The translations under genes were made by a program, and so were the position numbers. DNA of 33,093 bases from positions 1 to 33,093 of the forward strand of contig JASEES010000003.1 in assembly GCA_030019395.1 (NCBI GenBank), read 5' to 3'. How positions within the stretch are numbered: position 1 is the stretch's first letter; each line of letters starts with the position of its first letter. Of the stretch, positions 1 to 33,093 are shown one piece after another. A model generated the notes under the pieces. The model saw nothing but the letters and a program-made list of their open reading frames with translations, did no database searches and had not been told where the DNA came from. This stretch comes from Methanolinea sp. (GTDB taxonomy: Archaea > Halobacteriota > Methanomicrobia > Methanomicrobiales > Methanospirillaceae).

Positions 1-40
1 CCGCACTCTTCGTGACACTCTTCTGGACAAAGTCTGCCAT
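1..40 (-). CDS. N-terminus of an unidentified protein, cut by the window edge
   Basis: Thirteen codons are open on the minus strand from an ATG at 40..38, beginning MADFVQKSVTKSA, and they run off the left edge. The start is supported by a GGAG Shine-Dalgarno motif at 51-54, ten bases upstream, and by an AT-rich TATA-like element (TTTATATA on the minus strand) at about 94-101. The product cannot be named from so few residues. An inverted repeat between the TATA element and the ribosome-binding site suggests a repressible promoter. A short conserved-looking alternative on the other strand was not seen. Confidence 0.4.
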   Translation of the reverse strand, partial: MADFVQKSVTKSA

Positions 41-54
41 GCTGCTGATACTCC

Positions 55-101
55 TTGTCTACCGGTCTCCCGGGATGTCCGGTAGACAACCAGTATATAA
101 A
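55..101 (-). promoter_or_regulatory. Perfect 11-bp inverted repeat next to a TATA element (putative operator)
   Basis: The arms TTGTCTACCGG (55-65) and CCGGTAGACAA (79-89) are exact reverse complements separated by 13 bases. A TATA-like element lies at 94-101. Reading leftwards, transcription would begin about 25 bases beyond the TATA element, inside the repeat, and the gene starting at position 40 follows. This is the usual placement of an archaeal repressor site; it could also form an RNA hairpin in the leader. The repressor is unknown. Confidence 0.5.
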
Positions 102-204
102 GGAGGGGGAGTATATGGGCGTGACTGTATCGCGGGGGAAAAGATCCATTAAGGGTTAAATTGAACCCCTTTTGCCTCTTTAAGCACTCAAATAATTTTA
201 TCTC

Positions 205-921
205 CTAGATCTTTTTGGAGACCACGAGGAGTCGCCCGTCTGAAACCACTACGACTCTGTCCGGGGGAATCTTTTCCCAGCTGGCATAATGCGGGGATCC
301 AAGCTTCTTCGTGGATATCACGATGGCACCACCGTAGTCCTTTTCCCGCCGGGATATATAGAGCGGGGCAGCTGCGTAATGGTTGAAGGCGTAGAGGACA
401 GAACCATCGGAAAGCAGGAAATTAAAGGTAATATTCCTCGAATACCGCTCAAAAAGCGTCCTGATGCCGTCTTTGACAGCCGGATAGAGCCCGTGGAACC
501 CGGGGCGGTTCATGGAGGATTCGATATCGTCTGCCAGGACATGGAATGCCTGTTCGGAATCGGTGGTCCCCTCCGAACGCGGGTGCAGGGGGATGCCGGG
601 AATGGTCCCGTTGTGCGCAAAGACCCAGTCCCTGTCACACAAATCTCTCCTGAACGGATGGCAGTTATTCGTGCATACCACTCCCCGGGTAGCAGAGCGC
701 AGGTGGGCAATAATGATCCTGCTGGCTGCATTCCGGATGAGTGCACGGAACTTTTCACTTGACCCTGCCCCTCCCGGTTCCCTTTCGATAACTGCTTTTC
801 CATCCTGGTAATACGCAAGTCCCCACCCGTCCCTGTTCTCACCGGAGAATTCTTTGAATGACAACAGGCTGTGTACTGCCCTGTCCGGCTGCTGGCAGCT
901 CATTCCAAACAATTCACACAT
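205..921 (-). CDS. Class II (Ntn-type) glutamine amidotransferase, YafJ-like
   Basis: The 238-aa product starts MCELFGMS, so the catalytic Cys becomes the N-terminal residue after Met removal, as required in class II glutamine amidotransferases. This is why the start at 921 is chosen over an upstream ATG at 993. Further family signatures are NRDGWGLAYY (substrate loop), a LRSATRG segment, NCHPF, and FAHNGTIPG around residues 85-115. It has only the glutaminase domain, as in YafJ/EgtC-like stand-alone proteins that hydrolyse glutamine or gamma-glutamyl amides. The acceptor substrate is unknown. A GGTGGGAG motif precedes the ATG, and a TATA-like GATATATG lies at about 958-966. The gene is divergent from orc1/cdc6. 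Confidence 0.85.
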   Translation of the reverse strand: MCELFGMSCQQPDRAVHSLLSFKEFSGENRDGWGLAYYQDGKAVIEREPGGAGSSEKFRALIRNAASRIIIAHLRSATRGVVCTNNCHPFRRDLCDRDWVFAHNGTIPGIPLHPRSEGTTDSEQAFHVLADDIESSMNRPGFHGLYPAVKDGIRTLFERYSRNITFNFLLSDGSVLYAFNHYAAAPLYISRREKDYGGAIVISTKKLGSPHYASWEKIPPDRVVVVSDGRLLVVSKKI

Positions 922-1077
922 GGAAAACACTCCCACCGGGAATTCTCCCTGTACCTGCATATATCCCCTCCGTTCCGATGAGGCTGTCGCCAATGACCAA
1001 TACCTTTATCAGGGGTCACTTTCAGTCCCCGCGGTCCAGGGATAAATAGCCCCGGGCCCGAAGACTGATCGGATACG
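922..1077. promoter_or_regulatory. Divergent promoter region between the amidotransferase and orc1/cdc6
   Basis: On the minus strand a TATA-like GATATATG (about 958-966) lies 40-45 bases before the amidotransferase start, leaving a short leader with a Shine-Dalgarno motif. On the plus strand GGATAAATAG (about 1039-1048) lies roughly 30 bases before the orc1/cdc6 ATG, so that transcript is probably leaderless. I saw no clear origin recognition box (ORB/mini-ORB) repeats here by eye. Confidence 0.5.
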
Positions 1078-2202
1078 ATGAAGAAATACCTCTATTCCGA
1101 CGAGACCCTCTTCCGCAACGGGGATTTGTTCGAGATAGACTACGTCCCCGAGGAGTTCCATTTCCGCGAATCCCAGATGAAGGACATCGCACTTGCCCTC
1201 CGCCCTGCCCTCCACGGCCGCCGCCCGTTGAACATCGCCCTCCGGGGGCTGCCGGGGACCGGCAAGACGACTGCCGTGAAGCGGATCTTTGCCGAGGTGG
1301 AAGAGACGACGCCCCGCCTCGTCCCTGTCTACGTGAACTGCCAGACGGACACCACGAAGTACGGCATCTTCTCGAGGATCTTTGCCGCCCTGAGCGGCCA
1401 CCCGGCACCGCTGACGGGAATCCCCCTCCGCACGCTGATCGGGAAGGTGGGCCGGACGATGAGCGAGAGGGGCGTGGTCGTCTCGGTCTGCCTGGACGAT
1501 GCCAACTACCTGCTCCCGAACAGGGTCTTAAACGGCGTCCTCTTCTCCATCCTCCGCCTCCACCAGGAATTCCCCGGTGCCCGGGCCGGCGTCATCCTCC
1601 CGATGAGCACCATGGACGTCAAACTCCCGCAGGAACTGGATTCCGGCGTGCTCTCGGTCCTCCAGTTGCGGGAGATCTTCTTTCCGCCCTATAGGGAAGA
1701 GGAGATCGCCGCGATCCTCGGGGAGCGGGTCCGCAGGGGCCTCTACCCGAACGTCGTCTCCGACGCACTCCTCGGGCTCATCGTGGGGCAGACGATGCGG
1801 TCCGGGGACCTGCGGGTCGGGCTCGACCTCATCAGGCAGAGCGCCCTCCTCGCCGAGCGGGACGGGAGGACGGCCATCCGGGAGGACGACGTCCTCGCCG
1901 CGTACGAGGTCTCCCGCTTCGTCCAGCTCTCGGCCTCGGTCCGGGCCCTGACGCCTCCCGAGCGGTCCCTGCTCTACGTCATCGCCGACATGGCGGTCGG
2001 TGCCGGTTCGTACCTTTCGACCGGTGCAGTTTACGATGCTGCAGCAGAGAAGATGGCGATGAGCTATTCCAGTTTCTACGAGAGGCTCCGGAAGTTTGAC
2101 CAGATGCGGCTGATTGAGCTCTCCCATGTGGCCGGGAACGGGAGGACGAGGGAGATTGCGCTCCGGTGGGAGCCGGAGAAGGTGAGGGAAGTGTGCGGGT
2201 AG
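1078..2202 (+). CDS. cdc6: Orc1/Cdc6 family replication initiator
   Basis: This 374-aa protein has the Cdc6 N-terminus (FEIDYVPEEFHFRESQ), a Walker A motif GLPGTGKTTA at about residues 57-66, a Walker-B-like CLDDANYL, and a C-terminal winged-helix region from about residue 280. The length is normal for archaeal Orc1/Cdc6. It would bind origin repeats and load MCM helicase. The Walker B motif reads DD rather than the usual DE, which may lower ATP turnover or mark a divergent paralogue. No Shine-Dalgarno motif precedes the ATG; the TATA element about 30 bases upstream fits a leaderless mRNA. The neighbouring accessory block makes a plasmid- or element-derived paralogue possible. Confidence 0.9.
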   Translation: MKKYLYSDETLFRNGDLFEIDYVPEEFHFRESQMKDIALALRPALHGRRPLNIALRGLPGTGKTTAVKRIFAEVEETTPRLVPVYVNCQTDTTKYGIFSRIFAALSGHPAPLTGIPLRTLIGKVGRTMSERGVVVSVCLDDANYLLPNRVLNGVLFSILRLHQEFPGARAGVILPMSTMDVKLPQELDSGVLSVLQLREIFFPPYREEEIAAILGERVRRGLYPNVVSDALLGLIVGQTMRSGDLRVGLDLIRQSALLAERDGRTAIREDDVLAAYEVSRFVQLSASVRALTPPERSLLYVIADMAVGAGSYLSTGAVYDAAAEKMAMSYSSFYERLRKFDQMRLIELSHVAGNGRTREIALRWEPEKVREVCG

Positions 2203-2348
2203 GGGGAGTTGGTTCCTTTGTGAGAATGAAGCAATCAGGGGATTTTATCTCTTCTTTCCCGTTGTTATAAGGTTCCCGGGACAATGAAGAAAATGCCAGC
2301 CTGTTTTCATTTAAATCAGTTATCAATTAATAGGAGATTTTTATACTG

Positions 2349-2681
2349 TTGAACCGGATTATCCTCTCATTTCAGGGGGAAAAGAGAAAACCAGGATTCA
2401 AACCTGTCCCGAGAGAAATCCTCGTTTACGTAAAAGAGGCAATAAAAATCCACGGTACGACATGTACAGTTTGCGGCTTCAACTTTGAAAGGAAGCATGG
2501 AAAATTCGGCGAGGGTTACATCGAAATACATCACCTCAAACCACATGCCTCTATAAGGGGGGAACGGGCCGTAGACCCAAAAAGTGACCTGGTACCGCTC
2601 TGTTCAAATTGCCACCGGATGATTCACAAGCCAGATCCGATGCTGACCATCGAAGAATTGAAAAAAGCCATTCACGATTGA
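2349..2681 (+). CDS. Small HNH endonuclease (McrA-like)
   Basis: The product of 110 aa carries a complete HNH/zinc module: CTVCGFNF, then EIHHLKP, then DLVPLCSNCHRMIH, matching the ββα-metal nucleases in McrA-type restriction proteins. Such domains usually follow a DNA-recognition domain; here only about 35 residues precede it, so this may be a stand-alone nuclease or a remnant. The reading frame opens after a stop at 2331-2333 and has no ATG before the motif. TTG at 2349, 12 bases after GGAG at 2333-2336, is the likely start. The DNA is visibly richer in A+T than cdc6, which suggests transfer. A nuclease gene of another fold follows 66 bases downstream. Confidence 0.75.
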   Translation: MNRIILSFQGEKRKPGFKPVPREILVYVKEAIKIHGTTCTVCGFNFERKHGKFGEGYIEIHHLKPHASIRGERAVDPKSDLVPLCSNCHRMIHKPDPMLTIEELKKAIHD

Positions 2682-2747
2682 AACAATTTTTTCCGGCGGG
2701 CACATCAAACCGGTATCTTTACCAAAATATTTGTTCCATGATAATCT

Positions 2748-3794
2748 ATGGCTCACAATGTCAAATTGTGGATGGTATCAAAAGGTAATATTTTAAACGA
2801 GATGCATCGGAAAAAACTCGATTTTGAATCACGGCTTGAAGATTGGATCGAGCAGGATATATCGATCCTGTCAGACGATTACCTCGTTATCGGGCGACAA
2901 GTGCCCACCGACTATGACACTTTTATCGACCTCTTGTGCATTGACAGGAACGGGGACCTCGTCATTATCGAATTGAAGCGGGACAGGACACCGAGGGAAA
3001 CTGTTGCCCAGGTGCTCGATTACGCGAGCTGGGTGCGTAATTTATCAAGGGATGATGTGATTTCCATCGCAAACAGCTATCTGAAAGAAAAAGGTCCCCT
3101 TGAGAATGCATTCTTTCAAAAATTCCAGGAAAATCTCCCCGATGTATTGAATGCCTCCCATTCGATGCTCGTCGTGGCGTCCGATATCGACGCGAGCACG
3201 GACCGCATCGTGCACTATCTCTCGGAAACCCGCGGAGTCGGGATAAATATCGCTGAATTCCAGTATTTCAGGGAAAATAACCAGGCTGAATACATTTCAA
3301 GGGTGTTCCTCATCGATCCGGAGACTGTCTCATCCAATACCAAACGTGGTACAGATTCAAAGAGGAAGCGTTCTCTCACAAGGGAGGAACTCGAAGAAAT
3401 TGCAAAACAAAACGGGGTAAATGAAATCTATTCCACGCTCGTAGAGAATGTGAAGGATTATTTCGAGAGTTCGAGGACAACCCGATCCTCTATTGGATTC
3501 GAAGGAAAAAATATCGGGGAGATTGGAAAGGGTGTGATTTTCAACCTGATTCCTTCGAAAAGTAATTCCGAAACGGGATTGAAATTCCAGGTCTATTCAA
3601 ACCGTTTCTCACAGTATTTCAACTGTACAAAAGAAGAACTGATCAATATCCTGCCCAAGAACATCCACGACTGGGTTTATGAGAGCTCTGACGGGAGTGA
3701 GGACTGGGTGGGATACGAGGGATATTTCAAAACGGATGAAGAAGTGGATACATTTTTGGAGGGGTTCCGAAACCTTGGAGATCGAGAAGAATAA
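2748..3794 (+). CDS. NucS/DUF91-type PD-(D/E)XK nuclease protein
   Basis: The 348-aa protein has at about residues 58-80 the sequence DTFIDLLCIDRNG, then VIIELKRD, giving the D...ExK active site of PD-(D/E)XK nucleases. TVAQVLDYASWV follows, as in DUF91/NucS C-terminal domains. The classical NucS N-terminal DNA-binding domain is absent: the nuclease is N-terminal, and residues 215-348 form a second domain seen in DUF91-containing proteins. Specificity is unknown; DNA repair or defence are both plausible. It follows the HNH gene on the same strand in the same AT-richer DNA. Its stop codon directly abuts the stop of the convergent primase gene, with no space between them. The ATG lacks a Shine-Dalgarno motif, and an AAAATATTTG element sits about 20 bases upstream. 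Confidence 0.75.
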   Translation: MAHNVKLWMVSKGNILNEMHRKKLDFESRLEDWIEQDISILSDDYLVIGRQVPTDYDTFIDLLCIDRNGDLVIIELKRDRTPRETVAQVLDYASWVRNLSRDDVISIANSYLKEKGPLENAFFQKFQENLPDVLNASHSMLVVASDIDASTDRIVHYLSETRGVGINIAEFQYFRENNQAEYISRVFLIDPETVSSNTKRGTDSKRKRSLTREELEEIAKQNGVNEIYSTLVENVKDYFESSRTTRSSIGFEGKNIGEIGKGVIFNLIPSKSNSETGLKFQVYSNRFSQYFNCTKEELINILPKNIHDWVYESSDGSEDWVGYEGYFKTDEEVDTFLEGFRNLGDREE

Positions 3795-6614
3795 TTACAC
3801 CACCCCCCTCTCCCTGTTCCACTCCCTAACCATCCTCCCGTAGCACCCCTCGCACACACCGACCCGTTTCTCCGCACACCAGAAGACCGCCTTTCCCCCG
3901 TTGCAGATGTCGCACCGGCCGAGGTCCGATTGCACCCGCGTGAAGTCACGGTGATCGAGGAGACCGGGCAGGGGGTCCACGCGGAACGGCTTTGTGACCT
4001 TTGCACCATTGATGCACGTTTGCACATCTTTGCACCCGCCGGTGCAAACGTGGGAACCATCCTGCACGTCCGGAACCGTGATCGGGGACTTACCCGCAGG
4101 TTTCGCGGAGACGTTTGCACCTTTTGCAGGAACGCACGGGACGGCAGAACCACTGCCCGGCCCTCCAGTCGTGCTCTGCTCTTCCTGCAAATGGTGCAAA
4201 GAGGGACATGAGGGGGTCTCTCTCCCGGTACCGGAGTCACCGTTTCCCGATCCGGGGCCGGATACAGCCCCTTGTGTATTTGCACCTCCCGGGTGCAAAC
4301 CGGGTGCAAAGGTGCAAATATCGGGCCCCTGACCACCGTCCCCTGCCGTGTCCCCGGCAGCCTCCTCCTCGAGCCAGATCTCCGGCCGGGCCGTCCACTT
4401 CCGGAAAGCCGCTATGTCAAACGAGAAGTAGTGCTCGCGGTGCCTCACCTCCCGCCCGGAGATCTCCCCGCTGACGATCGCGTCGATGTAGCTGACTGCC
4501 GGGCACTTGTCGAGGATACCGGGATAGGACCCGTGGCCGTTCCGGTACCCCTTCAGGAGGCGGTAGGCCTGGTAGTACGAGAGCCCGAGCGCCTCCTGGA
4601 GCTGCCGGATGGAAAAGACCTCAAGGCCCATCTTCGCGATGGTCTCGAGGGCCGCAGCCTCGGTCCGGGTCTGCTTCGTATCCTGCGCCCCGGTCTCGCT
4701 CGAGAGCTCAATAAAGAGCCTGCGGGCGTATGCGAAGTCCTCCCGGTTCGCGACGATGCTCCCGCCGGCGTCCCGTTCCCGCTGGAGGAAAAAGAGCCTC
4801 GCGTGGCACTTGAGCAGGTCAAAGAGCATCCCCGGGTTCCGCCGGTTCCGGGTTGCCGAGAAATGGACCCGCGGGGCGAAGGGGACGCGGACGTGCAGGA
4901 CCTCCTCCTTGATGATCTCCCACATCGCCCGGGCAGCGAGGACGTCGGCGTCTTCCCCGTCCCCGGCCGGCTTTGCCTCGCGGTCCTTCAGGTGCGCAAG
5001 GACCGCTGCGTCCTGGTCGGCCGAATCGTCGATCCAGGCACAGAGCATCCGGTTCATGACCTGGTCGTCCCCGGCATGCTCCACCTTTGCCAGCCACCAG
5101 ACGCATCGCGGGGGAATCGTGCAGACCCGGACCTGCCGGTCGCTCGTCAGCGTCCGGTGCTCGATCGGCTCCCGGAAATTCGCGGTCGCCGCCTTCAGCA
5201 CCTCCTGCAGGTCGTCGGAGAGCCAGACGTCGTCGAAGAGGAGCACGGTTCCCGGCTGCACCGCGTGGTAGTACAGGGCCTTGTCCGAGACCGTTCCCTT
5301 CAGCCTGAACCGGGGCGGCAGCAGGTTGAGCATCGCCCGGCAGGCGTGCGTCTTGCCCTTCCCCGAGTTCCCGGAGATGGCGACGTGCAGGCCCTGCGTG
5401 TTCTCCACCGACTGGGAGGCGATCGAGAGCACGAGGCACTCGGCGACCATGCGGTCCCCGACGTGCTCCCGGGAAAAGACGGAGAGGAGGAACCCGAGCG
5501 GGTCGCCGGACCGCAGGATCTCCTCTGCCCGGGCCCGGGCCTCCGCCTCTGCCGCGGACGGAGGGGGCGGGGCCGCTCCAGCCGCGGGGGACGGCCCGTC
5601 CACCCTCTTCTCCCGCCGGTGCCGCCCGGACCGGTCGCGGAGCTCCTGCCACCGCTGCCTCCCCCCGCCGCAGGAGTCGTGCTTGCAGCCGGCGTACAGG
5701 GCTCCGCTCGGGAACTGGATCGCGAACGCCCCGTCCCGGTGGGCCGACGAGAACGGGCACTCCTCGAGGACAAACAGGGTCCCGCCCTGCCACGGTTTCT
5801 CGGACCGGACCGCGATCCCGTGGGCCGGGAGCCACTCGCGGAGGTCGATGCCCGGACCCTTTGCCGGCCGCCCCCGGCCCGGGTCGGCTTGCGGGAGCAG
5901 CCCGGCGAGACGGCGGAGCAGGCCGGCCGGAACCGCCTGCACCCTGCCGGGGACGGAGAGGAGGCGGGACTGCCGGTGCGGCCGGGAAGCGGTGTTGTCG
6001 CCCTTCTTCGCGGCCGTCCCGTAGAGCTTCCAGATGCGGGCCGCGTTGTAGTTCGCGGCATCGACGGACACGATGCCGTCCGAAAAGAGCGTGTCGAGGA
6101 CCGCAAGGCACGCCTTCACGAGGTCCGCGGACTCCCCGTCGTTGGGAAGGTCGATGCGGTAGAGGAGGTGGGCACCGTTCCCCGAATCGGCGATGACCGG
6201 GTCGGGCCACCCCGCCTCCTGCCCGAGGAACGCGGCAATCTCCCTGGCCCGGGCGAGTGCTGCTTCGTGTTCCGCGTCCGTCGAGGAGACGCCGCTCGGC
6301 CGGACAGGGTCCAGGTCGACCGGGAGCCACCGCCTGCGGAGGACATCGGAATCGCCCGTGGTCGGGTCTTTCCGCCCGATGTCCATCTGGACCCGGTTGG
6401 CCCTCCGCGAGAGGAGGGCAGGGTCGACCTCGTTGAGGGTGACGTACACGCCCCCGACGTCCGGGAGAACGTCGAGGTTTGCGGCCTTTTCCGCGAGGGC
6501 AGCGAAGTCGTCGAAGTACCCGGAATGGACCCCGCGGGCAGAGAGCGCCCGCAGTTCCACGACCCCTCCGCCGGGAAAGAGTGTCGCGAGGGCCTTTATG
6601 ATCTCCCCGGTCAT
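3795..6614 (-). CDS. Plasmid/virus-type primase-helicase fusion
   Basis: This 939-aa protein joins an archaeo-eukaryotic primase-like domain to a P-loop helicase. The primase part shows VDLDP (D100/D102, metal binding), SGNGAHLLY (H149) and a DAANYNAARIWKLYGT segment near 185-200. A Cys/His element follows (C286, H292, C310, C315), as in phage and plasmid primases. Helicase signatures are Walker A SGNSGKGKT (414-422) and Walker B LLFDD (457-461). A winged-helix-like region lies near 655-690. After a low-complexity linker (about 755-870), a C-terminal zinc module has C901, C904, C913, C921 and C924. Such proteins initiate replication of plasmids, viruses or integrated elements. It ends a three-gene operon, and its ATG overlaps the preceding stop by four bases. 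The linker DNA carries iteron-like repeats. Confidence 0.8.
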   Translation of the reverse strand: MTGEIIKALATLFPGGGVVELRALSARGVHSGYFDDFAALAEKAANLDVLPDVGGVYVTLNEVDPALLSRRANRVQMDIGRKDPTTGDSDVLRRRWLPVDLDPVRPSGVSSTDAEHEAALARAREIAAFLGQEAGWPDPVIADSGNGAHLLYRIDLPNDGESADLVKACLAVLDTLFSDGIVSVDAANYNAARIWKLYGTAAKKGDNTASRPHRQSRLLSVPGRVQAVPAGLLRRLAGLLPQADPGRGRPAKGPGIDLREWLPAHGIAVRSEKPWQGGTLFVLEECPFSSAHRDGAFAIQFPSGALYAGCKHDSCGGGRQRWQELRDRSGRHRREKRVDGPSPAAGAAPPPPSAAEAEARARAEEILRSGDPLGFLLSVFSREHVGDRMVAECLVLSIASQSVENTQGLHVAISGNSGKGKTHACRAMLNLLPPRFRLKGTVSDKALYYHAVQPGTVLLFDDVWLSDDLQEVLKAATANFREPIEHRTLTSDRQVRVCTIPPRCVWWLAKVEHAGDDQVMNRMLCAWIDDSADQDAAVLAHLKDREAKPAGDGEDADVLAARAMWEIIKEEVLHVRVPFAPRVHFSATRNRRNPGMLFDLLKCHARLFFLQRERDAGGSIVANREDFAYARRLFIELSSETGAQDTKQTRTEAAALETIAKMGLEVFSIRQLQEALGLSYYQAYRLLKGYRNGHGSYPGILDKCPAVSYIDAIVSGEISGREVRHREHYFSFDIAAFRKWTARPEIWLEEEAAGDTAGDGGQGPDICTFAPGLHPGGANTQGAVSGPGSGNGDSGTGRETPSCPSLHHLQEEQSTTGGPGSGSAVPCVPAKGANVSAKPAGKSPITVPDVQDGSHVCTGGCKDVQTCINGAKVTKPFRVDPLPGLLDHRDFTRVQSDLGRCDICNGGKAVFWCAEKRVGVCEGCYGRMVREWNRERGVV
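4000..4318. repeat. Iteron-like cluster of TTTGCACC/GGTGCAAA octamers inside the primase-helicase gene
   Basis: Exact plus-strand copies of TTTGCACC begin at 4000, 4029, 4114 and 4279. Exact copies of its reverse complement GGTGCAAA begin at 4041, 4193, 4292, 4303 and 4311. TTTGCACA at 4019 is a near copy. Two pairs form inverted repeats with short spacers (4029/4041 and 4279/4292), and 4303/4311 are adjacent direct copies. The copies fall in different reading frames of the gene (for example as CTFAP, LHP and GAN), so protein repetition does not explain them. Nine exact octamers in 319 bases is far above chance (roughly 0.01 expected on both strands). Inferred role: binding sites for an initiator, that is, a replication origin. 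Confidence 0.7.
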
Positions 6615-6973
6615 ACCGTCCCGTCCTGCCAGTCGGGGACGAGGGGGAAGAGCGGGGCCGAGACCGCCTCGCCCCGGGCCACCCGCGAAAAGCTCACGAC
6701 CGGGATGATGAAGTGGCCGGCCCGGGTGTAGAGGAGGACTGCCTTTCCGCCCCGGCTGATGGCCGCGTGGCCCTCGATGGAGACCGGTTCAGCCTCTTTT
6801 CCTCCCCCGGCGGCCGGTGTGTGCCGGTCCCGGATGATCGGGACGACCCTGCAGAAGGCAAGGAGCGTCCGGACTTCCTGTGCCTCGATCCGGTAGGACC
6901 CGCCCCCGGCCTCGATCCGGAGGGAATCGTCCCCGCCCCGTGCGAGGGTGCCGGGTTCAGTCACCGCGGTCAC
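6611..6973 (-). CDS. Unidentified 120-aa protein of the primase-helicase operon
   Basis: I do not recognise the family. The gene is judged real because its stop overlaps the primase-helicase start by four bases (ATGA) and its own start overlaps the preceding small gene by 17 bases. That is the packing expected of a co-translated replication operon. The protein is soluble, with a Gly/Ala-rich centre and β-strand-like segments such as AVLLYTRAGHFIIPVV near residues 78-93. It has no Cys pair, P-loop or evident helix-turn-helix. An accessory replication or copy-control role is inferred only from position. Confidence 0.55.
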   Translation of the reverse strand: MTAVTEPGTLARGGDDSLRIEAGGGSYRIEAQEVRTLLAFCRVVPIIRDRHTPAAGGGKEAEPVSIEGHAAISRGGKAVLLYTRAGHFIIPVVSFSRVARGEAVSAPLFPLVPDWQDGTV

Positions 6974-7133
6974 CCCGCTTTGCGTGCCGGATCCGCAGGA
7001 CGTAGGTGTGGCCGGCGGTCCGCCGGATCCAAACCTCGGTGATGGTGTCCCCCCGCTTCCTGATCTCTTCCGAGAGGGCCTGCGGTAGGAGGTAGAGCGG
7101 GACCGGCGACGACGAGTACTGTGCCGGGGACAT
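6957..7133 (-). CDS. Unidentified 58-aa protein, first gene of the primase-helicase operon
   Basis: The reading frame overlaps the next gene by 17 bases. Two ATGs lie side by side at 7136 and 7133. The strong Shine-Dalgarno motif GGAGGTG (about 7139-7145 on the minus strand) is five bases from the second and only two from the first, so 7133 is preferred. The protein has a Ser/Pro-rich N-terminus and a basic second half (EIRKRGDTITEVWIRR, ending HAKRGDRGD), compatible with nucleic-acid binding. No family is recognised. Being the first gene of the operon with the best ribosome-binding site, it may be a regulator or small initiation factor; this is inference. Confidence 0.5.
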   Translation of the reverse strand: MSPAQYSSSPVPLYLLPQALSEEIRKRGDTITEVWIRRTAGHTYVLRIRHAKRGDRGD

Positions 7134-7136
7134 CAT

Positions 7137-7606
7137 GCCACCTCCGTTGACCGGCCCGTGTACCCGGGCACCCATACCTTTTTCAGGCCGGGGTGAGAGG
7201 TTATTCCGGGTCCTCCGCCGGAAACCATGGGGGAAAATGGCTCACGTTCCGGGGGGCCCGCTACGATGTCCTGCATGTCTCACCTTCTCCCGTTGGAAAG
7301 AGCCCTTTGGAGCAAAAGGACTCCCCGGTGCGAACGGACGCCGTCCGGTGTCCGCAATGTTTTCCTGGTTGTCGTGTGACCACCTGTCGTTCCATGTTTT
7401 TATCGTTCCTGCAGGGGAGCCGTCGCAGCCGCTCCCTGCACACCAGCATGGAGGGGCGGAGGTAATAAGGGTGAACGGGGCGTGTTGAAAGTGGGGTGAG
7501 AAAAGCGTTGCGGTAGATGATAAAGGAAAGAGGGGGGGAAATCCTGGCTTGCCTTTTTCCCGTCCGGGTACCCGGGGGTTCCAGGTAAAGGAATCCGGGA
7601 ACCGGT
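7137..7606. other. Non-coding stretch upstream of the replication operon, with one stem-loop
   Basis: No convincing coding region is seen on either strand. The first part should hold the promoter of the minus-strand replication operon; only a weak AT-rich element (AAAAAGGTAT on the minus strand, about 7173-7184) is visible. A stem-loop is formed by TGCAGGGGAGC (7410-7420) and GCTCCCTGCA (7431-7440) with one bulged base. A run of T residues at about 7396-7401 precedes it. Its function is unknown. Confidence 0.4.
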
Positions 7607-7790
7607 GGTGGTGACAGGGGGAGAGAAAAAAAAAGATATTCGGGAGGGGATACGGGAAAGAACACGGGCATGGGCCTCTTTTTGTCCCGCGAGATCCTCG
7701 CGATCACCCGGAACGGCGAGCCGGGGAAGGGGGCACGGTTCGAGATCAGGGTGCCGCCCGGAGTTAGGGAAAGAATTAACGGGTCCGTGA
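7607..7790 (+). pseudogene. Broken copy of a histidine-kinase C-terminus
   Basis: From about 7626 to 7790 the DNA closely matches the last 160 bases of the large PAS histidine kinase at 15451-15630, including the stretch coding for its FGRGYGK motif and the GLFLSREIL motif. Relative to that gene there is an inserted base near 7660, a net 15-base deletion near 7709 and a two-base loss near 7770. It therefore cannot be read through, although both end in codons for GP and stop. No start or upstream kinase sequence is present. It is a remnant of a related kinase gene or a duplicated fragment. Confidence 0.75.
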
Positions 7791-7873
7791 AAATCTGGTG
7801 AGGTATAGAGTGAATAAAACACGTGATCCCTGTGGGATACCGAAGGATAGGGGATGAAACCGGCAGAGATCCT

Positions 7874-8248
7874 TTAGCGATCGTTTATGATCAGGAAAAA
7901 GGTCTCGTGTTCTGTACCGGTCACCGGGTCTCCGCCCATGGTTGCAGTCATATCGGCATCGGCGAGGACCTTGCTCTCTATGGTGGCAACAACCGCAGTC
8001 AAAGGAGAACGCATGCTTGGAGTACCAGTGGTCTTAGCATCGTCATCCTGGAAGAAGACAAAGATCCCGCAGCCCTTCTTGATCTTGATAATCGGGTCAA
8101 TCTTCACGCCACCCACCCCAGGGAGGTGTACACGATGGGGTTGATGGTGATGATGGGGACCGGGATTATTGCAAATGCCATCGCATTTGCAATCGGGGTT
8201 GCCAGGATCGGCCCGGCCATAGCGTAACGTCCGGAATTTTTCCGCCAT
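7874..8248 (-). CDS. Unidentified 124-aa Cys/His-rich protein divergent from modABC
   Basis: Begins MAEKFRTLRYGRAD and has an N-terminal cluster CKCDGIC followed by PHHHHQPHR, which could bind a metal. The second half (KIKKGCGIFVFFQDDD ... HETFFLIINDR) looks like an ordinary folded domain, but I do not recognise it. The frame is preferred to overlapping plus-strand frames because its codons look natural and because a minus-strand TATA-like TTATTATATG at 8279-8288 lies about 30 bases before the ATG, fitting a near-leaderless transcript. A start further upstream at 8278 (MQRELECC) is the alternative. Its position back-to-back with a molybdate-type transporter makes a metal-related role possible, but this is not shown. 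Confidence 0.45.
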   Translation of the reverse strand: MAEKFRTLRYGRADPGNPDCKCDGICNNPGPHHHHQPHRVHLPGVGGVKIDPIIKIKKGCGIFVFFQDDDAKTTGTPSMRSPLTAVVATIESKVLADADMTATMGGDPVTGTEHETFFLIINDR

Positions 8249-8327
8249 CAAATCGCAACATTCAAGTTCTCTTTGCATATAATAAAAGAAAATCAGTAAA
8301 TAATCAGTAAAAGTAAAGGAGTTATCC
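8249..8327. promoter_or_regulatory. Divergent promoter with direct repeats upstream of modA
   Basis: An AT-rich TGCATATAATAAAAG segment (about 8274-8288) can serve as TATA element in both directions. Downstream on the plus strand AATCAGTAA occurs twice, at 8291-8299 and 8302-8310, an 11-base period that places both on one helix face between the TATA element and the start. AAAGGAG at 8315-8321 is a good Shine-Dalgarno motif six bases before the modA ATG. A repressor responding to molybdate or tungstate binding the repeats is an inference. Confidence 0.55.
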
Positions 8328-9101
8328 ATGTCCAACCACCGATTATTCCTGATATGCATGGTTATTGCCATCATGATGATTATGGCCTGTTTTTCCGGGT
8401 GCACGAGCAGCCAGACGGAGCAGAAAAAGGTAATAGTTTATGCCGGTGCCGGCCTGAAAAAACCGCTCGACACAATAGCCCAGATGTACCAGAACGAAAA
8501 AGGCGTGAACGTAACCATCAACTACGGAGGATCCGGCGCGCTCTATACCCAGATCGAGCAGGGACAACCTGCGGATCTCTTCTTCTCGGCCGACTGGAAG
8601 TTCATCGACATGCTCAACAATGCCAGCAAAGTGGCACAATCAAAAAAGTTCCTCAAAGAGTACGTGGTGCTGGTGACCTCAAAAACCGGAGAGCAAAAAG
8701 GAATCGTCTCAGCGCAGAATATTACAAATGACAATGTCGTTGTCGTTGTCTGTGATCCCAGCGCTCCTATCGGATCATACTCCGAGAAGGTTCTCAAGAA
8801 GCTGGATCTCTGGAACCAGACCAACCAGAAGGGCAACATCAAGGCCCGCCCGGGTACCGTGAACCAAGCAGCCCTCATGATCCAGAACGATGAAGCCGAT
8901 GCAGGGTTCATCTTCTCCAGCACGGCAAATCTCTATGGTCTTGCAATACGGGAGAAATACCCTCAGTCATTGAGCGGGGATATCACCTTCGGGCTTGCGG
9001 TTCTGAAAGGCCAGAACGAGGCCGTGGCCAAGGATTTCATGGATTATATCGTTGCCCACCAGAGTGAGTTCACGCAGTATGGCTGGGAACCTTATGCGTA
9101 A
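8328..9101 (+). CDS. modA: Molybdate/tungstate ABC transporter, substrate-binding lipoprotein
   Basis: The 257-aa protein has a hydrophobic signal sequence ending in a lipobox-like CFSGC (Cys at about 25), so it should be an anchored extracytoplasmic lipoprotein. The mature part starts VIVYAGAGLKKPLD and continues with YGGSGALYTQIEQG and PADLFFSAD, the oxyanion-binding loops of ModA-type proteins. It captures molybdate or tungstate for the permease encoded next to it. These metals are cofactors of formylmethanofuran and formate dehydrogenases in methanogens. Which of the two anions is preferred cannot be read from the sequence. The gene begins a modABC operon with a strong ribosome-binding site, and its 3' end overlaps the permease gene by eight bases. 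Confidence 0.88.
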   Translation: MSNHRLFLICMVIAIMMIMACFSGCTSSQTEQKKVIVYAGAGLKKPLDTIAQMYQNEKGVNVTINYGGSGALYTQIEQGQPADLFFSADWKFIDMLNNASKVAQSKKFLKEYVVLVTSKTGEQKGIVSAQNITNDNVVVVVCDPSAPIGSYSEKVLKKLDLWNQTNQKGNIKARPGTVNQAALMIQNDEADAGFIFSSTANLYGLAIREKYPQSLSGDITFGLAVLKGQNEAVAKDFMDYIVAHQSEFTQYGWEPYA

Positions 9102-9864
9102 GGTCAGCCTCATTGAACTCCTCTTTGTCCCTTTTTTCCTGCTGCTGATCGTATACCCGATTGCAGCAATTATCTTCAACCTTACTCCTGCCGGTATCGC
9201 AAAGACATTTGCCGACCCGCTCTTCTGGACCAGCGTCGGCAGCACGATCCTGACAGCCTTCTTTGCCGCCCTGATGGGACTTGCCCTTGCCCTCGGGTTC
9301 GGCTACTACTACATATTCCGGAAGGGGACGGTGATGTACCGGGTTGCAGATTTTCTCAACGACCTGCCCATTGCCCTCCCGCACACGGTTGCCGGCCTTG
9401 CCCTCCTCCTTGCTTTCGGGAGGAAGGCGTTCGGCTTTGCCGGTCCGACCGGGCTTGCATTTACGCTGTTTGCCGTCACGCTCGCGATGTTCTTTGTCTC
9501 ATACCCGCTCGCCGCGAGGACGATTGCATCGGGCGCGGATGAGATCGAACGCGAGGTGATCGATGTCGCACGGACGCTGGGAGATTCGACAACCCGGGCG
9601 TACCAGCGGGTGGTGATCCCGCTGATGGGAGAGGGGATCATCTCGGCGTTCATCCTTTCATTCTCCCGGTCCATCTCGGAGTTCGCGGCAGTTATCATGT
9701 TCGGGGGAAACGTTCCCGGCCAGACCCAGGTGCTTGCATCGTATGTATTCACGAAGGTGGAAGAGGGCGAGGTGGCCATGGCAGTAACCGCGAGTGCGTT
9801 CTGCATCCTAATCGCGCTCTTCCTGGTTGTCGGTCTCCGTATGCGGGGGAAGTTCCATGCTTGA
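9094..9864 (+). CDS. modB: Molybdate/tungstate ABC transporter, permease
   Basis: An integral membrane protein of about 256 aa with five or six hydrophobic segments. A binding-protein-dependent permease signature lies near residues 160-185 (EREVIDVARTLGDSTTRAYQRVVIPL), the EAA loop that contacts the ATPase. The start at 9094 (MRKVSLIELL), eight bases inside modA, is chosen because translation begins directly before the first membrane helix; an ATG at 9079 would add five residues. The overlaps with modA and with the ATPase gene indicate translational coupling. Together the three proteins form a type I importer for molybdate or tungstate. Confidence 0.87.
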   Translation: MRKVSLIELLFVPFFLLLIVYPIAAIIFNLTPAGIAKTFADPLFWTSVGSTILTAFFAALMGLALALGFGYYYIFRKGTVMYRVADFLNDLPIALPHTVAGLALLLAFGRKAFGFAGPTGLAFTLFAVTLAMFFVSYPLAARTIASGADEIEREVIDVARTLGDSTTRAYQRVVIPLMGEGIISAFILSFSRSISEFAAVIMFGGNVPGQTQVLASYVFTKVEEGEVAMAVTASAFCILIALFLVVGLRMRGKFHA

Positions 9865-10549
9865 GGTGCAGAACCTGGTAAAGGCATACGGTGATCTCCG
9901 GGTCCTGGACAATGTTTCGGCCCGGATCGAAAACGGGCGTATCCTGGTGATCATCGGGCTCAACGGGAGCGGGAAGTCCACGCTCCTGAAGGTCATCACC
10001 GGAATCCTGCCCTGTGACAACGGCTGTGTCCGGATTGACGGCCAGGATGTCACCTCCCTTGAACCGGAGGACCGGAAGATCGGATACGTGCCCCAGAGCA
10101 CGGCGCTCTTCAATCATCTCACCGTCAGGGAGAACATTATCTATTCACAGAAAAACGGACGGGGTTCCCCCGATGGATTTGAAGCGGTGGTCTCCATGCT
10201 CAACCTCAGGGGATACCTCTCCAAAAAGCCAAAAGAGCTCAGCGGCGGATACCGTGCACGGGTTGCCCTTGCGAGGGCGCTGTATTCTCAGCCATCCGTG
10301 ATGCTGCTCGATGAACCGCTGACGGAAATTGACCATGCAAAGAAGGAGCAGATGCTCCCGGAGTTTAAGCAAGTCCTGCACCAGCTCAACATTCCGGTGC
10401 TCTACATCACCCACGATCCCCGCGAGGCCGAACTCATCGGGGATGCCTTTGCGGTAATGTACGACGGAAAACTCAAAACCATCGGGACAACGGAAGAGGC
10501 ATTCGAGATCATCCGGGCCCAGGTGCTGGCGGGAGCAGGGATCGCATGA
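9857..10549 (+). CDS. modC: Molybdate/tungstate ABC transporter, ATPase
   Basis: A 230-aa ABC ATPase starting MLEVQNLVKAYG. Walker A is GLNGSGKST, the signature LSGGYRARVALARAL and Walker B VMLLDEPLTEID; the switch His follows in YITHD. The ATG at 9857 has a GGGGGAAG ribosome-binding site within the end of the permease gene, so the two overlap by eight bases. The C-terminal regulatory Mop/TOBE domain found in many ModC proteins is absent: the protein ends shortly after the nucleotide-binding domain. Feedback control by bound oxyanion is therefore not expected from this subunit. Confidence 0.87.
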   Translation: MLEVQNLVKAYGDLRVLDNVSARIENGRILVIIGLNGSGKSTLLKVITGILPCDNGCVRIDGQDVTSLEPEDRKIGYVPQSTALFNHLTVRENIIYSQKNGRGSPDGFEAVVSMLNLRGYLSKKPKELSGGYRARVALARALYSQPSVMLLDEPLTEIDHAKKEQMLPEFKQVLHQLNIPVLYITHDPREAELIGDAFAVMYDGKLKTIGTTEEAFEIIRAQVLAGAGIA

Positions 10550-10628
10550 TGTGTCGCGGAAAAAAGGAGACTCGTGCAGGCGGGAGAGGAACGATTATGA
10601 ACCACAATCCTGCCTCACGCATGGAGGG

Positions 10629-10652
10629 GCTGGCCGCACGTTTTTTACGTGG
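10629..10652 (+). terminator. Possible terminator of modABC
   Basis: CACGT and ACGTG flank a T-rich tract, with six consecutive T residues at 10641-10646, about 90 bases after modC. Archaeal RNA polymerase stops at T-runs, so this is the best candidate near the operon end. The stem is only five base pairs. Confidence 0.35.
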
Positions 10653-11250
10653 TTGCTGTCGTAGCCGCTGGGGACGGCATCAGCGTGCAGCACATCCCTG
10701 CCGCGTTCCGGATGTGGGTTCTCAGCTGGTCAGCGGGACCGGTCTGGATTGTCTGGCTCTTTCCCTTCATCATACCGAACCGGTACTGGAGCGATTCGGC
10801 GGCTCCACCCTGCTGCTGGAGAGGACCGGCATTCAGACGGTTCCGGTTCCGGGTCGTATTCCGGACCATTGAATGGCTCTGGTCGCAGTCCTCGCGCGGG
10901 TCCCGGATTTGTCCTAATCGTACTAAGGTTCTGGTTTTGGTCAAACCTCACCCGCTCTGACCGGTTCACGTCAATCATCCCGGATAAGGGTAGAGCCGAA
11001 AACCTCTCCCTGATGATTATCTACTAGTAATACTCTTTGCAGAGATGCCTGGTTCCTCGCTTGCAGGCTCACCTCCCTGCCCCCGGAGTCCGGCAAAATA
11101 CGGGTGCCCCGGAAAAACCCCGCCATTCCGGTCATTGGTGCGCCCCGTTCGTCCGCTCCTCCCGGCCACATGGTCTCCCGTGGAGTCCAATGACTCCTGT
11201 TCTTCATTCTCTCACCGATGCAGCATTTCATTCATGGACACAAGGGGGAA

Positions 11251-11309
11251 GCGTGTGCTGCATGCACGACACGCATGAGGAGGGGATGAAAAACAGGTCA
11301 TGCGTGTGC
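11251..11309. repeat. Cluster of GCGTGTGC direct and inverted repeats upstream of the kinase
   Basis: ACACGCATGA (11269-11278) and TCATGCGTGT (11298-11307) are perfect 10-bp inverted repeats with a 19-base spacer. GCGTGTGC occurs at 11251-11258 and again at 11302-11309. The GCATGC palindrome lies between the first two elements. The cluster is about 155 bases upstream of the kinase start and could be an operator or a leader hairpin. Confidence 0.4.
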
Positions 11310-11463
11310 GGGCTGAAAGTGAAGGGGGAATACCTGATCCGGTTTATTTCCCATTCCCCGTCCCCTGAAGAAAGGTATTTGTCCCCTCCTGCAGGAGAAC
11401 TACATCAGGCAGGTGGGTTGCCTTGTCCCTCCCGCATTCCCCCGTGCCCGTGGTGATCGCACC

Positions 11464-14400
11464 ATGATCTCTGTCCTCTACGTCGATGACGAGCATGCCC
11501 TCCTCGACCTGACAAAGATGTTCCTCGAACGAATGGGGAACATGTCGGTCGACGTTGCGGATTCTGCCCAAAAAGCACTCGCCATGATGGAGACCAGGCG
11601 ATACGACGTCATCGTCTCCGATTACCAGATGCCGGGAATGGACGGGATCGCCCTTCTCAGGGAGATCCGCAGGAAGGGGAACACGATCCCCTTCATCATC
11701 TTCACCGGGAAGGGCCGCGAGGAAGTCGTCATCGAGGCCTACGAGAGTGGTGCCGATTTCTATATCCAGAAAGGGGGAGAACCCCGGTCCCAGTTCGCGG
11801 AACTGGAACGGAAGATCTCCCGGGCAGTCGAACTGTACAAGGCCGAGCACGAACGCCTCGAGACCGAGGAGCGGCTGAGGCAGATCATCCAGTTCCTGCC
11901 CGATGCAACGTTTGCCATCGACACCGGAGGAAAGGTGATCGCCTGGAACCGTGCCATGGAACGGATAACGGGTGTTCCTGCCGGCGATATCCTCGGGAAA
12001 GGCAACTTCGAGTATGCACTCCCCTTCTACCACGAGAGACGCCCCATCCTCATCGATCTCGTGCTCAAAAACGACCCGGAGACAGACGCAAAATATCCCT
12101 ACATCAGGAGGGTGGGAACGAAACTGTACAGCGAGATCACCATCCCCCACATGAACAAGGGGAAGGGTGCCGCCCTCTGGTTCACGGCATCGCCCCTGTA
12201 CGACACAAAGGGCAGGATATGCGGGGCGATAGAGTCCATCCGGGACATCACCGACCGGAAAAAGGCAGAGGTGGCACTTGCCGAGAGCGAGAGGCGGTTC
12301 CGGGAGCTGGCAGACATGGCACCCCAGGTCATCTTCGAGATGGACCGGGAGACGACGCTGACCTATGCAAACAGGAAGGCCTTCGAACTGTTCGGCTACA
12401 CAAAGGAGGACTTCGAGCGGGGACTCTCTGCTCTCCGGATGATTGCTCCCGAAGACAGGGAGAGGGCGAAAGAGAGCATACAGAGGGCATTTGCGGGCGG
12501 GGTATCCCGCACTCTTCCTCCCGGCGAGTACACGGCAATCCGCAAGGACGGCAGCACCTTCCCCGTCACAATATACTCAGCGCCGATCGTTTCCGGGGCA
12601 GAAGTGACCGGGATCCGCGGGATCATCACCGATAACACGGTCCAGAAGGCTTTCGAGAATGCCATCCGGGAGAGCGAGAGGTTATACCGGACGATCTTCG
12701 AGACGACCGGAACGGCAACTGTCCTCATCGAGAACGATGGAACGATCTCCCTTGCAAATTCCGAGTTCGTCCGGTTGAGCGGTTTTCCCCGGGAAGAGAT
12801 CGAGAACAGGAAGACGTGGATGGACTTCGTGGTCAGGGAAGACCTCGACCGGATGGTTGCCCAGCACCGTCTCAGGCGATCAGACCCGGAAAAAGCCCTC
12901 AAAAACTATGAATTCCGGTTTGTAACGGCGAAAGGAGAGATCCGGCACATTTACCTCTCGGTCAACCTCATCCCGGGCACCCAAAAGAGCGTTGCGTCCC
13001 TGCTGGACATCACGCCCCGCAAGAAGGCAGAAGAAGCCCTCATCGAAACAAACAAAGATTATAACGCCCTCCTCGACCAGATACAGGACGTCTACTACCG
13101 GAGTGACACGGAAGGAAGGCTCGTGAAGGCGAGCCGTTCATGGGCCGTGCTGCTCGGGTACGATGATGTTGCGGAGTGCATCGGGAGACCGATTGCAGAG
13201 GACTTTTACGATAACCCGGCAGACAGGGAAAAGTTGCTGGAGGAGATCTACCGGAACGGGAGGGTGACCAATTACGAAGTGACCCTCCGGAAAAAGGACG
13301 GGACCCCCGTTGTTGTCTCGACGAACAGCTACCTCGTCCATGGACCGGACGGGACAGTCCTTGGCGTGGAGGGGACGTTCCGCGACATCACCGGGCAGAT
13401 ACGGGCCCGGGACGAGCTGCGCAAAAGCGAAGAGCGCTATCGCCGGATATTTGACACCGTGCCGAGTGCCATTGTCGTATACGAAGCCGTCGACGACGGC
13501 GAGGATTTCATCATCCGTGACTTCAACCCGGAAGCAGAAAGGATCGAGCGCATGCCGGCAGGAGACGTCATCGGGAAGCGTGTCACCGAAGCCTTCCCGG
13601 GTGTCCGGGAATTCGGGCTCCTCCCGGTGTTTCAGCGGGTCTGGAAGACGGGGCAAGCCGCATACTTCCCGCCGGCACTCTACAGGGACCACCGCGATCC
13701 CGGTACATGGCGGGAAAACTGGGTCTACAGGCTGACGAGCGGGGAGATCGTGGCCATCTACAGGGACGTCACCAGCTGGGTCCGGGTACAGGAGGACCTC
13801 AAAAAGAGCGAGGAGCGCTACCATCACATCATCGAGTCCCAGACCGAGTTCATCTGCCGGTTCCTTCCCGACGGGACCCATGTCTTCGTGAACAGGGCGT
13901 ACGCTGACTATTTCGGCACGACCCCGGAGGAGCTGGCCGGCCGCGTGTTCCGGCCCGCCATCCACCCGGACGACCGCGGGAGGGTGCGGGAGTTCTTCGC
14001 ATCGCTCACCCCCGATCACCCGGTTGGTACCATCGAGCACCGGATCATCATGCCCGACGGGGAGGTCCGGTGGCAGCAGTGGAGCGACCGGGCAATCTTT
14101 GACGAAGACGGGAGGCTTGTCGAGTACCAGTCGGTCGGCCGTGACGTCACCGGGCAGAAACGGGGGATGGAGGAACTCGAAAGGTACAGGCAAAGGCTCG
14201 AAGCGGCAATGGACCTTGCCCACATGGCCGACTGGGAATTCGACATTGCATCAGGGATACTCACCTTCAATGACCGGTTCTATGCGCTGTACGGCACGAC
14301 CGCGGAACGGGAGGGAGGGTACCAGATGCCGGCCGAGGTCTATGCCCGGGAGTTCGTCCACCCGGACGACGCGTACATGGTGGCCGAAGAAATGGAGAAG

Positions 14401-15630
14401 GCCCGGAAGGCAAACAGTTCGGACTTTTTCTCGATCCGCCAGCACCGGATCATCCGCCGGGACGGGCAGGTGCGGTGGATCGTCGTGCGTATCGGCCTCA
14501 TCAGGGACGAGTCAGGCCGGCCGATCAAGACCCATGGCGTCAACCAGGACATCACAGAACTGAAACGGGCCGAGGAAGCCCTCCGGGAGAGGGAGGAGAG
14601 GTTCCAACGGCTTGCGGAGAACGCAGAGGACCTGGTCTACCGCTACGAACTCTTCCCCGCCCGCAGGTATACGTATGTCTCTCCCTCGGCCACGAAAATC
14701 TCGGGGTACACTCCCGAAGAGCATTACGCGGACCCGGACCTGGGATTCAAAATGGCGCTCGAAGAAGACCGCCCCCTGTTGGAGGTTCTCGCCCGGGGGG
14801 ATGACCCCGCTGCCATCAAAAGACCCCTCGAACTGCGGATGCGGAGAAAAGACGGGTCCGTTTTCTGGACAGAAATGGTGAACGTCCCCATCCTGGATGC
14901 ACGGGGGAGAGTCGTTGCCGTCGAAGGGATCGCACGCGACATTACCGAGCGGAAACGGGCCGAGGAAGCCCTCCGCACGGCGAACCGCAAGCTCAGCCTC
15001 CTCTCGTCCCTCACCCGCCACGATATCGCCAACCAGCTCACCGTCCTCCGGGGCTATGCGACCCTTCTTGCGGAGGAACATCCCGGACCCGGCGTGCTTG
15101 AAAAAACAGGGGTGATCCAGGGAGCTGCCGGACGCATCGCGGCAATGATCCGGTTCACGAAAGAGTACGAGAATGTCGGCGTCGAACTCCCCGCCTGGCA
15201 CGATGTCCGGAGCCTCGTCGACTCCGTTGCGGCGGAGGCCGATCGCGGCAACGTCCGCCTGATCAATGACATCCCGGAGAAGACGGAGATCTTTGCCGAT
15301 CCGCTGATCCGCAGGGTATGGTTCAACCTCGTGGACAATTCCCTCCGGCACGGCGGGAAGGTAACGGCTATCCGGTTCTCTGTGGAAGAAAAGGAAGACG
15401 GTCTTTCCATCGTGTGCGAGGACGACGGGACAGGCATCCCCCCCGGAGAGAAAGAAAAGATATTCGGGCGGGGATACGGGAAAAACACGGGTATGGGCCT
15501 CTTTTTGTCCCGCGAGATCCTCGCGATTACCGGGATTTCGATCTCCGAGAACGGCGAGCCGGGGAAAGGCGCACGGTTCGAGATCAGGGTGCCGCCCAGA
15601 AAGTTCAGGAAAGGATCGGCGGGTCCGTGA
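11464..15630 (+). CDS. Receiver/8xPAS sensor histidine kinase
   Basis: This 1388-aa protein lacks evident membrane segments. Residues 1-125 form a response-regulator receiver domain with acidic pocket DDE (8-10), phospho-acceptor D53 and K103. Eight PAS-type sensory domains follow, starting at about 138, 277, 405, 532, 658, 785, 911 and 1046; most end in a DIT/DVT motif with a charged linker. The kinase core has the H-box LTRHDIANQ (H1186), an N-box NLVDNSLRHGG and the G motifs DDGTGIPPG and GMGLFLSREIL. It probably receives a phosphoryl group and redox, light or ligand cues in the cytoplasm. Partners are not encoded next to it. The start MISVLYVDDE at 11464 is chosen because the receiver fold begins there. 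A fragment of a close relative lies at 7607-7790. Confidence 0.9.
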   Translation: MISVLYVDDEHALLDLTKMFLERMGNMSVDVADSAQKALAMMETRRYDVIVSDYQMPGMDGIALLREIRRKGNTIPFIIFTGKGREEVVIEAYESGADFYIQKGGEPRSQFAELERKISRAVELYKAEHERLETEERLRQIIQFLPDATFAIDTGGKVIAWNRAMERITGVPAGDILGKGNFEYALPFYHERRPILIDLVLKNDPETDAKYPYIRRVGTKLYSEITIPHMNKGKGAALWFTASPLYDTKGRICGAIESIRDITDRKKAEVALAESERRFRELADMAPQVIFEMDRETTLTYANRKAFELFGYTKEDFERGLSALRMIAPEDRERAKESIQRAFAGGVSRTLPPGEYTAIRKDGSTFPVTIYSAPIVSGAEVTGIRGIITDNTVQKAFENAIRESERLYRTIFETTGTATVLIENDGTISLANSEFVRLSGFPREEIENRKTWMDFVVREDLDRMVAQHRLRRSDPEKALKNYEFRFVTAKGEIRHIYLSVNLIPGTQKSVASLLDITPRKKAEEALIETNKDYNALLDQIQDVYYRSDTEGRLVKASRSWAVLLGYDDVAECIGRPIAEDFYDNPADREKLLEEIYRNGRVTNYEVTLRKKDGTPVVVSTNSYLVHGPDGTVLGVEGTFRDITGQIRARDELRKSEERYRRIFDTVPSAIVVYEAVDDGEDFIIRDFNPEAERIERMPAGDVIGKRVTEAFPGVREFGLLPVFQRVWKTGQAAYFPPALYRDHRDPGTWRENWVYRLTSGEIVAIYRDVTSWVRVQEDLKKSEERYHHIIESQTEFICRFLPDGTHVFVNRAYADYFGTTPEELAGRVFRPAIHPDDRGRVREFFASLTPDHPVGTIEHRIIMPDGEVRWQQWSDRAIFDEDGRLVEYQSVGRDVTGQKRGMEELERYRQRLEAAMDLAHMADWEFDIASGILTFNDRFYALYGTTAEREGGYQMPAEVYAREFVHPDDAYMVAEEMEKARKANSSDFFSIRQHRIIRRDGQVRWIVVRIGLIRDESGRPIKTHGVNQDITELKRAEEALREREERFQRLAENAEDLVYRYELFPARRYTYVSPSATKISGYTPEEHYADPDLGFKMALEEDRPLLEVLARGDDPAAIKRPLELRMRRKDGSVFWTEMVNVPILDARGRVVAVEGIARDITERKRAEEALRTANRKLSLLSSLTRHDIANQLTVLRGYATLLAEEHPGPGVLEKTGVIQGAAGRIAAMIRFTKEYENVGVELPAWHDVRSLVDSVAAEADRGNVRLINDIPEKTEIFADPLIRRVWFNLVDNSLRHGGKVTAIRFSVEEKEDGLSIVCEDDGTGIPPGEKEKIFGRGYGKNTGMGLFLSREILAITGISISENGEPGKGARFEIRVPPRKFRKGSAGP

Positions 15631-15694
15631 ACGGGGGACCGTGCCTGCTTTTTGGGGGTCACGGGTTATTTGGAAATCATAAATGCTAATATAC

Positions 15695-15728
15695 CCCTAA
15701 TCCTGATTAGTACTAATCATGATTAGGG
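15695..15728. promoter_or_regulatory. 34-bp near-perfect palindrome spanning the start codon of the AAA ATPase
   Basis: The segment consists of four alternating units: CCCTAATC (15695-15702), GATTAG (15705-15710), CTAATC (15713-15718) and GATTAGGG (15721-15728). The whole is self-complementary except for one mismatched pair, and its central 14 bases are a perfect palindrome. The ATG at 15719 lies between units three and four. A TAATATA element at about 15687-15693 places transcription initiation near the ATG, so the mRNA is probably leaderless. A protein bound here would block initiation. Autoregulation by the encoded ATPase is a guess. Confidence 0.6.
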
Positions 15729-17068
15729 AGTTTGTGGACCGGGAGAGTGAGCTCAGACTTCTGGAGGAGGAGTGGGAGAAACCCGGCGGCCGGTTGATCA
15801 TCCTCTATGGCCGGAGGAGAATCGGAAAGACCCGGCTGATCGGAGAGTTTACCAGAGACAAACCGGGTGTCCTCTATTTTGCCGAAGATACGTCCCCGTC
15901 ATTACAGATGCGTCAGCTCCAGGCGGCCTGCGCAGCATTCCTCAATGATTCGCTCCTGGCATCCCTGGAAATCAATTCATGGGAACAGCTCTTCACGTAC
16001 CTTGCCAGACATCCCCCTGCCGGCAGGGGATATCTCGTGATCGATGAATTCACCTACCTCGTCAGGAATGATCCCACGATCCTTTCTGCACTGCAAAAGA
16101 CCTGGGACACGGACCTGGCCGGGTCTCCCTGGTGCATTCTCCTCTGCGGATCGATGCTCGGGCTCATGAGTGATCTTGCACTCTCCTCGACATCCCCAAT
16201 CTACGGACGAAGAACCCGCGATATGCTCCTTGAGGCGCTCCAGTTCTCCGATGCCCGAAAGTTCCTGTCCGTCCCGCCCCTCGATGCACTCAGGATTTAT
16301 CTTTCCATTGGTGGAGTTCCCGAATATCTTCTGAAAGCCGGGGACTACGAGACTTTTTCCGGTTTTACTACCCGGGAATTTTTTGACCGTTACGGGTATT
16401 TTTACCGGGAGCCGTACTTCATCCTCTCGCAGGAGTTCCGGGAGCTGAAGATGTATCAGTCAATCCTGCAGGCGATAGCATACGGAAACACCACGCCGGC
16501 ATCCATCGCTCAGTTCTGTGGACTTGACTCCCGCCATCTCTATCCCTACCTGGAAAGCATGACCCGTCTCGGGATCATCGAGCGGGAGCTTCCAGTCCTG
16601 GTGAACACAAAGAAGGGGGTCTATCGGATCAAAGACCGCCTTTTCGACTTCTGGTATACCTTCGTCTTTCCCAACCGGCAGTCTATCGAGCTCAACCAGG
16701 TCTCAATCCCGGATGCACATTTTGACCCATACTTTGGGCGACAGTTTGAGATATTCATCCGGCACGAAGTGATACCGAAACTGTTTCCTGGCTTTACGAT
16801 TGGACGATGGTGGTATGGTGAGGAAGAGATCGATATCGTCGGATACGATGACCATTCTGCAACTATCATTTTCGGGGAGTGCAAATGGGGTGTCCTGACC
16901 GGGAAGGAATCGCAGAAGATCCTGGCATCCCTTAAGGAGAAATCATCACATGTCCGGCATGCCCGATATACGAATGAAAAATTTCTGCTCGTTGCCAGAA
17001 CGATCGAGGGTAAAGAGGCACTCCGAAGAGAAGGGTACCTGATCCTTGATCTTGATGATGTATTGTAA
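15719..17068 (+). CDS. Archaeal AAA ATPase with DUF234-type nuclease-like tail
   Basis: The 449-aa protein starts IREFVDRESEL, the entry motif of the archaeal ATPase family. It has Walker A LYGRRRIGKTRLI near residues 30-42 and Walker B GYLVIDEFTYLV near 104-115. After a winged-helix region around 250-290 the C-terminal DUF234-like part carries EEEIDIVGYDD and IIFGECKWG, a PD-(D/E)XK-like active site. These ATPases are abundant in archaea and their role is unresolved; links to mobile elements, DNA transactions and toxin-like behaviour have been suggested. The gene has no Shine-Dalgarno motif and its start is embedded in a palindrome. Debris of mobile DNA follows downstream. Confidence 0.85.
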   Translation: MIREFVDRESELRLLEEEWEKPGGRLIILYGRRRIGKTRLIGEFTRDKPGVLYFAEDTSPSLQMRQLQAACAAFLNDSLLASLEINSWEQLFTYLARHPPAGRGYLVIDEFTYLVRNDPTILSALQKTWDTDLAGSPWCILLCGSMLGLMSDLALSSTSPIYGRRTRDMLLEALQFSDARKFLSVPPLDALRIYLSIGGVPEYLLKAGDYETFSGFTTREFFDRYGYFYREPYFILSQEFRELKMYQSILQAIAYGNTTPASIAQFCGLDSRHLYPYLESMTRLGIIERELPVLVNTKKGVYRIKDRLFDFWYTFVFPNRQSIELNQVSIPDAHFDPYFGRQFEIFIRHEVIPKLFPGFTIGRWWYGEEEIDIVGYDDHSATIIFGECKWGVLTGKESQKILASLKEKSSHVRHARYTNEKFLLVARTIEGKEALRREGYLILDLDDVL

Positions 17069-17183
17069 GTCTGAAACAACATTCCATCATGACCCTGGCC
17101 ACACCGGAGCGGAGGGGTGTTTCCCTGGTGTGATCCGGACTCTCCCCTCACGGCTGGGATGCTCTATGATTCGGCACAGATGA

Positions 17184-17342
17184 GGATGCGGATCAGCTAT
17201 ATGGCCATTCCACGAGAGAATCAAAACATTGGACGACCTGCGGCTGATCAATGCCAAACACAAGAACCAGGGGATTGGCGGCAAGACGAGGGAATCCATG
17301 CTCCGGTATGACCCGGTCAGGGTGATGGAGGCGGGGGGATGA
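17184..17342 (+). pseudogene. Open fragment resembling the end of a lost gene
   Basis: A 52-codon open stretch encodes WPFHERIKTLDDLRLIN, then KHKNQGIGGKTRESMLRYD and PVRVMEAGG before a stop. The residue mix looks like real protein, but there is no ATG near its beginning and a stop lies directly upstream. No family is recognised. Given the transposase debris 60 bases further on, it is probably the 3' end of a disrupted gene. Confidence 0.35.
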
Positions 17343-17405
17343 AATGAAATTGGTGATTCCCTCATAAAGGCCACAATTATATACTAACAAATGGTGGCAA
17401 GATGA

Positions 17406-17561
17406 ATAAACCTGGTAGAACTCACCCGATACACGAATGACGAGGAGGGTTCAGAGGCATTTTTAAGTTCACACGGGATTCTCAAGACATTCGGGGAATG
17501 CCCGTACTGTGGGAGCAGGAGGTTCAATAGAGTCAGGATACAGGTACGAGGCTTATTTTAA
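17406..17561 (+). pseudogene. Truncated IS1595-type transposase (N-terminal zinc ribbon only)
   Basis: The frame reads NLVELTRYTNDEEG and then TFGECPYCGSRRFNRVRIQ before a stop. NLVELT-type beginnings followed by a CPxCGS zinc-ribbon half match ISXO2/IS1595-family transposases. The second Cys pair and the whole DDE catalytic domain are missing. The expected ATG is replaced by ATA, and an ATG two bases earlier is in another frame. A TATA-like ATTATATACTA lies at about 17376-17386, as for a former promoter. No terminal inverted repeats could be paired. The element is dead. Confidence 0.65.
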
Positions 17562-17621
17562 GCAATCATCTGAATTTTTTTCATGCCCTTCTTTTTATGG
17601 GAACTTTTGAAGAACAGAGAA

Positions 17622-17673
17622 TGCAAGAGGTGGGATTCGAACCCACGGACTCCTTCGGGACGGGCTCTCAAGG
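17622..17673 (-). other. 3' half of a type II tRNA gene (possible att remnant)
   Basis: On the minus strand the sequence runs from an anticodon-loop-like CCTTGAGAG through GCCCG, a variable arm (TCCCGAAGGAGTC), a perfect T-arm around GTTCGAATC, and a 3' acceptor strand CTCTTGC plus discriminator A. The loop would give anticodon UGA (serine); 28 bases of the variable and T-arms equal those of the tRNA-Leu at 22269. The 5' half is absent: upstream bases do not pair with GCCCG, and no GCAAGAG acceptor strand is nearby. Integrases of archaeal elements commonly use exactly this anticodon-loop-to-3'-end segment as attachment core, so this is probably a leftover att site. Confidence 0.65.
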
Positions 17674-17815
17674 ATCCATTATTCATCACCTGCTGTTCGG
17701 AAATATCTGCTGCGCCGCAGGAGTCCGCTCCCCCGGCAAATCCTTTTCCCATGGATTCCTTCATTGAGAAACGCAGTGTTACAGGACGGGGACAACCGAC
17801 CCTGCCTTCTCTCCC

Positions 17816-18526
17816 TCAATCCCGGGCACCAGTTTTACCTTTTTTCACCACAGCCAGCACATCCCGGATATCCGCGAGCGTGATATCAGCCTTCTCTTCA
17901 CGGTCTTCGAAAAAGTTCCGATCTCCGTATTTTGCATATGCGGTCACCATCCCGAGTCTCTTCGCAGGCCCGATATCCCGGCGGAGACTGTCCCCTACCA
18001 TCAGGACCTCGGACGGGTGACGCTTCATCTTTTCGAGTGCACATAAAAATACCCCCGGGTCCGGTTTATGGGTACCGGTCATCCCGGCCGTGATGACCTC
18101 GTCGAAGAGGGGGAACAGTCCGGTCTTTTCCAGCCGGATAACTGCGTTCTCAAAGGAGGCATCGGTCACAACGGACAGGAAAAAGCCCTGCTCCCTGAGT
18201 TCCTGAAGCGTCTCCCTGCTGTGCGGGTAGGGAGTGAGGTTCCGGATCTTGGCCTCCTCGTAGATAATGCAGCACTCGGCGAACAGATCCTCGGAAAACA
18301 CCGCGTTGTCCACCATGAAGTCCCGGATATGCCTCACATCCTCAAAATCCCTGCCGTCGTGCCGCAGGAAAGAGAAGAGGAGGTCCTGCCCCCGGTCGAG
18401 GCCGAGCCTCCGGTTCACTGCGTTGCAGGCCGCGATCGTGGCCCCGACAAAGTCAAAGAGGGTGTTGTCCATGTCGAAGAGGACCGCGGTTATCGGGGAA
18501 TCGGGAGTGCCGAGAGGCTCCTGCAT
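17816..18526 (-). CDS. HAD-superfamily phosphatase, YjjG-like
   Basis: A 236-aa HAD hydrolase. Motif I is FDMDNTLFDF (nucleophile D18, acid/base D20), motif II VVTDAS, motif III HKPDPGVF and motif IV MVGDSLRRDI. The helical cap between motifs I and II and the DNTLFDF form resemble YjjG-type nucleotidases, which remove phosphate from (non-canonical) nucleotides. The actual substrate is unknown. The start at 18526 has AAGGAA nine bases upstream and lies 37 bases inside the PIN-domain gene, so the two are co-translated. In this setting the enzyme might process products or signals of the RNase module, or just be a hitch-hiking house-cleaning phosphatase. Confidence 0.85.
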   Translation of the reverse strand: MQEPLGTPDSPITAVLFDMDNTLFDFVGATIAACNAVNRRLGLDRGQDLLFSFLRHDGRDFEDVRHIRDFMVDNAVFSEDLFAECCIIYEEAKIRNLTPYPHSRETLQELREQGFFLSVVTDASFENAVIRLEKTGLFPLFDEVITAGMTGTHKPDPGVFLCALEKMKRHPSEVLMVGDSLRRDIGPAKRLGMVTAYAKYGDRNFFEDREEKADITLADIRDVLAVVKKGKTGARD

Positions 18527-19500
18527 AAAGCGAGTTCCTTTTTGAATTCTTCTTCCAGGTTGTGATTTCTGATGACCACCTTGAGGCTCTGTTTCTTCGT
18601 TCCTTTTCCGCGATATTCACCGAATATAAAGGCAGGGCCGCACTTCACGACACCGAAGGCAACCGCGAGGCGGAAGAGGAGATCCACTGCCCCCGCTGGC
18701 GTGCATTCCCTGACATCGATCGCATGGGGAAGCTCAAAGAGGTGGTAGGCCAGCCCTTCTGCCCTGCAGAGCTCCGCGACGTTTGTGTCGGCGGTAAGGT
18801 GGAGGGTGGTGCAAAACGCGTCCTTCTCGTGCTCCCTCACTGATTTCACGATGAGGAGGTCGTTTTTCTCCTTGTCCGGGCCGCCCGGTTCTATGCCGGG
18901 TATGATCCGCGCCTGGTCCCGTATCTTCTCGAATTCCGCGAGGGCGTTATATGCCGCGATCCGGGACCGCTTTGTCTTCTGGTTGATGAGTTCCTCGAGC
19001 AGGGCACCCTCAAAGGGAGCCATCCGCTTCATCTGGGAGATCGTCTGGGCTGTATACTTCGTGTTCAGGGCACTCTCGATCTCACTTTGGACGATGTCGA
19101 CGAGGATATAGCGGTCTCCGGGAATGCCTCCCCGTGAGGGAAATGCATGGTAGATCATGTTGGTATCCAGGGAGAAGAGCACCTCCTTGTTGAGGAGCGG
19201 AATACTCTTCCTGACCTCCAGGAATTTTTCCATGTTCCGGTAGGAGACTATCCCGGCAGCGAGCATTGACTGCAGCACGTCGTTGTATGACGGCATATCA
19301 TACGCAAACTCTCCGAATGCCGCGATGGCTTCATCAAAGTCTTCCCGTGTGCACATGCCGGACAGGATAAAGCCGGACGCGGTATCCCGCAGCGTCAGGA
19401 TGTCGAAGTCGTACAGGGGATATTTTACCACTACCGGGCTCTTCAGGAGGTTCAGGAGGACCTGAATCCCGGGGATCCCGATGATTGCGTCATCCGCCAT
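18490..19500 (-). CDS. PIN-domain ribonuclease, partner of a CARF-like protein
   Basis: The central part of this 336-aa protein has the four acidic positions of PIN nucleases: LDTNMIYHAF (D112), VQSEIES (E140), NDLLIV (D214) and LTADTN (D238), in the expected order. PIN domains cut RNA in a metal-dependent way. About 100 residues precede the nuclease and may form a helical sensor or dimer part; residues 250-336 form a separate C-terminal region that I do not recognise. The ATG lies 11 bases inside the CARF-like gene, with GAGGG upstream, so the two are translationally coupled. It is larger than VapC toxins (about 130 aa), and no VapB-like antitoxin gene is adjacent. An RNase controlled by the CARF-like partner is the inferred role. 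Confidence 0.75.
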   Translation of the reverse strand: MADDAIIGIPGIQVLLNLLKSPVVVKYPLYDFDILTLRDTASGFILSGMCTREDFDEAIAAFGEFAYDMPSYNDVLQSMLAAGIVSYRNMEKFLEVRKSIPLLNKEVLFSLDTNMIYHAFPSRGGIPGDRYILVDIVQSEIESALNTKYTAQTISQMKRMAPFEGALLEELINQKTKRSRIAAYNALAEFEKIRDQARIIPGIEPGGPDKEKNDLLIVKSVREHEKDAFCTTLHLTADTNVAELCRAEGLAYHLFELPHAIDVRECTPAGAVDLLFRLAVAFGVVKCGPAFIFGEYRGKGTKKQSLKVVIRNHNLEEEFKKELALCRSLSALPIPR

Positions 19501-19987
19501 TGCCGGCCCTCACTGCTTCTGCCTTGAAATCATGGAGCTTGTGGTACTGTTTCGGGATCATCTGGTATGGCTTTGCCACGCCATCAGTGGTGGAAATCTC
19601 AAGGTAAAAGACGTGATCGACATCGTTGAGCTTTATCGGGAGGAGAACGCCCGAAACCGTCGACTTCCTGCCGGGGGTGATGTCGATTGCGACCCGGCAT
19701 CCTTCCTTTCTTTTTGCTGTGATGAGGTTGTACACCTTGAGATACACGTCGATCATGTCTCCCTGGGCCACGGGGATGCACTCGACCTCTGGCGAGAACC
19801 CGAAGTGGGCGGAGATTGCATGCAGGCCTTCCACCACGTGGTCCGTTTGGTTCTGGTAAGGAGCCTCGACCGCGATGTACACCCGGTCCGGAAAATAGCG
19901 CACCTCACGGGCTACAGCGTAATACGTGTTGAGGAGTGCCCATGCCGACCGGCCGAGCAGGCTCACGTAAACACGTTCAGAACTCAT
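19490..19987 (-). CDS. Stand-alone CARF-like (Rossmann-type) sensor protein
   Basis: This 165-aa protein begins VYVSLLGRSAWALLNTYYAV, a first β-strand and loop typical of CARF domains, and has a strand RVYIAVEAPYQN. Near residues 98-119 comes VAIDITPGRKSTVSGVLLPIK, which resembles the conserved (D/N)xTGGxK-type ligand loop of CARF proteins. A further strand is HVFYLEIST. CARF domains bind cyclic oligoadenylates and switch on fused effectors, usually in type III CRISPR systems. Here the domain stands alone, upstream of and overlapping the PIN gene. ATG 19987 is chosen as the first Met before the fold; no clear Shine-Dalgarno motif is seen. The assignment rests on pattern alone; another Rossmann-like family is possible. 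Confidence 0.6.
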   Translation of the reverse strand: MSSERVYVSLLGRSAWALLNTYYAVAREVRYFPDRVYIAVEAPYQNQTDHVVEGLHAISAHFGFSPEVECIPVAQGDMIDVYLKVYNLITAKRKEGCRVAIDITPGRKSTVSGVLLPIKLNDVDHVFYLEISTTDGVAKPYQMIPKQYHKLHDFKAEAVRAGNGG

Positions 19988-20033
19988 TGCGTTCGCTTTT
20001 TTGGCAGGGGGATGGTGGCCTGAAAAAGAGAGA

Positions 20034-22067
20034 TCATTGGGACACCACAGTGATGAAGTCCTTTTTGATCGTGGTGTTGCGTTGGATCCGCCCTGCATCA
20101 TCATTCCCCAAGACGGTCAGCGTTACCGTATAGGTGCCGGGCTTCCGGTAGGTATGCACGGGGTTCTTCCCGTTACCTAACGCCCCGTCGCCGAATTTAT
20201 AGATATGCACAATGGGGTTCCCGGTGGAGGCATCGGTAAACTGCACGGTGAGAGGACTGGTTCCGGAGAGGGGGAAGGCAGTAAATCCTGCGGAAAGGGA
20301 CTGCTCGGGGGCATCGACGGTTACCTTCATCGTTGCAGTCGCTTCCCTTGTCGCGTTCCGGGTGGTAAGCCGGACCGTGTAACTGCCGGGTTGGGTATAC
20401 AGGTGGGTGGCCGTGACGGTATTCGTCGTAGTAGTCCCGTCCCCGAAGTCCCAGGTGTTGTCGATCACCATATCGTCATAATCCCATTCTTCGCTGCTCC
20501 GCATCAGGGGCGAGATATCCATGAACGAGACATTGAGCGGGGCGGTGCCCCGTATAGGTATCCCAATCATCCGGCAGTACCCGTTCTCCTCGATCCGCAT
20601 CCGGACCTTTCCCTCGTCCGGGAGCGACCGGAGCCCGGTGAAGGTGACCGGCTGAATCCAGGAGATCTGGTCGTTGTCCCACGCCCCGATCCGGAGTGAA
20701 AAAACGTAATTATCCGGATCCCTGCATTCAGGAGATACTGTGATCAGGTATTCCCCTTCATCAGCGTTTTCGATGCTGTTCATCATCTCCAGGATATTAT
20801 CCCCGTCGATATCCAGTTCTGCGGCCGTGGACGAGGGTATCATCGTATCCGTTTCGGTCATGAACCGTCCATCGGGGTCCTTGATCCGGATATCGAACAA
20901 ATCCCTTGCAGCGGGGGTCCCGGCACCCTCTTTTTTGTCATTGTTCCCGTCCGCCACGGTTCCCATTGCACCGACACAGGACTCGCACGTGCCGGATTTC
21001 TCAATGTCCTTTACCACGTCCCCCACATCGGAGTTTAACAGGAGCATGTAGTACCGGTCCGTGGTGCTGTAGGCTTTGTCACGTTTCGGGATCTTCTCGA
21101 TATGAGTACCGACCAGCTGGACTTGCACGTGCTTGCTCAGTACAAGGTCCATCGGGTACACGCATCCCCTTTCCGGGTCGAAATCGATCCCGTTCCTCCG
21201 GTAGGCCGCCCACACGAGCTCACTGCAGTAGTAGTGCGAACAGGCCCATTTGCAGCGTATATAGGAGGCCACCCAAGGGAGTTCCGTCCAGCACGGGTAA
21301 TCGTCGTTATCCTGCTGTTTCCCGGAGAAGAAGCCCAGCAGGGACTGAAGGTCATACCCGTCATCCAGTTTCTCTTTCGCCCAGTTGACGATATTCTCCC
21401 GTTGGGTATCCGTAAGGTCCGGAACCCTGAAAATCGCCACGCACTCGTCCGCCGGGTAGACAAACTCGCTCACCGGACTGAGGCGGACGCTGTTCCACCC
21501 TGATTCTATGACCTGGTCATCCCCCACATACATTGCGGCATGAGTCCAGTGCCCGGGAACATAGGGGGATAATGTTGATGAATACGGAGAATCTTTATCG
21601 ATCGCGTGCACAATGATGTCCCCTTTCAGGAGCGAGAGGTTGAAATGATAATTCCCGACATAGATCTCGCGGTTCCCCTGGTGATCCCAACGGTACCCGG
21701 TGATTGTGACCGTGTAGTTCCGGGGTTTATTATAGATATGGGTCGTTTGCTCGATGTCCTTCGGATCCATGAATGTATTGTTCCTGCTCCCGTCGCCCCA
21801 GTCGATTTCAACCAGGTCGAGGCGCCCTCCGGCCACGGTTCCTTCAAGTCTGCAGTGTAACCTCCCGCCAAAGCAGGGTGCCTGGTCATAACACCGGAAC
21901 CCTGTATAGGGGTATACCATTTTGGCAGAACTCCCCTTCGTACCATTACCCCCGGTATCCGCCATTGCTGCGGGGACCCCCACCAGCAGCAGGACCAGGA
22001 GGATGGTCAGGAGAATTCCGATGCGATATGTATGAGAGGGTGTGCAGGGTCCTGGTTCCGGTTTCAT
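20034..22067 (-). CDS. Secreted PKD-domain protein with an NlpC/P60-like (YiiX-type) cysteine hydrolase domain
   Basis: The 677-aa protein has a signal peptide (hydrophobic residues about 15-35, likely cleavage after AMA36). A PKD-like domain with WGDGS follows near 55-145. An amidase-like domain starts with KGDIIVHAID; WTHAAMYVG holds H176 and YYCSELVWAAY holds C281, in the circularly permuted order typical of YiiX/NlpC-P60-like enzymes. After a linker with acidic, calcium-like segments, two PKD domains end the protein (WDFGDGTTTT and YKFGDGALG). Methanogens lack murein, so the hydrolase should act on another amide or ester, perhaps on protein or pseudomurein-like material. ATG 22067 is preferred over 22157; a TATA-like TTATTATAATAG about 25 bases upstream fits a leaderless mRNA. 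Confidence 0.75.
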   Translation of the reverse strand: MKPEPGPCTPSHTYRIGILLTILLVLLLVGVPAAMADTGGNGTKGSSAKMVYPYTGFRCYDQAPCFGGRLHCRLEGTVAGGRLDLVEIDWGDGSRNNTFMDPKDIEQTTHIYNKPRNYTVTITGYRWDHQGNREIYVGNYHFNLSLLKGDIIVHAIDKDSPYSSTLSPYVPGHWTHAAMYVGDDQVIESGWNSVRLSPVSEFVYPADECVAIFRVPDLTDTQRENIVNWAKEKLDDGYDLQSLLGFFSGKQQDNDDYPCWTELPWVASYIRCKWACSHYYCSELVWAAYRRNGIDFDPERGCVYPMDLVLSKHVQVQLVGTHIEKIPKRDKAYSTTDRYYMLLLNSDVGDVVKDIEKSGTCESCVGAMGTVADGNNDKKEGAGTPAARDLFDIRIKDPDGRFMTETDTMIPSSTAAELDIDGDNILEMMNSIENADEGEYLITVSPECRDPDNYVFSLRIGAWDNDQISWIQPVTFTGLRSLPDEGKVRMRIEENGYCRMIGIPIRGTAPLNVSFMDISPLMRSSEEWDYDDMVIDNTWDFGDGTTTTNTVTATHLYTQPGSYTVRLTTRNATREATATMKVTVDAPEQSLSAGFTAFPLSGTSPLTVQFTDASTGNPIVHIYKFGDGALGNGKNPVHTYRKPGTYTVTLTVLGNDDAGRIQRNTTIKKDFITVVSQ

Positions 22068-22268
22068 GCATAGTGATACTTGTAAACTATTATAATAACC
22101 CACCCTTCTGGTGAACATGCTCAAACGACAAAAAACCTTTCGGAATTTTGAAAACACCCGGGTGACAGGAGAGGGAGTTACTTTTCAATGTATCAAAAGA
22201 GTATCCCGTTCACAATCAGGCCAGGTGCTGCATCTCTGAGTTCCATTAATGAAAATTGTTGAAAAGAA

Positions 22269-22353
22269 TGCGAGGGGTGGGATTCGAACCCACGGACTCC
22301 TTCGAGAACGGATCTTAAGTCCGCCGGTTTTGGCCAGGCTTGCCTACCCTCGC
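22269..22353 (-). tRNA. tRNA-Leu (anticodon UAA)
   Basis: Read on the minus strand, the 5' strand GCGAGGG pairs with the 3' strand CCCTCGC, followed by discriminator A. The D-arm region is GGCAAGCCTGG; the anticodon loop is CUUAAGA, giving anticodon UAA. A long variable arm (TTCTCGAAGGAG) marks a type II tRNA, and the T-arm is GTGGG, TTCGAAT, CCCAC. CCA is not encoded. No intron is seen. Confidence 0.92.
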
Positions 22354-22488
22354 AGGACTGCTTTTCCCAATAATCTGGTGCCACCGGACAATAAGGCCGT
22401 CGGTGTGCAAAAGGCCGGAACGCTGGCATACGTCCCCTGCCTGTCGGGACGGGATGGAAGGAAAAAAAAACAAGGAACTGCAATCCCC

Positions 22489-23076
22489 TCACCGGACGCA
22501 CACGTCCGTCCAGTCCGGGGGAGACCGGCGGTCTTTCAGCCAGCCGAGGACTGCAAGGGCGAGGAGGATGACCCCGAAAACGAGGACGAAGATGCCGATC
22601 GCCCGGGCGATCAGGGTCGCGGCAAGGCCCGAGCGGAAGACGAGCAGGAGACCGGTGGCGAGAAGGACGCCCCCTCCGGCGACCTGCGCCAGTTTCCGTG
22701 CGAACGACGGGAGGGAGAATGCCCCGGATACGGCGATGGCAAGGCCGCCGACGACGAGAACGGCCCCGGCAAGGGTGGCCAGGACGCCCCCGAGGAGACC
22801 GGGATTGGAAAACGCGATGAAGGCGATACCGAGCATCAGGAGACCGAAAACGAGCATGACCCCAAACGGCCACCCGCCTCCCCGGGAGAGGAAGACGGCA
22901 GCAGCAAGAAAGATGATCCCGACGATCACCGCGAGGGCGCCTAAGGAATAGAGCATCAGGCGGAGGGAGAGGGCGGGCTCGAGGAAGAGCAGGAGCCCGA
23001 GGAACACGGCGAGGATGCCGCCCGCAAGGAAGGATGGCCACGACCGGGCCGGAGAGGAGAAGGAACAGACCACCAT
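22489..23076 (-). CDS. HdeD-like (DUF308) membrane protein
   Basis: The 195-aa protein is composed almost entirely of six or seven hydrophobic helices rich in Gly, Leu, Val and Ala (such as GGILAVFLGLLLFLEP and GALAVIVGIIFLAAAVF), with repeated pairs as in DUF308/HdeD proteins. It sits in the cytoplasmic membrane. HdeD is linked to acid resistance in enterobacteria, but in archaea its job is unknown. No Shine-Dalgarno motif precedes the ATG; ATTTTTG roughly 30 bases upstream could be a TATA element of a leaderless mRNA. It is divergent from the DUF155 gene. Confidence 0.75.
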   Translation of the reverse strand: MVVCSFSSPARSWPSFLAGGILAVFLGLLLFLEPALSLRLMLYSLGALAVIVGIIFLAAAVFLSRGGGWPFGVMLVFGLLMLGIAFIAFSNPGLLGGVLATLAGAVLVVGGLAIAVSGAFSLPSFARKLAQVAGGGVLLATGLLLVFRSGLAATLIARAIGIFVLVFGVILLALAVLGWLKDRRSPPDWTDVCVR

Positions 23077-23198
23077 GACAGATCATGGGGTGCCGGCGGT
23101 CAAAAATCCCGGTGATCCCGGCCGCACCTGATCCCGCTGCGAATAAGCTTAATCGTCTCGCCCCGACCACACTCACCACGCGGGAGGGGACAATCCGG

Positions 23199-24263
23199 AT
23201 GTATGCAATCCGTTTCTACCGGATATTTGACATCGGGGAGGAGATCGACCTCGAAAAGCTCGAGCAGAGCCTTGCGGCCAGCATGGCAACGTCCCGGTTC
23301 CGGTTCCAGAGGGTCCGGCCGACCTCGATCATCGTCGACCAGCCCCCGCTCCTCATCCGCCTGCAGGGCATGACGATCGACACTGTACGGGGCCCCCTCT
23401 CTCTCGCGGCAATGGCCCGCATCTACGAGTTCGGTGCATTCTCGATATGCCTGCGCCTCGAGGAGATGGAGGCACCCGCACGCATGCTCCATGAGGTCGC
23501 CCTCTCCTTTGCAGGCCAGGAGGGGCTCTCCCGGTACTTCGACCAGGCCCTCGCCGAGCTCCGGTCGATCCTTGCCGTCCATTTGGGGACCCGCCCCCTC
23601 GACCCGGACTTCTACGATGACTACACCATCTACCTTGCCGACCGGCAGGACCCCGGCATCGACCCGGTGGCAGTCCTGCTCGGGGAGGAGGCAGAGTTCT
23701 CGCCGGAGATCCGGAAGGAGACGCTCCAGTTCTCGTTCTCGTACTACCCCGACGAAAAGGCGATCCTCTCGTGGGGTGGTGCGGTCATCTTTTCGCCCAA
23801 GCCTCCCGTCGACCTGCTGGAACTGATCGAGTTTGCGGCAGTCCAGGTCCTCGAGCTCCGGTTCTACGACCGGGAACTGACCCGCCAGATGGACCGGATG
23901 TACGACGATATCGAGAACGCCGACCGCCAGTGGTGGATCTACCGGGCAGTCCACTACCGCAAGCTGATGAAGCAGCTCATGGGAGAGCAGGCCGAGGTCT
24001 CGGAGATCGTCGAGGACATTAACAACTTAATCAAGGTGACGGATGACATCTACTACGCCCGGGTCTATGCCGCCGCACTCCAGGCCCTGCGCAGCGGGTC
24101 GTGGAGCCAGAGCGTCAACCACAAGCTCGCGACCATCCGCGAGACCTACCGGATGCTCTCCGAGGAGGTCAACGTCCAGCACGCCCACTTCCTCGAGTGG
24201 ATCGTCATCGTCCTCATCGCGCTCGAGATCGTGCTCTTCACGCTCCCCCTCGTCCCCCACTGA
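23199..24263 (+). CDS. DUF155 (RMND1/YagE-type) membrane-anchored protein
   Basis: A protein of 354 aa with a mixed N-terminal domain (MYAIRFYRIFDIGEEIDL, later IYEFGAFSI). A long helical stretch includes NADRQWWIYRAVHYRK, and the C-terminus HFLEWIVIVLIALEIVLF is a single membrane anchor. This C-terminal combination is characteristic of DUF155 proteins, whose eukaryotic members (RMND1, Sif2) act in membrane-associated assemblies. The molecular function in archaea is unknown. The start at 23199 has a strong GGGAGGGG ribosome-binding site and is preferred to 23085. An AT-rich element, GAATAAGCTTAAT, about 50 bases upstream is the likely promoter. Confidence 0.7.
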   Translation: MYAIRFYRIFDIGEEIDLEKLEQSLAASMATSRFRFQRVRPTSIIVDQPPLLIRLQGMTIDTVRGPLSLAAMARIYEFGAFSICLRLEEMEAPARMLHEVALSFAGQEGLSRYFDQALAELRSILAVHLGTRPLDPDFYDDYTIYLADRQDPGIDPVAVLLGEEAEFSPEIRKETLQFSFSYYPDEKAILSWGGAVIFSPKPPVDLLELIEFAAVQVLELRFYDRELTRQMDRMYDDIENADRQWWIYRAVHYRKLMKQLMGEQAEVSEIVEDINNLIKVTDDIYYARVYAAALQALRSGSWSQSVNHKLATIRETYRMLSEEVNVQHAHFLEWIVIVLIALEIVLFTLPLVPH

Positions 24264-24293
24264 CCTGACCCCGTGTGACGGCAACCGGCTGGG

Positions 24294-24414
24294 ACGGGAA
24301 CCGGTGGAACCGTCGTGGCCTATCCGGAGCATCCGTCCGGCAAGCGGGAAGGGGCGGGAACCGGGTAGAGCCGCCGGGGGACAATACCGGATCATCCGGA
24401 CGGCAACCGGACTT
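24294..24414. repeat. Imperfect 60-bp tandem duplication
   Basis: Two adjacent units of about 60 bases both start with CGGGAACCGG and both contain an ATCCGG...CATCC segment followed by CGGCAA. A further partial copy (GACGGCAACCGG) precedes them at about 24278. The units differ at many positions, so the duplication is old. They lie between the DUF155 gene and the next small gene and have no visible coding role. Confidence 0.45.
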
Positions 24415-24462
24415 TCCACGATCGTATTCATTTAAGGGATGCTGCGTCCCAGTACATCGACC

Positions 24463-24780
24463 ATGGTCCCGCAGCCACGCTGCATCAATAAGATCCGGGG
24501 AAAAGTCATCCTCAAGGACACGACAAAGGACGCTGTCGCTGCTTACGTGAGGGAGAACTGCTCGGAATACTATGACGCCCCGCCCGGCTTTTCCTTCCGG
24601 GGCATCACCCTCCTCCTCGGCGAACCCATGCCGCTCGGGCTCAAGAGGAAGAAAAAGAAGATCCTCGTCCCGTTCGTCAAGCCCTGTTTTGGACCCATGC
24701 TGGTCGAGGTCGATGCCCGGGAGGAGGATTTCGAATACCTCGCAGAGAACCTCGGCGGCGGCAGGGGAAAGGGAACCTGA
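24463..24780 (+). CDS. Unidentified 105-aa protein
   Basis: The product begins MVPQPRCINKIRGKVILKD and contains a basic KRKKKKILVPFVKP stretch near residues 63-76, then an acidic end (VDAREEDFEYLAEN). It is soluble, with no recognised family. The start at 24463 is preferred over an in-frame ATG at 24439 because a TTTAAG TATA-like element at about 24430-24436 would place transcription initiation near 24460, giving a leaderless mRNA. Codon usage matches the surrounding high-G+C genes, so it is likely real. Confidence 0.6.
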   Translation: MVPQPRCINKIRGKVILKDTTKDAVAAYVRENCSEYYDAPPGFSFRGITLLLGEPMPLGLKRKKKKILVPFVKPCFGPMLVEVDAREEDFEYLAENLGGGRGKGT

Positions 24781-24879
24781 CTCCCTTATGCCGTGCCCGG
24801 GCGGATGCCTTCTCCCTCGTTCTCTATCCGGCGGGAAAAGGAGCCCCGCACGTATCTGCCTGTGGCCTCTTTCTTCCCG

Positions 24880-25455
24880 TCAGGCTTTGATCTTCCTGAT
24901 GATCCAGGCCATGTTCCGCCCGAGCGCCTCCATGGTCATCATCCCCTCGTCGTCCTGTTCCACGTCACCCGGGTTGAGCCCAAACCCGATGTTCCAGTAG
25001 ATGGACCCGACGGTGAACATGTCGCTGATGCCAAAGAAGTGGTTGATGGTATCGAACACGTGGATGCCCCCCGCCCGGCGGACGGCCACCACCGCGGCCC
25101 CCACCTTGCGGGAAAACATCCTCCCGTTTGCCATCGCGACGAATCCGGCCCGGTCGATGAGGGCTTTTGTCTCCGGGGAGACATCGGCAAAGTAGGTCGG
25201 CGACCCGATCAGGATTCCATCGGCGGCAGCCATCTTTCCGATGCACCCGTTGATGATGTCATCGTCAAAAACGCACCGCCTGTCCTGGTTTGCAAAGCAC
25301 TTTCCGCACGCGGTGCACCCGTGGACCTTCTCCCCGCCGATGTGCACGAGTTCGGTCTGTATGCCCTCTCCGTCGAGGACTGAAAGCACGCGTTTCAACA
25401 GCCGTTCCGTGTTCCCGCCGTTCCGCGGGCTCCCGTTGAATGCAACGACTCGCAT
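24880..25455 (-). CDS. Iron-sulfur flavoprotein (Isf-type NADPH-dependent FMN reductase family)
   Basis: The 191-aa protein has the flavodoxin-like FMN loop FNGSPRNGGNT (residues 5-15), a compact cysteine motif CTACGKC...C (CX2CX2CX7C, residues 47-61) and the GSPTYFADVSPETKALIDR segment. The length and cluster motif match archaeal Isf, which carries FMN and a [4Fe-4S] cluster and moves electrons, for example in oxygen or peroxide reduction. Classical Isf has CX2CX2CX5C, so the spacing here is slightly longer. A TATA-like TTTTATG about 28 bases before the ATG, without a Shine-Dalgarno motif, suggests a leaderless transcript. Confidence 0.85.
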   Translation of the reverse strand: MRVVAFNGSPRNGGNTERLLKRVLSVLDGEGIQTELVHIGGEKVHGCTACGKCFANQDRRCVFDDDIINGCIGKMAAADGILIGSPTYFADVSPETKALIDRAGFVAMANGRMFSRKVGAAVVAVRRAGGIHVFDTINHFFGISDMFTVGSIYWNIGFGLNPGDVEQDDEGMMTMEALGRNMAWIIRKIKA

Positions 25456-25529
25456 GATCAGAGTGGTGGGGACGACATAGCATAAAAGGCATCCCCCTGC
25501 CCGCGGAGGAAAGGGGGAGGGAGGAATTC

Positions 25530-26069
25530 TTAGTGTTTTATCCAGACGTACAGGGATATGGCAGCGATGACAACGGCGTTGGCAACGCCGTAGACGAGGA
25601 GGTCACCGATACCGTTCGGCCACACCAGTGATTCGCCCAGGAAGAGCACCCCGAGCGCGATCACGATGAGACCGAGGAGTTTCTCTTTGAGGTCATCGAG
25701 GTTGCAGATCTTGAGCCAGCCGGGGAGGGGGGCCTTGGCGATGAAGAGCTCGTAGAGCCCGAGGGCGATGATGTAGAAGACCGTTGCAACGAGGAAGAGG
25801 TCCACGATCTCGACGGCAATCGCCATTGCCTCCTTCATGGCATCGATGTTGAAGGTGAAATGCGTGTATGCGTAGAGGAGGCTGGTGAGGGTGATGATAA
25901 AGCCGTACACGAAGAGTGAAATGGAAAGGAGGAATGTGCCGGTCACTGAAAGGAGAAAGATGATCCTGCTTAGGCGCCCGACGAGGAACGTCCCTTTCCC
26001 GGCGGCCTGCCCGCACGTGCCGTCTCCCTCCTGCCGGGGCGCGACTCCTTCCCCTGACTCGTGTACCAT
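25530..26069 (-). CDS. YqhA-type (UPF0114) membrane protein
   Basis: A 179-aa protein with four hydrophobic segments: near residues 33-60 (IIFLLSVTGTFLLSISLFVYG), 80-105 (VDLFLVATVFYIIALGLYELF), about 130-148 (LLGLIVIALGVLFLG) and the C-terminal part (VYGVANAVVIAAISLYVW). Between them are FIAKAPLPGWL and LDDLKEKL, as in the YqhA family. Function is unknown, but it is a small inner-membrane protein. The start at 26069 (MVHESGEG) has GGAGG 11 bases upstream; a longer frame to 26336 is low-complexity and unlikely. Confidence 0.75.
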   Translation of the reverse strand: MVHESGEGVAPRQEGDGTCGQAAGKGTFLVGRLSRIIFLLSVTGTFLLSISLFVYGFIITLTSLLYAYTHFTFNIDAMKEAMAIAVEIVDLFLVATVFYIIALGLYELFIAKAPLPGWLKICNLDDLKEKLLGLIVIALGVLFLGESLVWPNGIGDLLVYGVANAVVIAAISLYVWIKH

Positions 26070-26233
26070 TATGTCTTCTGCCTCCTCTTCCTTGGTAAGG
26101 ATCGCACCTTCTCCTACATAAAACGGCACGGTATCAGCCGGGAAAGACGGCGGCGGTCGGGAGGGACACACCGGGTCCCGGATCGCCCCGGTAAAAAGGT
26201 TGTCTCCTGCCGGAGAACCCGGTTTTTCCACGC

Positions 26234-26716
26234 TCACCGGAAAACGGAATACCCCCTCTCGCGGAAGAACCGTGCGACGGCACTGTCCCACGCGTCGTCG
26301 GGAAGGTGGTCTATTGTGTCCCGGAACACTTCCCATTCCCGTTCAAGCGACGGTTCCGCGAGGTGGAGGTACCGCTTCTCCATGACGCGGGCAACCCTGA
26401 AGCCGGAAGGATCGAGGACGAGGACCCTCCAGCACCCGTAATCCCTGCAGGTCGCCGGTCGCGTCGCGTGGATCGTGCACACGGCCTTCCCGCCCGCCGG
26501 ATCGTAGCGGAGGAAGGGACAGGGGTTCAGCCAGCCGGAAGGGTTCTTTCCGGTGGAAAAGAGCTCGCGCCAGGGTGGGGAGACCTCGACCTCCGTCTCC
26601 TCGCCGGTATAGAGGTTCTCGAACAGGAACCGGAAAGCGCCCCGCTCTTCCCGGATGGAAAAGACCTGTCCCATGACGCTGCAGCATTCCCCGCACTGCT
26701 GGCAGAAGAACGACAT
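26234..26716 (-). CDS. YkgJ-type Cys-cluster (zinc/iron-chelating) protein
   Basis: The 160-aa protein starts MSFFCQQCGECCSVMG, followed by CPFLRYDP, CTIHATRPATCRDYGC near residues 75-100. This Cys arrangement (CxxCGxCC ... CPFL ... C.IH..RP..CR.Y.C) is that of YkgJ/UPF0153 family proteins thought to bind zinc or an Fe-S cluster. The biochemical role is unknown. ATG 26716 immediately precedes the first Cys motif; longer frames run into unrelated low-complexity sequence. It is divergent from the pspC-like gene. Confidence 0.8.
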   Translation of the reverse strand: MSFFCQQCGECCSVMGQVFSIREERGAFRFLFENLYTGEETEVEVSPPWRELFSTGKNPSGWLNPCPFLRYDPAGGKAVCTIHATRPATCRDYGCWRVLVLDPSGFRVARVMEKRYLHLAEPSLEREWEVFRDTIDHLPDDAWDSAVARFFRERGYSVFR

Positions 26717-26803
26717 CGGAGGTACCTCGACGTTCTTTTGATAAGGACGTTTGGGTCGGGATGCCTGCAACAGTATTTCCGTTCGGCGGGCGAGTCTTAT
26801 GCC

Positions 26804-27022
26804 ATGAAAAAGCTGGAGAGACCACGGAAAGGCCGGCTCCTGGGCGGCGTGTGCGCGGGTATCGGGACCTATTTCGATCTCGACCCCGTCCTCGTCCGTA
26901 TTCTCTGGGTCGCACTCACGGTCGCATCCGTGGGCATCGGGGTCATCGTGTACATCGCGGCATGGATCCTGATGCCCGAAGAGGAGGAAGAAAAGACCCC
27001 TGCGGTCTCTGCCACACCGTAA
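26804..27022 (+). CDS. PspC-domain membrane protein
   Basis: A 72-aa protein with the full PspC signature: RPRKGRLLGGVCAGIGTYFDLDPVLVRILWV, written here in parts as KGRLLGGVCAGIG (about 9-21) and FDLDPVLVRILWVAL (24-38), then a membrane helix (IGVIVYIAAWILMP) and an acidic tail. Bacterial PspC responds to membrane stress; archaeal PspC proteins are small and their partners are unknown. No Shine-Dalgarno motif is obvious before ATG 26804. Confidence 0.85.
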   Translation: MKKLERPRKGRLLGGVCAGIGTYFDLDPVLVRILWVALTVASVGIGVIVYIAAWILMPEEEEEKTPAVSATP

Positions 27023-27188
27023 AAGAGCCGGGGAGACCGGGGATGAGGCCGCGGCAGGCCGCTTCCCCGACGGTGGGGGGAGACCGGGACGGTGCAGGGG
27101 TCCCGGGAGGTTGCGCGTCTCCGGGGAGCGGGGGATACGCAAGCCCCCCCCAATCCCGGCAAGTCTTCCCCGGTCGCTGCCTTTCCAG

Positions 27189-27218
27189 AAAAAAAGGGGG
27201 AGATCCACCCTCTCTCCC
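27189..27218 (-). terminator. Hairpin and T-run terminator of the transporter-fmdE-trmO operon
   Basis: On the minus strand GGGAGA (27218-27213) and TCTCCC (27203-27198) form a perfect six-pair stem with a nine-base loop, followed by CC and seven T residues (27195-27189). It starts 17 bases after the trmO stop codon and is the best terminator in the window. Confidence 0.7.
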
Positions 27219-27234
27219 GCGGACTGTCCCCGGA

Positions 27235-27651
27235 CTATTCGTGCGGCCTGTCGATATCTTCGGAATAGGGCTTGATGTCGATCACCGGTGTTCCGTCGAG
27301 GGCATCGAGCCCCCGGACGGAAAGCACACGGCCGTCGATGGAAACGAGGTCGACGAGGGTGAGGGAGACAGGGTTTGGACGGTCGGGCGAGCGGGTCGCA
27401 AAGACGCCGCGTTCCACGGGGTCGTGGGGCGGGATGGCCCGGAGCTTCGTCCTGTCGGCCCTGTCGAACCAGCACAGGACGAAGAGATGCTTCTTTTCGT
27501 CGAGCTGGAAAAGACCGTCCCCGAACTCCGGGCGGACCACGATCTCGGAGACGACGGGCTCGAGCCTCCCCTGCCGGGGTGCGTCCTTCCTCCCGCGGAA
27601 CGGCGAGCGCACGTGCCCGATGGGGACCAGTTCGAGGGGTGCCGGGGTCAT
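27235..27651 (-). CDS. trmO: TrmO-type (TsaA-like) tRNA methyltransferase
   Basis: The 138-aa protein begins LVPIGHVRSPF, has HLFVLCWFDRAD near residue 55, GVFATRSPDRPNPVSLTLVDLV near 80-101, and LDALDGTPVIDIKPY near its end. These are the hallmarks of the TsaA/TrmO β-barrel methyltransferases that use S-adenosylmethionine to methylate N6-threonylcarbamoyl-A37 of tRNA. It is the last gene of the operon; its ATG overlaps the fmdE stop by four bases, which implies coupled translation. Why a tRNA-modification type enzyme is coupled to a metal transporter is unclear; another methyl acceptor is possible. Confidence 0.85.
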   Translation of the reverse strand: MTPAPLELVPIGHVRSPFRGRKDAPRQGRLEPVVSEIVVRPEFGDGLFQLDEKKHLFVLCWFDRADRTKLRAIPPHDPVERGVFATRSPDRPNPVSLTLVDLVSIDGRVLSVRGLDALDGTPVIDIKPYSEDIDRPHE

Positions 27652-28289
27652 GGTCTTTCCGGGCTCTCCCCTGCAAGGGAACAGGGAATGCAGACCCGCC
27701 TGCCGCGAACGACCCTCGTCCGTGCGTCGGCCACCGGCTCACCGCACGCCTCGCACACGACGGATGCAAAGATCCGCGCTTTTTCCGGTGGCTTTTCCGC
27801 CAGTTCGCGGATCTCGAGCAGGTCGGATTCGGGTACCGAGAGGAGGGACCGCGTCGTTTCCGCCATCATCGCGTGGAACCGGGCCGTCTCCTCCGGCGTA
27901 GCAGTCCCGGAAAAGACCTTCCTGCGCAGGTCGTCCATCGCGGACCTGCCGGGTATGTGGGAATTCTTCACGAGGACACGGACTGCCTTCCCGCTGTCCC
28001 GGGAAAAGAACGAAAACGCGTGTTTGCCCCAGTCCCGGATGACGAGGTTCCCCTTTCCTGCCGTGCAGCCCGTGACAACCTGGACTGCGTCCACGCCGCA
28101 GGCGTCGGTCTCTGCGACGCAGACGAGTTCCTCGTCAAAGGGGCGGTTCACCGAAAGTGCCTTCATCGCGGCGATCGCAACGCGGTACCCGGTCGCGAGG
28201 CCGGGACACGAGTGCCCGTGGAAACGGACACACTCGTCGAAGGCAGGATACGCGGGCCCGTGGCGGGCCCCTTCATGGTTCTCGCACAT
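27648..28289 (-). CDS. fmdE: FmdE family protein with C-terminal zinc ribbon
   Basis: This 213-aa protein has FHGHSCPGLATGYR near residues 23-36, ETDACGVDAVQVVTGCTAGKGNL near 60-82, and a C-terminal treble-clef CEACGEPV...CIPC. These match FmdE, first known from the molybdenum formylmethanofuran dehydrogenase operon of methanogens. FmdE is not a catalytic subunit of the main complex; the conserved Cys and His residues suggest metal handling. A GGGAGA motif lies about 10 bases before the ATG. Position after an Fe-siderophore-type ABC transporter supports a role with molybdenum or tungsten, or with another metal. Confidence 0.88.
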   Translation of the reverse strand: MCENHEGARHGPAYPAFDECVRFHGHSCPGLATGYRVAIAAMKALSVNRPFDEELVCVAETDACGVDAVQVVTGCTAGKGNLVIRDWGKHAFSFFSRDSGKAVRVLVKNSHIPGRSAMDDLRRKVFSGTATPEETARFHAMMAETTRSLLSVPESDLLEIRELAEKPPEKARIFASVVCEACGEPVADARTRVVRGRRVCIPCSLAGESPERP

Positions 28290-28319
28290 GGTTCTTGTGT
28301 CTCCCTGGTTTTCTGGTGG

Positions 28320-29096
28320 TCATGCGCCGGTCGAAACCGGGCAGCTCTCCGGCACGATGCAGGTCACCCCGCCGAGTTTTCCGATGATGACGGGCAGGCC
28401 GTAGACCTCCTCGATGGTCTTTGGTGTGATCGTCTCCGGGCCGCCGTGCGCATGGATACGTCCGTTCCGGAGGAAGATGAAGCGGTCGGCATACCGGATG
28501 GCATGGTTGAGGTCATGCATCGTCATGACGGCAGAAATGCCGTGTTCGCGCACGATCCGGGATATCGTCGAGAGGATGGCGACCTGGTTCTTCAGGTCGA
28601 GGTTGCTCGTCGGCTCGTCGAGGAGGAGGATCCTGGGCTCCTGCACGAGGGCGCGGGCGATTGCCACCTTCTGGAGCTCGCCCCCGCTCATCTCGTCGAT
28701 GTATGAGAGGCGCAGGTGCTCCATGGCAAGCCTCCGGAAGACTGCGTCCACCATGCGGAGGTCATTTTCCGAAATATCCCACCCGATGTGGGGTTTTCTG
28801 CCCAGGAGAACGGCATCGAACGCGGTGAGCCGCCCGGTCTCGATCCGCTGGGGGACGTACCCGATGTTCCGGGCAATCTCGCTGCCATCCAGCCGGAAGA
28901 GGTCTTTCCCGTCAAGGTACACGACGCCCTCCCTCGGCTGGAGTATCCTGTTGAGGCATTTGAGGAGCGTGGTCTTTCCCACGCCGTTGGGACCGAGGAT
29001 TGCTACAATCTCGCATTTCCCGATCGAGAACGCGATCTCGTTGAGCACTTCCCGGTTCCAGTAGAAGAACGAAAGGTCCTGGACTGAAAGAGTCAT
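28320..29096 (-). CDS. Fe-siderophore/MolC-type ABC transporter ATPase
   Basis: The 258-aa protein has Walker A GPNGVGKTT, signature MSGGELQKVAIARAL, Walker B ILLLDEPTSNLD and the switch His in MHDLNHAIRYADR. Its order and spacing match the FecE/BtuD/MolC group. The start overlaps the permease stop by four bases (ATGA). It powers the importer formed with the two following-upstream genes. The C-terminus has a short extension ending PESCPVSTGA. Substrate is not readable from this subunit. Confidence 0.87.
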   Translation of the reverse strand: MTLSVQDLSFFYWNREVLNEIAFSIGKCEIVAILGPNGVGKTTLLKCLNRILQPREGVVYLDGKDLFRLDGSEIARNIGYVPQRIETGRLTAFDAVLLGRKPHIGWDISENDLRMVDAVFRRLAMEHLRLSYIDEMSGGELQKVAIARALVQEPRILLLDEPTSNLDLKNQVAILSTISRIVREHGISAVMTMHDLNHAIRYADRFIFLRNGRIHAHGGPETITPKTIEEVYGLPVIIGKLGGVTCIVPESCPVSTGA

Positions 29097-30163
29097 CTTC
29101 TGTACCCCCTGAGGAGAAGGTAGATGAATACCGGCGCTCCCATGAACGCCGTCAGGACGGCGACCGGGAGGACGTAGGGAGCGACGATCACCCGGGCGAC
29201 GGTGTCGGAAGCGAGCAGGAGGATCCCGCCCATGAGGCAGGAACCGGGGATCAGGTACCTCTGGTCGTCCCCGATGACCCGCCTGACCATGTGGGGGCAG
29301 ACGAGTCCCACGAACCCGATCACGCCCAGAAAAGCGACGATCACGGCAGAGACGAGGGCTGCTGCGACCATCCCGGCAAGGCGGACACGCCCGACGTTCA
29401 CGCCGAGGCCTTTTGCCGTCTCGTCACCGGCATCGATGGCGTTGTAGTTCCACCGGTTGGCCACGAAGTAGACGGTTGCAGCCGCGACGATGAGGGACAT
29501 GAACCCCAGTTCGGGCCAGTTCGCCCGCCCGACGTCCCCGAACGTCCAGAAGACGACCGCAGCGAGCTGGGCATCGCTCGAGAAGTACTGGAGGAACATC
29601 GTCCCGGCCGTAAAGAGAGACGAGAGGGCGACTCCCGCGAGGACCATGACTTCCGGGGAAGCCCCGCGGACCCTCGAGATGAGGAGGATGACAGCGGTCG
29701 CGAGCAGGCAGAAGAGGAATGCCATGATCGTGGTGACGTACGGGTTGTTGATGGTGATGGCGTCCGCGACCCGGGACTGCATCGTCCCGGTCCCGAGCAC
29801 GATGACGGAAAACGCTGCCCCGAAAGCCCCGGCGTTCGATATCCCGAGGGTGAACGGCGACCCGAGCGGGTTGCGGAGGATTGACTGCATGGCAACCCCG
29901 GCAACGGCGAGGCCGCAGCCGGCAGCAACCGCCGTCAGGGCCTGCGGGAGGCGGATGTTCCAGATGATCGCGTCGTACTGGTGCGAGACGTTCTGCCCGA
30001 AGAGGGTCAGGAAAACGTCGGAGACCGGGATTGCCACTGCCCCGACCGAGATGGAGTAAACGAGGAGGACGAGGAGGAAGAAGAATCCTCCGGTCAGCCA
30101 GAGGACCTTCTTGTGGACGTAGCCCACGTAGTCCCCCGGGACTTCCCCATCGGCAAAGTGCAT
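29093..30163 (-). CDS. FecCD/MolB-type ABC transporter permease
   Basis: A 356-aa protein with about ten hydrophobic segments. It shows the FecCD pattern: PLGSPFTLGISNAGAFGA near residues 95-112, a Gly-rich SRVRGASPEVMVLAGVAL segment, and GFVGLVCPHMVRRVIGDDQR near 285-305 (the coupling loop). ATG 30163 (MHFADGEVPG) is preferred because GGGGGAT/AGGA motifs precede it and because the longer frame to 30229 would overlap the preceding gene. This type II importer fold carries iron chelates, cobalamin or, in MolBC, molybdate and tungstate. Confidence 0.87.
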   Translation of the reverse strand: MHFADGEVPGDYVGYVHKKVLWLTGGFFFLLVLLVYSISVGAVAIPVSDVFLTLFGQNVSHQYDAIIWNIRLPQALTAVAAGCGLAVAGVAMQSILRNPLGSPFTLGISNAGAFGAAFSVIVLGTGTMQSRVADAITINNPYVTTIMAFLFCLLATAVILLISRVRGASPEVMVLAGVALSSLFTAGTMFLQYFSSDAQLAAVVFWTFGDVGRANWPELGFMSLIVAAATVYFVANRWNYNAIDAGDETAKGLGVNVGRVRLAGMVAAALVSAVIVAFLGVIGFVGLVCPHMVRRVIGDDQRYLIPGSCLMGGILLLASDTVARVIVAPYVLPVAVLTAFMGAPVFIYLLLRGYRR

Positions 30164-30203
30164 GTGTCCTGATCCCCCGCTGCACTGCGTGTGCCTGTCC
30201 GTA

Positions 30204-31373
30204 TCACTCCGAAAGCGAAATCCTTGCAAATCCCCGGTTCCCGTACTGGCTGTTCAACGTGGAGAAGACCGGTTTCCCGATGAAGAACGTGTAGATCTCG
30301 TCGGCTTTCTTCGCGGGGTCGATGTCTGCGAACCGGTCGGGGTAGAGGACTTTCCCGACGAAGTAGGCATTGGCAAGCACGGTCTCGTAGTTCGTGTTGT
30401 AGAAGTTGTACGGGAGCACCCCGTAGATCCTGCCCTCCCTGACGGCGGATAGTCCCTGGAGGGCGGGGTCGTTCTTTAACTCGCCCACTGCCCCCTCGTT
30501 GTCCAGTTGCAGCGTGCCCACGTCGATGAAGATGTATTCAGGGTCCCACGCGACAAGGGCTTCCTTGGCGATATCCGCGTGGGCCGTCCCCATGCCCGCT
30601 GCCACGTTCTGTGCGTGCACCCAGAGGAACGGCGGGTAAGCCGGTTCGGTGGAGATGATCCCGTGGGCACCTGCAGAACTCACGCCGCCGACGTAAACCT
30701 TCTTTTGGTCGGGTTCGGGGATGCCTGCCGTCCGGTTGTCGAGGTCAGCCATCGTCGCCTCGATGTAGGCAATGATCTCCTCGGCCCTCGCTTCCCTTCC
30801 GGTGGCCTTCCCCATAATCCGGAGTGCGCCGCACATCTCGGCCTTCTCGGCCTCGTTCCGGAGAGAGCCGTACGGGAATGCAACGACCGGAATACCGGTC
30901 TTTTCCTGGAGCTTGTCGGCATCTGCCGCACTCGTCGCGTAGGCCGTACCGGATGACCCGGTCTTGAAGATGACGTCCGGGGCGATCGCGATGATCTTCT
31001 CGGGATCGTCCTTGCCCCTGAACTCGCCGATCAGGGGGAGGTCACGGAACTTCTGCCCGTATGCAAGGGCATAGGGCCTCCCCTCGATTGTTTGATCTTT
31101 CTTCTCGATGTCATCGACGCCGGCAACGAGATCCTGCCCCCCGAGGTACACGAGGTAGCGGAGGCAGCCCGAGCCGGAACAGACGACCTTTTGCGGCGGG
31201 AAGGGGATCGTGACCTGCCGGGAGAATCCGTCCGTAAGCGTGAGGGTCTTTGCCGCAGCGGTAGTCTCCGGGGCTTTCTTTTCCTCCTGTCCCGGGGTGC
31301 CCGTGCATCCTGCAAGGAATACGAGCCCGGCAACAAGGAAAATACCGAAAATGAACACGGCCTGTTTTTTCAT
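30204..31373 (-). CDS. Fe-siderophore/MolA-type substrate-binding lipoprotein
   Basis: The 389-aa protein has a signal peptide with lipobox LAGC (Cys about 23), then a Peripla_BP_2-type fold: KVVCSGSGCLRYLVYLG, IIAIAPDVIFKTG, KTGIPVVAFPYG, and WDPEYIFIDVG. This clamp-like fold binds iron chelates, cobalamin or oxyanions. Linkage with fmdE makes molybdate or tungstate an attractive substrate (MolA-like), but binding residues cannot be judged by eye. The gene is the first of a five-gene operon. No Shine-Dalgarno motif precedes the ATG; a GTATATTG element about 30 bases upstream fits a leaderless mRNA. Confidence 0.85.
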   Translation of the reverse strand: MKKQAVFIFGIFLVAGLVFLAGCTGTPGQEEKKAPETTAAAKTLTLTDGFSRQVTIPFPPQKVVCSGSGCLRYLVYLGGQDLVAGVDDIEKKDQTIEGRPYALAYGQKFRDLPLIGEFRGKDDPEKIIAIAPDVIFKTGSSGTAYATSAADADKLQEKTGIPVVAFPYGSLRNEAEKAEMCGALRIMGKATGREARAEEIIAYIEATMADLDNRTAGIPEPDQKKVYVGGVSSAGAHGIISTEPAYPPFLWVHAQNVAAGMGTAHADIAKEALVAWDPEYIFIDVGTLQLDNEGAVGELKNDPALQGLSAVREGRIYGVLPYNFYNTNYETVLANAYFVGKVLYPDRFADIDPAKKADEIYTFFIGKPVFSTLNSQYGNRGFARISLSE

Positions 31374-31656
31374 ATTAATGTGTTCAATGATCTTATTATT
31401 TCAATATACCTAAATTGTAAAAACGAGATGTATGTGAATTTTATTTAAAATATTAAATATATTAATGATATAACGCCCAAATTTATGAAAAATTAATGGA
31501 ATTTTTTTTAAAAAGATAAAGGGGGATCACCAGGGTTCCGAAAACCCGGAAAAGGATTCAAAAGATGGACGCTTCGGTTTTTCGCCCTTCGAAAAACGAT
31601 CCCGGAACTGGTCGGGGGCACGATCAATCCCTGCTCCTGTCCCGGGCAGGTGCAGG
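31374..31656. promoter_or_regulatory. AT-rich promoter region of the transporter-fmdE-trmO operon
   Basis: Bases 31374-31530 are the most AT-rich part of the window. On the minus strand GTATATTG (about 31402-31409) is the likely TATA element, about 30 bases before the first gene. Further AT-rich blocks (TTTATTTAAAATATTAAATATATT, here cited by position 31440-31465) may bind a chromatin protein or regulator; no clean operator repeat was found. The part from 31530 to 31656 holds nothing I can identify. Confidence 0.5.
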
Positions 31657-31671
31657 AAAAACGGGCCGCCC
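31657..31671 (-). terminator. Terminator of the right-hand histidine kinase gene
   Basis: On the minus strand a short GGGC/GCCC stem is followed by five T residues (31661-31657), 15 bases after the kinase stop codon. The stem is compact, but a T-run directly after a G+C-rich hairpin suits an archaeal terminator. Confidence 0.45.
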
Positions 31672-31685
31672 TTTTTTCTTCGTCC

Positions 31686-33093
31686 CTACAGGTTTTCCCG
31701 CCACAGGCCCTGCGGGACCCTGATCTCGAACCGGGCCCCGCTCCCCGGCGTCCCGCACTCCCGGATGCCGATCCCGGTGATCGAGAGGATCTCGCGGGAG
31801 AGGAAGAGGCCAAGGCCGGTCCCCTTGCCGTACCCCTGCTCGAATATGTGCTCCTTTTGGTCATCCGGGATGCCGACGCCGTCATCCTCGAACGCGATGA
31901 CGAGATTGCCATCCTCCTTCGTGCAGGAGATCCGGATCCCGGATATGCCACCGCCGTACCGGAGGGCATTGTCGATGAGGTTGTAGAAGACCTTCTCGAG
32001 CATCGGGTCTGCAAAGACCTCGCAGGAACAGTCCAGCAGATCCACGGCAATCCCCTCCAGTTCGAACTGGCCCATGGCCCGCCCGGCCACGTCGGAAACG
32101 GCCTGCCACTCCGGGGAACGGACGCCAAGGTCCTGGTACGTCCGCGTGAAGTCGATGATCTGCTGGATGGCGTGCAGGGTGTTTTCGAGCGATTCGAGGC
32201 ATTTTTCCATGTCTCTTCCTTTCTGATGATCCCTGAGGAGGGTGAGGTAACCGGAGAGGACAGTGACCTTGTTCTGGATGTCGTGCCGGGTTATGCTGTT
32301 GAGGATGTGCAGTTTCCTGTTCGCGGTCATGAGGGCTTCCTGCATCCGTTTCCGGTCAGTAATGTCCCGGAACGCGACGATCGTGGCAGGTTTTCCATCC
32401 TCTACGGTGGAGGTTGCAGTCACCTCGACGTCGACGGGAGACCCGTCCAGCCTGAGGAATTTTTCCTCGATGAGCGGCATGACAACACTCTGATCCTGCA
32501 CCATCCGGGCCATCCTCCCGATGACTTCCTGCCGCGAGCCGGGGTGGACGAAGTCAAGCACGTTCCTCCCGACGATATCCTGCATGCGTGATGCACCGAT
32601 GATCTCAAGGGCCTTTTCGTTCGCCCAAATGATCTTTCCTTCCTGGTGGATGACCATCGCATCGAAGGTGCCCGATATGATCCGCCGGTACCGCCGTTCG
32701 CTCTCCGCGAGGGTCTCCTGGTACTCCCGGAGTTCCTCGAGCATCCTGCGCAGTTCCTCGTCTGTTGCCGTGATCTGCTGGTATGCAGCGGAGAGTTCCA
32801 GGTGCTCCCTGTGGAACTCGTCCTCGATGCGCTTTTTCTCGGTGATGTCGGTGAGCATCGTGAACGAGCCCCTGAACGTGCCGTTATCGTCAAAGACCGG
32901 TGTCGCCGAGACGTGCATGATGCGGACCGACCCGTCCCTGTGGAGGAACCTGCGCTCGTACTCCCCGGGTTTTCCCGCCATCCGGTCCCTGATTTTTTCG
33001 AGGTTGTCCTCTCGCTCGCTCTCCGGCATAAAAGAGGTGATCTCGCGGCCCAGCATCTCTTCGGGGGTGTACCCGAGGAGCGATGCCATCCGG
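31686..33093 (-). CDS. PAS sensor histidine kinase, N-terminus beyond the window
   Basis: At least 469 codons are open and the frame continues past the right edge, so the N-terminus is missing. Visible domains are the end of a PAS domain (YTPEEMLGREITSFMP ... MLTDITEKKR), a coiled-coil-like linker of about 45 residues (DEELRRMLEELREYQETL), a second PAS domain (MVIHQEGKIIWANEKAL ... FRDITDRKR), an H-box SITRHDIQNK, and a HATPase domain with NLIDNALRYGG, DDGVGIPDDQ and GLGLFLSREIL. It belongs to the same kinase group as the protein at 11464-15630 and the fragment at 7607. No membrane segment is visible in the part present. Its output partner is not encoded here. Confidence 0.88.
   Translation of the reverse strand, partial: RMASLLGYTPEEMLGREITSFMPESEREDNLEKIRDRMAGKPGEYERRFLHRDGSVRIMHVSATPVFDDNGTFRGSFTMLTDITEKKRIEDEFHREHLELSAAYQQITATDEELRRMLEELREYQETLAESERRYRRIISGTFDAMVIHQEGKIIWANEKALEIIGASRMQDIVGRNVLDFVHPGSRQEVIGRMARMVQDQSVVMPLIEEKFLRLDGSPVDVEVTATSTVEDGKPATIVAFRDITDRKRMQEALMTANRKLHILNSITRHDIQNKVTVLSGYLTLLRDHQKGRDMEKCLESLENTLHAIQQIIDFTRTYQDLGVRSPEWQAVSDVAGRAMGQFELEGIAVDLLDCSCEVFADPMLEKVFYNLIDNALRYGGGISGIRISCTKEDGNLVIAFEDDGVGIPDDQKEHIFEQGYGKGTGLGLFLSREILSITGIGIRECGTPGSGARFEIRVPQGLWRENL

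What the first reader, a model, noticed from the sequence alone, without database searches (positions are those of the whole stretch)
4000..4318. Nine exact iteron-like octamers embedded in a primase-helicase gene
TTTGCACC/GGTGCAAA occurs nine times in 319 bases, in both orientations, including two short-spaced inverted pairs and adjacent direct copies. Copies lie in different reading frames of the gene, so the repetition is at the DNA level. The encoded protein region is a low-complexity linker, which can tolerate such sites. This looks like a plasmid origin placed inside its own initiator gene, and the binding protein may be the primase-helicase itself or one of the two small co-operonic proteins.
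Basis: partly seen in the sequence, partly recalled or inferred. Interest (0 to 1): 0.75.

Follow-up and report, generated by a model that had tools for sequence, protein, structure and literature searches.

The report
Replication origin hidden inside initiator gene
In methanogenic archaea, a family of mobile DNA elements appears to keep its replication start site inside the gene for the very enzyme that reads it, and enzyme and site have changed together so closely that part of the recognition code can be read from sequence alone.

Summary
In detail: TTTGCACC occurs nine times in window 4000-4318, against 0.71 expected in the whole 33 kb, in several reading frames. The gene belongs to a multi-copy methanogen family of prim-pol/MCM-like helicases, very probably arCOG07809, whose elements carry tyrosine integrases at tRNA genes. 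Most homologues have their own octamer repeated in the same disordered linker (62 of 102 at p<=0.01 against codon shuffles; 0 of 102 in a control stretch). The octamers differ between members but share one register and a conserved spacing layout; many members have an AT-rich patch at a fixed place in the array. The octamer bases track residues in the recognition helix and turn of the winged helix encoded just upstream, so the protein itself most likely reads them. Distant homologues have arrays at the same place relative to the winged helix, inside or downstream of the gene. Best reading: an iteron origin overprinted by its initiator gene, like lambda ori in gene O, with coevolved specificity. 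Binding and replication are inferred, not shown. The window's own copy lacks the AT patch and a nearby integrase, so it may be a fixed or decaying copy.

The parts
3795..6614 (-). 939-aa prim-pol / MCM-like helicase / winged helix / linker / zinc-ribbon protein (candidate initiator)
   Evidence: Intact ORF; no Pfam, PHROG, NCBIfam or PDB sequence relative of note; helicase part folds like MCM by Foldseek (E 1.7e-9); in 43 of 61 relatives searched
4419..4667 (-). winged-helix domain, residues 650-732: candidate reader of the octamers
   Evidence: AlphaFold2 model; conserved across the family
4551..4577 (-). recognition helix, residues 680-688 (YYQAYRLLK); readers Y680, Y681, Q682, R685, plus N692 in the following turn
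   Evidence: Covariation with octamer bases; helix
3984..4331 (-). disordered linker (residues 762-877) whose coding DNA holds the octamer array
   Evidence: pLDDT <50; all nine octamers lie inside
4279..4318 (.). octamer cluster A: 4279(+), 4292(-), 4303(-), 4311(-)
4193..4200 (-). central octamer
4114..4121 (+). second spaced octamer
4000..4048 (.). octamer cluster B: 4000(+), 4029(+), 4041(-)
3798..3983 (-). C-terminal zinc-ribbon domain (CDIC...CEGC)
   Evidence: cysteines invariant or nearly so
6611..6973 (-). small co-operonic ORF, 120 aa (GTG start), overlaps the neighbours
   Evidence: no family hit
6957..7136 (-). small co-operonic ORF, 59 aa; its SPVPLYLLP motif resembles the small upstream protein found at 32 of the homologous loci
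   Evidence: resemblance by eye
1078..2202 (+). Orc1/Cdc6-like AAA+ gene, also near the primase in 17 homologous loci
   Evidence: Pfam Cdc6_lid and AAA hits; neighbourhood clustering
2349..3794 (+). probable cargo: HNH nuclease (2349-2681) and NucS-like nuclease (2748-3794)

Best explanation
The nine octamers are iterons of a replication origin overprinted on the linker-coding part of its own initiator gene. The protein (prim-pol, MCM-like helicase, winged helix) binds the octamers through its winged helix: residues at the start of the recognition helix set octamer bases 1, 3 and 5 and a residue in the following turn sets base 6. Arrays bound in a fixed geometry would let the helicase load and open DNA at an AT-rich patch in the long spacer (present in many members, not in this one), the prim-pol domain would prime, and the integrative element would replicate after excision. 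Because reader and sites are adjacent in one gene they are inherited and switched together, giving many mutually distinct initiator-origin pairs. Shown by sequence: repeats, layout, AT patch, covariation, integrase/tRNA context. Inferred: binding, helicase loading, unwinding, replication, excision.
For: 62 of 102 homologue linkers carry a repeated 7-mer at p<=0.01 (codon shuffle), 0 of 102 controls. Octamers share one register. Of 745 protein columns, column 687 ranks first for base 1, 688 first and 689 second for base 3, 692 second for base 5, 699 first for base 6: all in the recognition helix and turn. Minimal pairs: H688Q, TTGCAGCA to TTTCAGCA; K692R, CTTCCGCA to CTTCAGCA; A699T the only difference in the recognition-helix/turn segment compared (columns 681-704), TTGCAACA to TTGCAGCA. 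At >=75% identity elsewhere, same readers give the same octamer in 37 of 38 pairs, different readers in 5 of 84. Sites switch in concert at aligned positions. Conserved spacings 84-88, 77-80, 74-76 bp. AT patch at a fixed place, linker minimum GC below control in 99 of 102. Octamer density 10.4/kb in linkers against 0 in 55 kb upstream of the genes. Distant homologues: arrays 3' of the winged helix in 12 of 21, inside or downstream of the gene; 0 of 21 in the helicase.
Against: No binding, excision, circular form or copy-number data. The window's copy has the least AT-rich linker patch of the 102 (minimum 43% GC over 30 bp) and no integrase near. About 28 of 102 linkers show no repeat at p<=0.05, some in intact genes (L061, L071). 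Tree-aware co-change tests point the same way but are modest (column 699 first for base 6, p 6e-4; 688 second for base 3, p 6e-3; 687 second for base 1; 692 tenth for base 5). Code-based predictions on untyped members were mixed. Motif registers were assigned by hand. An attR was found for only one element.
Confidence: 0.78

Rival explanations
1. The array is a binding site for the element's own protein but serves another purpose: autoregulation, partition, or packaging of a satellite virus.
For: The self-reading evidence does not by itself say replication; Makarova et al. 2014 suggested an integrated satellite virus for this family (PMC4158269).
Against: No capsid or terminase gene was identified among the recurrent neighbours, though most neighbours were not annotated.
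Confidence: 0.12
2. The window's copy is a domesticated or decaying remnant whose array no longer works as an origin (compatible with the best explanation for the family).
For: Weakest AT patch of 102 linkers, no integrase near, host-like genes (ABC transporter) just upstream, and a pseudogene-like relic of the same linker at C36.
Against: Reading frame, zinc ribbon and all nine octamers intact; octamer positions are 54/56 identical to the C36 relic against 203/287 for other positions.
Confidence: 0.4
3. The repeats are a by-product of low-complexity coding or local duplication in a disordered linker.
For: The linker is disordered; some members have tandem duplications of whole segments (L014, L077).
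Confidence: 0.03
4. A host protein or one of the two small co-operonic proteins reads the octamers.
For: The small proteins are linked to the gene; their possible covariation with the octamers was not tested.
Against: Octamer identity tracks residues inside the primase-helicase winged helix, including a pair where only one residue of the compared recognition-helix/turn segment differs.
Confidence: 0.05

Closest known systems
Bacteriophage lambda O protein and ori-lambda
   Same: Iterons lie in the middle of the initiator gene and are bound by its product (PMC3985674).
   Different: Lambda has four 19-bp iterons and O is not a primase-helicase; here short octamers in both orientations with long fixed spacers, in an archaeal prim-pol/MCM-like protein.
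SaPI and SCCmec replication modules (Rep, Cch2)
   Same: Self-loading helicase binds short iterons next to its gene; SaPI Rep uses its C-terminal domain (PMC7581432). Integrative elements too.
   Different: Their iterons lie directly downstream of the gene; here inside it in the Methanomicrobiales family, although distant homologues have the downstream arrangement.
arCOG07809 / Mpal_2033 integrated elements
   Same: Prim-pol, helicase, HTH and zinc finger in one protein, integrases and integration sites, in methanogens (PMC4158269). Very probably the same family.
   Different: The passages read do not mention iterons, an origin or a specificity code; arCOG membership could not be tested directly here, and the paper calls the helicase superfamily I while the model here resembles MCM.
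Sulfolobus plasmid pRN1, ORF904
   Same: Prim-pol, helicase and winged-helix protein thought to recognise its own origin (PMC4234260).
   Different: Its origin is a 100-nt stem-loop downstream of the gene, movable elsewhere, without an identified recognition motif; a different, distantly related family (PMC4158269).

Membership tests
arCOG07809 / Mpal_2033 element family | prim-pol + helicase + HTH + zinc finger in one protein | tested here: met
   Model and fold search; sequence features. Prim-pol assignment rests on motifs and the published family description; no library hit.
arCOG07809 / Mpal_2033 element family | direct sequence membership in the arCOG | not testable with these tools
arCOG07809 / Mpal_2033 element family | integrase and integration site | tested here: met
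   Integrase family at 24 loci; integrase next to tRNA genes in several loci; one attR candidate. Not met near the window's own copy.
Iteron-type replication origin | multiple short repeats of one sequence in a compact region | tested here: met
Iteron-type replication origin | repeats bound by the cognate initiator | tested here: inconclusive
   Covariation of reader residues with octamer bases; no binding assay.
Iteron-type replication origin | AT-rich unwinding region beside the repeats | tested here: inconclusive
   Present at a fixed place in many members, not in the window's copy.
Iteron-type replication origin | supports autonomous replication | not testable with these tools
   Needs an experiment.
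Lambda-type origin within the initiator gene | origin lies inside the coding sequence of its initiator | tested here: inconclusive
   The array is inside the ORF, between winged helix and zinc ribbon; that it is a working origin is inferred.
Lambda O protein family | sequence homology to lambda O | tested here: not met
   No such hit in Pfam, PHROGs or NCBIfam; works like it, not a member.

The most novel reading that the evidence does not exclude
A widespread class of archaeal mobile elements keeps its origin array at one place relative to the codons of its initiator's winged helix; where the gene ends early the array is non-coding, where the frame runs on the origin is overprinted by a disordered linker. 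Reader and sites then diversify in concert, yielding dozens of near-orthogonal initiator-origin pairs with a readable recognition code, perhaps driven by interference between elements sharing a host.
Probability: 0.55. Interest if true: 0.8.

Novelty: new variant of a known kind. Interest (0 to 1): 0.72.

Why it matters
Few archaeal mobile-element origins are known. This family offers predicted origins for dozens of gene copies, names the reading residues, and supplies natural minimal pairs that make protein-DNA specificity testable. It could provide orthogonal replicons for methanogens, which have few genetic tools, and it shows how an initiator and its origin can switch specificity together. 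Different octamers in copies sharing a genome (16 of 20 same-genome pairs differ) fit selection against cross-talk, a testable idea: ectopic copies of an origin are known to interfere with phage lambda (title and abstract of PMC4488673).

Tried and rejected
Family libraries and PDB sequence search gave no useful hit for the primase. Chance or coding by-product was rejected by shuffles. Promoter autoregulation was disfavoured by the absence of sites upstream. No circular contig was found by terminal overlap. attR sites were not found for most elements, only one candidate. Relatives in viral contigs mostly match the prim-pol domain alone; few show repeats, L135 being the clearest. Predicting octamers of untyped members from a simple code gave mixed results. 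Tree-aware co-change tests were consistent but weak because changes are few.

Full report
OBSERVATION. TTTGCACC/GGTGCAAA occurs nine times in window 4000-4318 and once elsewhere in the window; 0.71 matches are expected in the whole window and the largest of 100 shuffles was 3. The copies occupy five frame/strand classes, and codon shuffles of the linker never gave more than five copies of any octamer. In the whole genome (1.81 Mb) the octamer occurs 103 times, the reversed control 37 times; among the places listed there are only two clusters, this one and one at C36:1018-1315.

THE GENE. Window 3795-6614 (minus strand) encodes 939 residues. It has no family hit in Pfam, PHROGs or NCBIfam and no PDB sequence relative of note. 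A model from 82 aligned family members has pLDDT 82, a disordered stretch at 762-877, and a winged helix at 650-732 with recognition helix 680-688. Foldseek matches the helicase part to MCM proteins (E 1.7e-9). The domain order matches the published arCOG07809/Mpal_2033 family of integrated elements in methanogens (PMC4158269), though direct membership could not be tested.

THE FAMILY. The protein has relatives in 43 of 61 related genomes, up to 19 matches in one genome (some matches are fragments of one gene), and 257 relatives in the named genome collection, the 80 best being from Methanomicrobiales genera or bins named only as Euryarchaeota. Full-length matches stay within the order; helicase-type homologues occur in other archaeal families.

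EACH MEMBER HAS ITS OWN OCTAMER. Of 102 linkers, 62 have a repeated 7-mer at p<=0.01 and 74 at p<=0.05 under codon shuffling; equally long helicase stretches give 0 and 6. The octamers align in one register, for example TTTCAGCA, CTTCAGCA, CTTCCGCA, TTACAGCA, TTGCAGCA, TGACAGCA, TGGCAGCA, TTGCAACA and, for the window, T-TTGCACC (register set by hand). Octamer density is 10.4 per kb in linkers, 0.07 in the rest of the gene and 0 in 55 kb upstream.

LAYOUT. Sites keep a common geometry across members with different octamers: a cluster with spacings of 8-11 bp, then about 84-88, 77-80 and 74-76 bp, then a second cluster; the window reads ++8 ++11 +-12 -+87 +-78 -+74 +-11 --29. Pairwise alignments show sites switching base in concert at matching positions. 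Homologous linkers inherit positions, so the layout alone is weaker evidence than the concerted change.

AT PATCH. Anchored on the central site in 20 members, GC falls to about 28-33% some 20-50 bp before it. The lowest-GC 30 bp of the linker is below that of the control in 99 of 102 members and in many lies about 40 bp after one site and 46 bp before the next. The window's copy has the joint-highest minimum (43%), so this feature is absent here.

WHO READS IT. Among 745 protein columns and 55 non-redundant members, the best mutual information is at column 687 for base 1, 688 then 689 for base 3, second-best at 692 for base 5 and best at 699 for base 6. These are window residues 680, 681, 682, 685 and 692: the recognition helix and the following turn. 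Pairs at least 75% identical elsewhere share the octamer in 37 of 38 cases when columns 687, 688, 692 and 699 agree and in 5 of 84 when they differ; entropy-matched control columns never reached the observed contrast in more distant pairs, although only eight such pairs exist. Minimal pairs include H688Q, K692R and A699T. Exceptions exist (for example L029, L108 and L101 at base 5). A tree-based co-change count agrees in direction but is modest. The columns were ranked on octamers typed in the same data set, so this is a fit, not a blind prediction.

CONTEXT. Recurrent neighbours are two small upstream proteins, a tyrosine integrase (PF00589), an Orc1/Cdc6-like gene and cargo such as type I restriction genes. 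Integrases lie just 3' of tRNA genes in several loci, with one attR candidate 22.9 kb away. The window's copy has no integrase nearby; HNH and NucS-like nucleases and an Orc1-like gene lie on one side and host-like transporter genes on the other.

DISTANT HOMOLOGUES. Of 21 more distant homologues, 12 have a significant array 3' of the region matched by the model, or in the gene's last 810 bases where only the prim-pol part matched, against 1 of 21 upstream and 0 of 21 in the helicase. Where the protein has a long tail the array is inside the gene (L240, L242, L244, L246, L252); where it ends soon after the winged helix the array is downstream (L238, L245, L250, L253).

MECHANISM. The simplest account is an iteron origin read by the winged helix of its own initiator, overprinted by a disordered linker. 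It resembles ori-lambda inside gene O (PMC3985674) and SaPI Rep with downstream iterons (PMC7581432); pRN1 ORF904 is a related domain plan with a different origin (PMC4234260). Nothing here shows binding or replication directly.

RELIC. C36:1012-1351 is 75% identical to the window linker over 344 bp without the rest of the gene, joined to the 3' end of an hsdS-like gene. Octamer positions are 54/56 identical, other positions 203/287 (Fisher p 7e-6). An assembly artefact at this junction cannot be excluded.

Noticed in passing
L037:1012-1351 (own genome, C36): A stand-alone copy of the linker with six octamers, joined to the 3' end of an hsdS-like gene; the rest of the primase gene is absent. 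Possibly a relic or a titrating ectopic origin.
   Followed up: partly
   Followed up: no
L014 and L077 linkers: Very long linkers with tandem copies of part of the octamer array (14 and 17 sites).
   Followed up: no
L202:6614-6814 (own genome, C3): A tRNA-Ala gene is followed within about 90 bases by a second copy of its 3' end (37 of 40 bases), a likely attachment-site scar upstream of another family member.
   Followed up: no
L135 (viral contig): A relative of the prim-pol domain with seven copies of TGTAACG near the end of its gene, so the in-gene array may extend beyond this family.
   Followed up: partly
L008, L009, L039, L043 linkers: In several members the AT patch seems replaced by a CTCTCT...GTAC-rich, partly palindromic sequence at about the same place.
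   Followed up: no
window 22268-22354: tRNA-Leu (taa) on the minus strand; no link to the element was examined.
   Followed up: no
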